NCBI RefSeq assembly: GCF_009795805.1
Contig: NZ_WTEY01000001.1
Coordinates: 186,001 to 250,000, forward strand
Reading direction: 5' to 3'
Origin: Gilliamella sp. Pra-s52
GTDB lineage: Bacteria; Pseudomonadota; Gammaproteobacteria; Enterobacterales; Orbaceae
DNA: 64,000 nucleotides
Shown: positions 1-64,000 of the stretch, in pieces
Numbering within the stretch: position 1 is the stretch's first letter
Layout: every line of letters begins with the position of its first letter
Translations under genes and position numbers: made by a program
The notes under the pieces: generated by a model
Seen by the model: the letters and a program-made list of their open reading frames with translations, nothing else
Database searches by the model: none
What the model was told of the DNA's origin: nothing

Positions 1-1
1 A

Positions 2-1435
2 GAATATCCTGAGGCTATTACTTACCTTTTAGAGCAATATAATTTAATTGAAAGTGGACAAGTCCGTTTATCTGATTTGATCACTGGTTTTGTTGATCCT
101 AATGCCGAAGAAGTCGCTGAGGAATTGCCGGAAGATTTAGATGTTAGTGATCCTGAAATTGAAATTGATGATAGTGACGATGAAGGTGAAGATGAAGAAA
201 GTGATTCTTCAACCGATGACGATGTTTCTATTGATCCTGAAGTTGCAAAAGCTAAATTTGCTGAATTAAAGGTGCAACACGATAAAACTTCTGAAGCGAT
301 TAAAAAATATGGCCGAGCTCATAAAAAAGCACAAAAAGAGATCGAAAATCTATCAGAGATCTTTAAACAATTTCGTTTAGTTGCCAAACAGTTTGATATT
401 CTTGTCAATAACATGAGATGCATGATGGATCGTGTTAGAACTCATGAACGTGCGATTATGAAAATTTGTGTTGAACGATGCAAAATGCCGAAAAAACAGT
501 TTATGACTTATTTTACCAGTAATGAAAATAACATGAATTGGTATAAGAAAGCGTTAACTTCAAAAAATGCATTTGCGGCTAATTTGAAAGATTTTGATAA
601 TGAAATTGAAGCTCAAGTTAATTTGTTGCAACAAATAGAAACCGAAACGAATCTTTCTATTGAGCAAATTAAAGATATCAATCGACGTATGTCTATTGGT
701 GAAGCTAAAGCACGCCGAGCCAAGAAAGAGATGGTTGAGGCTAACTTACGACTTGTTATTTCGATTGCTAAAAAATATACCAATCGTGGATTACAATTTT
801 TAGATCTTATCCAAGAAGGCAATATCGGTTTGATGAAAGCTGTTGATAAGTTTGAGTATCGTCGTGGTTATAAATTCTCAACTTATGCAACTTGGTGGAT
901 TAGGCAAGCTATTACGCGTTCAATTGCTGACCAAGCTAGAACAATTCGTATTCCGGTACATATGATTGAAACAATTAATAAGTTAAATCGTATTTCACGT
1001 CAAATGCTACAAGAAATTGGACGTGAACCAACACCAGAAGAGTTGTCTGAGCGTATGCAAATGCCAGAAGATAAAATTCGTAAGGTACTTAAAATTGCTA
1101 AAGAACCAATTTCAATGGAAACGCCAGTTGGTGATGATGAAGATTCACATTTAGGTGATTTTATTGAAGATACTGCACTTGAACAACCGTTAGATGCCGC
1201 AACTTCTGAGAGCTTACGTAGTGCTACGCGTGATATTTTATCAGGATTAACACCAAGAGAAGCAAAAGTGTTACGTATGCGATTTGGTATTGATATGAAT
1301 ACCGACCATACACTGGAAGAAGTTGGTAAACAATTTGATGTAACTCGTGAGCGTATTCGTCAGATTGAAGCTAAGGCATTACGAAAATTACGTCATCCAA
1401 GCCGTTCCGATGTGCTTCGTAGCTTTTTAGAATAA
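2..1435 (+). CDS. rpoD: RNA polymerase primary sigma factor RpoD (sigma-70), 5' end missing
   Basis: This is the housekeeping sigma factor that directs RNA polymerase to -35/-10 promoters. The frame is open from the first base, so the gene starts outside the window; compared with the 613-residue E. coli protein roughly the first 135 residues are missing. Visible in order are the tail of region 1.2/NCR, an acidic Asp/Glu-rich spacer (about residues 30-75 of the fragment), the core helices of region 2 with [17 protein letters not shown] and [10 protein letters not shown], region 3, and region 4 ending in the helix-turn-helix [19 protein letters not shown]. Regions 2-4 are nearly identical to E. 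coli. The apparent TTG start at position 77 lies inside the protein and is not real. A strong terminator follows 19 bases after the stop. Confidence 0.97.
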
Positions 1436-1453
1436 ATTTTATCATTTATATAT

Positions 1454-1476
1454 CGCCACTTTTGTGGCGTTTTTTT
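1454..1476 (+). terminator. Rho-independent terminator of rpoD
   Basis: CGCCAC (1454-1459), a TTTT loop and GTGGCG (1464-1469) form a perfect 6-bp stem followed by seven T. It lies between rpoD and the next gene. Confidence 0.85.
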
Positions 1477-1494
1477 ACTAAAGATTCTAAAAAC

Positions 1495-2466
1495 ATGAAT
1501 ATACTACAACGTTTTAAGATCGATCCATTCTTGTTGGTACTCATTTTTGTTGTGGTTACAGCTAGTTTGTTTCCTTGTAAGGGGCAAGCTAAAGTTATTT
1601 TTGAATATCTCACAACATTTGCTATTGGCTTATTATTCTTTATGCATGGTGCTAAGCTTTCTTTTCAGGCGATTGTTATTGGTATAAAAAATTGGCGATT
1701 ACATTTGGTTATTTTTACAACTACTTTTGTTATTTTCCCGATTCTTGGAATAATGATGCAAGTGTTGGTTCCCAATTTTTTACCGAAAAACCTTTATTTA
1801 GGTTTTGTTTATCTTTGTATATTGCCTGCAACGGTTCAATCAGCTATAGCGTTTACCTCAATAGCGAAAGGCAATGTGGCAGCTGCTATTTGTAGTGCTT
1901 CAGCATCAACGTTATTAGGCGTATTTATTTCTCCAATTTTAGTTGGCTTATTAATGAGTACTGAATCTTCTAGTTCCATGAATATGCTAGATGCAATTAC
2001 TTCTATCATGTTGAAACTAATGTTGCCATTTGTACTTGGTCACTTATCAAGGCGCTTTATAGGTAAATGGGTGGATAAATATAAACGTATTATCTCTAAG
2101 ACTGATCGCCTTTCGATTCTATTGGTTGTCTATGTTGCTTTTAGTGATGCTGTTGCAAATGGCATTTGGACGCAGATTAGTTTGTTATCGCTTTTAGAAA
2201 TTATTTTTTATTCCATTGTACTATTAACTATTGTTTTATTAATAACTACTTATGGTTCAAGATTACTCGGTTTTAATAAAGAAGATGAAATCACGATTGT
2301 GTTCTGTGGTTCAAAAAAGAGCTTAGCTAGTGGTATTCCCATGGCTAGTGTTATCTTTCCTATGTCGGTAATGGGTATAATGATCTTACCTTTAATGATA
2401 TTTCATCAAGTGCAATTAATGGTTTGTGCAGTGTTAGCTACACATTATGCAAAACGAAAAATGTAA
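1495..2466 (+). CDS. yfeH: YfeH-like sodium-dependent transporter (bile acid:sodium symporter superfamily)
   Basis: A 323-residue inner-membrane protein with about nine or ten hydrophobic helices. It follows E. coli YfeH (332 aa) closely: [11 protein letters not shown] near the N-terminus, [31 protein letters not shown] and [13 protein letters not shown] near the C-terminus. The last two match the conserved sites of the BASS fold, where substrate and sodium bind. Substrate is unknown; bile acids are not implied. I chose the ATG at 1495, because the in-frame TTG at 1462 falls inside the rpoD terminator hairpin and the ATG start aligns with YfeH. No strong ribosome binding site is visible. The pit gene begins 68 bases downstream on the same strand. 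Confidence 0.85.
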
Positions 2467-2534
2467 AATTTGTTTTGCTCATTACCTTATTCTCAAGGAT
2501 AATAGGGACTCTATTAACAACAGAAAGATTTATT

Positions 2535-4049
2535 ATGTTACATCTATTTGCTGAATTAGAATTCTCGACCATTATATTATTGGGATTTGCGTTGTTTTTT
2601 GTTCTCTTTTATGAAGCCATTAATGGATTTCATGATACTGCTAATGCTGTTGCTACCGTAATTTATACAAGAGCACTAAAAGAACAACTTGCTGTTTTTA
2701 TGGCCGGTATGTTTAACTTTTTTGGTGTATTACTTGGTGGGTTGAGTGTTGCTTATGCCATCGTTCATCTATTGCCTACTGATTTATTACTTAATGTCAG
2801 CTCAACTCATGGACTGGCTATGGTCTTTTCTATTCTATTTGCTGCAATCATTTGGAATTTAGGAACTTGGTATGTTGGTATTCCCGCATCAAGCTCACAC
2901 ACATTAATTGGTTCAATTATAGGGGTGGCGCTTGCTAACGCATTTATTATGGATACTTCGATAATAAATGCCCTCAATATTCCCAAAATGATTCAAATCT
3001 TTTTGTCATTAATTATTTCTCCTGTGGTTGGTCTTGTAATTGCTGGGTTGATGATTTTTTTATTGCGAAAATACTGGACTCGTAAAAGCCAAAGTAAAAA
3101 AAGCAGTAAAAAGCGAGAACGCATCTTTATGACACCGGAACAACGTGAAAAACTCTATGGTAAGAAGAAACCTCCTTTTTGGATTCGCATTATGCTTATT
3201 ATCTCAGCTGCAGGCGTAAGTTTTTCACATGGTGCTAATGACGGTCAAAAAGGTATTGGTCTCTTAATGTTAGTATTAATGGGGATTGCTCCTGCAGGTT
3301 TTATCGTTAATATGAACGCTTCTACTTATGACATTACTAACACGCGTAATGCTGTTCATGCTATTCAAGAATACTTTGTAGAGCATAATGATGATCTAAC
3401 AGAGGTAATTGGTAAACAACCTGTATTAGATACCAATATTGTTTTAGATGACTTAAATAAATATCATTGTGATTATTCACATTCGTTTACCACCCTAGGT
3501 ATTGCTAATCATTTATTTAATAAAATAAATGATTATGATTCACTAACGGTTGAGCAACGTTCGCAAGCCCGACGCATTTTACTTTGTTTATCTGATACTG
3601 TATCGCATGTGGCTAAACAGCCCAATGTGTCTTCAGAAGATAAGCAGTATTTAAAATCTTTGAAGGGTGATTTACTTAAAACCGTTGAGTATGCACCAAT
3701 TTGGATTATTATTGCGGTTGCTTCAGCGTTAGCTGTTGGGACAATGATTGGTTGGCGCCGTGTGGCTATAACTATTGGCGAAAAAATTGGTAAAAAAGGG
3801 ATGACTTATGCGCAAGGGGTATCAGCGCAAATCACAACGGCCTTATCAATTGGGATTGCAAGTTATACGGGGATGCCTGTATCTACAACTCAAGTGCTTT
3901 CGTCATCAGTTGCCGGAACAATGATCGTTGATGGTGGCGGAGTACAAAGTAAAACCATTAAAAATATTGCGTTAACATGGGTTTTAACACTCCCAATTTC
4001 GATTTTGTTATCTGGATCGCTTTTTTGGCTTGCTCAAAAATTAATTTAG
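2535..4049 (+). CDS. pitA: Low-affinity inorganic phosphate transporter Pit
   Basis: A 504-residue inner-membrane transporter that takes up phosphate as a metal-phosphate complex driven by protons. It carries the two inverted PiT signature repeats: [20 protein letters not shown] at about residues 24-43 and [18 protein letters not shown] around 235. It also has [18 protein letters not shown] and [19 protein letters not shown] basic cytoplasmic loop follows about residue 180, and a less conserved cytoplasmic segment occupies about 280-380. The start is the ATG at 2535, giving MLHLFAELE as in E. coli PitA; the longer in-frame extension overlaps the upstream gene and is rejected. uspA follows 64 bases downstream; pitA and uspA are also neighbours in E. 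coli, though arranged differently. Confidence 0.95.
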
Positions 4050-4113
4050 TAGTAAAAGTAGGGTACTGGTTTTAATTTACTTGAGCGTTAAAAATAGGAA
4101 GGAGAAAAGTATC

Positions 4114-4566
4114 ATGGCTTATAAACATATATTAGTCGCAGTTGATTTGTCACCTGAAAGTGAAGTACTTGTAGAAAAAGCCGTTTCTATGGCCAGACCA
4201 TATAATGCTCAAATATCATTGATTCATGTTGGTATTAATTATTCAGATCTTTACACCGGTTTAGTTGATATCAATATGAATGATATGAAAGATCGAATCA
4301 CTGAAGATGCTCATCTTGCATTGAATAACTTAGCAAATGATGCAGGCTATCCTATTGCTCATACTCTCTCGGGTAATGGGGAATTTGACCAAGTGTTAAT
4401 TGAAGCCATTCACGAATATAACATTGATTTAGTTGTATGTGGTCATCATCAGGATTTTTGGAGTAAATTAATGTCTTCCGCTCGTCAACTTATCAATAAT
4501 ACTCATATCGATACTTTGATTGTTCCGTTAAAAGATGATGAACCTGTGGAAGAAGCTGCTAAATGA
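4114..4566 (+). CDS. uspA: Universal stress protein A
   Basis: A 150-residue cytoplasmic UspA-fold protein, nearly identical to E. coli UspA (144 aa) through [48 protein letters not shown] and DTLIVPL. The family consists of dimeric stress-induced proteins that help cells survive growth arrest; this subclass lacks the GxxGS nucleotide-binding motif and is not thought to bind ATP. The ATG at 4114 is preceded by a strong AGGAAGGAG at about 4096-4104, and the upstream in-frame TTG at 4081 is rejected. The gene ends in a good terminator. Confidence 0.95.
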
Positions 4567-4579
4567 AGTATTCAATACA

Positions 4580-4604
4580 AACCCGCTTAATTAGCGGGTT
4601 TTTT
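4580..4604 (+). terminator. Rho-independent terminator of uspA
   Basis: AACCCGCT (4580-4587), a 5-base loop and AGCGGGTT (4593-4600) form a perfect 8-bp stem running into a T tract. Confidence 0.85.
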
Positions 4605-4732
4605 ATAAGTATTTTATAAATAAGTTTGTAAAAATTTTCAGGAAAGTATGTGTTTAAGTATATTTTTATTTACTATTTTCTAGTTTATGTAAATACACTT
4701 AAATTGTTATTTAGCCAATGAGGAGATTTAAT

Positions 4733-5488
4733 GTGAATATTGCTTTAGTTACTGGTGCATCTTCTGGCTTTGGGGAAGCTATTTGTCGTAAGCTTATAGC
4801 TGATGGTTATAAAGTTGTTGGCGTAGCTAGACGTGCAGATAAACTACAAAATCTTGCAGATGATTTAGGTTCTAATTTTTTGTCATTACCATTAGATATA
4901 ACTAAAAAAGATGCAGTGAGTTCCATTTTGTTACAATTACCTAAAGAATTCCAAACAATTGATATTTTGATTAATAACGCTGGTTTAGCTTTAGGTTTAG
5001 ATCCCGCTTATGAAGCAGATTACAGCGATTGGGTAACAATGATTGATACTAATATTATTGGGTTAGTAAATCTAACTCGACAAATTTTACCTCAGATGGT
5101 TGAGCGTAATTTAGGTTATATTATTAATCTTGGTTCTGTTGCAGGTACTTATGCCTATAAAGGTGGAAATGTTTATGGTGCATCTAAAGCTTTTGTTAAA
5201 CAGTTTAGTGCTAATTTGCGTACAGATTTATTAGGAAAAAAAGTACGTGTCACCAATATTGAACCCGGATTATGTGGTGGTACAGAGTTTTCCAATATTC
5301 GTTTTCATGGTGATAATCAGAAAGCGGCAGCGGTTTATCAAGGTGTAGCGTTTATTACCCCAGAAGATATTGCTAATACTGTTTCATGGTTAATTAATAC
5401 ACCGGAACATTTCAATGTCAATTCAATTGAAATAATGCCTGTTGCACAAGCTCCGGCTGGATTGTCTGTTTGTAAAGAAGTTGACTAA
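4733..5488 (+). CDS. ydfG: NADP-dependent 3-hydroxy acid dehydrogenase YdfG (short-chain dehydrogenase)
   Basis: A 251-residue cytoplasmic short-chain dehydrogenase. E. coli YdfG (248 aa) oxidises L-allo-threonine, serine and 3-hydroxypropionate-type acids and reduces malonic semialdehyde. Seen here are the Rossmann glycine motif TGASSGFG, NNAG after the fourth strand, and the catalytic Ser plus YxxxK (YGASK). PGLCGGTEFSNIRFHG matches the YdfG subfamily. The start is taken as GTG at 4733. An AGGAG (4721-4725) lies seven bases before it, while the in-frame ATG at 4718 overlaps that ribosome binding site and would add five non-conserved residues. Confidence 0.88.
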   Translation: MNIALVTGASSGFGEAICRKLIADGYKVVGVARRADKLQNLADDLGSNFLSLPLDITKKDAVSSILLQLPKEFQTIDILINNAGLALGLDPAYEADYSDWVTMIDTNIIGLVNLTRQILPQMVERNLGYIINLGSVAGTYAYKGGNVYGASKAFVKQFSANLRTDLLGKKVRVTNIEPGLCGGTEFSNIRFHGDNQKAAAVYQGVAFITPEDIANTVSWLINTPEHFNVNSIEIMPVAQAPAGLSVCKEVD

Positions 5489-5546
5489 TAACATACCCAT
5501 TGGCATTGTGCTTTGCATGTATATTTTTATTAAAAATTAAAAAAAA

Positions 5547-5597
5547 TTGTTTAGTAAACAAAATAGGCTTGCACTTCTGTGAATGGGTTGCTATTCT
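5547..5597 (+). promoter_or_regulatory. Candidate sigma-70 promoter with an upstream palindromic operator
   Basis: TTGCAC (5569-5574), a 17-base spacer and TATTCT (5592-5597) form a plausible promoter for the small gene at 5631. Eight bases before the -35 box lies the perfect palindrome TTGTTTA-G-TAAACAA (5547-5561), a possible repressor or activator site. Which protein binds it cannot be told. Confidence 0.45.
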
Positions 5598-5630
5598 TTC
5601 TTCTTGTAATTTTGATTGAGGTTTATGGCA

Positions 5631-5960
5631 ATGACATTTTCTGAAGTAACGAAAACATTTGCGACTAGTTTGCCGGGTACAGATAGTTATGTAAAACTAC
5701 GAAAGGCAATGAGAGCACTAATTCAAGAAGACCCAAAAAATGCTTCGGTTTATTTTTTGATTTTTGGATTTGCTCGTACATATGTTATGTTGTATGAAGA
5801 TCAAGAAGTATCACCTCAATTTGCCGAAGATAATCAAAAATTGATGTTATCGTATCTCAATATCTTAGATGAAGCTCTAAAAAAACAAGATGCTCAAAGC
5901 ATATATCAAGCATTAAACAAAGTTGTCAATGAGTACGAAAATAGTAAAAAGGTTTTTTAA
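5631..5960 (+). CDS. Small conserved-looking protein of unknown function (109 aa)
   Basis: I do not recognise this protein. It is a soluble-looking, probably mostly helical polypeptide of 109 residues with no signal peptide or clear membrane segment. The middle, around SVYFLIFGFARTYVMLYED, is hydrophobic, and the C-terminus is rich in Lys, Asn and Gln. A real gene is supported by its own promoter candidate, a GAGG ribosome binding site at 5618-5621 and a strong terminator directly after it. The start could be ATG 5625 (three bases from GAGG, too close) or ATG 5631 (nine bases), and I prefer 5631. It stands alone between ydfG and the thr leader. Confidence 0.6.
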   Translation: MTFSEVTKTFATSLPGTDSYVKLRKAMRALIQEDPKNASVYFLIFGFARTYVMLYEDQEVSPQFAEDNQKLMLSYLNILDEALKKQDAQSIYQALNKVVNEYENSKKVF

Positions 5961-5964
5961 AATT

Positions 5965-5995
5965 ACAGCCTGACATGAAAATGTCGGGCTGTTTT
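5965..5995 (+). terminator. Rho-independent terminator after the small orphan gene
   Basis: ACAGCCTGACAT pairs with ATGTCGGGCTGT across a GAAA loop (12-bp stem with one G-U pair), followed by TTTTGTTT. Confidence 0.8.
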
Positions 5996-6031
5996 GTTTA
6001 TAGTTTCAGGGAAAAATTTTTAGGAAAAATA

Positions 6032-6103
6032 ATGATTATTTCAATCCATATGACAAATATTATTGGCACCTTAGGTACTATTACGCAATCTAGGGCGGGT
6101 TGA
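6032..6103 (+). CDS. thrL: thr operon leader peptide (23 aa)
   Basis: A very short reading frame with an AGGA ribosome binding site (6022-6025) six bases before its ATG. Of 23 residues six are Ile and four are Thr, the two amino acids whose scarcity controls the thr operon in enterobacteria; they are clustered as MTNII, GTLGTIT. The E. coli leader has the same logic but a different sequence. The stop codon TGA at 6101-6103 falls on the 3' end of the GGCGGGTT segment that takes part in the downstream attenuator. Its translation, rather than its product, is expected to matter. A possible -10 element TATAGT lies at 5999-6004, without a convincing -35. Confidence 0.8.
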   Translation: MIISIHMTNIIGTLGTITQSRAG

Positions 6104-6152
6104 TTTTTCCAAAAAATATTCAAAAACCCGCCTAAGAAAGGCGGGTTTTTTT
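6094..6152 (+). promoter_or_regulatory. thr transcription attenuator (antiterminator and terminator)
   Basis: The terminator is AACCCGCC (6125-6132) paired with GGCGGGTT (6140-6147) and followed by seven T. An identical GGCGGGTT lies at 6094-6101, overlapping the end of the leader peptide, and can pair with the same AACCCGCC instead. A ribosome that finishes the leader would cover the first copy and allow the terminator. A ribosome stalled at the Thr/Ile codons would leave it free and prevent termination. This is the classic mechanism of amino-acid attenuators; its operation here is inferred from the pairing options. Confidence 0.82.
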
Positions 6153-6319
6153 GTTATATGTAAAAATTTATATAAAAAATAAATGTAGCTAGAAAATAAA
6201 ATTACAACTAACGTTATAACGCTAAAAGGTTTTCTTAATACCTATCGACATAACAAGGTCGAATAAACTGTATTTTGAATCATAATGGGCATAAATTAAG
6301 ATAATAAGTAAGGTGTGAT

Positions 6320-8776
6320 ATGAAAGTTTTAAAATTTGGAGGAACCTCTGTTGCTAATGCAGAACGTTTTTTACGAGTGGCAGAAATCATTGAAAATAAT
6401 GCTAAACAAGAGCAAACAGCTACTGTTTTATCGGCACCTGCTAAAATTACCAACCATTTAGTTGCTATGGTTGAAAAAACAGTCGCTAAGCAAGATATAA
6501 AAAGTAATATTTATGATGCTGAAAAAATATTTGCCGATCTATTAGCTGGTATTGCAAAAGTTCAACCGAATTTTGCTTATGAAGAAATGAAACGTTTTGC
6601 ATTAAATGAATTAAATAATGTAAAGCAATTACTTGAAGGCGTTGCTTTACTCGGTCAATGTCCTGATAGTATTAATGCGTCAATTATTTGCCGTGGAGAA
6701 AAACTATCAATTGCCATTATGCAAGAACTTCTTAAAGCAAAAGGTCACACCATCACGGTAATCGATCCTGTTGCGATGCTTATTGCAGAAGGTGATTATT
6801 TAGAATCGACTGTTGATATACCACAGTCAACACACAGAATTGCTGAAATGAATATTCCACAAGATAATTTTATCTTAATGCCAGGTTTTACTGCCGGTAA
6901 TGAAAAAGGTGAATTAGTTGTACTTGGACGTAATGGTTCTGATTATTCAGCAGCTGTGCTTGCGGCATGTTTAAGAGCAAATAGTTGCGAAATTTGGACT
7001 GATGTTGATGGTGTTTATACTTGTGATCCTCGTATTGTGCCAGATGCTAAATTACTAAAAACGATGTCTTATCAAGAGGCGATGGAACTTTCATATTTTG
7101 GTGCAAAAGTACTTCATCCAAGAACTATCTTACCTATTGCTCAATTTCAAATCCCTTGTTTAATTAAAAATACGAATAACCCTGATGCACCAGGAACACT
7201 TATTGGTGCGAATGTTGTTGATTCAACCACTCCAGTAAAAGGTATCACTAATTTAAATAATATGGCAATGATAAACGTATCAGGTCCGGGTTTAAAAGGT
7301 ATGGTTGGTATGTCGGCACGTGTTTTTTCTGCGATGTCTTATGCTGGTATTTCAGTTGTACTTATTACTCAATCATCATCCGAATACAGCATTAGTTTTT
7401 GTGTGCCACAAACCGAACTTTATCGAGCAGAAGAGGCTTTGAGCGATGAGTTTTATTTAGAATTAAAAGATGGATTACTTGAACCAATCGAAGTTATAGA
7501 AAAGCTTGCTATTATTTCTGTTGTTGGTGATGGTATGCGGACACTACGTGGTTTATCTGCTAATTTCTTTACAGCATTAGCCAGAGCTAATATTAATATT
7601 GTTGCTATAGCACAAGGTTCATCTGAACGTTCAATTTCGGTCGTTGTTGATAATGATGTTGCAGTTATGGGTGTACGTGTTGCCCATCAAATGTTGTTTG
7701 GTACCGATAAAATGCTAGATGTTTTTGTTATTGGCGTTGGTGGTGTTGGTGGAGCACTTATTGATCAAATTGGACGTCAACAAAAATGGCTTAAAAATAA
7801 ACAAATTGATTTACGAGTGTGTGGCTTGTTTAACTCTAAACACAGCATAACCAATCGAGACGGCATTGATCTTAGTCATTGGCGTGACCAAATTAAACAG
7901 AGTGAAATGAATTATTCTTTAGATAGCATTATCGAATTTGCTAAAAATAATAGACTACTTAATCCAATTTTGGTGGATTGTACTTCAAGTAGTGAAGTAT
8001 CTAACAAATATGCAGATTTTTTAGCTAACGGTTTTCATGTGGTTACGCCAAATAAAAAAGCTAATACTAGTTCAATGGCTTATTATTTACGCTTACGTCA
8101 AGAAGCGGAAAAAAGTAAGCGTAAATTCCAATATGATACTAATGTAGGGGCAGGGTTACCAGTAATTGAAAATCTTCAAAATCTACTTAATGCAGGTGAT
8201 GAATTAATCAAGTTTTCGGGAATTTTGTCGGGATCGCTTTCTTTTATATTTGGTAAACTTGATGAGGGCATGTTACTGTCTGAAGCAACTAAATTGGCTA
8301 AAGAGAAAGGTTTTACTGAACCTGATCCTCGTGATGACTTATCAGGCACCGATGTTGCTAGGAAATTGTTAATTTTAGCACGGGAAGCAGGATTGCAATT
8401 AGAACTTGATCAAATCAATGTCGAATCGGTTTTACCTGCTGAGTATGCCCGAGGTAGCATCGATGAGTTTATGGCTAAATTACCGCAGCTAGATGCAGAA
8501 TTTAAAGTAAAATCTGAACAAGCAGCAAAAGAAGGTAAAGTATTACGTTATGTGGGTAGTATAGAAAACCATCAATGCAGTGTTAAAATTGAAGCTGTTG
8601 ATAGTGAAGATCCTCTTTATAAAATTAAAAACGGTGAAAATGCCTTAGCTTTTTATACTCGTTATTACCAACCTATTCCACTTGTATTACGTGGTTATGG
8701 GGCGGGTAATGATGTTACTGCAGCTGGCGTTTTTGCTGATATTTTACGGACAACATCAGGCAAAATCGGAGGTTAA
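6320..8776 (+). CDS. thrA: Bifunctional aspartokinase I / homoserine dehydrogenase I
   Basis: An 818-residue cytoplasmic enzyme (E. coli 820) that catalyses the first step (aspartate phosphorylation) and the third step (aspartate semialdehyde to homoserine) of threonine synthesis. The N-terminal kinase begins with [13 protein letters not shown] (residues 4-16) and contains [20 protein letters not shown]. Two ACT regulatory domains occupy about 310-460 with the usual [12 protein letters not shown] and [11 protein letters not shown]. The dehydrogenase starts at about 465 with the NAD(P) motif [10 protein letters not shown] and includes the catalytic region [18 protein letters not shown]. Feedback inhibition by threonine is known for the family. 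It is the first structural gene after the attenuator, and thrB begins at the base after its stop. Confidence 0.98.
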
Positions 8777-9715
8777 ATGTTCCATAAATCTTTAACTGTT
8801 TATGCTCCTGCATCCATGGCTAATATTAGCGTTGGTTTTGATATATTAGGGGCAGCAATTAGCCCGATTAGTGGAGCTATGCTTGGTGACTGTATTACAG
8901 TTGAATCTGCTAACGAATTTTCTCTTACTTGCAAAGGTAAATTTGTTCAAAAACTACCAAGTGATCCAAAATACAATATTGTATTTCAATGTTGGCAGCG
9001 ATTTTGTCAAGCAATAGGTAAAGCTTTACCTGTCCATATGACACTAGAGAAAAACATGCCCATTGGTTCCGGTTTAGGTTCAAGTGCCTGTTCTGTAGTT
9101 GGTGCATTAGTTGCTTTGAATGAATTTTTTGATAAGCCTTTAAATGAATTTGAAATGCTTTTTATAATGGGCGAACTTGAGGGGCGTATTTCAGGTAGTG
9201 TGCATTACGATAATGTTGCGCCTTGCTATTTAGGCGGTATGCAACTTATCCTTGATGAAATGGATATAATCAGCCAACCAATTCCTCATTTTGAAGATTG
9301 GTATTGGATTATGGCATATCCCGGTATAAAAGTATCAACGGCTGAAGCTCGTGCAATTTTACCCGCTTTGTACCAAAAATCAGATTGTGTTGCTCATGGG
9401 CGATATGTTGGTGGATTTATTCATGCTTGCTATACCAAACAACCAAAATTGGCAGCATCAATGTTGTGTGACAATATTGCTGAACCTTATCGTAAACAGC
9501 TATTACCTAATTTTGATGAAACACAAAAACGAGTTAAGCAACTTGGCGCTTTGTCATCGGGTATTTCGGGATCAGGGCCAACAATGTTTGTGATTGCTGA
9601 TAAACTTGAAACAGCTGAGCAAATTGAATTATTACTTAAAAAATATTATTTGCAAAATGATGAAGGTTTTACTCATATTTGTAAAATTGATACTCAAGGT
9701 GCAAGAGTTATTTAG
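8777..9715 (+). CDS. thrB: Homoserine kinase
   Basis: A 312-residue GHMP-family kinase (E. coli 310) that phosphorylates homoserine to O-phosphohomoserine. The ATP-binding signature [20 protein letters not shown] lies at about 94-113, with [11 protein letters not shown] near 258. The ATG follows the thrA stop codon with no gap, and GGAGG at the end of thrA serves as ribosome binding site, so the two are translationally linked. Confidence 0.97.
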
Positions 9716-9825
9716 GTTTTTTATTATAAAAATAGGTCTAAAACTAGGAAGACTCCAACTTTTATTGATTAAACTGATATCAGTAAGAGTACATAATTAA
9801 AGCATAAAGATAATTGGAACATATT

Positions 9826-11115
9826 ATGAAATTATATAATTTAAAAGATCATTCAGAGCAAGTTAGCTTTGCACAAGCAGTTCAACAAGGATTAGGAAGA
9901 GGGCAAGGCTTATTTTTCCCTCAAGAATTGCCTAAGTTTTCATTAGTTGAAATTGAGTCGTTATTAAAACTTGATTTTATTACTCGTAGCGCCAAAATCT
10001 TATCTGCTTTTATTGGTGATGAGATTAGCAGTAATGATATGTATAGACTTGTTAAAAATGCATTTCAATTTCCAGCCCCAGTAGCCTCAGTAGAAGCGGA
10101 TATTGGTTCATTAGAGTTATATCATGGTCCAACATTAGCATTTAAAGACTTTGGTGGACGCTTTATGGCACAAGCGTTAGTGCAGGTCGCTGCTGATAAA
10201 AAAATTACTATTTTGACAGCTACTTCTGGTGATACTGGTGCGGCCGTTGCTCACGCGTTTTATCATTTACCAAATATTCGCGTCGTGATTTTATATCCAG
10301 AAGGTAAAATTAGTCCATTACAAGAAAAGTTATTTTGTACTTTGGGTGATAATATTCATACAATCGCTATTCAAAGTGACTTTGATGCTTGCCAAGCACT
10401 AGTTAAGAAAGCATTTGATGATGATGAATTAAAAACTAAAATTGGCTTAAATTCTGCTAACTCAATTAATATTAGCCGATTATTAGCACAAATTTGTTAC
10501 TATTTTGAAGCTTTTGCACAACTAACATCAACCCAACGTGAACAGTTGGTTATTTCTGTGCCGAGTGGTAATTTTGGCGACTTAACAGCAGGTCTACTAG
10601 CGAAAACAATGGGATTACCTATTAAACGCTTTATTGCCGCAACGAATGCCAATGATACAGTACCTCGTTATTTAGAAACTGGTAAGTGGGAACCTCACGC
10701 AACCATTGCAACATTATCGAATGCAATGGATGTAAGCCAGCCAAATAATTGGCCCCGTATTGAAGAGATTTATAAGCGCGAGGGGTGGGCTCTTAAATCA
10801 CTTGGTCATGCTACTGTTTCTGATGAAGTTGCTAAGCAGACTGTTTGTGAACTTTATCAAAAAGGTTACTTATCTGAACCTCATGGTGCAATTGCTTATC
10901 GTGCACTGCGTGAACAGTTACAAGAGGGTGAATATGGACTATTTTTAGGTACGGCACATCCAGCAAAATTTAAAGAAGTTGTTGAAGATATTCTAGGTAA
11001 ATCTGTTCCACTTCCTGAAGGGTTAGCAGAACGGGCTGATATGACGTTACTTTCTCATCATATGCCTGATGATTTTGCTAAATTAAGGGATTTTCTCATT
11101 AAATTAAATTGGTAA
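9826..11115 (+). CDS. thrC: Threonine synthase
   Basis: A 429-residue PLP enzyme (E. coli 428) that converts O-phosphohomoserine to threonine, the last step of the pathway. The PLP lysine lies in HGPTLAFKDFGGRFMAQ (about residue 107), and TATSGDTGAAVAHAF binds the cofactor phosphate. The start is ATG 9826 as in E. coli; the TTG at 9814 is rejected. Unlike E. coli, where thrB and thrC nearly touch, 110 noncoding bases separate them here, containing the perfect palindrome ACTGATATCAGT (9775-9786). Co-transcription with thrAB is likely but not proven by the sequence. Confidence 0.97.
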   Translation: MKLYNLKDHSEQVSFAQAVQQGLGRGQGLFFPQELPKFSLVEIESLLKLDFITRSAKILSAFIGDEISSNDMYRLVKNAFQFPAPVASVEADIGSLELYHGPTLAFKDFGGRFMAQALVQVAADKKITILTATSGDTGAAVAHAFYHLPNIRVVILYPEGKISPLQEKLFCTLGDNIHTIAIQSDFDACQALVKKAFDDDELKTKIGLNSANSINISRLLAQICYYFEAFAQLTSTQREQLVISVPSGNFGDLTAGLLAKTMGLPIKRFIAATNANDTVPRYLETGKWEPHATIATLSNAMDVSQPNNWPRIEEIYKREGWALKSLGHATVSDEVAKQTVCELYQKGYLSEPHGAIAYRALREQLQEGEYGLFLGTAHPAKFKEVVEDILGKSVPLPEGLAERADMTLLSHHMPDDFAKLRDFLIKLNW

Positions 11116-11235
11116 GTATTTTATGCCATCAGATAGGTGGCTAAATATCTAATAAAACGAACTGAATTTATTAAATTCTTAATGACTAGTAAATCTTCAT
11201 CATTATATATTTTATACCATCGATGACAAAACTTA

Positions 11236-11287
11236 CATTACAATAATTAGACCCTTGTTTAAATCAAAATTTTCAGATATTGTAATG
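11236..11287. repeat. Inverted repeat upstream of nrdR
   Basis: CATTACAATA (11236-11245) and its exact complement TATTGTAATG (11278-11287) face each other across 32 bases. A promoter-like TTGTTT and TATTGT lie between and inside the arms. It could be a paired operator or a long stem-loop in the nrdR leader. The function is unknown. Confidence 0.4.
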
Positions 11288-11315
11288 ATTATTTTGTTAC
11301 CGTAAGGATACATTT

Positions 11316-11768
11316 ATGCACTGTCCTTTTTGCAATGCAGATGATACAAAGGTGATTGATTCACGTCTTGTTGGTGAAGGATTTCAAGTTCGTCGCAGAC
11401 GACAATGTGTTGAATGTAATGAAAGATTTACTACATTTGAAGTGGCTGAATTAATTATGCCTAATGTCGTTAAAAGTAATAAAGTTCGCGAACCATTCAA
11501 TGAAGATAAATTACGTAATGGTATGAAAAGGGCTCTAGAAAAACGCCCAGTTAGTTTTGATGCTATTGAAGATGCAATTACACGTATAAAATCTAAACTA
11601 AGAGCAACAGCTGAACGTGAGATCCCAGCCAAATTAATTGGTGATTATGTGATTGAAGAACTAAAAAACCTAGACAAAATTGCGTATATCCGTTTTGCTT
11701 CAGTCTATTTTAGTTTTGATGACATTGAACAATTTAGTAATGAAATTGCTAAGTTACAACAAAAATAG
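11316..11768 (+). CDS. nrdR: Transcriptional repressor NrdR
   Basis: A 150-residue DNA-binding repressor of ribonucleotide reductase genes (E. coli 149 aa). The N-terminal zinc ribbon is CPFC (residues 3-6) with CVEC (about 31-34), between which lies the basic RRRRQ segment. The ATP-cone domain follows from about residue 49 with [23 protein letters not shown] and senses ATP/dATP. No nrd genes are in this window, so the targets are elsewhere. ribD starts 14 bases downstream, the same order as in E. coli. Confidence 0.96.
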
Positions 11769-11782
11769 CCATCCAGATAATA

Positions 11783-12958
11783 ATGATACATAATAACGAT
11801 TATTTTTACATGCAACAAGCGATTGAGCTAGCTAAGCTTGGTCGTTTTACAACATCTCCTAATCCTAACGTTGGTTGTGTGATTGTAAAAGATAATAAAA
11901 TTATTGGTCACGGTTATCATCAAAAAGCTGGTGAGCCTCATGCCGAAATTTATGCATTACAAATGGCTGGTGAAAATTCTAAAGGTGCAACAGCTTATGT
12001 AACACTAGAACCGTGTAGCCATTTTGGTCGAACGCCGCCATGTGCTGATGCGCTTATTGAAGCCGGTGTTACACGTGTGGTTATTGCTATGCAAGATCCT
12101 AATCCTAATGTTGCAGGTAATGGTATTAAGCGGTTGAAAGAAGCTGGAATAGATGTCATGATTGGCGTTTTAACTGAGCAAGCCGAAGCGATTAATAAAG
12201 GTTTTTTAAAACGTATGCGGACGGGTTTGCCATATGTACAACTTAAACTCGCTACGTCTCTTGATGGTAAAGTTGCCATGGCATCAGGTGAAAGCAAATG
12301 GATAACCTCAAGCGTGGCAAGGCAAGATGTACAACAATTTAGAGCACAAGCAAGTTGCATTTTAAGTACTTGTACCACCGTGCAAGCTGATAATGCAAGT
12401 TTAACAGTTAGATATCATCAGTTACCTGATGAAATAAAAAAAATCTACCTACCAGAAAAAATCCGACAACCTATTCGTGTCATTATTGACAGTCAAGATC
12501 GGTTAATGGGTAGCGAAAATATTTTCAATCAGCCAGGTGATACATGGGTAGTACGAAAAAAAAATAGCTTTATTGCAAAGCAAAACACCAAATTAATTAT
12601 AGAGCCATCTAGTTGTAAAAAAATAGATTTATCTAAATTGTTTGCACTATTAGCTGAAAAACAAATAAATTCGGTTTGGGTTGAAGCTGGTGCTCATCTT
12701 GCAGGAGCATTGATAGAGCAAAATTTAGTGGATGAATTGATTATTTATTACGCCCCCAAATTACTTGGTCATAATGCGTTAGATATGTGTATATTGCCGA
12801 ATCTGAAAAGGCTTTCATTTGTACCACAATTTCACTTTGAATCGATTGCTATGGTGGGAGATGATTTACGAGTTATTTTGAAAAAAAGTAACTTCTATCT
12901 CAATTCAAAATTTAAATGCAAAAAAAAACCCAATAACAAAGTTATTGGGAAAACATAA
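11783..12958 (+). CDS. ribD: Bifunctional riboflavin biosynthesis protein RibD (deaminase/reductase)
   Basis: A 391-residue enzyme that deaminates and then reduces the pyrimidine intermediate from GTP in riboflavin synthesis. The deaminase domain (about 1-150) has the zinc ligands in EPHAEIYAL and TLEPCSHFGRTPPC. The reductase domain (about 150-365) has LKLATSLDGKVAMASGESKWITS and VWVEAGAHLAGALI. It is about 24 residues longer than E. coli RibD (367 aa): the extra lysine-rich tail (KCKKKPNNKVIGKT) is encoded by the terminator hairpin of the convergent hemW gene. The ribH and nusB genes that follow ribD in E. coli are absent. The ribosome binding site is weak; the start fits the homologues. 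Confidence 0.93.
   Translation: MIHNNDYFYMQQAIELAKLGRFTTSPNPNVGCVIVKDNKIIGHGYHQKAGEPHAEIYALQMAGENSKGATAYVTLEPCSHFGRTPPCADALIEAGVTRVVIAMQDPNPNVAGNGIKRLKEAGIDVMIGVLTEQAEAINKGFLKRMRTGLPYVQLKLATSLDGKVAMASGESKWITSSVARQDVQQFRAQASCILSTCTTVQADNASLTVRYHQLPDEIKKIYLPEKIRQPIRVIIDSQDRLMGSENIFNQPGDTWVVRKKNSFIAKQNTKLIIEPSSCKKIDLSKLFALLAEKQINSVWVEAGAHLAGALIEQNLVDELIIYYAPKLLGHNALDMCILPNLKRLSFVPQFHFESIAMVGDDLRVILKKSNFYLNSKFKCKKKPNNKVIGKT
12920..12949 (-). terminator. hemW terminator lying inside the 3' end of ribD
   Basis: Read on the minus strand, CCCAATAAC-TTT-GTTATTGGG (9-bp perfect stem, 12929-12949) is followed by nine T (12928-12920). On the plus strand the hairpin is preceded, not followed, by the homopolymer, so it acts leftward. 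It lies within the last codons of ribD. Confidence 0.8.
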
Positions 12959-13129
12959 GGAATAGGAAAACAATGAAATAATACATTGTCGGAAAATAGT
13001 ATGTACTTTTTTATGAAGAAAGTCTGTAAAGATATCTGAATGATTAATTAAATAGTTTGTATTTATCATGTTAAATAAATGTAAATAATAATATCATTTA
13101 AATTAAGTTAAAATATTTCAAATAATTAT

Positions 13130-14257
13130 CTATAGAAATATCTCTAATAACGAATTCAAAAATAGTTTACCATGATCTGTTATTTGCCAACTTCCTTTAT
13201 TTTCAATTAAATAATTTTTTTCAATAGCAGTTGCTAACTGTTTTTCAACTGAGTGTAAAGGTAAATAAGTTCGTTGTTCAAATTCATGTTTAGGTGTTGG
13301 TTCAAAAAGTCTAAAACGATTCATAAAAAATTCAAAAGGTAATTCCTCTTTTGGAACTGTATAATATTTATCTAAATAACGTCCCTCTAAATACCCTTTG
13401 GGGTGACGAGTTTTTATAGTTCGAATAATTTTTCCATCTGATTGGGTTAATTTACCATGAGCGCCACATCCAATGCCTAAATAGTCTCCAAATCGCCAAT
13501 AATTTAAATTATGTTTGCATTGCGAACCTTCTTTAGCATAAGCCGAGGTTTCATACTGCTGGTAACCATGCTGAGTTAATAATTGATGACCTTGTTGATA
13601 AATTTCCCAAAGCTTATCATCATCAGGTAAAACAGGTGGTTTTGAACCAAATAGCGTATTGGGTTCAATGGTTAATTGATACCAAGATAAATGCGGTGGT
13701 GCAATAGTAATGGCTTGTTTTAAGTCATATATGGCATCATCAATATTTTGATTTGGCAAACCATGCATTAAATCTAAATTAAAACTTCTTAAATTTAATG
13801 TTTTGGCAAGTTTTCCTGCTGTGATTGCTTCTTTGGGATCGTGTATCCGTCCTAACTTAACAAGTTTATCGGCTTGAAAGCTTTGCACACCAATTGATAT
13901 TCGGTTTATGCCAGCTTGTTGATAACCATTAAATCTTTCTACATCAACAGAGTTTGGATTAGCTTCAATAGTGATTTCAGCATCTTTATTTATCGGTATT
14001 ATTTTATTTATATTTGATAATAATTTATCAATCAACTCGGCAGAAAATAGACTAGGTGTACCACCACCAATAAAAATTGAATGAATTGAACGATTTAAAC
14101 AAAAAACAGCATCATGCTGTAGATCTTTAATTAAATGCTCTATATAAGCTTGATAATCTGGTATTTTTTTTACAGTATGTGAATTAAAATCACAATAGGG
14201 ACATTTTTGTACGCACCATGGCATATGAATATACAAACTCATTGGGATTTTATACAT
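13130..14257 (-). CDS. hemW: Heme chaperone HemW (radical SAM)
   Basis: A 375-residue radical-SAM protein (E. coli HemW 378 aa, formerly YggW) thought to deliver heme to membrane respiratory enzymes rather than act as coproporphyrinogen oxidase. The iron-sulfur cluster motif is C15-VQK-C19-PY-C22, followed by FIGGGTPS, and the C-terminus carries the HemN-type domain (FEFFMNRFRLFEPTPKHEF). The E. coli partners rdgB and yggU are not adjacent. About 170 bases lie between its stop and the ribD end; they contain only its terminator and AT-rich sequence. Confidence 0.94.
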   Translation of the reverse strand: MYKIPMSLYIHMPWCVQKCPYCDFNSHTVKKIPDYQAYIEHLIKDLQHDAVFCLNRSIHSIFIGGGTPSLFSAELIDKLLSNINKIIPINKDAEITIEANPNSVDVERFNGYQQAGINRISIGVQSFQADKLVKLGRIHDPKEAITAGKLAKTLNLRSFNLDLMHGLPNQNIDDAIYDLKQAITIAPPHLSWYQLTIEPNTLFGSKPPVLPDDDKLWEIYQQGHQLLTQHGYQQYETSAYAKEGSQCKHNLNYWRFGDYLGIGCGAHGKLTQSDGKIIRTIKTRHPKGYLEGRYLDKYYTVPKEELPFEFFMNRFRLFEPTPKHEFEQRTYLPLHSVEKQLATAIEKNYLIENKGSWQITDHGKLFLNSLLEIFL

Positions 14258-14453
14258 AAACGAGGGTTTTTCCTGAAACTTTTTAACAAAAATAACCAGA
14301 CAGTATGTTGATTTGTTTTTTTATGGTGTAGCATTTTACTTCAATTTATAAAAAAAAGCTCTTGGCATCTATTGCGTTTTTATTATTGACTTAAAAAGCG
14401 TACAATTCTTAATAAATTTTTATATTAATTAAATTTGTTATTTAGGAGTAAGT

Positions 14454-15326
14454 ATGAGTATATATAAAAAGATTTTAGATAGTAGCTTATCAGGTGTGCC
14501 ACTAAGCTCATCAGTAAAACAATCGTCTTATGGTGAGCTCTCAACTTTAGTTATTAAGCATAAAACCTGTTGTGCAGCAGTTACATTACAAGGTGCACAC
14601 TTATTATTTTGGCAACCCTCTAGTGAGCAAACCCCCGTTGTTTGGTTAAGCAATAATACCCATTTTAAAAAAGATGTAGCCATTCGTGGAGGAGTTCCTG
14701 TTTGTTGGCCATGGTTTGGTCAATTAGGTAATCCAACTCATGGTTTTGCGCGCCTTGTTGAATGGAAATTAGATTCTTGTGAAGAAGACGATAATGGCGT
14801 TGATCTTGTTTTATCACTTACTAATAGTCAACAAACAGAGTCTTATTGTAACAAACCTTTCTCTGTGTCATTAAGTCTTCATCTAGGTAAAAGCTGTGAA
14901 GTTACTTTAAGTTGCTCAGCAGATTTTGATGTAACTAGTGCTCTACATACCTATTTTGGTATTGATAATATTGACCATGTTGTAGTTAAAGGGTTAGGTG
15001 ATACTTATCAAGAACGTTTAGCTGTTGAAAACAAACCAGTAACTGTAGGTGAATTAACATTTAATCAAGAGGTCGATCGTATTTATACCGATGTAGGTAA
15101 TCGAATAACAATAACTGATGGTGCTCGAACAATCCAACTAACCAACACTAATGTAAGTGATGTGGTCACTTGGAACCCATGGATAAATAAAGCTAAATCA
15201 ATGGCTGATTTCGGCAATGATGAGTATAAATCGATGGTTTGTGTTGAAGCGGGTTGTATCACAAAACCATTGAAATTGTCACCAAATAAGAAATCAACTT
15301 ATGGCTTTAAAATAGAGCTAATTTAA
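14454..15326 (+). CDS. yeaD: D-hexose-6-phosphate mutarotase (YeaD-like aldose epimerase)
   Basis: A 290-residue cytoplasmic beta-sandwich enzyme of the galactose-mutarotase family that interconverts alpha and beta anomers of hexose 6-phosphates. It follows E. coli YeaD (294 aa) through QGAHLLFWQPS, WLSNNTHFKKDVAIRGGVPVCWPWFG, ALHTYFGI (catalytic His) and CVEAGCI (catalytic Glu). A good AGGAG precedes the ATG by six bases. It stands alone, diverging from hemW. Confidence 0.9.
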   Translation: MSIYKKILDSSLSGVPLSSSVKQSSYGELSTLVIKHKTCCAAVTLQGAHLLFWQPSSEQTPVVWLSNNTHFKKDVAIRGGVPVCWPWFGQLGNPTHGFARLVEWKLDSCEEDDNGVDLVLSLTNSQQTESYCNKPFSVSLSLHLGKSCEVTLSCSADFDVTSALHTYFGIDNIDHVVVKGLGDTYQERLAVENKPVTVGELTFNQEVDRIYTDVGNRITITDGARTIQLTNTNVSDVVTWNPWINKAKSMADFGNDEYKSMVCVEAGCITKPLKLSPNKKSTYGFKIELI

Positions 15327-15395
15327 ATATTTGATTCGTATTATATGTTGTATGATGCAATCAATATTTATACTGTCTTTAATATGATTAATTGA

Positions 15396-15424
15396 TTGCG
15401 TTTACGAGCATAACACTCTATAAT
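15396..15424 (+). promoter_or_regulatory. Sigma-70 promoter of rplY
   Basis: TTGCGT (15396-15401), a 17-base spacer and a perfect TATAAT (15419-15424) lie 93 bases before the rplY start, leaving a leader of about 85 bases. Confidence 0.72.
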
Positions 15425-15458
15425 CTACGACACTTTTTTAAAAGTACTAATTTAATAG

Positions 15459-15484
15459 CCAATTACTGGGTCGCCTGTAATTGG
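15459..15484 (+). promoter_or_regulatory. Stem-loop in the rplY mRNA leader, possible L25 autoregulatory site
   Basis: CCAATTAC (15459-15466) pairs perfectly with GTAATTGG (15477-15484) around a GC-containing 10-base loop, between the promoter and the ribosome binding site. Enterobacterial rplY is known to be autoregulated by L25 binding its own leader. That this hairpin is the site is an inference from position. Confidence 0.4.
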
Positions 15485-15516
15485 TTTCTATATTTAAATA
15501 ATTAAGAGAAATTAAT

Positions 15517-15801
15517 ATGTTTACATTTAAAGCTGAAGTTAGAAAAGAGCATGGTAAGGGTGCGAGCCGCCGCCTGCGTCACGCTGGTAAATTTCCAGCA
15601 ATTATTTATGGTGGTAGTGAACCAGCAATCTCTGTTGTACTTGATCACAACCAAGTTTTTAATATGCAAGAAAAACCAGAATTTTATTCTGAAGTTTTAA
15701 CCGTTGAAGTTGATGGTAAAGCTGTTAAAGTAAAAGTACAAGCTGTGCAACGTCATGCATTTAAACCAAAATTAGTTCATATGGATTTTGTACGAGCATA
15801 A
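15517..15801 (+). CDS. rplY: 50S ribosomal protein L25
   Basis: A 94-residue protein identical in length to E. coli L25, which binds loop E of 5S rRNA in the large ribosomal subunit. Conserved stretches include [37 protein letters not shown] and the C-terminal [12 protein letters not shown]. It is the short form without the CTC-type C-terminal extension. It has its own promoter and terminator. Confidence 0.97.
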
Positions 15802-15841
15802 TTTATTTATTGGAATATCATTTAATTACTCGTTTCAAGCA

Positions 15842-15866
15842 AAAGGTCACCCAAAGGTGACCTTTT
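15842..15866 (+). terminator. Rho-independent terminator of rplY
   Basis: AAAGGTCACC (15842-15851), loop CAAA and GGTGACCTTT (15856-15865) form a perfect 10-bp stem ending in a T run. Confidence 0.88.
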
Positions 15867-15980
15867 TGTTTTAGAGTTAATAGAATAGTACCTATTACTA
15901 TGATTTACCCTATTAATCGGGTATACACCAGATATCGAACATAATAGAATAATTACATTATACCATTTTAGGAGAAAGCC

Positions 15981-17441
15981 ATGTCTGATATCCCAGCTTG
16001 TAATTTAGTTATTTTTGGTGCTAAAGGGGATTTGACAAGACGAAAATTACTACCGTCTTTATATCAATTAGAAAAGTATGGAAAACTACCTGAACAAACC
16101 AAAATTTTAGGCGTAGGACGCGCTGATTGGGATCATGTTGCTTATTGTGAGGTAGCAAAAGATGCGTTAACTTCGTTTATGCCAGAACCGTTAGATGATA
16201 GTATTTGGCAACGATTTTCTAAACGATTAGATTTTCATAAATTAGATGTCAATGATAGCGTAGGTTTTGAAGGGTTAAAGAATAAACTTGATTCAAATCA
16301 TCCTGCTATTTTCTACTTTGCAATGCATCCAGGGACTTTTGGGACTATTTGCCAAGGTTTAGCTACTGCTGGATTAAATCAATTACAAAACCGTATTGTG
16401 ATGGAAAAACCACTTGGAACAGATTTACAGTCATCTCGTGAAATCAATGATTCAGTGGCTAAATTCTTTAGTGAATCGCAAGTTTATCGTATTGATCATT
16501 ACTTAGGTAAAGAATCAGTATTAAATCTATTAGCTTTACGTTTTGCAAATACAGTATTTGCTTCATTTTGGGATCGTAATTCTATCGATCATGTTGAAAT
16601 TACTGTAGCTGAACAAGTTGGTATTGAGGGGCGTTGGGGATATTTTGATAAAGCGGGTCAAATGCGTGACATGGTGCAAAATCATTTATTGCAGATCTTA
16701 ACTATGATTGCAATGTCACCACCAGCTAACCTTGAAGATGATAGCTTGCGTAGTGAAAAGATAGCTGTGCTTAACGCCCTGAGGCCAATTGATAAAACTA
16801 ATATTCGAGAAAAAGTAGTTCGAGGTCAATATACTGCAGGATTTGTTAATGGTGTTAAGGTGCCTGGCTATTTAGAAGAAGATGGTGCGAATCAAAAAAG
16901 TAATACTGAAACATTTGTTGCGATTCGAGTTGATATTGATAACTGGCGTTGGGCAGGCGTTCCATTTTACTTACGTACAGGTAAACGCTTACCAAGTAAA
17001 TGTTCTGAGGTCGTTGTTTATTTCAAACCGTTACCACTTAATTTATTTAGTGAATTTTATCCAGAACTACCACAAAACAAATTGACGATTAGGTTACAAC
17101 CTGATGAAGGAATGGATATTGAAATTCTAAATAAAGTACCAGGATTGGATAGCACTCATAATTTACAAACAACAAAACTTGATTTAAGTTTCAGCGAAAC
17201 TTTTCACCAACAGAGTGCTGACGCCTACGAGCGTTTATTGCTTGAAGTTATGAAGGGTCGTCAAGCATTATTTGTTCACCGTGATGAAGTTGAAGCCGCA
17301 TGGAAATGGGTTGATACAATTATTAGTGCTTGGGAAACAGAACATGAACCACCAAAAACTTACCAAGCCGGAACTTGGGGGCCAGTCGCATCGGTTGCTT
17401 TAATTACTAAAGACGGGCACTCATGGCATGAATTTGAATAA
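15981..17441 (+). CDS. zwf: Glucose-6-phosphate 1-dehydrogenase
   Basis: A 486-residue cytoplasmic enzyme (E. coli 491) that oxidises glucose 6-phosphate to 6-phosphogluconolactone with reduction of NADP, the entry to the oxidative pentose-phosphate pathway. The coenzyme motif GAKGDLTRRKLLPSLYQL starts at residue 13 and the substrate/active-site motif RIDHYLGKE lies at about 170-178. AGGAG precedes the ATG. pgl follows 12 bases downstream, forming a two-gene operon that carries out consecutive steps. Confidence 0.97.
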   Translation: MSDIPACNLVIFGAKGDLTRRKLLPSLYQLEKYGKLPEQTKILGVGRADWDHVAYCEVAKDALTSFMPEPLDDSIWQRFSKRLDFHKLDVNDSVGFEGLKNKLDSNHPAIFYFAMHPGTFGTICQGLATAGLNQLQNRIVMEKPLGTDLQSSREINDSVAKFFSESQVYRIDHYLGKESVLNLLALRFANTVFASFWDRNSIDHVEITVAEQVGIEGRWGYFDKAGQMRDMVQNHLLQILTMIAMSPPANLEDDSLRSEKIAVLNALRPIDKTNIREKVVRGQYTAGFVNGVKVPGYLEEDGANQKSNTETFVAIRVDIDNWRWAGVPFYLRTGKRLPSKCSEVVVYFKPLPLNLFSEFYPELPQNKLTIRLQPDEGMDIEILNKVPGLDSTHNLQTTKLDLSFSETFHQQSADAYERLLLEVMKGRQALFVHRDEVEAAWKWVDTIISAWETEHEPPKTYQAGTWGPVASVALITKDGHSWHEFE

Positions 17442-17453
17442 AGGAAAATAACT

Positions 17454-18152
17454 ATGTTCACGTTAAATAAATATCAAAATGGTCAGTTACTGATCGAAGA
17501 TTTAACTTCACATATTATCAATGAATTAAAACAAGCCGTTGAACAAAAAGGGTATGCATCTATTGCTGTTTCGGGTGGTAAAACACCTATTCCATTATTT
17601 ACCTCACTGAGTCAACAAGATTTAGAATGGAATCGAGTTTTTATTACATTGGTTGATGATAGATGGGTCGATGATAGTGATGATGCTAGCAACGAAAAAT
17701 TAGTAATGACACATTTATTACAAAATAAAGCAAAATTGGCGAATTTTGTTGGTTTGAAAAACAGCTATGATAATCCATTTGATGGTGCAGAAATGACTAA
17801 TAAAATGTTGGATAAAATTCCGATGCCATTTGATGTAGTTGTTTTAGGTATGGGCGAAGATGGTCATACAGCATCATTATTCCCTGATGCTGCTAATTTA
17901 GCAGCCGGTTTAGATATGAAATCTGGTCAAAAAGTTGTTGGTATGACCCCATTAACTGCACCACTTGATCGTATTACATTAACGCTACCAACAATTTTAA
18001 ATAGTAAAAATATTTATCTACATTTAGTTGGTGAAAGTAAATTGAATGTATTAGAACAAGCCGAAAAAGGTAATGATATCAATCAAATGCCTATTCGTGC
18101 AGTTTTACAGCAGAACAAAGTTAATGTAACAGGGTTTTGGACTGTATCTTGA
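17454..18152 (+). CDS. pgl: 6-phosphogluconolactonase (DevB/SOL type)
   Basis: A 232-residue hydrolase that opens the lactone made by Zwf to 6-phosphogluconate. It belongs to the DevB/SOL family related to glucosamine-6-phosphate deaminase, not to the beta-propeller Pgl of E. coli. Visible motifs are SGGKTPIPLF, VDDRWVDDSDDASNE and GMGEDGHTASLFP (from about residue 133). A ribosome binding site AAAGGAAAA precedes the ATG. Confidence 0.93.
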   Translation: MFTLNKYQNGQLLIEDLTSHIINELKQAVEQKGYASIAVSGGKTPIPLFTSLSQQDLEWNRVFITLVDDRWVDDSDDASNEKLVMTHLLQNKAKLANFVGLKNSYDNPFDGAEMTNKMLDKIPMPFDVVVLGMGEDGHTASLFPDAANLAAGLDMKSGQKVVGMTPLTAPLDRITLTLPTILNSKNIYLHLVGESKLNVLEQAEKGNDINQMPIRAVLQQNKVNVTGFWTVS

Positions 18153-18159
18153 GTTTTTC

Positions 18160-18181
18160 TTTGCCGATCCTTGTCGGCAAA
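18160..18181 (+). terminator. Hairpin after pgl, weak terminator candidate
   Basis: TTTGCCGA (18160-18167) pairs with TCGGCAAA (18174-18181), but no T run follows, so termination is uncertain. Confidence 0.4.
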
Positions 18182-18292
18182 ACCTTTCATTATTCCTTTC
18201 TTATAAACCCATTTTCAAAAAAAAGATAATAGGATGCGTTTTTAAACCTTTATAAATTAATTTATCAAATATCTATTATTTTATAAAATTTT

Positions 18293-18317
18293 GTGGTAAA
18301 AAGTGGGATTAAGTGGT
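18293..18317 (+). promoter_or_regulatory. MraZ operator: three GTGG repeats at 10-bp spacing
   Basis: GTGGT (18293), GTGGG (18303) and GTGGT (18313) recur at exactly 10-bp intervals, 78 bases before the mraZ start. E. coli MraZ binds TGGGN repeats with the same 10-bp period in front of its own operon and represses it. The match in pattern and place makes this the likely autoregulatory site of the dcw cluster. The exact -10/-35 of the promoter is not clear in the AT-rich sequence just upstream. Confidence 0.75.
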
Positions 18318-18394
18318 GAAAAGAATTTAATTTTTAATTTATTGATTTTTAAAAATTAAAAATTAATGTTAAATTTACAAATAATGGAATTTTT

Positions 18395-18841
18395 ATGTTC
18401 AGTGGTGCAATTTCAATCAATTTAGATAATAAAGGACGGTTGGCTATTCCCACTCGTTACCGTGAATCTTTATCTGAAGGTATGGTTTGCACAATTGGTT
18501 TATACCACCCTTGCTTAACCCTTTACTCCCTATCTGAATGGAAATGTATAGAGCAACAGCTTGCAACATTATCAACGATTGTTGATGCTGAACGTAGAAT
18601 TAAAAGACTGTTATTGGGTTATGCAACTGAGTGTTTAATGGATAATTCAGGGCGAATTTTATTGCCATCTACGTTACGTACTTATGCTAAATTAGAAAAA
18701 AATACAATGTTCGTTGGTCAATCTAATAAATTCGAAATTTGGGATGAGGTAATTTGGTATCAACAAATTAAAGACGATATTGCCACATTACCAACGGATA
18801 TTGAAAATTTATCGGATAATTTGAAAAATTTAACTATTTAA
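18395..18841 (+). CDS. mraZ: Transcriptional regulator MraZ
   Basis: A 148-residue protein (E. coli 152) with two AbrB-like swapped-hairpin domains: [16 protein letters not shown] at about residues 9-24 and [14 protein letters not shown] at about 84-97. MraZ forms ring oligomers and represses the dcw operon it heads; overproduction is countered by RsmH, encoded next. GTGG repeats upstream match its binding site. Confidence 0.95.
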
Positions 18842-18857
18842 TAAGAGTAAAAGATTG

Positions 18858-19796
18858 ATGGATTATCAACATAAAACAGTTTTGTTAAACGAAGCAGTAA
18901 ACGCATTAAATATAAAAAAAGATGGCATTTATGTTGATGGCACTTTTGGACGAGGAGGTCATTCTCGTTTAATACTTGAACAACTTGGTGTACAAGGTCG
19001 ATTAATTTCCATTGATCGTGATGAACATGCTGAGCAGGTCGCTTTACAAATAGAGGATCCTCGATTTACTTTTATTCGGGGTGAGTTTTCAAATCTATAT
19101 CAATATATTAATAACCTAGCGCTATTGGGAAAAATTGATGGTATTTTGCTAGATTTGGGAGTTTCATCTCCGCAAATTGATGATCCTGAACGAGGATTTT
19201 CTTTTATGCGTGATGGACCACTTGATATGCGCATGAATAACCATAAAGGTTTAACGGCAAGTGAATGGTTGTTGAATAGTGATGAAGAAAATATTACATG
19301 GGTGTTAAAAACATTCGGTGAAGAGAAATTTGCTAAGCGTATTGCTCGGGCAATTGTAGAACAAAATAAAGTTTTACCGATCACTCGTACATTGGAGTTA
19401 GCTAATTTAATTGAAAAAGCAACGCCAAGAAAAGATAAAAATAAGCATCCAGCTACACGTAGTTTTCAGGCTATTCGTATTTATATTAATAGTGAATTGG
19501 AAGAAGTTGAGCAAGCATTAAATAGTAGTTTATCAGTGCTTGCAAATCAAGGAAGATTAGCGGTTATTAGTTTTCATTCTTTAGAAGATAGAATTGTAAA
19601 ACAATTTATTAGTCAGCAAAGTAAAGGTCCTGATTTACCGAATCGATTACCTTTGACACAACAGCAAATTAAACAATATGGTGATTCTAAATTAAAATCC
19701 CTTGGTAAGATTAAACCAAGTGCTATTGAAATTAAAAATAACCCGCGTTCTCGAAGCGCAATATTAAGGGTAGCAGAAAGAAAAAATGGACAGTAA
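18858..19796 (+). CDS. rsmH: 16S rRNA (cytosine-1402-N4)-methyltransferase RsmH
   Basis: A 312-residue SAM-dependent methyltransferase (E. coli 313, formerly MraW) that modifies C1402 in the ribosomal decoding centre. The SAM-binding motif is [14 protein letters not shown], followed by [19 protein letters not shown] and [13 protein letters not shown] near the C-terminus. The start is ATG 18858; a TTG three bases earlier is in frame. It overlaps ftsL by 11 bases, indicating coupled translation. Confidence 0.96.
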
Positions 19797-20172
19797 TCAA
19801 AACAATGATACTTTACAAGAAAAAATTTATAGTGATAAAAATATACAAAAAAGGCCAAGCAAAAGTTTAGTGGGTTTAATTATTAGTGATTTGTTTGGTC
19901 ATCAAAAACTTTCATTGTTATTACTTGTAATGATTGTTATTTCTGCTGGTGCGGTATTAATAACAACCCAACAGGTTAGAAAACAGTTATTTGAGCGTGA
20001 GCAACTTTTATTAGAACAAGATGTTTTAGAAAGCGAATGGCGAAATCTTGTTATTGAAGAAAACGTACTTGCTGATCCCAAACGTGTTGAAGATAAAGCA
20101 AAAGTTCAATTAGGTATGTCTTATGTGACACCACAAAATGAAACAGTTATTGTGATAAAGAGTAAACAATGA
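19786..20172 (+). CDS. ftsL: Cell division protein FtsL
   Basis: A 128-residue bitopic inner-membrane protein: cytoplasmic N-terminus, one transmembrane helix (about 42-62, [16 protein letters not shown]) and a periplasmic leucine-zipper-like coiled coil ([19 protein letters not shown]). FtsL forms the FtsQLB complex that activates FtsWI. Identification rests on topology, length (E. coli 121) and its invariant place between rsmH and ftsI. Its stop overlaps the ftsI start (ATGA). Confidence 0.9.
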
Positions 20173-21920
20173 AACCTGTCTCTAAACATAGAAAAAATAG
20201 AATTAAAAATATAAATGGTAGGAAGCAGGTTTTTACGCCCAGTCGCTTTTACATTGTATATGGTTTTATTATTTTTGCTATTATTTGTCTTATAGTTCGA
20301 ATGGCATTGTTGCAAATTATTGAACCCGATAAACTTATTGATGAAGGAAACAAACGCTCGATTCGTCACCAAGAAATGGAAGCTCCAAGAGCAATGATCA
20401 CCGATCGTAATGGTCGTGCATTAGCTGTAAGTGTGCCAATGTTTGATGTTTGGGCAGATCCTAAAATTGTTTTGCAAAAAGGAGGCGTTAAAGCAGATGA
20501 TATTCGGTGGCAAGGATTATCTAAAACACTGAATATATCAATGTCGACATTAGAGCAAAAATTGAGTAATCCTTCAATGCGATTTGTTTACTTGTCTAAA
20601 CAAGTAACTCCGACAATATCAGACTATTTAAAAAAATTGAAATTACCTGGAATCTCATTTGCAAAGATATCTAAACGCTATTATCCAGCAGCAGAAAATA
20701 TAGCACAATTAGTTGGTTTAACCGATATTGACGAAAATGGAACAGAAAAAGGTTCTGAAGGTATCGAAAAAAGTTTTAATAAATGGTTAATTGGTGAGTC
20801 AGGACAAAGAACAGTTAGACGAGATCGCGTTGGGCGTGTTATTGAAGAATTAGAACGTACAGATAGTGAGGCCGCATCAGATTTAACATTGAGTATTGAT
20901 GAGCGTTTACAATCTTTAGTTTATAGTGAATTGAGTCAAGCAGTTGAATTTAATAAAGCGGATAGTGGTACTGCAGTTTTAATTGATGTGCATACCGGTG
21001 AAATTTTAGCGATGGCAACCAATCCATCTTATAATCCCAACAATCGCTCATCGATTGATTATAGCTTACTACGGAATCGTGCTGTAACAGATGCATTTGA
21101 ACCGGGTTCTACAGTGAAACCATTAGTCGTGATGGCTGCTTTGGAGAAAAAAATTGCAGATTTAAATACAATTGTTGATACTAGACCATTTTTAGTTAAT
21201 CGTTATGAAATTAAAGATGTGTCGTATCAAAAATCATTGAATTTAGCTGGCATTTTAGAAAAATCAAGTAATGTAGGCGTCAGCAAATTGGCCTTACAAA
21301 TGCAACCTGGTGAACTAGTTGAGTATTATAGCCGCTTTGGATTAGGACAATCTACAGGGCTTGGTCTTGGTGGTGAAGTAAGTGGTTCAATTGCTGCAGA
21401 TAGAACTAGAAAATGGGCTGATATTGAACGAGCAACTTTTGCTTTTGGGTATGGATTAAGTGTCACTCCATTACAATTAGCAAGAGCATATGCAACCATT
21501 GGAAGTTATGGTATTTACCGACCCGTTTCAATTTTGAAAGTAACTGAACCAGTCAAAGGTGAGCGAGTTGTACAAGAAAATATTGCTAAAAAAGTTGTTC
21601 AATTAATGGAAGCTGTAGCTGTGACTGGCGGTGGTACTAAAGCATCCGTTCCTGGCTATAGTGTAGGTGTAAAAACAGGAACAGCTAAAAAGTTATCTGG
21701 AGGGCGCTATGTTAACCAATACTTGGCTTATACTGCGGGTATAGCTCCTGCTACAGCACCTAAATATTCCCTTGTAGTTGTTATTGATAACCCTAAGGCT
21801 GGCCAATATTACGGTGGTGCTGTTTCTGCACCAGTCTTTAGCCGTATTATGGGGGGAGTATTAAGAACGATGAATGTAAAACCCGATCGTCAAGTTGATG
21901 GTCAAATGATTATTTATTAA
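20169..21920 (+). CDS. ftsI: Peptidoglycan D,D-transpeptidase FtsI (PBP3)
   Basis: A 583-residue class B penicillin-binding protein that cross-links septal peptidoglycan. One N-terminal membrane anchor (about 30-50) is followed by a pedestal domain and a transpeptidase domain. The three active-site motifs are S-T-V-K (serine at about residue 314), SSN (about 366) and KTGT (about 501). Its partner is the glycosyltransferase FtsW encoded downstream. Confidence 0.97.
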   Translation: MKPVSKHRKNRIKNINGRKQVFTPSRFYIVYGFIIFAIICLIVRMALLQIIEPDKLIDEGNKRSIRHQEMEAPRAMITDRNGRALAVSVPMFDVWADPKIVLQKGGVKADDIRWQGLSKTLNISMSTLEQKLSNPSMRFVYLSKQVTPTISDYLKKLKLPGISFAKISKRYYPAAENIAQLVGLTDIDENGTEKGSEGIEKSFNKWLIGESGQRTVRRDRVGRVIEELERTDSEAASDLTLSIDERLQSLVYSELSQAVEFNKADSGTAVLIDVHTGEILAMATNPSYNPNNRSSIDYSLLRNRAVTDAFEPGSTVKPLVVMAALEKKIADLNTIVDTRPFLVNRYEIKDVSYQKSLNLAGILEKSSNVGVSKLALQMQPGELVEYYSRFGLGQSTGLGLGGEVSGSIAADRTRKWADIERATFAFGYGLSVTPLQLARAYATIGSYGIYRPVSILKVTEPVKGERVVQENIAKKVVQLMEAVAVTGGGTKASVPGYSVGVKTGTAKKLSGGRYVNQYLAYTAGIAPATAPKYSLVVVIDNPKAGQYYGGAVSAPVFSRIMGGVLRTMNVKPDRQVDGQMIIY

Positions 21921-21930
21921 TAGGTAGAGA

Positions 21931-23484
21931 ATGATAGCTATAAGTACATTTAAGACATTATTTGAATTATTAGGTGGAAATCGTTATCTAGAATTAGACG
22001 ATTTTCCGCTTAATCATTTACGTATTGATAGTCGCAAAGTGGAAAAAGGTGATGTGTTTGTTGCTATCAAGGGGCATACTGTTGATGGACGAGCATTTAT
22101 TCCTCAAGCCATTTCTGCAGGTGCGGTTGTTGTTATAACTGAAACAAATCGAAAATCAAATAACTTAAATATTGAGTATCTTGAGCAAGATAATAAATCA
22201 GTGGTTCCAAAAATTAGTGTATTTCAACTTTCACAGCGTTTATCATTACTTGCTAATGATTTTTATGATTCTCCATCAAAAAAATTATCGGTAATTGGGG
22301 TAACAGGAACCAATGGTAAAACAACCGTGACCCAACTTATTGCTCAGTGTACAACATTACTCAATAACAAAACGGCTATTTTAGGTACCATTGGTAATGG
22401 AATTTATAACAAACTTGAATCATCTATTAATACCACGGCATCAGCAATAGATATACAATCCTTATTAGCTGATTTTGTAAAAAAACAGGTTAATGTTGTA
22501 GCGATGGAAATTTCTTCGCATGGGCTTGCGATGGGGCGTGTTAAGGGGCTAAATTGTTCTGCAACTCTATTTACTAATTTAAGTCGTGATCATCTTGATT
22601 TCCATAAGACTATGGGTAAATATGCAAAAACAAAATGGTCGTTATTTAGTTCCGATAAAAAAGAGAAACAAGTTTTAAGTTCGGGTAAATCAATTGTTAA
22701 TTATGATGATAAATATGGTAAACGATGGATTGATAAACTTCCAGAGGTAACGGCGGTATCATGTCAGCCTAAATCATTACGTCAGTTGAAGTCTTTAAAC
22801 AGGCCTTATGTTGGCGTGTCGATGATCGAATATCATGATAAAGGAGCTCAAATTCATATGGATTCAAGTTGGGGTAATGCTATTATCAATAGTCAATTAT
22901 TAGGTGAATTTAATGTTTCTAATTTATTGCTATCTATTGCAACACTTTTAACGCTTGATTATTCTTTTTTTGCTGTTGTAAATATGGCTTGTTTTCTTAA
23001 ACCAATTTGTGGACGAATGGAAGTATTGCATGAAAATAATGGCCCTACAGTCATTGTTGATTATGCTCATACCCCCGATGCATTACAAAAAGCGTTACAG
23101 GCAAGCCGAATTCATTGTCGAGGAACATTATGGGTAATTTTTGGTTGTGGTGGTGATAGGGATACAGGGAAAAGACCATTAATGGCAGAAATCGCAGAAC
23201 AATTTTCTGATAAAATTGTACTAACCAATGATAATCCTCGAACCGAAGATGAAATGAAAATTATTCACGACATTCAGCAAGGTTTACATCATACTAATAG
23301 TGTACAAGTAATTACCGATAGAGTGCAAGCTATTGAACAAACGTTAAAGCAAGCAGGACCAAATGATGTGATTTTAATTGCAGGTAAAGGACATGAAGAT
23401 TATCAAATAATAGGTAAAACCAAATATCACTACTCAGACCAAGAAACAGTGAAACAACTTTTAGGAGTAGAGAATCGATTATGA
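21931..23484 (+). CDS. murE: UDP-MurNAc-L-Ala-D-Glu:meso-diaminopimelate ligase MurE
   Basis: A 517-residue cytoplasmic Mur ligase (E. coli 495) that adds the third peptide residue. The ATP-binding loop GVTGTNGKTTVTQL begins at about residue 123. The motif DNPR in LTNDNPRTEDE (about 433) is diagnostic for meso-diaminopimelate as substrate, as expected for a Gram-negative wall. It is slightly longer than E. coli MurE because of loops in the N-terminal half. It overlaps murF by 4 bases (ATGA). Confidence 0.97.
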   Translation: MIAISTFKTLFELLGGNRYLELDDFPLNHLRIDSRKVEKGDVFVAIKGHTVDGRAFIPQAISAGAVVVITETNRKSNNLNIEYLEQDNKSVVPKISVFQLSQRLSLLANDFYDSPSKKLSVIGVTGTNGKTTVTQLIAQCTTLLNNKTAILGTIGNGIYNKLESSINTTASAIDIQSLLADFVKKQVNVVAMEISSHGLAMGRVKGLNCSATLFTNLSRDHLDFHKTMGKYAKTKWSLFSSDKKEKQVLSSGKSIVNYDDKYGKRWIDKLPEVTAVSCQPKSLRQLKSLNRPYVGVSMIEYHDKGAQIHMDSSWGNAIINSQLLGEFNVSNLLLSIATLLTLDYSFFAVVNMACFLKPICGRMEVLHENNGPTVIVDYAHTPDALQKALQASRIHCRGTLWVIFGCGGDRDTGKRPLMAEIAEQFSDKIVLTNDNPRTEDEMKIIHDIQQGLHHTNSVQVITDRVQAIEQTLKQAGPNDVILIAGKGHEDYQIIGKTKYHYSDQETVKQLLGVENRL

Positions 23485-24836
23485 TTCCAGTAAAAATTAA
23501 ACAAATAAAAGAAGTAGTGAATGGTGATTCTTATCATATTCAAGACGAAAATTGTATTATTGACTCTATTTGTACCGATTCCAGAACAATTGATAAACAA
23601 TCTTTATTTGTTGCACTTGTTGGTAATAATTTTGATGGACATGCTTTTGCTGAACAATCCATTAGAGATGGCGCTATAGCTGTGATTGTAGATCGTAAAC
23701 TTGATAAAACAATACCTCAGATTGTCGTTAAAGATACTCGACTAGCTTTAGGTCAAATTGCTAATTTTGTACGCCAGCAAAGTATGGTTAAAATTGTTGC
23801 ACTTACAGGATCATCCGGTAAAACATCAGTTAAAGAAATGACTGCCGCAATTTTGCAAAATTGTGGACAAACTCTTTATACGCAGGGTAATTTTAATAAT
23901 GATATTGGCGTGCCATTGACGATATTAAGATTAACCACGCAAGATCAGTTTGCTGTAATAGAATTAGGAGCAAATCATATCGGTGAAATTACCTATACTA
24001 CAAATATTGTCAAACCACACAGTGCTTTAATTAATAATATTGCTGAGGCACATATTGAAGGGTTTGGTTCACTTGACGGTGTGGCGGCGGCTAAAGGTGA
24101 GATTTTTGAAGGTTTATCTAAAGATGGTATTGCTATCATTAATTTGGATAGTTGCTCAAATAAATGGTTTGCTCAGTTAGCAAATAAAACCGTTTGGACA
24201 TTTTCGTTATCTAATTTTTCGGCTGATTTTTATGCAAGTAACATTCAATATGCTGAAAGTACAACCTTTACATTACATACGCCGAATGGCGAATGCTCAA
24301 TTATATTACCTCTAATTGGATTACATAATGTTTCAAATGCTATCGCGGCATCAGCTTTAGCGCTTTCTGTTGGTGCAACACTTAATCAGATACAACAAGG
24401 TTTAGCCTCTTTAAAACCTGTAAAAGGTCGGTTATTCCCAATAAGGTTAAATCAAACTCAATTAATTTGGGATGATTCTTATAATGCCAATGTTGGCTCA
24501 ATGTCAGCAGCAGTAAAAGTGTTGGCAAAACAACCTGGCTATCGAATTTTGGTAGTTGGTGATATAGGGGAACTAGGTCCTGAATCTGAAAAATATCATC
24601 GACAAATAGGTGAACTTGCCCGTAATGAAAAGATTGATTGTGTAGTAAGTATAGGGAAATTAAGCAGATTTATTAGCCAGTATAGCTGTGAGGGTCACCA
24701 TTTTAATAATAAGCAAGATGCAGTGAATTTTCTGTTAACGTTATTACGTCAATACCCAATTTTAACTATGTTAATTAAGGGGTCTCGTAGTGCCAAAATG
24801 GAAGAAATCATCGAAAAAATTCAAATTAAGCAATAA
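23481..24836 (+). CDS. murF: UDP-MurNAc-tripeptide:D-Ala-D-Ala ligase MurF
   Basis: A 451-residue Mur ligase (E. coli 452) that completes the pentapeptide by adding D-Ala-D-Ala made by DdlB. The ATP loop is LTGSSGKTSVKEM at about residue 109; VKGRLFPIRLNQTQLIWDDSYNANVGSM is the conserved C-terminal stretch. AGGAG near the end of murE provides its ribosome binding site. Confidence 0.96.
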   Translation: MIPVKIKQIKEVVNGDSYHIQDENCIIDSICTDSRTIDKQSLFVALVGNNFDGHAFAEQSIRDGAIAVIVDRKLDKTIPQIVVKDTRLALGQIANFVRQQSMVKIVALTGSSGKTSVKEMTAAILQNCGQTLYTQGNFNNDIGVPLTILRLTTQDQFAVIELGANHIGEITYTTNIVKPHSALINNIAEAHIEGFGSLDGVAAAKGEIFEGLSKDGIAIINLDSCSNKWFAQLANKTVWTFSLSNFSADFYASNIQYAESTTFTLHTPNGECSIILPLIGLHNVSNAIAASALALSVGATLNQIQQGLASLKPVKGRLFPIRLNQTQLIWDDSYNANVGSMSAAVKVLAKQPGYRILVVGDIGELGPESEKYHRQIGELARNEKIDCVVSIGKLSRFISQYSCEGHHFNNKQDAVNFLLTLLRQYPILTMLIKGSRSAKMEEIIEKIQIKQ

Positions 24837-24854
24837 AGCGTTAGGATTAAAATT

Positions 24855-25937
24855 ATGTTGGTGTGGATATCAGAATATTTAGTGAAACATTTTACCTTTT
24901 TTAATGTTATCTCTTATTTAACAGTAAGAGCGATTTTGGGGTTATTAACTTCTTTAGCGATTTCTTTATTTTTTGGTCAGAAAGTTATTGATAGGTTACA
25001 AAGATTGCAAATTGGGCAAGTTATTCGCCATGATGGACCTGAATCACATTTAAGTAAAAAAGGAACGCCTACTATGGGAGGGGTGCTTATTTTAGCATCT
25101 ATTGTATTATCGGTACTTTTATGGGCAGATCTTCGCAATCCTTATGTTTGGGTAACCTTATTTGTTTTAATTGGTTATGGCATTATTGGCTTTATTGATG
25201 ATTATTTAAAGGTAATCCGTAAAAATAGTGCCGGCCTTATTGCAAAATGGAAGTATTTTTGGCAATCGGTTATTGCGTTAATTGTTGCTTTTGGTCTTTA
25301 TGTTTACGGAAAAGATAGTACAGTAACAATGCTCGTTTTACCATTTTTTAAAGATGTTATGCCTCAATTAGGATTATTATTTATTCTACTTAGTTATATT
25401 GTGATTGTTGGGGCTGGGAATGCCGTTAATTTAACTGATGGGCTTGATGGGCTTGCCATTATGCCAACTGTTTTTGTTGCTGCTGGTTTTGCCCTTGTAT
25501 CTTGGGCAACAGGTAATGTTAATTTTGCTGCTTACTTACATATTCCTTATATCAAATTTAGTGGCGAATTAATGATTGCCTGTACCGCAATTATTGGTGC
25601 TGGCCTTGGTTTTTTATGGTTTAACACCTATCCTGCTATGGTTTTTATGGGAGATGTCGGCTCATTAGCTTTGGGTGGTGTGTTTGGAATTATTGCTGTT
25701 TTATTAAGACAAGAATTTTTATTACTAATTATGGGTGGAATTTTTGTTATCGAAACTTTATCAGTAATTTTACAAGTAGGATCATATAAATTAAGAGGCA
25801 AAAGAATATTCAAAATGGCACCAATTCATCATCATTATGAACTAAAAGGTTGGCCGGAGCCTCGAGTTATTGTACGTTTTTGGATTATTTCATTAATGTT
25901 GGTTTTAATTGGGTTATTAACCTTGAAATTACGATAA
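24855..25937 (+). CDS. mraY: Phospho-MurNAc-pentapeptide translocase MraY
   Basis: A 360-residue inner-membrane enzyme, equal in length to the E. coli protein, that transfers phospho-MurNAc-pentapeptide to undecaprenyl phosphate to give lipid I. Ten membrane helices are predicted. Catalytic motifs include [23 protein letters not shown] (DD motif), [14 protein letters not shown] and [14 protein letters not shown]. Confidence 0.98.
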
Positions 25938-25961
25938 TTTAAAATAGATCAGGATTGAATC

Positions 25962-27296
25962 ATGGTTAACTATCAGGGCAAAAATATTGTAATTATTGGA
26001 TTAGGTATTACAGGTCTTTCTTGTGTTGATTATTTTCTTGACCAAAACGTTATCCCAAAGGTAATTGATACTCGTTTAAAGCCACAAGGATTAGAGCAAT
26101 TAGATAATCGTGTTAATTATCATTTAGGCGGTTTAAATATTGATTGGTTGTTAAAAGCTGATTTAATTATCACTAGTCCAGGTGTCGCATTATCAACTCC
26201 AGAATTGAAAAAAGCAGCTGAAAAAGGTATTGAAATTATTGGTGATATAGAACTTTTTTGTCGTGAAGTTAATTTACAACCAAATAAAAAAATTGTTGCG
26301 ATCACAGGAGCTAATGGTAAAACAACGGTGACGACATTGGTAGGTGATATTATTAAAGCATCAGGTGTCAAAGTTTGCGTTGGCGGTAATATTGGGCAAC
26401 CAGCATTATCTCTATTAAACCAAGATTACGATATATATGTTCTTGAACTATCAAGTTTTCAGCTAGAAACAACATATAGTTTACAAGCTACTGTTGCAAC
26501 AATTTTAAATATTTCAGAAGATCATATGGATCGATATCCTCTTGGTTTAATGCAATATGTCGAGGCTAAACAACGTATTTATCATAATGCTAAATATTGT
26601 GTAATTAACAGTGATGATAAATTAACTATTCCAACTGATAAACAACTCAACTGTGTTTCATTTGGTGTGAATAAAGGTGATTATCATTTAGGCGTTCACT
26701 ATGAACACCTCATTGCACAAGGACAAAGTGTGTTAGATACTAAAATGATAAAACTAATTGGATGCCACAACTATCTTAATGCATTAGCGGCTTTAGCGAT
26801 TGCTGATAAATTAAATGTTTCACGACAATCAAGTTTAACAACAATTGCTTCATTTAAAGGCTTGCCTCATCGTTTTGAGTTGGTTTTTGAGAAAAATGAT
26901 GTAAAGTGGATTAATGATTCTAAAGCGACCAATGTAGGTAGTACTGAAGCTGCACTGAAAAGTATTATTTGCCACGGTAAACTATACTTACTATTAGGTG
27001 GTGATGGTAAATCAGCTGATTTTTCTCCTCTATTACCTTACTTACAAAGTAACAACCTTGAGGTTTTTTGTTTTGGGCGAGATCGTTATTTGCTTGGTAA
27101 ATTAGCTCCTAATATAACAACAATAACTGAAACAATGGCTGAATCAATACAAATTATTGCTCAAAAGGTGGTATCAAATGATGTGGTTTTGCTATCCCCA
27201 GCTTGTGCAAGTTTAGATCAATTTAAAAATTATATTGAACGAGGAAATCAATTTGCAAAATTAGCCAAAAAATATGTTCAAAGAGGTAAAAAATGA
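25962..27296 (+). CDS. murD: UDP-MurNAc-L-alanine:D-glutamate ligase MurD
   Basis: A 444-residue cytoplasmic Mur ligase (E. coli 438) that adds D-glutamate as second residue of the stem peptide. The N-terminal UDP-binding Rossmann motif [13 protein letters not shown] is followed by the ATP loop [14 protein letters not shown] at about residue 113 and [24 protein letters not shown]. Its last codon overlaps the ftsW start. Confidence 0.97.
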
Positions 27297-28444
27297 CATT
27301 TTTTTGGTTAAGAAAACAAGTTAATCCGCATATACCTTTTGATAACCAATTACTTTGGACTGTGCTTGGTTTAATGATTTTTGGTTTAATAATGGTGACA
27401 TCATCTTCAATGTCATTTAATGAAAGCAATCCTTTTTTTTATACTCAACGAGAGCTTATTCAATTAGGACTATCGTTATTTTTAATGTTTATTACACTGT
27501 ATATTCCAATGCAACGTTGGCAGCAATTTAGCTCAATATTACTAATTATTGCTATTATTATGTTAATTGTTGTACTTGGTATAGGTTCTTCGATTAATGG
27601 TGCATCTCGTTGGATACCTCTCGGAGTATTTAATTTCCAGCCTGCAGAGCTTTCAAAATTAGCTTTATTTTTATTTTTAGCTGGTTATTTATCACGTAAA
27701 TTTGAAGAAGTAAAAAATGGCTTTTGGGGATTTTTTAAACCAATGGTTGTTATGGCTGTACTTTCCGTTTTGTTACTTAAACAACCTGATTTAGGTACTG
27801 TTATCGTCTTATTTATGGTAACTATTGGCATCTTATTTATTGCTGGTGCTCAATTGTGGCAATTTATCGCTATTTTACTAACTGGTGTTGGTGCTGTTAT
27901 TTGTTTGATTTTATATGAAGCGTACCGTTTAACTCGATTATTGACTTTTCTTGACCCTTGGCAAGATGCAACGGGTTCAGGTTATCAATTAGTTGCATCT
28001 TTAATGGCAATTGGTAGTGGTGGTATTACCGGGCAAGGTATGGGTAACTCTATTCTAAAATTAGGTTACCTACCTGAATGTCATACCGATTTTATTTTTT
28101 CAATTATTTCTGAAGAATATGGATATATAGGTGTAGTTGCTTTATTGTCATTACTTTTCTTTTTGACATTTAAAGCGTTAGCAATTGGTTATCGGGCCTT
28201 GAATGAAGGCTCATTGTTTTCAGGTTATTTAGCTTGTGAAATTGGTATATGGTTTGGTTTTCAAACATTTGTTAACGTTGGTGTTACATCTGGTATGTTA
28301 CCAACCAAAGGATTAACATTACCCTTTATTAGTTATGGTGGTTCAAGCCTTATTGTGATGAGTATTGCAGTTGCAATATTACTTAGAATAGATTTTGAAT
28401 TTAGACAACAACAAGCACAAGCAAGAATAAGGTTAATAAAATAA
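27293..28444 (+). CDS. ftsW: Septal peptidoglycan glycosyltransferase FtsW
   Basis: A 383-residue SEDS-family polytopic inner-membrane protein (about ten helices) that polymerises lipid II at the septum together with FtsI. The SEDS signature near the C-terminus is [32 protein letters not shown] carries the region of the catalytic aspartate. It is about 30 residues shorter than E. coli FtsW at the N-terminus. It overlaps murD by 4 bases and murG by 1. Confidence 0.95.
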
Positions 28445-29496
28445 TGAAAAAGTTATTAGTTATGGCAGGTGGAACAGGTGGGCACGTCTTTCCTGGTATT
28501 ACTGTTGCACATTATTTAATAAAGCAAGGTTGGCAAGTCAGATGGTTAGGTACCGCAGACCGAATGGAAGCGCAGTTAGTTCCTAAAAATGGTATTGAGA
28601 TCGATTTTATTGAAATATCAGGGCTACGAGGAAAAGGTGTTATGGCATTATTAAAAGCACCCTATAAAATTATAAAAGCAGTCTTACAAGCTAGAAAAAT
28701 ATTGAAAACTTATCGTCCTGATGTCGTTCTTGGTATGGGGGGGTATGTTTCTGGTCCTGGAGGCATTGCGGCAAAAACACTTGGTATACCAATTGTAGTG
28801 CATGAACAAAATGGTATAGCAGGTTTAACCAACAAGTGGTTAGCTAAAATTGCAACTAAAGTTTTGCAAGCATTCCCTACAGCTTTTCCTAAAGCTGCAG
28901 TAGTTGGTAATCCTGTACGTAGTGACCTTTTAACTGTTGAAAAACCAGAGGAAAGATTCAAGAATCGTAATGGGCCAATTAGAGTATTGGTTATGGGTGG
29001 CAGTCAAGGGGCTAAAATTATTAATGATATTGTACCTCAAGTTATAACCAAATTATCGAATAAATATGTAGTATGGCATCAAACAGGTAAAGGAATGTTA
29101 GATTCGGTAATCGATTCTTACCAAAGCTGTGATATGACCAATAATAAAGTGACTGAGTTTATATCTGATATTGCAGAAGCATATAATTGGGCTGATATTG
29201 TGATTTGTCGCAGTGGAGCATTAACTGTTAGTGAAATTGAGGTTGTTGGTATTGGTGCTATTTTTGTACCTTTTATGCATAAAGATCGTCAGCAGTTTTG
29301 GAATGCAAAATCATTGTCGGATATAGGTGCTGCAGATATTATAGATCAACCCAATTTTAACGCTGAGTCATTATTAAAACTATTATTAAATTTGAACCGT
29401 GATAAGTTAACTGAAATGGCAATTAAAGCTAAAAGTTTATCTATTGTGAATTCGACAGAGAGAGTAGCGGAAACCCTTAACTCAGTGGTAAAATAG
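28444..29496 (+). CDS. murG: UDP-GlcNAc:lipid I N-acetylglucosaminyltransferase MurG
   Basis: A 350-residue peripheral GT-B glycosyltransferase (E. coli 355) that makes lipid II on the inner face of the cytoplasmic membrane. It shows [10 protein letters not shown] at residues 9-18, [25 protein letters not shown] and [13 protein letters not shown]. The start codon shares its first base with the ftsW stop. Confidence 0.97.
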
Positions 29497-29659
29497 TTAT
29501 TTTTTAACATGAATTTATGTAATAATTTTTGTCAAAAAAATCAGAGTAATTGTACGTTTGAGATGATGGATGGTTTTGGACAAAATAATTAAAATACAAA
29601 TATTTAATTATACTGTGATTCAGCACACTACACAATAAAGAATGATTAGGAGTTCAATA

Positions 29660-31108
29660 GTGAATACAAAGGAATTAGCGAAATTAAGAGCAATTATTCC
29701 TGAAATGAAACGAGTCAAACATATCCATTTTGTGGGTATTGGTGGTGCTGGTATGGGTGGTATCGCGGAAGTTTTAGCTAATGAAGGATATGAAATTAGC
29801 GGTTCAGATATTGCTGAAAATACTGTGACTCAACATCTAGAAACGTTAGGGGCAAAAATTGTTATTGGTCATGTTGCCGAAAATGTAATTAATTCAAGTG
29901 TTGTTGTTATTTCATCTGCAATTTCGCAAGATAATATAGAAGTGATAGCTGCACGTGAGGAGCGTATACCGGTAATTCAACGAGCTGAAATGTTGGCTGA
30001 ATTAATGCGTTTTCGTTATGGAATTGCTATTGCTGGTACACATGGTAAAACCACTACTACTGCAATGGTTACTGCTATCTATGCAGAAGCAAACCTTGAC
30101 CCAACATTTGTTAATGGTGGTTTAGTTAAGGCTGCTGGAACTCATGCTCAATTGGGTAGCAGCCGCTATTTTATTGCTGAAGCAGATGAAAGCGATGCAT
30201 CGTTTCTTCATTTGCAACCAATGGTCTCCATTATCACAAATATTGAACCAGACCATATGGATACTTATCAAGGTAGTGTTGATAATCTTAAACAAACATT
30301 TATCTCCTTTTTACGTAACCTTCCATTCTATGGGTTAGCTATTATGTGTTACGACGATCCTATTAATCGCGAATTATTACCGATTGTTGGACGTAAAATA
30401 ATTACTTATGGGTTTAATGAAGAAGCAGACGTTGTTATCAAAAATTATCGTCAAGAACGGGGTGTAAGTTATTACACGGTTTGTCGTCCAAGTTATAAAG
30501 ATTTACAGATTGCGCTAAATGCACCAGGTAAACATAATGCTTTAAACTCGGTAGCTGCAATTATTGCTGCAACCGAAGAAGGTATTGATGATGAATCAAT
30601 TATAAATGCATTAGCTAAATTTGCGGGTACTAGTCGGCGTTTTGATTTATTGGGTGTTTTTCCTCATGTTGATGGTGGTGATATTATGATGGTTGATGAT
30701 TATGGTCATCACCCTAGTGAGGTTAATGCAACTATTCAGGCTGCAAAAAACGGTTGGCCAGAACGACGACTTGTAATGTTATTTCAACCTCATCGATACA
30801 CACGTACTCGTGATTTATTTGATGATTTTGCACAAGTACTTTCTCAAGTCGATGCGCTTATAATGTTAGAGGTTTATTCAGCTGGAGAACAGCCTATCGC
30901 TGGAGCAGACAGCCGATCTTTGTGCCGTTCAATACGTAATCGAGGTAAAGTTGATCCAATTTATGTTTCTGATTTAGATTTGTTGCCTGAAATCATGCAA
31001 GAAATATTACAAGGTGGTGATTTGTTAATTACACAAGGAGCAGGTAGTGTTGGTCGTATAGCGCGCCAATTAGCCGAAATTCAATTATTTTCAAAAGAGG
31101 TTCTATAA
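29660..31108 (+). CDS. murC: UDP-N-acetylmuramate:L-alanine ligase MurC
   Basis: A 482-residue Mur ligase (E. coli 491) that adds L-alanine as first residue of the stem peptide. It has [17 protein letters not shown] at the N-terminus, the ATP loop [12 protein letters not shown] at about residue 126 and [14 protein letters not shown]. The start is taken as GTG 29660 because AGGAG (29648-29652) lies seven bases before it and [10 protein letters not shown] matches E. coli; the ATG at 29642 overlaps that site. A 163-base gap separates it from murG, the only sizeable gap in the cluster besides that before ftsZ; it contains a TATACT that may belong to an internal promoter. Confidence 0.96.
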
Positions 31109-31110
31109 AA

Positions 31111-32019
31111 ATGGTTGATAAAGTTGCTGTATTGTACGGTGGAACTTCTGCAGAGAGAGAAGTATCGCTTAAGTCAGGTAAAGCAGTGCATGCAGGATTA
31201 TTGGCAAATGGTATTGATGCACATCTAATTGATACAAAGGAGTTTCTTGTTACCAATTTGAAGGAAGATGGATATACAAAAGCGTTTATTATTTTGCACG
31301 GACGAGGTGGGGAAGATGGCATTGTTCAGGCAATTTTGACTTACCAAAATATTCCTTATACAGGTAGTGATGTTTTATCGTCTGCACTAACAATGGATAA
31401 ATTAAAAACTAAATTGGTTTGGAAATCGCTTAATTTGCCCGTTGCTGATTATGTTATGGTAGAAAAATCAAAACCAATTGATACGGATGCTATTGTTAAG
31501 CAACTTGGTTTACCATTATTTGTAAAGCCAAGTCATGAAGGTTCAAGTGTTGGTATGACTAGAGTTAATGAAGTATCTGAATTGGAATCAGCTATTAATA
31601 TGGCTTTCAAATATGATAGTGTTGTGATGGTTGAGTCATTCTTAGCTGGTCCAGAATTTACCGTTGCAATTGTTGGTGATGATGTTTTACCATCAATTCA
31701 TATTAAGCCTGCAACCAAATTTTATGATTATGATGCCAAATATTTATCTGATACTACACAGTATTTTTGCCCAAGTGGTTTATCAGATGATAAAGAAAAA
31801 GAAATTCGTAAATTAGCGTTAGATGCTTATAAAGCAGTCGGATGTCGTGGATGGGGAAGAGTTGATATCATGTTTAATGATAAACAAAAACCATTTTTAC
31901 TTGAAGTAAATACTGCTCCAGGTATGACAGATCATAGTTTAGTGCCAATGGCGGCAAAACAATATGGTTGGTCGTTTAACGAACTTGTAGCCAAAATTTT
32001 AAATTTAGCAACTTTATAA
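31111..32019 (+). CDS. ddlB: D-alanine:D-alanine ligase
   Basis: A 302-residue ATP-grasp ligase (E. coli DdlB 306) producing the D-Ala-D-Ala used by MurF. Motifs include LYGGTSAEREVSLKSG, LHGRGGEDG, PLFVKPSHEGSSVGMTRV and FLLEVNTAPGMTDHSLVP (metal and ATP ligands). AGAGG overlaps the end of murC, giving two bases between stop and start. Confidence 0.97.
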   Translation: MVDKVAVLYGGTSAEREVSLKSGKAVHAGLLANGIDAHLIDTKEFLVTNLKEDGYTKAFIILHGRGGEDGIVQAILTYQNIPYTGSDVLSSALTMDKLKTKLVWKSLNLPVADYVMVEKSKPIDTDAIVKQLGLPLFVKPSHEGSSVGMTRVNEVSELESAINMAFKYDSVVMVESFLAGPEFTVAIVGDDVLPSIHIKPATKFYDYDAKYLSDTTQYFCPSGLSDDKEKEIRKLALDAYKAVGCRGWGRVDIMFNDKQKPFLLEVNTAPGMTDHSLVPMAAKQYGWSFNELVAKILNLATL

Positions 32020-32032
32020 TTGGCATTATTTT

Positions 32033-32866
32033 ATGAAACAAGTTAGACAAGCAGCGCATAGACGAGAAGATAAAAATAAAAAGCGACTGCTTATCTTTCG
32101 TAATACAGAGCAATTAATTGGTTTTTTGTTCTTTATTATGATTATTCTTATTAGTATTTGGGTAATTAAAAGCTTTAAAAATTGGATGAATGATCCTGAG
32201 CAAATGGTGTTATCACAGTTAACGTTAAGTGGTGATCATACCTATACAACAGAGGACGATCTTCGAGAAGCCATTTTAGGATTAGGCTTACCTAATACCT
32301 ACATTGGACAAGACGTGAATGATATCCAACAAGAAGTAATGCGATTTCCATGGGTTAAGCAAATAAGTGTACGTAAACAATGGCCTGATAGGTTAATTGT
32401 TTATGTCGAAGAATATAAACCTGCACTTTATTGGAATGATCTATTTTTACTTGATGAAAATGGCAATGTTTTTAGCGTACCACTTGATCGTATTGCAGAA
32501 TTACAACTACCAAGACTATATGGTCCTGAGGGTAAAGCAAAATCAGCGTTAGAAATTTATTCTAAATTAGAAAATCTTTCTAAGAAATTAGCAACTAATC
32601 AGTTAGCATTACATATTAAAGTAGCTATAACCGACGAACGCAATGCATGGCAATTAATGGTTGAACAGTGTGTATCTGGTTTTTGCCTTGAAAATCAGGA
32701 AATAAAATTATTGTTAGGTAATGAAAATATTGAACAACGGTATCAACAATTTATTAAATTATTTCCAGAAATTCAATCAAGAATTCCAGAAAATGAAAGA
32801 ATAATGGTCGCTGATTTACGTTATGAAAATGGTATTTCAGTACAAAGAGAAAAAATGGTGCAGTAA
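32033..32866 (+). CDS. ftsQ: Cell division protein FtsQ
   Basis: A 277-residue bitopic division protein. A basic cytoplasmic N-terminus (RQAAHRREDKNKKR) precedes one membrane helix (about 31-49), then a POTRA domain (about 62-130, LSGDHTYTTEDDLREAIL) and the beta domain with VRKQWPDRLIVYVEEYKP. It links early and late divisome components through FtsL and FtsB. Confidence 0.94.
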   Translation: MKQVRQAAHRREDKNKKRLLIFRNTEQLIGFLFFIMIILISIWVIKSFKNWMNDPEQMVLSQLTLSGDHTYTTEDDLREAILGLGLPNTYIGQDVNDIQQEVMRFPWVKQISVRKQWPDRLIVYVEEYKPALYWNDLFLLDENGNVFSVPLDRIAELQLPRLYGPEGKAKSALEIYSKLENLSKKLATNQLALHIKVAITDERNAWQLMVEQCVSGFCLENQEIKLLLGNENIEQRYQQFIKLFPEIQSRIPENERIMVADLRYENGISVQREKMVQ

Positions 32867-32887
32867 GGAATAAATTAAGGCTGAAGT

Positions 32888-34141
32888 ATGAAAGCAACGG
32901 AAAAAAAATTGGTCGTTGGGCTAGAAGTGGGTACATCCAAAGTGCTTGCCCTTGTTGGTGAAATTCTTCCTGATGGTATTGTTAACATTATTGGTGTAGG
33001 ACATTGTCCATCAAAAGGAGTTGATAAAGGTGGAGTAAACGATCTAGAGTCTGTCGTAAAATCCATCCAACGAGCAGTAGAACAAGCAGAATTAATGGCT
33101 GATTGTCAAATATCTTCAGTATATTTAAGTCTCTCTGGAAAACATATTCGCTGTCAAAATGAAATAGGTATGGTACCAATAGCTGATGAGGAAGTGACAG
33201 CCGAAGATGTTGAAAATGTTGTTCACACAGCAAAATCGGTCCGAATTTTAGATGAGCATCGTATTTTACATGTTATTGCACAAGAATATTCTATTGATTT
33301 ACAAGAAGGCATCAAAAATCCTATTGGTTTATCTGGTGTGAGAATGAAGGCCAAAGTTCATTTGGTTACCTGTCATAATGATATGGCTAGAAATATTGTT
33401 AAAGCCGTTGAACGTTGTGGATTGAAAGTTGATCAACTTATTTTTTCTGGTTTGGCCTCTAGCTATGCAGTTTTAACGGATGATGAAAAAGAATTAGGTG
33501 TTTGTGTGATTGATATAGGCGGTGGTACAATGGATGTAACTGTCTATACTGATGGTGCTTTACGTCATTCTGTTGTTATTCCTTATGCTGGCAATGTTGT
33601 TACTAGTGATATTGCCTATGCTTTTGGTGCACCACCAATGGATGCTGAAAATATTAAAATTCGTTATGGATGTGCTGTAGGTTCATTAATTGGTAAAGAT
33701 GAAGTCATTGATGTTCCAAGCGTTGGCGGTAGGCCATCTCGTTCTTTACAGCGACAAACTCTTGCAGATGTTATAGAACCCCGTTATTCAGAATTGCTTT
33801 CACTAGTACAAAAAGAGTTACTTACATTGCAAGAAGAGCTTAAAAAACAGAATATCAAATATCAATTAGCCGCAGGTATTGTGTTAACAGGCGGAGCGTC
33901 TCAAATAAAGGGAATGGTAGAATGCGCTGAAAAAGTTTTTCAAAATCAAGTGCGTATTGGGCAACCATTAAATATATCAGGGTTAACTGATTATGTACAA
34001 AAACCGTATTGTTCAACAACCATCGGGTTATTACACTATGGAAAACAAAGTTTATTAAATGATGATTCAAAGGATAGTAATAAATCATCATTAAAAGGGA
34101 TAGCTAAACGATTGACCGGTTGGTTTAAAAAAGAATTTTAG
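32888..34141 (+). CDS. ftsA: Cell division protein FtsA
   Basis: A 417-residue actin-like ATPase (E. coli 420) that tethers FtsZ to the membrane. Nucleotide-binding motifs are VVGLEVGTSKVLALVGEI at the N-terminus, VIDIGGGTMDVTVY and GIVLTGGASQIKGM. The C-terminal amphipathic membrane-targeting helix is visible as IAKRLTGWFKKEF. Confidence 0.97.
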   Translation: MKATEKKLVVGLEVGTSKVLALVGEILPDGIVNIIGVGHCPSKGVDKGGVNDLESVVKSIQRAVEQAELMADCQISSVYLSLSGKHIRCQNEIGMVPIADEEVTAEDVENVVHTAKSVRILDEHRILHVIAQEYSIDLQEGIKNPIGLSGVRMKAKVHLVTCHNDMARNIVKAVERCGLKVDQLIFSGLASSYAVLTDDEKELGVCVIDIGGGTMDVTVYTDGALRHSVVIPYAGNVVTSDIAYAFGAPPMDAENIKIRYGCAVGSLIGKDEVIDVPSVGGRPSRSLQRQTLADVIEPRYSELLSLVQKELLTLQEELKKQNIKYQLAAGIVLTGGASQIKGMVECAEKVFQNQVRIGQPLNISGLTDYVQKPYCSTTIGLLHYGKQSLLNDDSKDSNKSSLKGIAKRLTGWFKKEF

Positions 34142-34165
34142 CTAATATATTTCAAGAACTTCATG

Positions 34166-34195
34166 GACATTGTAGACGATTATCTGTACAATGTC
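34166..34195 (+). repeat. Stem-loop between ftsA and ftsZ
   Basis: GACATTGTA (34166-34174) is exactly complementary to TACAATGTC (34187-34195) across a 12-base loop, 28 bases before the ftsZ start. No T run follows, so it is not an ordinary terminator. It could be an mRNA processing or stability element, or an operator. Confidence 0.5.
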
Positions 34196-34222
34196 ATAAG
34201 ATCGTAAATTTGGAGATAAGTT

Positions 34223-35362
34223 ATGTTTGAGCCTATGGTTGCAGACGATGAACCAGCAGCAGTCATTAAAGTTATTGGTGTCGGTGGTGGCGGTGGTAAT
34301 GCCGTCGAACATATGATTGCCGAGCATATTGAAGGTGTCGAATTTTTTGCGGCAAATACAGATGCGCAGGCATTAAAAAGAATTAAGGTGGGTCAAACTA
34401 TCCAAATCGGTACTAATGTAACTAAAGGACTTGGTGCAGGAGCTAATCCAGAAGTCGGTAGAAACTCTGCTGAAGAAGATCGTGAGGTTATCCGTAGTGC
34501 TATTGAAGGTGCGGATATGGTCTTTATTGCCGCTGGTATGGGTGGAGGTACAGGAACGGGAGCTGCCCCTGTAGTTGCAGAAATAGCAAAAGAGTTAGGT
34601 ATCCTAACTGTTGCTGTTGTCACTAAACCTTTTGGCTTTGAAGGCAAAAAACGTATGGCTTTTGCTGAACAAGGTATTGCTGAATTAGCAAAACATGTTG
34701 ATTCACTGATAACTATTCCGAATGACAAACTATTAAAAGTATTAGGTCGAGGAGTTAAATTACTTGATGCTTTTGCAGCGGCTAATGGTGTTTTAAAAGG
34801 TGCTGTGCAAGGTATAGCCGAGCTTATTACTAAACCTGGTCATATAAATGTAGACTTTGCTGACGTAAGAACAGTGATGTCTGAAATGGGATATGCTATG
34901 ATGGGTTCTGGTCGAGCTAGTGGTGATAATCGAGCGGAAGAAGCTGCTGAAATGGCAATTTCTAGTCCTTTACTTGAAGATATTGATTTATCTGGAGCTC
35001 GAGGTGTATTGGTAAATGTAACAGCAGGATTAGATCTCGGCTTAGAAGAGTTTGAAACAGTGGGTAGTACAGTTCGGGCATTTGCTTCTGATAATGCGAC
35101 TGTTGTTGTTGGCACAACCTTTGATCCCGATATGTCGGATGAAATTCGAGTTACTGTGGTTGCAACGGGTATTGGTATGGATAAACGTTCAGAAGTTAAA
35201 ATGTCTAAACCGATGCCTCGTAATGATTTATTTGCTCAAAATAACACGTTAGGACAACAAGAAGATAAATTAGCTAAAGTTGTTAATGAACCAACAACTT
35301 CATCTATTGAAGATAACAGAATTTTAGATATTCCTGCTTTCATTCGTAAGCAAGCAAATTAA
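34223..35362 (+). CDS. ftsZ: Cell division GTPase FtsZ
   Basis: A 379-residue tubulin homologue (E. coli 383) that forms the division ring. It has [13 protein letters not shown] at the N-terminus, the tubulin signature [10 protein letters not shown] at about residue 108, the T7 loop with [11 protein letters not shown], and the C-terminal peptide [11 protein letters not shown] that binds FtsA. GGAG precedes the ATG. The linker before the tail is short. Confidence 0.98.
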
Positions 35363-35429
35363 AGTTGAACTTATTTGATTTTTTATTGTCAAAGTTAAAG
35401 AGTACAACAAGTAAAAAAGTAGGTGCAAA

Positions 35430-36344
35430 GTGAAACAAAGAACCTTAAAAAAGACTATTCAAGCAACTGGTGTTGGTTTACATACCGGCAAGAAAGTTAG
35501 TTTGACATTACGTCCTGCGCCTGAGAATACAGGTATTATTTACCGCCGTACTGATTTAAATCCATATGTTGATTTTCCAGTGGATGCAAAATCTGTACGC
35601 GATACAATGCTTTGTACTTGTTTAGTAAACGAAGATAATGTTCGTATCTCAACAGTCGAACATATTAATTCTGCTTTAGCAGGACTTGGTATAGATAATA
35701 TTATTATTGAAGTTAATGCACCTGAAATTCCAATAATGGATGGTAGCGCTAGTCCCTTTGTTTATTTATTACTTGATGCAGGCATTGCTGAACAAAATGC
35801 ACTAAAAAGGTTTTTACGTGTAAAAGAGACTGTTCGAGTTGAAAATGGCGATAAATGGGCTGAAGTAAGGCCTTATAGTGGTTTTAGATTAGATTTTACT
35901 ATTGATTTCCATCATCCTGCTATTGATAGCAGTTCGCAGCGTTATCAATTAGATTTTTCATCTGAATCATTTATTCGTCAAATTAGCCGGGCAAGAACGT
36001 TTGGTTTTATGCGCGATATTGAAGCGTTGCAATCCAAAGGTTTATGTTTAGGTGGTAGTTTAGATTGCGCAATTGTTGTTGATGATTATAAAGTGCTTAA
36101 TGAAGATGGTTTGCGTTTTGATGACGAGTTTGTACGTCACAAAATGCTTGATACTATTGGTGATTTATATATGAGCGGTCATAATATGATTGGCGAAGTA
36201 GTTTGTTATAAATCAGGTCATGCACTAAACAACCAATTATTGCAGGCATTGTTAGCTAAACAAAGTGCATGGGAATATGTGACATTTACAGAAGAACAAA
36301 CAGTACCGCTAGCGTTGGGTACTAAGCAGCTTATTCTAGCGTAA
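35430..36344 (+). CDS. lpxC: UDP-3-O-acyl-N-acetylglucosamine deacetylase LpxC
   Basis: A 304-residue zinc enzyme (E. coli 305) for the committed step of lipid A synthesis. Zinc ligands are His78 ([12 protein letters not shown]), His237 and Asp241 ([11 protein letters not shown]); the catalytic His264 is in GHALNNQL. It starts with GTG, preceded by AGGTG. It ends the dcw cluster and is followed by a terminator; the secM-secA genes that follow in E. coli are absent. Confidence 0.97.
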
Positions 36345-36374
36345 AGTCGTAAGAAATATTACTATATATTATAG

Positions 36375-36403
36375 ACGCTCCTATTTTTAATGGGGGCGTT
36401 TTT
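36375..36403 (+). terminator. Rho-independent terminator of the dcw cluster
   Basis: ACGCTCC (36375-36381) pairs with GGGGCGT (36393-36399) with one G-U pair, followed by a T-rich run. Confidence 0.72.
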
Positions 36404-36427
36404 ATTTTATATTAAAGAGATAATAAC

Positions 36428-37021
36428 ATGAATAATAGTCATTTTTTTGCTCATTTATCGCGATTAAAGCTTATTAACCGTTGGCCTCTAATGCGAAATA
36501 TAAGAACGGAAAATGTATCAGAACATAGCTTACAAGTAGCTTTTGTTGCACATGCTTTAGCTATAATTAAAAATAAAAAATTTAATGGTGATGTAAATCC
36601 AGAACGAATTGCATTGTTAGCAATGTATCATGATGTTTCAGAAGTTATTACTGGCGATTTACCAACACCCACAAAATACTACAACCCACAAATTACTGTT
36701 GAATATAAAAAAATTGAAAAAATAGCTCAACATAAACTCATTAATATGCTTCCAAAAGATCTTCAAGATGATTTTAGAACACTAATCGATGATGATTTTT
36801 ATAACGAAACAGAAAAAAGTATTGTAAAACAGGCTGATGCATTATGTGCCTATCTTAAAACGATTGAAGAATTGAGTGCTGGTAATAATGAATTTAAATT
36901 GGCAGAACAACGCTTAAAAAAGACGTTATCTGAACGTAATAGTCCAGAAATGAACTATTTTTTAGATGTTTTTCTTCCTAGTTTTAGCTTGTCATTAGAT
37001 GAAATTACAATGGATAAATAA
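36428..37021 (+). CDS. yfbR: 5'-deoxynucleotidase YfbR
   Basis: A 197-residue HD-domain phosphohydrolase (E. coli 199) that removes phosphate from deoxyribonucleoside 5'-monophosphates. Metal ligands are His33 (EHSLQVA), His-Asp in [18 protein letters not shown] (about 68-69) and the Asp in [16 protein letters not shown]. It stands alone, convergent with the two-component genes. Confidence 0.95.
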
Positions 37022-37098
37022 ATTACTTAGTTTTATAGTATTATTACAAATAATTAATTAGTTAATTTTCTTATATGTGATGAGTATAGACGGATTTA

Positions 37099-37770
37099 TT
37101 ACTTATGATAAATATAACGTTTAACAGGTCGACCTATTGATAAATAGGCCAAATGGCTTTCAAGCTCACCTAGCTCTTCTAGGTAATCCAAGTATTTTTT
37201 AAGAGATATTCTCGATAACGAAATTAATTCTACAATGTCACTCATTGAAAATTCATTATTATATTTAATAATCGCCTCTCGAACATTTTGCAATGTTTGA
37301 TTATCAATACCTTTTGGTAACCTTTTGTTGTGGCAAACAGGTTTTGCAAAAATTCGGTCATCAAGTTGATGTTGATTTAAAATTTTGGATGATGATAATA
37401 AGCGTATACGTTCTTTATAAGAAATTAATGCCATGCGTAATCGTTCAAAAGTAAAAGGTTTTACAATATAATCAATGACACCTAAGCGTAAAGCCGCTTG
37501 AATTTCACTTGTTTTACAGGCCGCAGTTACCATAATAATATCAATTTTTGGATAACTGATACGAATATGTTGTAATAGCTCTAGTCCATTGAGTTTTGGC
37601 ATAAATACATCTAGCAAAATTAAATCAATATGATTATCGTGTATAAAATGCAGTGCCTGTTCACCGTTATTGACATTGGCGATTAAATTAAAGCCAGGAA
37701 CCATTTGTAGGTATTTTTTATTTAATTCTGTCACCATAGGATCATCTTCAACTATTAAAACATCAACCAT
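37099..37770 (-). CDS. CitB/DcuR-family response regulator
   Basis: A 223-residue response regulator. The receiver domain (1-120) has acidic residues E8, D9, D10, the phosphorylated Asp54 in ILLDVFMPK and Lys in VKPF (about 104). The C-terminal helix-turn-helix ends in SIGRPVKRYIY, typical of the CitB/DcuR/MalR group. Such regulators control transport and fermentation of citrate, malate or fumarate. It overlaps the kinase gene by 8 bases, so the two are translated together, and lies beside a malate-type transporter and malic enzyme, the likely targets. I give no symbol because citrate, malate and C4-dicarboxylate versions cannot be separated by eye. Confidence 0.88.
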   Translation of the reverse strand: MVDVLIVEDDPMVTELNKKYLQMVPGFNLIANVNNGEQALHFIHDNHIDLILLDVFMPKLNGLELLQHIRISYPKIDIIMVTAACKTSEIQAALRLGVIDYIVKPFTFERLRMALISYKERIRLLSSSKILNQHQLDDRIFAKPVCHNKRLPKGIDNQTLQNVREAIIKYNNEFSMSDIVELISLSRISLKKYLDYLEELGELESHLAYLSIGRPVKRYIYHK

Positions 37771-39391
37771 GAATTTTTTTCTCCCTATAGATTTCTTTAA
37801 TTGGCAATAATACTTTAAAACACGTTCCTTTTTTATTGCTTAAGTCACATAATTCAATATGCCCATTGAGTTCATCGATACTTGCTAGAACCAAATACAG
37901 TCCAATACCTCGATTATCGCCTTTAGTTGAATAACCTTTTTGAAATATACGTTGCGTATCTTCTTCTGAAATACCTTCGCCATTATCATTGATTTCAATG
38001 TTAAACGTATCATTATTAATTTGTAAATTAACATTGATTTGTTTTTCTTCTAAAAATTGTACGGCATCTAAACTATTATCAATTAAATTACCTAAAATGG
38101 TAATTAAACTATGAGTGACAGATGTATCTGAAATCGGTGATAATATACCATTAATGTTAAAATTTAAATAAACACCTAATTCTCGGGCTCGGCTAAATTT
38201 ACTATTTAGAAAACCAGAAATGATTGGATCTTTAATTGCTTGAGTGACAAGTTTTGATTCAGCTTGCTGGTTACCAATAATCTCTTCAAGATAATCAATT
38301 AATTCTTGTTTGTTATTATTAAACGCTAAACCATAAATAACATGTAATTTATTATTAAATTCGTGTGATTGAGAACGCAATGCATCAGCATAACGGTTTA
38401 CACCGGTTAAGTTTTCAGCTAATTGTCGTATTTCGGTCATATCCCTAAAAGAGGCAATAGCACCAACTAATGCACCATTGACAAATAATGGAGCTCTATT
38501 TGTTAAAATAACAACACCATTAATGTTTTGTTCGCAATCATATTCGGCTAAGCCTGATTGCATGACTTCGTGTAAACGAGTATTTGGAATAATATCTGCA
38601 ATTTGTGTACCTATAATATCGGATTTACAACTAGTAATCCGTAATATTCGTTTTGCCTCATTATTAATCTGGGTAATTGAACCATCACGATTAATTACTA
38701 CAATGCCTTCTTTAACGGTTCTAATAATAGCATCGCGCTCTTCAAATAGTTGGGCCATTTCGCTTGGCTCAAGTCCATATAAAATTTTCTTAATATTGCG
38801 TGATAATAATAGGGCTAAAATAGAAGAAACACTTAACGAAGCCAATAATGAAAACCAGATGGATTGACTGGTTCTTGATGCTAAATGATCGATCTTTTTT
38901 AGTGTTTGTCCAACTAGTACTGCGCCAATTTGTTGATGATCGCTATTGAAAATAGGACTAAATGCTCGTATAGAATTGCCAAGTGTTCCTTCGGCTATTG
39001 ATGTATAAGATTCTCCTTTTAATACTTTACCTTCATCGCCACCAACAATAAGCTGTCCAATTTTATTTTTATCAGGATGTGACAGTCGCACTCCTTGCAT
39101 ATTAAATACAACGACAAAATCAACCTGCGTTAGTTTTCGTATTTGTTCAGTATCATGTTGGATAAAAGATAAGCTCTGAGGAGAGGGGGATTGTATATTC
39201 TTTATTATATTATCCGTTGATGAAATAATATTAGCAATATTTTCAACATGTTGGCGAGAAGTCTGTAAATATTCATTATTAACAAAATGAATAATATAAA
39301 TATTTTCAGCTATGGACGATAATGTAAAAACTAAAAAAAATAAACTGATAAGCTTAAATTTAAGTGTTAACCGATTAAAAAGATATCTCAT
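37763..39391 (-). CDS. CitA/DcuS-family sensor histidine kinase
   Basis: A 542-residue membrane sensor. Two membrane helices (about 15-35 and 180-200) flank a periplasmic PAS domain with RLSHPDKNKIGQ and GTLGNSIRAFSPIF, the pattern that binds carboxylates in CitA and DcuS. A cytoplasmic PAS domain (about 220-320) follows, then the H-box QSHEFNNKLHVIYGL with His343, and the ATPase motifs GNLIDNSLDAV, DNGEGI and RGIGLYLV. It signals to the regulator encoded next. A terminator-like hairpin separates it from the malic enzyme gene upstream, so it may have its own promoter. Confidence 0.9.
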   Translation of the reverse strand: MRYLFNRLTLKFKLISLFFLVFTLSSIAENIYIIHFVNNEYLQTSRQHVENIANIISSTDNIIKNIQSPSPQSLSFIQHDTEQIRKLTQVDFVVVFNMQGVRLSHPDKNKIGQLIVGGDEGKVLKGESYTSIAEGTLGNSIRAFSPIFNSDHQQIGAVLVGQTLKKIDHLASRTSQSIWFSLLASLSVSSILALLLSRNIKKILYGLEPSEMAQLFEERDAIIRTVKEGIVVINRDGSITQINNEAKRILRITSCKSDIIGTQIADIIPNTRLHEVMQSGLAEYDCEQNINGVVILTNRAPLFVNGALVGAIASFRDMTEIRQLAENLTGVNRYADALRSQSHEFNNKLHVIYGLAFNNNKQELIDYLEEIIGNQQAESKLVTQAIKDPIISGFLNSKFSRARELGVYLNFNINGILSPISDTSVTHSLITILGNLIDNSLDAVQFLEEKQINVNLQINNDTFNIEINDNGEGISEEDTQRIFQKGYSTKGDNRGIGLYLVLASIDELNGHIELCDLSNKKGTCFKVLLPIKEIYREKKIHG

Positions 39392-39444
39392 TTAGTCACT
39401 TTTCGAAAACAGTTATTGTTTACTTATATTAATGTACTAAAGGT

Positions 39445-39478
39445 AAAACCTGCTAATCAATTATTGAATTAACAGGTT
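39445..39478 (-). terminator. Terminator-like hairpin between malic enzyme and sensor kinase genes
   Basis: On the minus strand AACCTG and CAGGTT (39473-39478 and 39447-39452 on the plus strand) close a long, partly paired stem with an inner ATTCAATAATTGA palindrome, then TTTT. It would reduce readthrough from the transporter-malic enzyme pair into the regulatory genes. Confidence 0.5.
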
Positions 39479-39509
39479 ATATTAAAATCTAATTAGCCAA
39501 ATAATATGC

Positions 39510-40664
39510 TTATTTGGCAGCATTTTTAACGCTTTCAGCGACAACTTTAGCTACATTGGGTTCAAAAGCATTAGGTAATATATATTCTACTGATAATTTG
39601 TCATCAGTTACAATACTAGCTAATCCTTTGGCTGCAGCTAATTGCATCTCTAATGTGATATTTTTAGCTCTAGCATCCAACGCACCTCTAAAAATTCCAG
39701 GGAATGCTAAGACATTATTAATTTGGTTTGGATAATCACTACGCCCTGTACCGACAATATAAGCGCCAGCAGCTTTAGCTTCTTCTGGGAAGATTTCAGG
39801 TATTGGATTGGCCATTGCAAAAATAATAGATTTTTCTGCCATAGTTTTAACCCATTTTGGATTTAATACTTTTGGTGCTGAAACACCAATAAATACATCA
39901 GCACCTTTGAGCGCATCTTCTAATGTTCCTTTTTGCTTTTCGCGATTGGTTCTTTTGGCCATAGCTAAGTGATGCGGTGGTAATGACTCATCATCTTCAG
40001 ATAAAATACCAATTTTATCAACCACTTTTAGATTGGTTACTCCTGCGGCTAATAACATATCAGCGATAGCTAAACCTGCAGCTCCACCACCGTTGACAAC
40101 AATTTTAGCTGACTCAATTTTTTTATTTGCGACTTTTAATGCATTGTATAATGCGGCTAAAACAACAATTGCTGTGCCATGTTGGTCGTCATGAAATACT
40201 GGAATATCTAGTATTTCTTGCAAACGTTTTTCTATTTCAAAACATCTTGGAGCGCTAATATCCTCAAGATTAATGCCTCCAAACGAAGGGGCTAATGCAG
40301 CAATATGGCTAACAAGTTCATCAGGATCTTGTGTATTGAGCGATAGTGGAATTGCATCTACATTAGCAAATTGCTTAAATAATATTGCTTTTCCTTCCAT
40401 TACAGGGATGGCGGCCTCTGGGCCTATATTACCAAGTCCTAATACTGCTGAACCATCAGTGATAACAGCGACTAAATTACGTTTACTGGTATATTCATAT
40501 ACAGATTCAGGATTTTCCGATATTTCTGTACACACCGCTGCCACGCCAGGCGTATACGCAACACTCAGATCGGCCATTGAATTTACTGGTACCTTTGAAT
40601 GAATTTCTAATTTTCCATGCATTTGTTTGCTAATTGCTAATGCTTTTTCTTGAACTGTAGTCAT
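39510..40664 (-). CDS. NAD(P)-dependent malic enzyme, short form
   Basis: A 384-residue oxaloacetate-decarboxylating malate dehydrogenase converting malate to pyruvate and CO2. It has the malic N-terminal domain with SVAYTPGVAAVC and EGKAILFKQFANVDAIPL, the metal-binding EDISAPRCFEIE and DDQHGTAIV, and a nucleotide fold VVNGGGAAGLAIADMLL. It lacks the phosphotransacetylase domain of E. coli MaeB and is much shorter than MaeA, resembling the malic enzymes that accompany CCS transporters in lactic acid bacteria. The start is ATG 40664 with AAGGT upstream; a TTG 15 bases earlier overlaps that site. Confidence 0.9.
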   Translation of the reverse strand: MTTVQEKALAISKQMHGKLEIHSKVPVNSMADLSVAYTPGVAAVCTEISENPESVYEYTSKRNLVAVITDGSAVLGLGNIGPEAAIPVMEGKAILFKQFANVDAIPLSLNTQDPDELVSHIAALAPSFGGINLEDISAPRCFEIEKRLQEILDIPVFHDDQHGTAIVVLAALYNALKVANKKIESAKIVVNGGGAAGLAIADMLLAAGVTNLKVVDKIGILSEDDESLPPHHLAMAKRTNREKQKGTLEDALKGADVFIGVSAPKVLNPKWVKTMAEKSIIFAMANPIPEIFPEEAKAAGAYIVGTGRSDYPNQINNVLAFPGIFRGALDARAKNITLEMQLAAAKGLASIVTDDKLSVEYILPNAFEPNVAKVVAESVKNAAK

Positions 40665-40797
40665 AATTGTTACCTTCAAATTATGTTTATGAAATATTGT
40701 ATTTATAAATATTATATTTACTGTTTTATGCTGCTATATTTATAACTCATTGATTGTTGTTATATTACCCTCTAAATTGTAGAAAGCTTTTTCCTTA

Positions 40798-42093
40798 TTA
40801 CATATGTAAATAACGTAATAATGCTGTGGTACAAATAACCATTAATGCACCACCTAATCGTGTTGCGACCTGTGCAAAAGGCATTAGGTTCATTCGATTT
40901 GCTGTGGAAAGTATTGCAACATCGCCAGTTCCCCCCATACCACTTTGACATGAAGATATAATAGACGCTTCAACCGGGTACATCTTTAAGAAAAAGCTAC
41001 AAACAAAGCCTGTCATCGAAACAGTAAATACCACCGAAATAATGGTAATAAAGTAAGGAATAGTTAACACATTAACAACACTACCTAAGTCAATATACAA
41101 TAAACCTAGACCAGCCATAAGTGGAAAAGTAAAATTACCTGAGATAAATTTATACCATTGCTGACTACCGCGTTCTACGCTTTCTGGTAATAAACGAAAA
41201 TATTTAACAACGGCGGTTGCAATAATCATAAGTACAGGCCCTGGAAAATGGGTAATCTTTTCTAAAATCATACCAAAAATAAATAAAGTAGCTAAAATCA
41301 TCACTGCGCCACTCATGGCCCTTGCATCTAATGGAGTTTTATCTTCTTTTAAAGCATCAGCTAAACCATCAAATTCAATTTGAACTAATTGTCCATGACC
41401 ACTTAAGTGTGGTTTAATTTCACCAATTCGACTCATAATAGCTGTAAAGGTAATGGCAAAAAAGTTGCCCACAACAGTTGCAGGAATTAATGCGCTAACA
41501 AATGAATCATAATTTTGATTAAGGATGTTGCTATAAGCATTAGAGAGTTGTAAAACACCTTCTCCAATGCCTCCAGCCATAACCGGTGACACAGTATAGA
41601 AAAATGCATGCTCCCAAGTATCACCAAAAGCTACAGCAACCGAAACGCCCACCAATGCGGCTAAGCACATACCAAGAAACATTGGAATCATCATCCGAAT
41701 AAAACCTTGTATTAAAATGACACGATGCATACCTAAAATACTACCGCAAACTAAGCTAGCGATATAAAAGAGTAGAAAATTAGAGTCTTTCATTAGCATT
41801 TTGGTTGCTGTTAACGTATTTTCATCAAAAACACCATAATAAACTAACAAAGAAGGAACGATGAGTGATAATATTGCTGGAGCACCAAATTTTTTAAAAA
41901 ATGGAATATTTTGTCCTACTGTCCCTAAAAACCAGCCTAATGGTAAAATAACAGCAAAACCACCAATTAAGGTTTTGGGAAGCATATCTAATTGAGCGGC
42001 GATAATAACGATGATTGAACAAACAATGAAAATGGGTAAAGGTAAGGAACCTACATAAAATTTGTTTTCTTTTATTTCCTGCATCATGCTCAT
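40798..42093 (-). CDS. 2-hydroxycarboxylate transporter (CCS family, CitS/MaeN-like)
   Basis: A 431-residue inner-membrane protein with about eleven helices. The two re-entrant-loop motifs of the family are present: VMAGGIGEGVLQLS (about residue 170) and SCQSGMGGTGDVAILSTANRM (about 385). Family members import citrate or malate with sodium, or exchange them for lactate. The neighbouring malic enzyme suggests L-malate as substrate. Note the C-terminal GTGDVAILSTANRMNLMPFAQ, conserved in CitS and MaeN. AGAGGT precedes the ATG. Confidence 0.9.
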   Translation of the reverse strand: MSMMQEIKENKFYVGSLPLPIFIVCSIIVIIAAQLDMLPKTLIGGFAVILPLGWFLGTVGQNIPFFKKFGAPAILSLIVPSLLVYYGVFDENTLTATKMLMKDSNFLLFYIASLVCGSILGMHRVILIQGFIRMMIPMFLGMCLAALVGVSVAVAFGDTWEHAFFYTVSPVMAGGIGEGVLQLSNAYSNILNQNYDSFVSALIPATVVGNFFAITFTAIMSRIGEIKPHLSGHGQLVQIEFDGLADALKEDKTPLDARAMSGAVMILATLFIFGMILEKITHFPGPVLMIIATAVVKYFRLLPESVERGSQQWYKFISGNFTFPLMAGLGLLYIDLGSVVNVLTIPYFITIISVVFTVSMTGFVCSFFLKMYPVEASIISSCQSGMGGTGDVAILSTANRMNLMPFAQVATRLGGALMVICTTALLRYLHM

Positions 42094-42123
42094 AATATAC
42101 CTCTTATACTACTAATTGGGTTT

Positions 42124-42185
42124 TAACTATATAATTAGTATAGTTATAGATGCAGAAATCAGAAGATTAAGAAAGTTATATAACT
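42124..42185 (-). promoter_or_regulatory. Candidate operator palindromes upstream of the CCS transporter
   Basis: TAACTATA (42124-42131) faces its exact complement TATAGTTA (42139-42146) across seven bases. A second perfect palindrome AGTTATATAACT lies at 42174-42185. Both use the AACTAT/ATAGTT unit and lie 31-92 bases before the transporter start, where the CitB/DcuR-type regulator could bind. The assignment to that regulator is inference. Confidence 0.45.
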
Positions 42186-42372
42186 ATTTTTGTAATTAAT
42201 GTAAGTTATTAAGCAAATGGAATGGTATAAATTAAAATGCAGCATAATTTTGTTGAATTTTTTAAAACATCATAAACATTTTAGTCATTCAAATTTTTTT
42301 CATCCTTCTAAATAGTAGCATCAAAAAAATAGATTAAAACATATGTATTACTTAAAATTGCTTTATGCTCAA

Positions 42373-42960
42373 CTATTGGCGTAATAAGCATTCTTGGATT
42401 TTATCAACTTCTTTATTGAGTGACTCAATAACTAAGTTAGGGTGGGATCTTTCAAGTGTTTTTACATTTTCAAATCCATCATTGGCGACTGAACCAGTAT
42501 ATTGTTGAGCTTGTTTAATATTACTAAATAAATAACGAATATCATGTTGGTTACGTGTTGCAGTTAAAGTATAGCTAACAAAATATTTAGCATGATATTG
42601 GTAGTCAACGACAGCATTAGCAACAACATGATTACCTTCAACTAATTTAATTGTATCGCCACCATTAACCGTAATGGTTTGTTGGTTAGGTCTATTCCAA
42701 TATGGCCACCATTGTGAGCCTAATGCATTTTCGCTGCTTAACACAACGGGGCTGTTATCCAGTTCTTGTGCAATACATAATGACAAAGATGAATGAAGCG
42801 TAGTAATTGGTCGTGACGTACTATATTTATTTAATATATCGATGTTTGACGAATTTTTAGTAATTTCAACGCCTTCTGTTTGGTAAATTGACTCCATTTT
42901 TTGAGATGTACAGCCAGTTAGAATAGTTAAAACAGCACAATAACCAATTAATTTTTTCAT
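42373..42960 (-). CDS. Putative lipoprotein of unknown function (195 aa)
   Basis: The N-terminus is a lipoprotein signal peptide, MKKLIGYCAVLTILTGC, with the lipobox LTGC and lipidated Cys17, so the mature protein is anchored to the cell envelope. Ser at +3 rather than Asp at +2 argues for outer-membrane sorting. The rest is soluble, with SQWWPYWNRPNQQTITV and YFVSYTLTATRNQHDIRYLF as the most distinctive parts. I recognise no family. A good AAGGATG ribosome binding site precedes the ATG. It lies downstream of waaY on the same strand. Confidence 0.75.
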   Translation of the reverse strand: MKKLIGYCAVLTILTGCTSQKMESIYQTEGVEITKNSSNIDILNKYSTSRPITTLHSSLSLCIAQELDNSPVVLSSENALGSQWWPYWNRPNQQTITVNGGDTIKLVEGNHVVANAVVDYQYHAKYFVSYTLTATRNQHDIRYLFSNIKQAQQYTGSVANDGFENVKTLERSHPNLVIESLNKEVDKIQECLLRQ

Positions 42961-43070
42961 ATTACATCCTTTTTAAGCCTGATTAATTTTATCTTTTACT
43001 AATTGCTCAGTTGGTGTTTAAAAAATGACGAATATCAATTTAACCAGAGTTATCCTTAATAGGAATATCG

Positions 43071-43775
43071 TTAATCTTCTTTACCGCGGATCTTACGAGA
43101 TAACCGTTTAAATCCATGAGTAAACTTCTTAATTGCCATTGCCAAAAAAGGAACCTTAATTTTGATACCAAAACGTTCTTGCGATTCAATCGCATCATTG
43201 GCCTTGGTTAACCAAATAAAACCAGAGTTAGTTAAATCTATAGCTTTAATTTTTCCATCTGGTGTTAAAATAAAATTACCACCATGCACATCATTAGATA
43301 CTAAATTATAGCTATGCAGTTTTTCAAGACAGTTTTTGACTTGCTCTCCATACTCTCTCATCTCTTCCCTTTTTAGGGAGCGACCTTCAATAAAATTAAA
43401 TATCATATAATGACGTTTGGTTCTCTTATCGAAAGCAACCAAATAAAGTTCATAAGCAATATCACATTTATCAAGTGATATTTTTGCCAGTTTACGAATT
43501 AAATTAAAATAAAAATCGCCAGTTATTTTGGCAATAAGTTTGCGTTCTAAACGGTGCTCAACCCCACCATCAATTTTAAAAATAAATTTGGTTTGATTGT
43601 GATTGATTAAATAAGTATATCGTTCTAATTTATCGCTTGGGTCGAGCAATTCATGATGCCCTTCTTCAGCCAAAAATTGGTCAAACAGGTCTAGATAATT
43701 TATTTCATCATTTTGTACATAAGCGAACTTCATATCTCCACGTTCGACTTCAATAATTTTTGCAAAATTGTTCAA
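43071..43775 (-). CDS. waaY: Lipopolysaccharide core heptose(II) kinase WaaY (RfaY)
   Basis: A 234-residue protein-kinase-fold enzyme (E. coli WaaY 232) that phosphorylates heptose II of the LPS inner core at the cytoplasmic face. The catalytic loop SNDVHGGNFIL (about 162-172) and the metal-binding AIDLTNSG (about 180) are clear. The start codon is TTG with a GGGAT nine bases upstream; alignment with WaaY requires residues before the internal ATG, so the longer form is favoured. No other LPS core genes are adjacent, unlike the waa cluster of E. coli. Confidence 0.8.
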   Translation of the reverse strand: MNNFAKIIEVERGDMKFAYVQNDEINYLDLFDQFLAEEGHHELLDPSDKLERYTYLINHNQTKFIFKIDGGVEHRLERKLIAKITGDFYFNLIRKLAKISLDKCDIAYELYLVAFDKRTKRHYMIFNFIEGRSLKREEMREYGEQVKNCLEKLHSYNLVSNDVHGGNFILTPDGKIKAIDLTNSGFIWLTKANDAIESQERFGIKIKVPFLAMAIKKFTHGFKRLSRKIRGKED

Positions 43776-43965
43776 ATTTTATTATCCCAAAGTACATCAA
43801 AAAAAGTGGGTTTATCTTAAACATTATCAGCATTAAAGTAAATGAAACAGTAATGGTTAACAAGGTAGTATCGTTAAATAATATCGCTATAAAATTGAAA
43901 ATACTGATTAGACAATAAAAATGATATTATGATGAAATTATTCGCTTTATATCTTTTGGCTATTT

Positions 43966-44259
43966 ATGTCTAATAAAACGCCTAAATGGTTTTTATATAT
44001 TATCAGAACAGCAAATCAATCGTTATACACTGGCATTACCACGGATGTTGCTAGGCGTTTACAACAACATCAAAATGGTAAAGGTGCTAAATGTTTAAAA
44101 GGGCATAGGGATTTGACAATTGTGTATCAAGTCTTGATTGGAGACAAATCGCTAGCACTCAAGCTTGAGTATCAAATAAAACAATTTTCTAAACCCAAAA
44201 AAGAAGCATTAGTCAAAAGTCGCCCCATTTTTGATGAATTATTAAAATTAATCAATTAA
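43966..44259 (+). CDS. yhbQ: GIY-YIG nuclease-superfamily protein YhbQ
   Basis: A 97-residue single-domain GIY-YIG protein (E. coli YhbQ 100 aa). The motif is [27 protein letters not shown] with the two Tyr and Arg of the active site, plus a Glu in [14 protein letters not shown]. Family members are thought to be structure-dependent DNA nucleases. It is convergent with srkA, leaving 15 bases between stops. Confidence 0.92.
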
Positions 44260-44274
44260 TCATATTGTTAATAC

Positions 44275-45273
44275 TTACATTATTGACATTAATTTTATCG
44301 ATGGTGCTTTGATTGCTTCAATTTGCTGCTTAAATTCCGATAATTGTTGTCGCCAAAAGTCTTCATCTGTTATCCACGGAAAAGCGATAGGAAAAGCCGG
44401 GTCTTGCCAGCGGGCAATAATCCATGCTAAATGGTGCACCATTCTCATCGCTCTTAATGGCTCAATTAAACTCAGCTGATCTATATCAAAGTCAAAAAAA
44501 TCTTGGTACATCTCAATTAGCATATCTAACTGTATACGTTGTTCGTGTTGATTGCCATAAAGCAGCATCCACAAATCTTGAATAGCGGGGCCATTACGGG
44601 CATCATCAAAATCAACAAACGTTGCACCATCTCGCCATAAAATATTACCTGCATGGTAATCAGCATGTAGACGGATAGGTTGCCAATCATTATGCCAATC
44701 GTGTTCAACGGTTTTAATTAATTGCGCTAAAATTGTTTTCAGATCAGATTGTACTTTTTGGGGAATAAAATGACACGATAATATTATTTCTTGGGGATAA
44801 TAAAGATATTCTTCTAATCCGATAGTTGGTCGATGTAAAAAGGGCTTGCTTGCACCAATTTGATGAATACGCCCAAGCAACATTGCAACTGATTCCATCT
44901 GCTCCAGATTATCTACTTCGTATTGTCGCCCACCAACACTAGGAAATAGGGCAAATCGGTAGCCTTCATGTTCATGTAGCGTGGTATTGTTAATTGTCAA
45001 AGGGACAACAACAGGAATCTCAGCATCAGCTAATTGTTTAGTAAACTGGTGTTCTTCAATAATTTGCTCATTACTCCAACGATAAGGTCGATAAAATTTT
45101 ACAACATAACGAATGCGATCCTCATCATGGAATTGATAAACTCGGTTCTCATAACTATTTAAAGCAGTCAGACCTGAATCAATACGAATGCCGATTGACA
45201 ACAAACTCTCAAAAATTAACTCGGGCGATAAAGCATGGAATGAAAAAGCAGCATTATCAATTACAGGCTTCAT
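44275..45273 (-). CDS. srkA: Stress response kinase A (SrkA/YihE)
   Basis: A 332-residue aminoglycoside-phosphotransferase-fold Ser/Thr kinase (E. coli 328) that counteracts stress-induced programmed death in E. coli. The catalytic loop is [15 protein letters not shown] and the metal site [17 protein letters not shown]. The substrate segment [14 protein letters not shown] is conserved. The start overlaps the engB stop (ATGA), giving translational coupling; in E. coli it is instead followed by dsbA. Confidence 0.94.
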
Positions 45274-45881
45274 TGTTGGCTAAACCATTCATCTAACTTT
45301 TGTTTTAAAGGCTCTAAACCCATACGTTTAGGCGATGAAAAAGGAGCCACAGTAATATCACCTTGAAAAGGTAAAATGGCTTCTTTAACCATGTTAACTT
45401 GTTTTTTTTGTGCACCAGAAGCTAATTTATCGGCCTTTGTGAGTAGTAACATAACAGGAATATCTACTGAAACCGCCCATTCAATCATTTGTTGATCTAA
45501 GTCTTTTAAAGGATGTCTTATATCCATTAATACAACCAAACCTTTTAAGCTTTCACGTTTTTGAAGATATTCTCCTAATGATTTTTGCCATTTGCGTTTT
45601 ATTGCCTCGGGAACTTGTGCATAGCCATAACCGGGCAAATCAACTAAGCGACAATTTTCTTCCACTTGAAATAAATTGATTAATTGTGTTCTTCCCGGTG
45701 TTTTACTGGTTCTTGCTAATGCCTTTTGATTGGTCAATGTATTCAGTGCACTAGATTTGCCAGCATTAGATCTGCCAGCAAAGGCAACTTCAACCCCATT
45801 ATCGCTCGGTAAATGAGAAATATCAGGTGCACTTAAAATAAAATGTGTTTTTGCGTAATTTAATGGTCGAATATTTGTCAT
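45270..45881 (-). CDS. engB: Ribosome biogenesis GTPase EngB (YsxC/YihA)
   Basis: A 203-residue TRAFAC GTPase (E. coli 210) needed for 50S subunit assembly. G1 is GRSNAGKSS at residues 36-44, G3 is DLPGYG, G4 is TKAD, and the switch region contains [12 protein letters not shown]. It heads the engB-srkA pair. Confidence 0.95.
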
Positions 45882-45893
45882 AAAAAGTATCCT

Positions 45894-45916
45894 TTAAGCA
45901 CATTAACTGTGCTTAA
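45894..45916 (-). terminator. Hairpin between argD and engB
   Basis: TTAAGCACA and TGTGCTTAA form a perfect 9-bp stem with a 5-base loop. It falls after the argD stop and directly before the engB ribosome binding site, without a good T run, so it may be a weak terminator or an engB leader structure. Confidence 0.4.
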
Positions 45917-45948
45917 TTGATTAAAATGTCGTTACTGTATAGAAAAAC

Positions 45949-47163
<1,215 letters not shown>

Positions 47164-47226
47164 TTAATCCTTATTTATTTTTAATGATAATTTCATGTTA
47201 TTTTAAGCAAATTAACCGCAGTGTAA

Positions 47227-47265
47227 AGTAAATAATTATTCATTTATTTTAAATTAATATTCACT
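47227..47265 (-). promoter_or_regulatory. Two tandem ARG boxes (ArgR operator)
   Basis: AGTAAATAATTATTCATT (47227-47244) and TTTAAATTAATATTCACT (47248-47265) each match the 18-bp E. coli ARG box consensus WNTGAATWWWWATTCANW at 17 positions (the same G-to-A mismatch in each). They are separated by exactly 3 bp, the canonical spacing of paired ARG boxes. They lie 67-105 bases before the argD start. Confidence 0.75.
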
Positions 47266-47331
47266 TGTAAAAGTAATTTCAATTTGCAAACTTATTCGAT
47301 AATTTTCTTCTTATCTCTAATTATTTTCAGG

Positions 47332-47337
47332 TATAAT
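47332..47337 (+). promoter_or_regulatory. Candidate -10 element of yggX-mltC
   Basis: A perfect TATAAT lies 41 bases before the yggX start; the region 17-18 bases upstream (TTCTTA) is a poor -35. Confidence 0.45.
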
Positions 47338-47377
47338 CAGCACCTGTTCGTTAATTGTACTTAAAAAAGAGATAAAA

Positions 47378-47647
47378 ATGAGTCGTGTTATTTATTGCCA
47401 TTATTTAAAAAAAGAAGCGGATGGTTTAGATTTCCAGCTTTATCCTGGGGAGCTTGGCAAACGTATTTTTAATGAAATATCAAAACAAGCATGGCAGGAG
47501 TGGCTTAAAAAGCAAACGATGTTAATTAACGAAAATAAATTGAATATGATGAATCCTGAACACCGCAAAAAAATTGAAATAGAAATGGTCAAATTTTTAT
47601 TTGAAGGTGAAGATATTGTTATTGATGGATATAAACCTCAACATTGA
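47378..47647 (+). CDS. yggX: Fe(2+)-trafficking protein YggX
   Basis: An 89-residue cytoplasmic protein (E. coli 91) that helps protect iron-sulfur clusters from oxidation. It shows the conserved [41 protein letters not shown] and FLFEGEDI. The yggX-mltC pairing is the same as in E. coli; mutY, which precedes it there, is absent. Confidence 0.95.
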
Positions 47648-47655
47648 GATAAAAA

Positions 47656-48726
47656 ATGAAAAACAATAAAAAACTCATTGCATTAATTATTGCAGTCAGC
47701 CTGTTAGCGGGCTGCCCAAGCCGCAATTCGCACAAAGAAGATGAAGATTATTACGTCAAAGATACCAACGCATTCAATATCTTAATTAGCCAATATGCTA
47801 ACAACATCGAACAAATTTGGGGGCCTAAAGAAGTGCTTATTGCTGGTCCTAAAGATTATGTTCAATATGAAGATAACCTAAAAACCCGTGTCCATATTAA
47901 TTTTGTTTCAGGTATTATAACCATTGAAACCATGGCTGAATCACCAATAGAAAATTTAAAAGAAGCAATTGTTTCAACATTGCTTATGTCAGAACCAGTA
48001 GACATTATACGTCATGACAAAATCAGCCAAGACTTATCTAAAGACCCATTTTTATACAATCAGGTACTCGACCAAGAGCTCCAACCAATCCGCTGGAGCG
48101 GTCGAGCCAACAGCTTTGCTGATTATGTTCTTGCCAACAACCTAAAAATTCGCACCTCTGGTCCACATAAAATTGCCTATGTCGAAATTAAACTTGTTCC
48201 TAACCACATAAATCAGCGTGCAAAAAAATTCTTACCACTGGTTACTGAAGCATCAAACCGCTATTTTATTGATGAACGCTTAATACTTGCCATTATGGAA
48301 GTTGAATCCGCATTCAACCCTTATGCGGTTAGCCGCACTGATGCACTTGGACTAATGCAAGTACAACAACATACGGCAGGGCGTGATATTTTTAAATTAC
48401 GAGGTAAATCAGGCGAACCAAGTCGAAAGTTTTTGCTAGATCCTCGTAACAATGTTGATATGGGTACAGCGTACCTATCATTATTAAAAACAAAATACTT
48501 AGCAGGAATTAACAACCCTATTTCGCTAAGATACGCTATGATTACCTCATATAACGGCGGGGTAGGTAGCGTGTTGCGTACGTTTTCAAACGATCGCAAC
48601 GAAGCTATTAACATTATCAACTCAATGACACCGCAGCAAGTATATCGAAAGCTTGTGACTTCGCATGTTGCGCAAGAATCACGTAATTATTTAGTGAAAG
48701 TAAGTCGAATTTTAGATAACAAATAA
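47656..48726 (+). CDS. mltC: Membrane-bound lytic murein transglycosylase C
   Basis: A 356-residue lipoprotein (E. coli MltC 359) with lipobox LLAGC and Cys20. The N-terminal domain is MltC-specific (DTNAFNILISQYANNIEQIWG), and the C-terminal lysozyme-like SLT domain holds the catalytic Glu217 in AIMEVESAFNPYAVSRTDALG and TSYNGGVGSVLR. It cleaves peptidoglycan glycan strands to 1,6-anhydro products at the outer membrane. It starts 8 bases after yggX. Confidence 0.95.
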   Translation: MKNNKKLIALIIAVSLLAGCPSRNSHKEDEDYYVKDTNAFNILISQYANNIEQIWGPKEVLIAGPKDYVQYEDNLKTRVHINFVSGIITIETMAESPIENLKEAIVSTLLMSEPVDIIRHDKISQDLSKDPFLYNQVLDQELQPIRWSGRANSFADYVLANNLKIRTSGPHKIAYVEIKLVPNHINQRAKKFLPLVTEASNRYFIDERLILAIMEVESAFNPYAVSRTDALGLMQVQQHTAGRDIFKLRGKSGEPSRKFLLDPRNNVDMGTAYLSLLKTKYLAGINNPISLRYAMITSYNGGVGSVLRTFSNDRNEAINIINSMTPQQVYRKLVTSHVAQESRNYLVKVSRILDNK

Positions 48727-48739
48727 ATGGCATATAAAT

Positions 48740-48781
48740 ACCCCACTTTTTATACTTTATGGAAAGTGGGGTGTTTTTTTA
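48740..48781 (+). terminator. Rho-independent terminator of yggX-mltC
   Basis: CCCCACTTT (48741-48749) pairs with AAAGTGGGG (48763-48771) around a 13-base loop, followed by a run of T. Confidence 0.85.
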
Positions 48782-49203
48782 AATAAAAAATAATATGATC
48801 TCATTAAAAAACAGCAAAAAACCTCAATAAAATCAATATTTTTTGATCGATTTTTAGTGATAATTGCATTGCTTTTTAATAAAAAAGCAATTTACAAAAA
48901 ACACTTAAAGCTTGGATTGTCAGGGAATTCACTTTAATTCCCTAACTCAAACTTGGTCACTGTTGTTATTTTATTTCCCCAAAGCAAAGCATCCAAAACC
49001 ACCGCACCAATCCATTCTATTCGCCAACAAAAAAGCGGTTATTTTCCACAAAAAAATCGGTCAGGAAAGGTATTGATTTTATTGAGTTTTTTATTTGATG
49101 TTTTTTTATAAAAACAAATATTTGCTTTAAAAGCTCTGTTATCGGTAATTACTTAAATAAACAATAAATTTTTACTTTTAGCGTTTTTTTTAATAAAAAA
49201 AAC
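48782..49203. other. Noncoding region upstream of focA
   Basis: About 420 bases with no recognisable gene. Two perfect hairpins occur: ATTGCTTTTT/AAAAAGCAAT (48868-48891) and AGGGAATT/AATTCCCT (48922-48943), neither followed by a T run. The stretch 48950-49080 is less AT-rich than its surroundings. It may hold anaerobic regulatory sites for focA-pflB, but I cannot assign any within it. Confidence 0.4.
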
Positions 49204-49245
49204 GTGATCTGCTTCAAATTTTGAGTATACTATGCGTCTCATAAA
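49204..49245 (+). promoter_or_regulatory. FNR-like site and promoter elements of focA-pflB
   Basis: GTGAT-CTGC-TTCAA (49204-49217) matches the FNR consensus TTGAT-N4-ATCAA at 8 of 10 positions. Downstream lie TATACT (49226-49231) and CATAAA (49240-49245). With the latter as -10, the site would be centred near -41.5, the usual activating position. FNR control of focA-pfl is well established in E. coli; here it is inferred. Confidence 0.4.
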
Positions 49246-49271
49246 ACCCTAGTTTTTTTGAGGATGTTAGT

Positions 49272-50120
49272 TTGAGTACTGATAAACTTGTGGATTCCTA
49301 TTCCCCCGCACAAATGACACAAATTGCCGAAGACATTGGCAACTACAAAGTAAATAAACACCCATGTAGCACAATTTTATCTGCAATTCTTGCTGGTGTT
49401 TTTATCTCTATTGCTTTTGTTTTTTATATTACCGTTACAACTGGCACTGCAACCGTTGCGTTTGGTTTAGCCAAATTAGTTGGTGGTATCTGCTTTTCAT
49501 TAGGATTAATGTTAGTTGTTTGTTGTGGCGCTGATCTTTTTACTTCAACAGTATTGACTATCTTACCAAGAATGACGCATAGAGTAAGTTGGTTAAAAAT
49601 GTTCCGTAATTGGATTTTAGTCTATGTTGGTAACTTTATTGGTGCTATACTGTTTGTAACGATTATTTGGATGTCAGGTCAGTATATGGTAGCTAACGGG
49701 CAGTGGGGATTGAATGTATTGCAAACTGCTGATCATAAGTTGCATCATACTTTTATTGAAGCTGTATTCCTTGGTTTTTTAGCTAACTTAATGGTTTGTT
49801 TGGCTGCATGGTTAAGTTATGCTGGTCGTAGCTTACTTGATAAGATGTTAATCATGGTTCTTCCTGTCGCTATGTTTGTTGCTAGTGGATTTGAGCATAG
49901 CATTGCAAATATGTTTATGATCCCGATGGGTATTGTGATTAATAATTTTGCTTCCCCTGAATTTTGGCAAGCTGTTGGCGTAGCGCCAGATACATTTAAA
50001 TCACTAACTGTTGAACATTTTATATTTAACAATTTAATTCCAGTTACAATCGGGAATATTTTAGGTGGTTTAGCAGTTGCGCTACCTTATTGGGCTTTAT
50101 ATTTACGTAAGCCACATTGA
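49272..50120 (+). CDS. focA: Formate channel FocA
   Basis: A 282-residue formate-nitrite transporter (E. coli FocA 285) forming a pentameric channel that exports or imports formate. Six membrane helices are visible. Conserved stretches include [36 protein letters not shown] (the Ω-loop region), [23 protein letters not shown] and [21 protein letters not shown]. The start is TTG with GAGG eight bases upstream. pflB follows 67 bases later, as in E. coli. Confidence 0.95.
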
Positions 50121-50187
50121 TTTTATAATATTTGCCCTAATATGTAAGAGGGTAAATAGATATTTTTGTAAACCTGAGGTGAAAATT

Positions 50188-52470
50188 ATGAGTAATTTAA
50201 ACGAAGTACAAGCAGCTGCTTGGAAAGGATTTAAAGATGGTGATTGGCAAAGTAATGTCAATGTCCGCGATTTTATTCAAAAGAACTACACGCCATATGA
50301 GGGCGATGAGTCTTTCTTAGCTGGCGCAACAGAAGCTACTACTAAGTTATGGGATAAAGTAATGGAAGGCATTAAAATTGAAAATGCTACCCATGCTCCT
50401 GTGGATTTTGATACAAGTGTTATTTCGACAATTACTGCTCATGATGCAGGTTATATCGAAAAAGATTTAGAAAAAATTGTTGGTTTACAAACTGAAAAAC
50501 CACTAAAACGTGCGATTATCCCGTTTGGTGGTATCAAAATGATCGAGAATTCTTGTAAAGCTTATAACAGAACACTTGATCCTTTAGTCAAAAAAATCTT
50601 CACTGAATATCGTAAAACTCACAACCAAGGTGTTTTCGATATCTATACTCCTGATATCCTTCGTTGTCGTAAATCTGGTGTTATCACTGGTCTTCCTGAT
50701 GCTTACGGTCGTGGTCGTATCATTGGTGATTACCGTCGTGTGGCACTTTACGGTATTGACTATTTGATGCAAGACAAATTTGCACAATTCACTTCTTTAC
50801 AAGCTGATTTTGAAAATGGCGTTGATTTAACTATGACTATGCAACGTCGTGAAGAAATCGCTGAACAACATCGTGCGCTTGGTCAAATTAAAGAAATGGC
50901 TGCTAAATATGGCTTTGATATTTCTGGACCAGCAAAAACTGCACAAGAAGCTGTTCAATGGACATATTTTGGTTATTTAGCTGCGGTTAAATCACAAAAT
51001 GGTGCGGCAATGTCTTTAGGTCGTACTTCAACTTTCTTTGATATCTATTTCCAACGTGATCTTGCTGCAGGTTTAATCACTGAAAAAGACGCACAAGAAA
51101 TTGTTGACCATTTCGTGATGAAACTACGTATGGTTCGTTTCTTACGTACTCCTGAATATGATGAGTTATTCTCAGGCGATCCAATTTGGGCAACTGAATC
51201 TATCGCAGGTATGGGTGTTGATGGCCGTACATTAGTAACTAAGACTTCTTTCCGTTTCTTAAATACTTTATATACAATGGGTCCTTCACCAGAACCGAAT
51301 ATGACTATCCTTTGGTCTGAACAGTTACCAAGTGGATTTAAAGAGTTCGCATCAAAAGTATCAATCGATACTTCATCATTACAATATGAAAACGATGATT
51401 TAATGCGTCCAGACTTTAACAACGATGACTACGCTATCGCATGTTGTGTAAGCCCAATGATCGTTGGTAAACAAATGCAATTCTTTGGTGCGCGTGCTAA
51501 CCTTGCTAAAACACTTCTATATGCAATCAATGGTGGTGTTGATGAAAAATTAAAAATGCAAGTAGGCCCTAAAGAAGACCCAATCACTGATGAATATTTA
51601 GATTTTGATACAGTGTTTGCTCGTTTAGATCACTTTATGGATTGGTTAGCAAAACAATATGTAACTGCATTAAATGCTATTCACTATATGCATGATAAAT
51701 ATAGCTACGAAGCGTCATTAATGGCATTACATGATCGTGATGTTATTCGTACTATGGCATGTGGTATTGCAGGTCTTTCTGTTGCTGCTGACTCACTTTC
51801 TGCAATTAAATATGCAAAAGTGAAAACCATTCGTGATGAAGATGGTTTAGCTACTGACTTTGAAATCGAAGGTGAATATCCACAATTCGGTAACAATGAT
51901 CCACGAGTTGATGATATTGCTGTTGATTTAGTTGAACGTTTTATGAAGAAAATTCAAAAACTTAAAACTTATCGTAATGCTATCCCTACTCAATCAGTAC
52001 TTACTATTACATCAAATGTTGTATACGGTAAGAAAACAGGTAATACACCTGATGGACGTCGTGCCGGTGCACCATTTGGACCAGGTGCTAACCCAATGCA
52101 CGGTCGTGACCAAAAAGGTGCAGTTGCGTCATTAACATCTGTTGCAAAACTACCATTTGCTTACGCTAAAGATGGTATTTCATATACTTTCTCTATCGTT
52201 CCAAATGCGTTAGGTAAAGATGATGATGTGCGTAAACGTAATTTAGCTGGTTTAATGGATGGTTACTTCCATCACGAAGCGACAATTGAAGGTGGCCAAC
52301 ATCTAAATGTTAATGTGTTAAATCGTGAAACATTATTAGATGCAATGGAACACCCTGAAAAATATCCGCAATTAACCATTCGTGTTTCTGGATATGCAGT
52401 ACGTTTTAACTCTTTAACTAAAGAGCAACAAAAAGACGTAATTAGTCGTACATTTACACAGTCTATTTAG
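50188..52470 (+). CDS. pflB: Formate C-acetyltransferase (pyruvate formate-lyase) PflB
   Basis: A 760-residue glycyl-radical enzyme, identical in length to E. coli PflB, converting pyruvate and CoA to acetyl-CoA and formate under anaerobic conditions. The catalytic Cys419-Cys420 pair is in [11 protein letters not shown] and the radical Gly735 in [10 protein letters not shown]. The start is ATG 50188 with TGAGGTG upstream; the longer frame into focA is not real. The TAG stop (52468-52470) is followed directly by the first base of a group II intron. Codon choice looks more optimised than in neighbouring genes, consistent with high expression. Confidence 0.98.
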
Positions 52471-53045
52471 GTGCGACAAGAGCGCACTTATGGTGCCTAA
52501 CTCTTTGATTTTTAATCAAAAGTTAGGTGGGTTGATTAAGGTGAATAACTTTAATTAGCCACCCTCACAATATCCGAGTAGGGCGTTATACATGTCCGAA
52601 AGGATATTGTATAACCTGTACTCGGTAAAGAATATATTAAAGTCCATGGGAGACAACTCTCACACTTTAAAGAACTAGTCTTTGGACAATTCAATTAATC
52701 ATATCTGATATTCTGGAAGATTCCAAGGAGTTCAATAAGAATTTATTGAATCGACCAAGGAAACGAAAGAACCCATCAGCGTATAGTTTAAGCTAGAATT
52801 GACCTATTGTGAAGTTATAAGTGCATAAGCTGTTATTATCATTGTTGAAGTACAATTGCTTATAAATTAGGTGAAAGTGCGAGTCAACCTGTTATATGAC
52901 TAACAGTAGCCTAGGGATAGTGCGAGACTGGCAACGGTCTGGTGCGGAGCTTCCTGACAATGTACCCCCTTGAGGAGTAGCAAGGTTAATGCATACCGTG
53001 AGGTAACATTAAGTAGTGGCAAGTAGCATGCCATGAGGGGCTAGG

Positions 53046-53053
53046 CTAAATAG
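53046..53053 (+). other. Intron EBS1 candidate
   Basis: CTAAATAG is the exact reverse complement of the last eight exon bases, CTATTTAG (52463-52470), which include the pflB stop. This is the expected EBS1-IBS1 pairing used for 5' splice-site choice and target recognition. I could not find a convincing EBS2. Confidence 0.65.
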
Positions 53054-53630
53054 AAAGATGAACGTAAGTGAACTGTTGATAAACGTCGTGAATTGTAAAG
53101 AGCTTAAGCTACTGACAAGCTCTAACCAAAAGGTACATAGTGGGATATCCTTCTCTAAATTGGGGATACGTCATCATAACACTATCGGCGAACAGACAGC
53201 ATCTTAACTATTTGTGTGATAATAATGGAACTTGGTAAGCCTGTATTTCCGCCCTAGGGCAGGTAGAGCGCAAGCGATACTGATGGGGGTGCAGGTAAGG
53301 GAGGTTAGAGAAAGCGAATGATTGGCTGTAATGGCTGATATAGGGTATGAAACATGACCTAACCCGAAAGGGTGCAGACTTCTAACTGGTCTTTCATCGC
53401 AAGATGTTGGCAAATCCTTTTGTGGTCATTTCTTCGGGAATGATTGGGTGAGGAAAGGAAATAGGCAAGTGAAAACAAGCCCATTTCCCTACTCTAACAA
53501 TTCACCATGTGACAGAGAAGTAGAATTTATTTGGAATATTGAATAATTCTTCTTCTTTTCACGAGGCGAAGAAATTATTCACAAACAACCAAGTAGATTT
53601 CTGCTTATTTCTGTTACTACAGGAGTAAGT

Positions 53631-55358
53631 ATGAAAGAGTACTCTAAGTTTAACGAAAAAGTTAAAAGTAGTCCAGCTCCAGCGACTCCTGACATGAATG
53701 AGCTATGGCACAAGATTGATTGGGTCAAAGCAACAAAGCATGTTAAAGGGTTGCAGGTACGGATTGCGAAGGCAACAATTGAAGGTGACTACCGTAAGGT
53801 TAAACGCTTACAACGGTTACTGACACGCTCAACGTATGCTAAGCAATTAGCGGTGCGGAGAGTGACAGAAAACAGAGGTAAAAGAACGGCAGGGGTTGAC
53901 AAAGTAACATGGTCAACACCAATGAGTAAATGGAAAGCCATTGCAACGCTGACAAGTAAAGGATATAAACCCATGCCATTAAGGCGAGTTTATATTCCCA
54001 AGTCTGACGGAAAGAAGCGTCCTTTGGGCATTCCGACCATGAAAGACAGAGCAATGCAAGCGCTGTACTTATTTGCTTTACAGCCTGTTGCAGAAACGAC
54101 GGCAGATAAAAACTCGTATGGTTTTCGAATCAATCGTTCAACGGCGGATGCGATAAGCCACGTGCATAAGATATTCTCACGCAAAGGGAGTCAAATGAGA
54201 CAAACGGCGCAATGGGTATTGGATGCGGATATACAGGGTTGTTTTGACCATATTAGCCATGATTGGTTAATAGCCAATATTCCGATGAATAAGCGGATAT
54301 TAGCAAAATGGTTAAAATCGGGCGTTGTGGACATGGGACAGGTCAAGCGGACGGAAGAAGGCACACCGCAAGGGGGCATCATCTCTCCGACTTTAGCGAA
54401 TATGGCACTGGATGGCATGGAGGCGCTATTAACCCAACACTTTGGTGTCATTGGGAACAGGCAACGACGTGCTAATAAGGTGTACATGGTTCGATATGCG
54501 GACGACTTTATTATCTCAGGGAGTTCGAAAGAGTTACTTGAAAATGAAGTAGTACCAAGAATTCGGGAATTTCTGAAAGAAAGGGGCTTAACCTTATCGG
54601 AAAGGAAAACACGGGTTATTAATATCGAACAAGGGTTTGATTTCTTAGGGTGGACGGTGAAATCATTTAAGGGCAAATTGTTGATTAAACCGAGTAAAAA
54701 GAATGTGAAAGCATTCTATCGCAAGGTAAAAGAAACGATAAGCAAAATGAAAATGGTTAAGCAGGACATACTTATAGCAAAATTAAATCCAATGTTAAGG
54801 GGATGAGCTAACTATCACCGTAGCATTGTCGCTAAAAAAACGTACAGTAAAGTAGACCATTTAATCTGGAAAGCGATTTGGAAATGGTGCTGTCGAAGAC
54901 ACGGTAACAGGCGGAAACGATTTGTTAAAGAGAAATACTTTACAAAGATACAAAGCAGAGACTGGATATTCGGGACACAGACAACGAATCGGCACGGCGA
55001 GAAAATATGGACTGAATTACTGATTTGCAGTAGGACAGAGATTAAACGTCATGTTAAGGTAAAATCGGAATACAACCCGTTTTTACCTGAATGGGAATTA
55101 TACGGCGAAACGTTATACCAAAAACGGATGTGCGAAGATTATTCGCACAGAAGTCAATGGCAAAGGTTGTATAAGGAACAAAAAGGGCGTTGTGGACTAT
55201 GTCATCTCCCTATCACAAAAGAGACGGGATGGCATGACCATCATATTATATACCGTGTACAGGGTGGAGATAATAAACTGGAAAACAGGGTATTATTACA
55301 CCCCGTCTGCCATACTAAAGTTCATGCACTGAAGTTAGAGGTATTGAAACCGACTTAG
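53631..55358 (+). pseudogene. Intron-encoded reverse transcriptase/maturase/HNH endonuclease with an in-frame stop
   Basis: The intact frame would encode 575 residues: reverse transcriptase (about 60-330) with RVYIPKSDGKKRPLGIPT, GTPQGGIISPTLAN and the catalytic YADD (Tyr289), maturase domain X, and a C-terminal HNH endonuclease with CGLC, DHHI, NRVLLHPVCH. Codon 392 (54804-54806) is TGA where the family has Trp in the motif LRGWANYHR. After it the same frame stays open to 55358 with no other damage. The predicted product therefore ends at 391 residues, keeping the polymerase but losing most of domain X and the endonuclease. A single base change explains it. GGAG precedes the ATG. Confidence 0.85.
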
Positions 55359-55480
55359 CAATAAGTTAATAGGAAGGCTTGAGCTGTATGCGGAGAAATT
55401 CGCTCGTACAGTTCTTAGGGGGCGGCGACACAGGAATGTGTCGTTACTACCCGACTTAATTATTTTAACTTTATTGATAA

Positions 55481-55507
55481 ATGGCGTCCTTATGGACGCT
55501 ATTTTTT
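55481..55507 (+). terminator. Rho-independent terminator downstream of the intron
   Basis: ATGGCGTCC pairs with GGACGCTAT (one G-U) around TTAT, followed by seven T. It lies 26 bases into the 3' exon and was probably the original pflB terminator before the intron arrived. Confidence 0.8.
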
Positions 55508-55570
55508 TATCATTTTTAATTAATGATAGTTATTGTGATAATAATTTAATTATTATGTGAATTTATTCTG

Positions 55571-55576
55571 TATAAT
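55571..55576 (+). promoter_or_regulatory. Candidate -10 element for pflA
   Basis: A perfect TATAAT about 107 bases before pflA, after the terminator, with no good -35. The 174 bases from the terminator to pflA hold nothing else I can name. E. coli pflA also has its own promoter. Confidence 0.35.
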
Positions 55577-55682
55577 TAAACAAGTTGAAAGAGATGCCTG
55601 ATTAATGCAATCGGTGCATAAAAGACATCATTTAAGCTAAAATAAATTCAAAAGCAATGTGAGCAGTGATTAGAGCGTATCT

Positions 55683-56462
55683 ATGGAACAACAAAATATT
55701 ATTATGACAACAAAGCAGCCCATTAAAGGGCGTATCCATTCTTTTGAATCTTTTGGTACTGTTGATGGTCCAGGGATTCGTTTTATCGTTTTCTTTCAAG
55801 GTTGTCTTATGCGTTGTTTGTATTGTCATAATCGGGATACTTGGGACGTGAAAGCAGGGCGTGAAGTCACCGTTGATGAACTGATGAAAGAAATCGTTTC
55901 TTACAAAAGTTTTATTATGCCTAATGGTGGTGGTGTGACCGCATCAGGCGGTGAGGCAACATTACAGGCTGAGTTTGTGACAGAATGGTTTAAAGCTTGC
56001 CATCAAGAAGGTATTAGTACTTGTTTGGATACCAATGGATATGCAAGACAGTTGGACCATATAGTTGATGAACTTTTGGCTGTGACCGATTTGGTTATGC
56101 TTGACTTAAAACAAGTAAATGATGAAATTCATCAAAAATTAGTTGGTGTGCCAAATAAGCGAGTCCTTGAGTTTGCTAAACATTTGCATAAAATTAATAA
56201 ACGAACATGGATCCGTTATGTTGTCGTTCCCGGTTGGACTGATGATGATAATTCCGCGCATTTGTTAGGTAAATTTATTGAAGGTATGGATAATATTGAG
56301 CGTGTAGAGTTGCTACCTTACCATAAATTAGGTGCTTATAAGTGGGATACCCTCGGTGATACATATAAATTGGAAGGGGTCGATGCTCCACCACGCGAAA
56401 CGCTTGATAAAATACAATCTATTTTAGAAAGTTATGGTCATTATGTGACTTTTAGTAAATAA
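55683..56462 (+). CDS. pflA: Pyruvate formate-lyase 1-activating enzyme
   Basis: A 259-residue radical-SAM activase (E. coli PflA 246) that abstracts hydrogen from Gly735 of PflB. The cluster motif is C41-LMR-C45-LY-C48 in [33 protein letters not shown] and [18 protein letters not shown] follow. The N-terminus is about 12 residues longer than in E. coli, and an alternative ATG at 55704 is possible; neither has a clear ribosome binding site. The intron and a terminator separate it from pflB. Confidence 0.95.
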
Positions 56463-56478
56463 ACCGTATAAATGAATA

Positions 56479-56508
56479 AATAGGCACTTGGTAAGGTGCC
56501 TATTTTTT
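56479..56508. terminator. Terminator between pflA and the convergent RarD-like gene
   Basis: AATAGGCAC (56479-56487) pairs with GTGCCTATT (56496-56504) and is followed by T on the plus strand. It overlaps the last bases of the convergent gene and may act in both directions. Confidence 0.75.
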
Positions 56509-57406
56509 AGTATCGTATTCGTTTACGTTTTATTGCTCGTAAAACAAAAATAGTCCCCTCTAAAGCGAGTACGCATACAGATAGCCAAATTAGTCCATAT
56601 GAGGCAATGTATTTAGGAGACACTGTTTCATGCAAAAATAATACTGAAACAATGGTTAACAATACGGGCTCTACATAGCCGAGTAAACCAAATAATCCCA
56701 GTGGTAGTAGACGTCTTGCGAAGAAGTATATAGCAAAAGCAATGGCGGTTATAATTCCTAACATTGGAATATAAATAGGGAAATGAATAATATCTCCAAT
56801 AATTTTGTCCGCATTATAATTTAACGAGAAGTAAATAAGGCAACCGATAAAGATAAACAAGAAGTCTGAAAAAGTGCCCGCAATGCCTTCTATTTGCAAT
56901 TTTCGCCTTGTGATGAAGTAGATGGGGTATCCTAGAGCTATGACGGCTGTTTCCCACGAAAATGCGCCTGTGGTTGCAATTTCGATTATTACGCCTAAAG
57001 CAGCTAACCCAACGGCTATTTTTTGTAAAAAACTGAGTTTTTCTTTGTAAAAGATCTGTCCTGAAATAACCATGGTTAATGGCAGTAAAAAATAGCCTAG
57101 CGATGCCGATAGTCCATGTCCATTAAGTGGTGCCCAGATGAAAATCATCATTTGAATAGTCAGTAAAAAAGAAGAAAACATCAATCCTAATAAATAAAGC
57201 GGTTGCTGTTTTATTCGTATAAATAGGGCTGTTATTGCTGACCATTGTTTTTGGACGATAATCAATACAATAATTGCCGGAAATGAGGTTAATAGTCGCC
57301 AGCAAAAAATATCGATAACTGATAATGGTTGTAATAGTACAGGGTAGTAATAAAGCAAAGCAAAAAGGCATGATGAAAATATTAAAAGCGTGATGCCTTT
57401 TATCAT
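56507..57406 (-). CDS. EamA/RarD-family permease
   Basis: A 299-residue inner-membrane protein with ten hydrophobic helices in two repeats, as in the drug/metabolite transporter superfamily. It resembles E. coli RarD (296 aa): FCWRLLTSFPAIIVLI, FIWAPLNGHGLSASLGYFLLPL, FYKEKLSFLQKIAVGLAALGV and GLFGLLGYVEPVLL. The transported substrate is unknown. The C-terminus is strongly basic (IKRKRIRY), placing it inside the cell. Confidence 0.82.
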   Translation of the reverse strand: MIKGITLLIFSSCLFALLYYYPVLLQPLSVIDIFCWRLLTSFPAIIVLIIVQKQWSAITALFIRIKQQPLYLLGLMFSSFLLTIQMMIFIWAPLNGHGLSASLGYFLLPLTMVISGQIFYKEKLSFLQKIAVGLAALGVIIEIATTGAFSWETAVIALGYPIYFITRRKLQIEGIAGTFSDFLFIFIGCLIYFSLNYNADKIIGDIIHFPIYIPMLGIITAIAFAIYFFARRLLPLGLFGLLGYVEPVLLTIVSVLFLHETVSPKYIASYGLIWLSVCVLALEGTIFVLRAIKRKRIRY

Positions 57407-57431
57407 CTCTTTTCCCCCTTTTTTTGTTAAT

Positions 57432-57465
57432 AAAAAAATAGCGCTAACTAATAAGTAGCGCTATT
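57432..57465 (-). terminator. Rho-independent terminator of serS
   Basis: On the minus strand AATAGCGCTA and TAGCGCTATT form a perfect 10-bp stem with a 9-base loop and are followed by seven T. Confidence 0.85.
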
Positions 57466-57487
57466 AACTACATAGGTCTGATTTCAC

Positions 57488-58792
<1,305 letters not shown>

Positions 58793-58832
58793 TTATTAAT
58801 TAGGGTATATCTTTCTACTTTGTCGTTATTCT

Positions 58833-58860
58833 AATATAGATAATAGAACATATAAATCAA
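58833..58860 (-). promoter_or_regulatory. Promoter of serS
   Basis: On the minus strand TTGATT (58860-58855), a 16-base spacer and TATATT (58838-58833) lie 53-80 bases before the serS start. Confidence 0.5.
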
Positions 58861-58931
58861 AAAGTAGATTGATTTAGATATTAAATTTTGTGAGTTTAGT
58901 ATACTAGAATTATATCGGGATTCAACCGAAA

Positions 58932-58945
58932 TGGCGCACCCGAAG
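58932..58945 (-). other. tRNA-Arg 3'-end-like fragment, candidate attachment site
   Basis: Read on the minus strand, CTTCGGGTGCGCCA looks like the end of a tRNA: acceptor strand CGGGTGC, discriminator G and CCA, as in tRNA-Arg of gammaproteobacteria (E. coli tRNA-Arg(CCG) ends CGGGCGCGCCA). The sequence before it keeps a T-loop-like TTTGAAG but the T-stem does not pair, so it is not a working tRNA. Such fragments are the usual scar at the far end of elements that integrate into tRNA genes. The rest of 58861-59082 shows no gene. Confidence 0.45.
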
Positions 58946-59082
58946 AACTTCAAATTACCTTAAAAAGATTATTTTATTCAATATGATAGGCAGGTATATA
59001 TTTTTTGATATACAAATCGTATACACATAAATATTTTTTATAATAGCAGTTAATATATTATTAGTAAATATAATATACAAAT

Positions 59083-59108
59083 AATAAAGCACTTTTAAAT
59101 GCTTTATT
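59083..59108 (-). terminator. Hairpin downstream of the coiled-coil gene
   Basis: AATAAAGCA (59083-59091) is exactly complementary to TGCTTTATT (59100-59108) around an 8-base loop, with AT-rich sequence on both sides. A weak terminator for the gene ending at 59145 is likely. Its stem sequence resembles the hairpin after the rep gene. Confidence 0.5.
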
Positions 59109-59118
59109 ACTTACACGT

Positions 59119-59140
59119 GTTTAAGTACACGTACTTAAAC
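59119..59140. repeat. 22-bp palindrome, copy 1
   Basis: GTTTAAGTAC, a central AC and the complementary GTACTTAAAC: a perfect inverted repeat five bases after the end of the coiled-coil gene. Confidence 0.8.
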
Positions 59141-59144
59141 AAAG

Positions 59145-59678
59145 CTATATACTTATTTTTTGTATATTTTTAATGTTTACTTTTTTAACTTCTTCTTTAT
59201 TACTACTTTCTTTTTTATTTTTTAATAAAAATATATCATCTTCAATTTTTAAAGTAGCATATTCATATAAATTACTTATTTCATCAATTTTACAATATGT
59301 ATTAACATTCATATTTTTACATATTTTAATGTTATTTTTACAACTAAAATACTTAAATAATTCAGCATTTTTTATACTTACATTAAAAAAATTTTTTATT
59401 AATTTTTTAGCAAAATACGCAGTTATTTTTAAACCTTTTTTTCTTTCTAATAAAATTATAGTGTAAATTATATTCAATTGATTTCTTTTTGCGTTTAAAC
59501 CCCTTTTTACTCCACCCATCTTTTTAAAAAATTTCAAATTGAATCCCAAACGTTCTTTTTTACAAAATTTAAAATGTTGTTTAAGTTCTTCATATTCTTT
59601 TTCTCTTTCTACTAATTCATTGATTTCATTATGTAATTTTTCTAAATTTTTATTGTAATCATCATATTTTTCATCCAT
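59145..59678 (-). CDS. Unknown coiled-coil protein of the integrated element (177 aa)
   Basis: I do not recognise this protein. The first half is a charged helix likely to form a coiled coil (DDYNKNLEKLHNEINELVER), and the remainder is rich in Lys, Asn and Ile with several Cys (YFSCKNNIKICKN). The start is ATG 59678, with GAGGT eight bases upstream; an ATG at 59717 lies inside palindrome copy 2 and lacks a ribosome binding site. The gene is bracketed by copies of the same 22-bp palindrome, suggesting that it is controlled through them or encodes the protein that binds them. Base composition is far more AT-rich than the core genes. Confidence 0.6.
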   Translation of the reverse strand: MDEKYDDYNKNLEKLHNEINELVEREKEYEELKQHFKFCKKERLGFNLKFFKKMGGVKRGLNAKRNQLNIIYTIILLERKKGLKITAYFAKKLIKNFFNVSIKNAELFKYFSCKNNIKICKNMNVNTYCKIDEISNLYEYATLKIEDDIFLLKNKKESSNKEEVKKVNIKNIQKISI

Positions 59679-59705
59679 ATTTTTTACCTCGTTATTATTT
59701 TGTTT

Positions 59706-59727
59706 GTTCAAGTACATGTACTTAAAC
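59706..59727. repeat. 22-bp palindrome, copy 2
   Basis: GTTCAAGTAC, AT, GTACTTAAAC: one mismatch in the arms. It lies 28 bases upstream of the coiled-coil gene start, in the promoter or leader. Confidence 0.75.
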
Positions 59728-59829
59728 AGGAACTTATTTATATAATATATGTAAAATATTTTTAATTATGTCAATAGCTAATATTATGTTTTTTAATATT
59801 TTTTTAGGTAATTGGAAGGTGAATTGACT

Positions 59830-59851
59830 GCTCAAGTACACGTACTTAAAC
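59830..59851. repeat. 22-bp palindrome, copy 3
   Basis: GCTCAAGTAC, AC, GTACTTAAAC: two changes in the left arm, the right arm identical in all three copies. It lies between the coiled-coil gene and the rep terminator. Confidence 0.75.
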
Positions 59852-59860
59852 AGTAGATTA

Positions 59861-59881
59861 AAAAGCACTATTAAGTGCTTT
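59861..59881 (-). terminator. Terminator of the rep gene
   Basis: AAAGCACT (59862-59869) and AGTGCTTT (59874-59881) form an 8-bp stem; on the minus strand a short T run follows. Confidence 0.6.
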
Positions 59882-59891
59882 ATTTGTATAT

Positions 59892-60686
59892 TTAAAGAAA
59901 TAAACCATTTTTTAAATTATTCATATAACTACTTGATTTATTTGTTTTTTGTTGTTTTTTTGTATATTTTGTTGTAGATCTACTTTTATACTCTTTTTTA
60001 TTACTACTATTTATTGCTACCAATTCTTCATTTTCCATTTTTTTTGATTTAATACTAAAAGCAATAACATCATCATCGATTTTATAACTAATATTTAAAT
60101 CACTTTTTTCATTTAATTCTTTTACTGCTTTTTCAATTACTCTTTTTTTTAAGTCAAAAGGTCTTGTATATTTGTTGCCAAGCAATAACATTTCTCTTAA
60201 TTCTTTAACTTCTATATTTCTTGCTTTTATTACTTTATATTGTACTAATAATTCGTATAATCTAATGCTATATACGCTTTTAAATGTACTTATATTACTT
60301 AACTTATATTTAGTAAATTTGTTTTTTAAATCAAATAGATATGGAATTATTTGATCTGAAAAAACTAATTCTGCAGTTGCTTCATTGTCAACATAAGCTT
60401 TTGCTTGTAGCCATCTAAATGTGATTTTTTTTTGCTCATTTTTTAAAATTATAGACTTATTATACAAGTCATCCAAACCGTCTTTTATTGCTTTATATAT
60501 ACTGTTTTTATCTATCTTTTTAAACTGTTTAGCAAATTCGCTTGCTTTTATAACAACTGTTTTATTATTGTCACTTGCTGGGTTTAACTTACTAATAGCA
60601 AATAATATTATTCTCTGTTCTGCTAGTGTTAAATTATAACTAGCATTTACTAAATCGTTGCTTTTATATACTATTAAATCGCTCAT
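59892..60686 (-). CDS. Plasmid replication initiator, Rep_3 (RepB/RepE) family
   Basis: A 264-residue initiator protein with the two winged-helix domains of iteron-binding Rep proteins. The N-terminal signature is LVNASYNLTLAEQRIILFAISKLN (residues about 12-35, shown here only in part by LTLAEQRIILFA); the second domain has ISTFKSVYSIRLYELLVQYK followed by LREMLLLGNKY. The C-terminal 40 residues are basic and Ser/Asn-rich. Such proteins bind iterons to start replication and limit copy number. AAAGGAGAT precedes the ATG, and five iterons lie 125-222 bases upstream, so initiator and origin form a complete unit. Confidence 0.87.
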   Translation of the reverse strand: MSDLIVYKSNDLVNASYNLTLAEQRIILFAISKLNPASDNNKTVVIKASEFAKQFKKIDKNSIYKAIKDGLDDLYNKSIILKNEQKKITFRWLQAKAYVDNEATAELVFSDQIIPYLFDLKNKFTKYKLSNISTFKSVYSIRLYELLVQYKVIKARNIEVKELREMLLLGNKYTRPFDLKKRVIEKAVKELNEKSDLNISYKIDDDVIAFSIKSKKMENEELVAINSSNKKEYKSRSTTKYTKKQQKTNKSSSYMNNLKNGLFL

Positions 60687-60717
60687 TATTATCTCCTTTT
60701 TTATTATTATATTTATT

Positions 60718-60745
60718 TATTTAATTAGCTTTTGCTGTTTGTCAA
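60718..60745 (-). promoter_or_regulatory. Promoter of the rep gene
   Basis: On the minus strand a perfect TTGACA (60745-60740), 16 bases, then TAAATA (60723-60718), between the iterons and the rep start. Confidence 0.5.
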
Positions 60746-60810
60746 CACGCATACTTTAAAAATAATCGTTTTTTATAAAATAATCCAAAAAAAATGAATA
60801 TTTTTTTTAA

Positions 60811-60908
60811 CATTCGTTTTGTCGTTCCACATTCTTTTTGTCGTTTTTAGCATTCTTTTTGTCGTTTTTTACATTCGAAATGTCGTTATTTACATTCTTT
60901 TTGTCGTC
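60811..60908. repeat. Five iterons: plasmid-type replication origin
   Basis: The 16-bp unit CATTCNNNNTGTCGTT starts at 60811, 60830, 60851, 60872 and 60893 (spacings 19, 21, 21 and 21 bp, about two helical turns). Copies 2 and 3 are identical; copy 5 ends in C, and copy 4 has GAAA in the middle. The array lies upstream of the Rep_3 gene next to a very AT-rich stretch (60750-60810) that could melt first. I see no clear DnaA box nearby. Confidence 0.88.
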
Positions 60909-61321
60909 AATGAATTTTGTAACATATTGATATTATTGATTAATTTAGCTGAAAAACAAGCCGAAAATAAGAAAATAATAAAATAATAAAGTAAAACAAG
61001 AATAATTTTAATAAAGATTTTTAAAAACCTGTAGATTTTTAAAAATAAAAAAGACTGGTCAAGGGATTGGGTGCTTGGCAGCACACACAAAACCATAGCA
61101 AGCAAGCTTGCTTGGACTTGCGCTAAAAAAGACTTGTGTAGAACATTTAAAAATCTGCTGATTTTTAAATCAATAAGCTAAATAAATAAAAAATGTTTTT
61201 GGAAAGGGATTATATGTATGTGCTAAATATAAGTTAAGTAATATAAGTACATAAGTAACGTGCCATAAAAAACAAAGTAATTTTTATAATTACTAACTAT
61301 ATAATTTTTATGAATTTGGTA
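60909..61321. other. Noncoding AT-rich region with repeats beside the origin
   Basis: No gene is visible. It contains the perfect 16-bp palindrome CAAGCAAGCTTGCTTG (61099-61114), the unit GATTTTTAAAA near 61016 and 61036, and the 11-bp-arm palindrome ATTTAAAAATC/GATTTTTAAAT (61145-61170) with loop TGCT. A less AT-rich core (61045-61135) between these repeats may be a second functional site such as a transfer or single-strand origin; that is speculation. Confidence 0.45.
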
Positions 61322-61349
61322 TTGACAATTCAAATATATTTACTATAAG
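61322..61349 (+). promoter_or_regulatory. Strong-looking promoter without an adjacent gene
   Basis: A perfect TTGACA (61322-61327), a 16-base spacer and TATAAG (61344-61349). The next terminator is only about 70 bases downstream. Confidence 0.55.
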
Positions 61350-61355
61350 TATAAG

Positions 61356-61446
61356 TAATAATAATTTTATCTCTCAAACTTATTATTATTATTATGATAG
61401 AAAATGTACTTTTTTAACCAAAACCCTTTTTTTAAAGGGTTTTTTA
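61356..61446 (+). ncRNA. Candidate small RNA of about 90 bases
   Basis: The interval runs from the start expected for the 61322-61349 promoter to a rho-independent terminator. It has no plausible protein gene, only a seven-codon frame (61394-61417, ATG to TAA) without a good ribosome binding site. Small RNAs near plasmid origins often control replication. Alternatively it is an attenuated leader of the genes starting at 61789. Confidence 0.4.
61421..61446 (+). terminator. Terminator of the candidate small RNA
   Basis: AAACCCTTT (61421-61429), TTTT and AAAGGGTTT (61434-61442) followed by T. Confidence 0.7.
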
Positions 61447-61673
61447 TTGTCTAAAATAAAAACAACTCTCCAACTTACCATTATTTTACAAAAAATACAA
61501 CAAAAATAAGTTCAATCGCTCAATAAATAATCAATCAGTTTTGTCTTTTTTAAAAATAACAATTATATTTAAGTATAAACTTTTATTTATTACAAATAAA
61601 GAAAAACCGATAACTATAGCATATAAAAGTTTAAAAAAATACACTGAATAGCACAAAATGCTAAAAAACTAAC

Positions 61674-61745
61674 TTTACAATTTAACCAGATTTTATATAA
61701 CTATAAGTGAGAAAACAAAATAATGTAACTAAAACAAAAAGTTAC
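61674..61745 (+). promoter_or_regulatory. Candidate promoter and operator of the three-gene element operon
   Basis: TTTACA (61674-61679), 16 bases, TATAAC (61696-61701). Downstream lies the inverted repeat GTAACT (61725-61730) / AGTTAC (61740-61745), a possible operator. The interval 61447-61673 shows nothing else. Confidence 0.4.
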
Positions 61746-61788
61746 GCAGTTTTTCTAAATAATAATAATTAATATAAGGAATTGAGTT

Positions 61789-62223
61789 ATGTCAAAAGAA
61801 ATAATGAAAGTTAAAAAAACAACTAAAAAAGCAACTAAAGCAGTAGTAAATAAATTAATTGATATAAAAATTAAAGTAAAAGAAGATTTGAGTAGAACGA
61901 TTGGTGCATTGAGAATAGCAGGTGTACCAATTGCTTACACATACAGCAACAGATCCGATGCACGTGTATGTTCAAAAATCGAATTTATTAAAAATTATCC
62001 ATACTCTGATGGTTCAAGAAGATATCACAAAGTTGTTGTTCCATCTGGATCGGTTTTTATTATAAGAGATTTTGAAACAAAGCAACTTAAGTATTTAAAA
62101 AAGTGGATTAATGAAGAAAAAATTGAATATTCAAGAGTTTACAAGAAAAGAAATGTTGTACAAACAGAGCAAGCAACACAAGTAGAAGAACAAGTAGAAC
62201 AAACAACAACAGCAACTATTTAA
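61789..62223 (+). CDS. Unknown basic protein of the integrated element (144 aa)
   Basis: Not recognised. The N-terminal 40 residues are strongly basic (KVKKTTKKATKAVVNKLIDI), the middle looks like a folded domain with AYTYSNRSDARVCSKIEF and HKVVVPSGSVFIIRDF, and the tail is a Gln/Thr/Glu-rich, probably disordered repeat (EQATQVEEQVEQTTT). DNA or RNA binding would fit the charge, but there is no motif to prove it. AAGGAATTGAG precedes the ATG. It is first in a three-gene operon ending with a primase. Confidence 0.65.
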   Translation: MSKEIMKVKKTTKKATKAVVNKLIDIKIKVKEDLSRTIGALRIAGVPIAYTYSNRSDARVCSKIEFIKNYPYSDGSRRYHKVVVPSGSVFIIRDFETKQLKYLKKWINEEKIEYSRVYKKRNVVQTEQATQVEEQVEQTTTATI

Positions 62224-62229
62224 TAATAA

Positions 62230-62249
62230 AAGCCCCATTACTGGGGCTT
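62230..62249 (+). terminator. GC-rich hairpin between the first two element genes
   Basis: AAGCCCC pairs with GGGGCTT around ATTACT. No T run follows, so partial termination or an RNA-processing role is possible. Confidence 0.5.
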
Positions 62250-62279
62250 ATAAGAATATAAGAATAAAAGAGGTAAGCA

Positions 62280-62576
62280 ATGAAAATAGAAAATTTAATT
62301 AATGATATAAAAACATACAACAGCTTAAAAGATAAAGAAAATCACACAGTTAGAGAAAATAACATATTAGAGAGTATAAAAAATACAATAAATATAAAGT
62401 TATTAAGTTTAACAAATTTCATAATCGACAATGATTATAAAATATACAAGATTGACTTAGTAAACTTAAACAAAGCTGAAAAAGAAGACAATTTATTACT
62501 TTATATTAATGTTTTATATAACATTATTTTAAAAAACAGTAGAGTACATTACAAAGCATTAAATAAAAGTATATAA
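62280..62576 (+). CDS. Unknown small protein of the integrated element (98 aa)
   Basis: Not recognised. It is predicted to be mostly helical, rich in Asn, Lys and Ile (NLINDIKTYNSLKDKENHTV), without signal peptide or membrane segment. A good AGAGGT lies six bases before the ATG, and it sits 32 bases before the primase gene on the same strand, supporting a real gene. Confidence 0.55.
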   Translation: MKIENLINDIKTYNSLKDKENHTVRENNILESIKNTINIKLLSLTNFIIDNDYKIYKIDLVNLNKAEKEDNLLLYINVLYNIILKNSRVHYKALNKSI

Positions 62577-62608
62577 ACAACAACAATAATAAAAAAGAGG
62601 ATTAAAAA

Positions 62609-63544
62609 ATGGAATATGAAAAGTATGAAAATCAAATAGATACGTTGTTAGCAAAAAAATACAGAATTACCACCATTAATAGAACTAATAATTGTGTTAA
62701 TACAAAAATATATAATAGTTCAGAAATTAAAGAATTTAAAATATATAATGAGTTATACAATTTAAATAAAAATGGTTCAGATATTTATATAACACCGCTT
62801 AGTAATTATTGTTATTATTTAGTAATTGATGATATAAAAACAGAAGAAGCAGTTAATGAACTAAAAATGGAATTTGGAAAACCTATACTTCGTTTAGAAA
62901 CTTCTGAAAAAAATTATCAATTTATTTATACAGTTAGCAAAAAAGAAGCGAATCAAAAGCTTGCTAATTTTTTTGTGCGAGCAATGAACAAAAAATATGG
63001 TGATCCGAATTTTTCTGGAGCTGAACATGCATTTCGAGTTGCTGGATTTAGAAATAAAAAAGAGGGTAGAAATGATTTTTTAGTCAGAGCAATTAAAGAA
63101 GATGATATACGTTTTAAAGTTTTTAATTTTCTAAAAATTATGGATGAAAATGAATATATTCAAAATTGCATTAAAAATCCAAACATTTTACTTACTACAA
63201 ACAATACTAACAATAATAACGATATTGAAATTAACGAAATAAAACAAGTGGATAGAAATAGTGAAGAATATTTAGAAATTAGTAAATTCTTTAATAAAGA
63301 AAAAAATCGATTTATAGGTTTAGCTAAAAAACAAAAATGGGTTTTAGATGATAGTGTAATTGATTTTAACGCAATAAAAAACACGCTGAATAAATATTCA
63401 GAATATAAGAATATTTGTGCAGCTGTTTTAGATGATAATAAAAGAGAACATACAGAAGATTACACAACAAGAACTATTAACAAAGTTTTGGATAAATTAG
63501 AAGAAGAACACAAAAAAGAAAATAAAAAAGGTTTTAGTATATAA
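62609..63544 (+). CDS. RepB-like DNA primase
   Basis: A 311-residue protein resembling plasmid/phage RepB-type archaeo-eukaryotic primases such as the RSF1010 RepB' domain. The arrangement IYITPLSNYCYYLVIDDI (catalytic acidic pair at about 74-75), PILRLETSEKNYQFIYTV and KYGDPNFSGAEHAFRVAGFRNKK (about 131-153) matches that family. The C-terminal third is a charged helical region of unknown role. It would prime DNA synthesis of the element from its own origin. AGAGGA precedes the ATG and a strong terminator follows. Confidence 0.68.
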   Translation: MEYEKYENQIDTLLAKKYRITTINRTNNCVNTKIYNSSEIKEFKIYNELYNLNKNGSDIYITPLSNYCYYLVIDDIKTEEAVNELKMEFGKPILRLETSEKNYQFIYTVSKKEANQKLANFFVRAMNKKYGDPNFSGAEHAFRVAGFRNKKEGRNDFLVRAIKEDDIRFKVFNFLKIMDENEYIQNCIKNPNILLTTNNTNNNNDIEINEIKQVDRNSEEYLEISKFFNKEKNRFIGLAKKQKWVLDDSVIDFNAIKNTLNKYSEYKNICAAVLDDNKREHTEDYTTRTINKVLDKLEEEHKKENKKGFSI

Positions 63545-63564
63545 AAATTAACCTGTTTTTAAGT

Positions 63565-63592
63565 AAAAGCTCCAATTTTTTGGAGCTTTTTT
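63565..63592 (+). terminator. Terminator of the element operon
   Basis: AAAAGCTCCAA (63565-63575) pairs perfectly with TTGGAGCTTTT (63580-63590) around four T, followed by T. It can also serve the convergent integrase. Confidence 0.8.
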
Positions 63593-63596
63593 ATTA

Positions 63597-64000
63597 TTAG
63601 TACAATATAGTAATATTCTTTTTATATTTATTAATAACACTATTACTATTACTATAGTTAAAATCAAAATTATAATTTTTAGTGTGTTTTATTTTATGCG
63701 TTGCTGTTGCTTCAAACTTTCTACCGCCACCGCCACCCCGCTGGTAGTTGCCGTAATAAGTTTGTGACTTATCGACACGATGTCCTAAAAAAGCAGCTAT
63801 AGTATCTTCATCCGTTTTTGTGCGCTTTAAGTCACTTGCAACTTTATGTCTAAAACTATACAAACTTACAGCAGTTCCATATTTTCTATAAAAAAATTTG
63901 CTTAGACTTTTATAAGTTTTTTCATTTTGCTCTATTTTATAAACACCGCCATTTTTAAGTTGTTGTCTAAAAACATTTTTATAAAATTCATTATGTAATT
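63597..64000 (-). CDS. Tyrosine-recombinase integrase, C-terminal part (N-terminus beyond the window)
   Basis: The frame is open from the window edge and encodes about 133 residues of the catalytic domain of a phage-type integrase. Visible are SLYSFRHKVASDLK (box II), AAFLGHRVDKSQTYYG (the third His and the nucleophilic Tyr). The usual His of HxxR is Tyr here (YSFR). A long basic tail with five glycines (QRGGGGGRKFEATATHK) and an Asn-rich end follow. Family knowledge says such enzymes integrate DNA at tRNA 3' ends. The in-frame ATG at 63863 is inside the domain and is not the start. Confidence 0.82.
   Translation of the reverse strand, partial: LHNEFYKNVFRQQLKNGGVYKIEQNEKTYKSLSKFFYRKYGTAVSLYSFRHKVASDLKRTKTDEDTIAAFLGHRVDKSQTYYGNYQRGGGGGRKFEATATHKIKHTKNYNFDFNYSNSNSVINKYKKNITILY

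Follow-up and report, generated by a model that had tools for sequence, protein, structure and literature searches.

A tRNA-Arg island of Gilliamella that combines a predicted plasmid replicon with a MobK-type relaxase candidate and a DotA/TraY gene

The end of the 64,000-nucleotide stretch of Gilliamella sp. Pra-s52 analyzed here (the window) raises the question of whether plasmid-type genes located near serS belong to a mobile element and, if so, by which route such an element would move between cells. A previous sequence-only reading had proposed an integrated plasmid-like element with its own replication origin. This article describes the borders of the element, its replication and putative mobilization genes, and its relationship to other elements that make use of foreign conjugation channels.

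Borders and replicon of the island

A 13,259-bp island starts at position 58930, occupies the window to its end (58930..64000) and runs on for 8.2 kb to extended coordinate 72188 (extended coordinates are those of locus L008 plus 61999). Both borders are marked by a 16-bp direct repeat of the 3' end of tRNA-Arg(TCG), AATGGCGCACCCGAAG. The attL copy (58930..58945) is a tRNA-derived scar at the position that corresponds to the 3' end of tRNA-Arg(TCG) in relatives, and accounts for the tRNA-like scar placed at 58932 in the sequence-only reading; the attR copy (extended 72189-72204, L008:10190-10205) overlaps the intact tRNA-Arg(TCG) at the far border (extended 72191-72267, minus strand). The reported shift to A+T was also observed, with GC of 0.19-0.26 per kb from 59001 versus 0.34-0.43 in the preceding ten kb. 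The size of 6-7 kb suggested for the element, however, is about half of the real one. An element end near 64000, with the partial recombinase located there as its integrase, was rejected, as were core genes directly past the window. As had been anticipated, extension of the assembly past 64000 led to an integrase and then to the intact tRNA-Arg(TCG): a 402-aa integrase gene (extended 70784-71992, minus strand) lies beside the tRNA together with an AlpA/Xis-like gene (extended 70251-70739, minus strand), about 7 kb beyond the recombinase at the window end. The gene block is not kept beside serS in all relatives. Of 33 serS matches, two were left out and 31 were inspected, one from the own genome and the others from 30 relatives, in 21 of which the site is empty.

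The replication genes named in the sequence-only reading were all recovered. The Rep_3 initiator (264 aa, 59892..60686, minus strand) matches Pfam PF01051 (Rep3_N, E 5.9e-39) and PF21205 (Rep3_C, E 2.8e-13), and is adjoined by five iterons, RCATTCKNNNTGTCGT (60810..60907, plus strand, spacing 19, 21, 21 and 21 bp), a probable oriV; against these five copies, 100 shuffled versions of the window gave a mean of 0.00. A RepB-type primase of 311 aa is encoded at 62609..63544 on the plus strand (PF16793, E 6.3e-15). In the plasmid collection no DNA relative of the window part of the island was found. Taken together, the att repeats, the tRNA target, the integrase, the predicted Rep_3 iteron replicon and the empty sites in relatives provide good support, at the sequence level, for an integrated element carrying its own plasmid replicon. 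As in an integrative mobilizable element (IME), a site-specific integrase and att repeats enclose a discrete element with empty sites in relatives, and a complete mating channel is lacking, the sole recognized channel gene being the DotA/TraY gene described below.

The remaining genes are less informative. Within the window they encode a 190-aa protein with no family match above cut-off (59145..59717, minus strand), around which 24-bp palindromes occur at 59118, 59705 and 59829, a 144-aa protein without a Pfam match and with a weak match to a PHROG of unknown function (61789..62223, plus strand, E 2.4e-4), and a 98-aa protein of unknown function (62280..62576, plus strand). Beyond it, the plus strand carries an 81-aa gene (extended 68713-68958), a 107-aa gene (extended 69208-69531) and two lipoprotein-like genes (extended 69556-69873 and 69893-70201).

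Two other Gilliamella genomes hold relatives of the island. In G033 a contig of 6,069 bp, which breaks off within the primase gene and 0.3 kb beyond the DotA/TraY gene, is a close copy of part of the island, and the serS site of this genome is empty; the remainder of the copy was not found, the best integrases in G033 being only 43-45% identical. In G006 a sibling of 8.6 kb with intact borders is inserted at tRNA-Lys (L009:9717-18303). It is likewise bounded by an att repeat (18 bp) and shares with the island Rep_3, the second recombinase (TR2, 51%) and the block upstream of it, the AlpA-like gene, the integrase (45%) and the gene order. It differs in that it lacks DotA/TraY, has a DnaQ-like exonuclease gene upstream of its TR2 and, at the place of the primase, a frame that matches no family. 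Since the sibling has TR2 and the upstream block but no TraY, elements of this type do not depend on TraY. Two Rep_3 fragments were rejected as further siblings, one in G003 due to internal stops and one in G033 (C83) as a short frame beside an apparent IS transposase.

A MobK-type relaxase candidate and a probable oriT

The gene at the window end, taken for the integrase in the sequence-only reading, encodes instead a second tyrosine recombinase, TR2 (379 aa in all; 3' part at 63597..64000, continuing up to extended 64736, L008:1598-2737, minus strand). Its relatives are found chiefly in small cryptic plasmids: tblastn yielded 38 plasmid records at E<=1e-3 (best E 7e-39), the best 20 of the 38 being 2.3-3.8 kb in size, and pIGRK is among the matches (E 9e-5). 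A scan of genome contigs detected four loci, one on the G033 contig and the remaining three on contigs of other Enterobacteriaceae, 3.1-3.6 kb in size. In 197 genomes drawn from the order, TR2 matched, apart from the own genome, only three times, weakly and over part of its length (E 1.8e-5 to 7.8e-4). A phage origin was rejected, as 50,697 phage records held no match at E<=0.01.

MobK of pIGRK is a proven tyrosine-recombinase-like relaxase, whose Y179 is needed for nicking and transfer (PMC8152469). In an alignment of 12 proteins (three from Gilliamella and nine picked from 63 plasmid records at E<=1), Y328 of TR2 aligns with this tyrosine, and Y328 as well as R195, K225, Y293, R296 and H319, the residues assigned by this analysis to the pentad RK(H/Y)RH, are invariant in all of the chosen sequences. 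A profile built from the three TR2 proteins and five small-plasmid relatives, with MobK excluded, gave 84.6 bits for pIGRK MobK versus at most 9.2 for seven recombinase controls; with the three TR2 proteins alone MobK reached 57.6 bits, and the single control reported, the island integrase, 11.0 bits. The controls included 5 of the 11 recombinase loci of the own genome (L069-L079), as the motif filter yielded no frame for the other six; among the latter is L076, the integrase of the island, which was entered separately. In the tree TR2 is grouped with MobK by a split of 98/99, a value accompanied by long-branch warnings. Profile scores and tree thus place TR2 with MobK, apart from integrases and chromosomal recombinases, and point to TR2 as a relaxase candidate. 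MobK and TR2 have the same catalytic residues and, in both cases, a non-coding region bearing the AGCGA motif upstream. They differ in about 150 extra N-terminal residues of TR2, which are common to relatives from other small plasmids, and in that TR2, unlike the pIGRK module, is carried by an integrative element.

The region upstream of TR2 (extended 64737-65802) is 1.07 kb of non-coding DNA and probably contains an oriT. AGCGA, the motif named in the oriT region of pIGRK (PMC8152469), occurs seven times in it versus 1.2 expected (0 of 300 shuffles had as many), three times in the upstream region of the G006 sibling versus 0.34 expected (again 0 of 300 shuffles) and four times in that of pIGRK versus 0.20. 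In all three it is confined to the relaxase strand, and it ranks first among the 5-mers that these regions have in common; eight control stretches taken from both elements have none or one. The excess is not general, since 5 of the 12 upstream regions tested lacked a significant one and one more reached only p 0.02. A block of 324 bp (extended 65160-65483) is conserved between the island and the G006 sibling, with a score of 86 versus 48 for the best of 100 shuffles. Beyond the motif, the island region does not align with that of pIGRK above chance (70 of 100 shuffles were as good), and 15 of 100 shuffles aligned as well as the G006 region did.

A tyrosine recombinase with these catalytic residues might instead be a multimer-resolution or inversion enzyme (Xer/shufflon-like) of a former plasmid, in which case the element would be an integrative plasmid without transfer function. 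The three palindrome copies in the island are conceivable recombination sites for such an enzyme; no further copy of the palindrome was found in the window, and none in L008, L009, L050 and L051, though the sibling in L009 has TR2. Considering also the grouping of TR2 with a proven relaxase and not with the control integrases and recombinases, and a 2,345-bp plasmid on which a TR2 relative is the sole annotated gene and the sole frame of at least 90 aa, this explanation appears improbable.

A solitary DotA/TraY gene

The gene following the non-coding region (extended 65803-68472, minus strand) encodes a DotA/TraY protein of 889 aa, with 363 bits to TIGR04346 versus a curated cut-off of 100. 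This gene and the probable oriT lie outside the window and were hence invisible in the sequence-only reading. No other channel gene was recognized among the island genes, and no coupling protein among the island frames scanned. The island TraY matches 3 of 35 genomes of the genus (E<=0.001): the own genome, which has no second match, G033 (a 67% copy) and G029 (a distant protein of 27-29% identity that sits within another conjugation region). An IncI-like tra region with TraQ, TraW and TraY is present in the genus, in G029, and an IncI-like helper was found in only 1 of the 35 genomes; none was found in the own genome, where the 1003-aa TraU-like protein of G029 has no match either.

In IncI exclusion ExcA is the recipient factor and TraY its target in the donor (PMC8923210), and PMC12365149 cites work in which ExcA of R64 recognizes the middle part of TraY. 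Between the island and G033 the ends of TraY are conserved (dN 0.02 for aa 1-165 and 0.05, with dS of 0.46 and 0.49), as is TR2 (dN 0.03), whereas the middle (aa 166-560) has dN of 0.54-0.69 and dS of 1.1-1.5. As dS is raised there as well, the divergence may reflect allele replacement without selection.

These features are best accommodated by an IME that has a Rep_3/iteron replicon, uses an IncI-like helper for transfer and supplies a TraY of its own, a reading that we consider probable. The island would excise at the att repeats as a 13.26-kb circle, which would replicate from the iterons with the Rep_3 protein and the primase. By homology with pIGRK, TR2 would nick an oriT in the non-coding region before its own gene, and the nicked strand may leave through the channel of another, IncI-like (MPF_I, type IVB) element. 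There the island DotA/TraY might replace or join the TraY of the helper and alter the exclusion identity of the channel, which would give the island access to cells in which the helper is already resident.

Two other readings bear on TraY and on mobility. DotA/TraY could be an exclusion or helper-interference device that shuts out an incoming IncI-like channel, or else a leftover from an ICE that has decayed, as might be suggested by its solitary state and by the nearby lipoprotein-like genes, one of which weakly matches an EexN-type exclusion lipoprotein (E 0.0095, below cut-off). Yet the role of TraY on the donor side of IncI exclusion, its full length and constrained ends, which fit a leftover poorly, and the pairing of TraY with a relaxase and PilV in an Escherichia coli island make this unlikely. 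Likewise improbable is an island of the ordinary kind, be it an integrated plasmid or a genomic island, that sits at a tRNA and has lost its mobility: the element is present in single copy in a genome with no helper found, but its principal genes are open, its att repeats are intact, a close partial copy occurs in G033, whose serS site is empty, and the G006 sibling has intact borders.

Comparison with SGI1 and other TraY carriers

The proposed scheme for the Gilliamella island follows the logic of SGI1 in IncC channels with unrelated parts. Members of the SGI1 family carry their own copy of TraG, the channel subunit recognized by entry exclusion (PMC9299015, PMC5389848, PMC7826253). Both elements have an integrase with an excision factor, their own replicon, a tyrosine-recombinase-like relaxase with an upstream oriT (a relaxase candidate and a probable oriT in the island) and their own copy of the exclusion-recognized subunit. 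They differ in the target (tRNA-Arg(TCG) versus trmE), the replicon (Rep_3/iteron versus IncN-related RepA), the relaxase (a MobK-type candidate, no MpsB-like partner being identified in the island) and the channel parts (TraY of an IncI-like channel versus TraN, TraH and TraG of IncC). The island measures 13 kb, and none of its family matches points to a resistance gene. Lacking insertion at the trmE 3' end and with TraY in place of TraN, TraH and TraG, it falls outside the SGI1 family.

A comparable island was found in E. coli near mtfA and tRNA-Ser (e.g., NZ_AP021963.1), where TraY is apart from a channel operon; its TraY gene is present in 133 of 5426 genomes. As here, an integrase, a helix-turn-helix (AlpA-like) regulator, a replication gene (RepL), a relaxase and DotA/TraY occur together, the TraY copy on CP088875 being 41% identical to that of the island over 68% of the protein. 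The E. coli island is larger (at least about 29 kb), has a MobQ relaxase and a different replicon, and further encodes a pilin, the tip adhesin PilV and a short frame with the annotation TraD. We tentatively propose, as a reading with somewhat less than an even chance, that TraY carriers without a channel operon form a widespread, unnamed class of hitchhikers that parasitize conjugation of the IncI-like (type IVB) kind through exchange of the exclusion-recognized channel part. Their origin would be separate from that of SGI1, their relaxases (MobK type in Gilliamella, MobQ in E. coli) and replicons being unrelated, and their TraY would diverge where exclusion proteins read it. If the island works as proposed here, the SGI1 strategy of an own exclusion-evading channel subunit would have evolved more than once, also for IncI and IncL/M channels. 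In the open-access literature on TraY in integrative elements and on MobK, no description of such an element was recognized from titles and abstract openings, a weak argument for its absence.

An article of 2021 (PMC8152469) names no more than three relaxases of the tyrosine-recombinase-like type: TcpM, MpsA and MobK. A relative of MobK is found here in an integrative element, adjoining the channel part that decides IncI exclusion, and the island offers a compact system, amenable to experiments, in a symbiont of bees. Plasmid typing may overlook such mobilization modules: the label non-mobilizable is attached to each of the 38 plasmid records that gave a TR2 relative at E<=1e-3, and also to pIGRK, whose mobilization is published.

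Borders, insertion site and replicon of the island

The window covers bases 186,001-250,000 of a 470-kb contig, and L008 carries this contig on past the window end (extended window coordinate = L008 position + 61,999). The low-GC block that sets in after serS ends at about position 10,190 of L008; some parts of the TraY and integrase genes within it are richer in GC. At this end (L008 ~10,190) lies an intact tRNA-Arg(TCG), the first of four clustered tRNA genes, three for Arg and one for Ser. Both borders carry a copy of the 16-bp direct repeat AATGGCGCACCCGAAG: one spans 58930-58945, the other 72189-72204, where it overlaps the 3' end of this tRNA gene. The integrated element that a sequence-only reading had placed from 58932 onward is real; its length is 13,259 bp and not the 6-7 kb thought possible. 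Genes resembling alaS, recX and recA, assigned by reading translations, lie beyond it.

The gene serS was detected in 33 of 35 genus genomes, and 31 of these were examined, namely the own genome and 30 relatives. An exact match places the 3' end of tRNA-Arg(TCG) 135-157 bp before the serS start in 19 of the 30 relatives, and ARAGORN puts it there in two more (L036 and L040) where the exact pattern fails; in the own genome the corresponding point of the left repeat is 151 bp upstream of serS. The site is thus empty in most relatives. It is also a place of repeated insertion, since tRNA-Arg(TCG) stands 0.8-1.4 kb from serS in five relatives and no tRNA is found within 1.5 kb of serS in three (together L017, L024, L029, L030, L033, L034, L035 and L037; 8/30). 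In the remaining relative (L023) tRNA-Arg(ACG) adjoins serS and the TCG copy was not found.

The plasmid replicon proposed earlier is on board: a Rep_3 protein (59892-60686), five 16-bp iterons upstream of rep (60810-60907; mean 0.00 expected) and a RepB-type primase (62609-63544). The integrase, a 402-aa protein with arm-binding, central and catalytic domains, adjoins the far tRNA together with an AlpA/Xis-like gene; the gene at 63597, formerly taken for the integrase, encodes a second tyrosine recombinase, TR2. A near-perfect 24-bp palindrome, TGTTTAAGTACACGTACTTAAACA, is present in three copies around a 190-aa gene (59118-59141, 59705-59728 and 59829-59852), is possibly an operator or partition site, and was absent when searched for in the sibling element of genome G006. 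Elsewhere in the window, at 53631-55358, frames resembling a group II intron reverse transcriptase (391 aa) and then an HNH-type frame (76 aa) were recognized by reading only; the intron-like frames are perhaps interrupted.

A candidate MobK-type relaxase and its upstream region

TR2 (63597-64736, 379 aa) matches Phage_integrase weakly, under the cut-off, and no phage record at E<=0.01. Against plasmids, tblastn returned 38 records at E<=1e-3, every one of them labelled non-mobilizable, with sizes of 2.3-3.8 kb among the 20 listed; the small plasmid pIGRK (NC_011405.1, 2,348 bp) matches at E 9e-5, among 60 listed of 63 records at E<=1. Its MobK is described as a tyrosine-recombinase-like relaxase in which Y179 is indispensable to both nicking and transfer (PMC8152469). 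A profile built on eight proteins (three TR2 and five from small plasmids), MobK excluded, gave pIGRK MobK 84.6 bits and three further plasmid relatives 81-132 bits, against at most 9.2 bits for all seven controls (five recombinases of the own genome and the integrases of two elements). With the three TR2 proteins alone, MobK scored 57.6 bits and the sole control reported, the island's integrase, 11.0 bits. In a tree of 19 proteins, TR2, small-plasmid and MobK proteins split from the controls with support 98/99 and long-branch warnings, the branching inside the group being partly unresolved. Residues R195, K225, Y293, R296, H319 and Y328 of TR2 are invariant in a 12-sequence alignment, in which MobK Y179 is aligned with Y328.

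The pIGRK oriT region, upstream of mobK, is reported to contain four AGCGA motifs (PMC8152469). The motif occurs seven times before TR2 (1.2 expected; seven reached in 0/300 shuffles), four times before the G033 copy (p 0.003; not independent), three times before TR2 of the G006 sibling (0.34 expected; 0/300 shuffles) and four times before pIGRK mobK (0.20 expected), while its reverse is absent from these four regions. Over 12 upstream regions, enrichment reached p<=0.003 in six and 0.02 in one, and was not significant in five. AGCGA had the highest smallest enrichment among the eleven 5-mers with at least three copies in the own-genome, G006 and pIGRK regions, and eight non-coding control stretches of both elements, two taken on both strands, held 0 or 1 copy each. 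A 324-bp stretch (L008:3161-3484) is kept in the sibling (score 86; best shuffle 48); similarity to pIGRK beyond AGCGA was not significant. The non-coding region before TR2 is probably an oriT.

TraY and the proposed mode of transfer

The island encodes an 889-aa DotA/TraY family protein (L008:3804-6473; 363 bits), for which no second match was found in the own genome. In IncI exclusion ExcA recognizes the donor protein TraY, whose central region is the target in R64 (as cited in PMC8923210 and PMC12365149). Between the island and its G033 copy TR2 is 94% identical, mean column identity is 96% in the non-coding region and the primase is the same at 243/273 places, whereas TraY is 67% identical. 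The differences are concentrated in the middle of the protein: dN is 0.02 for residues 1-165, 0.69 for 166-340, 0.54 for 341-560, 0.17 for 561-640, 0.15 for 641-760 and 0.05 for 761-889. Because dS is raised in the middle as well (1.06, 1.46), the divergence may reflect allele replacement. Near TraY stands a tandem pair of related lipoprotein-like genes (105 and 102 aa; L008:7557-8202); one of them matches an EexN-type exclusion lipoprotein weakly, under the cut-off.

According to PMC9299015, PMC5389848 and PMC7826253, SGI1 can excise, replicate and transfer together with an IncC helper, carries a presumed tyrosine-recombinase-like relaxase with oriT upstream, and supplies a TraG that enters the helper channel and disables IncC exclusion; an earlier study differed, reporting the tra genes of SGI1 to be dispensable for its transfer (PMC9299015). 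The island has a counterpart of each SGI1 part (excision, replication, a candidate relaxase with a probable oriT, channel subunit), from other protein families and fit for an IncI-like channel. Judged by gene anatomy, it would excise, replicate and pass through an IncI-like helper channel with its own TraY inserted, as SGI1 does with TraG. The island is probably an IME with its own replicon, an already known kind; what may be new in it is the combination of this relaxase type with this channel part, for which no report was found among the open-access papers listed on MobK and on TraY in integrative elements.

Relatives of the arrangement

The G006 sibling (L009:9717-18303, contig C1) is an 8.6-kb element at tRNA-Lys, with an 18-bp repeat and with Rep_3, TR2 (51%), an AlpA-like gene and integrase ordered as in the island; a TraY search of the genus genomes found none in it. 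Repeats of ~20 bp were seen by eye upstream of its rep, and a DnaQ-like exonuclease gene lies upstream of its TR2; an exonuclease gene also directly precedes the MobK-like gene of L068, a pIGRK relative.

The best plasmid match of island TraY (41% identity over 68%) is on CP088875, with integrase, AlpA, RepL and MobA/MobL genes close by. DNA close to this gene (80-100% identity) is chromosomal in 133 of 5,426 complete E. coli genomes, spanning at least 80% of its length in 132, and is on none of those genomes' plasmids. In the one of the 133 inspected (NZ_AP021963.1), the stretch holds a helix-turn-helix regulator, RepL, TraY, a lipoprotein, a MobQ relaxase, a 306-bp frame annotated TraD, a BfpA-type pilin and a PilV tip adhesin, and no further annotated channel gene in ~29 kb, where many frames are hypothetical. 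TraY relatives occur in 3,917 plasmid records, 657 of them not labelled conjugative; the inspected stretches of three of these, whose gene tables are incomplete, lack any further named tra gene. Two of the three, NZ_AP027525.1 and NZ_CP135264.1, measure 15.5 and 37 kb and are labelled non-mobilizable; beside the DotA/TraY gene they carry ParA and N-6 methylases.

One genus member, G029, has an IncI-like tra region (TraQ 153 bits, TraW 463, TraY 501). Its 1003-aa protein is read as TraU-like from length and place between tra genes; no NCBIfam model matches it, P-loop_TraG does so weakly and under the cut-off, and nothing in the own genome matched it. This chromosomal conjugation region (L051, contig C1) is mixed: beside the IncI-like TraQ, TraW and TraY it has a relaxase and a coupling protein that score above the cut-offs of Bacteroides-type MobB and MobC models.
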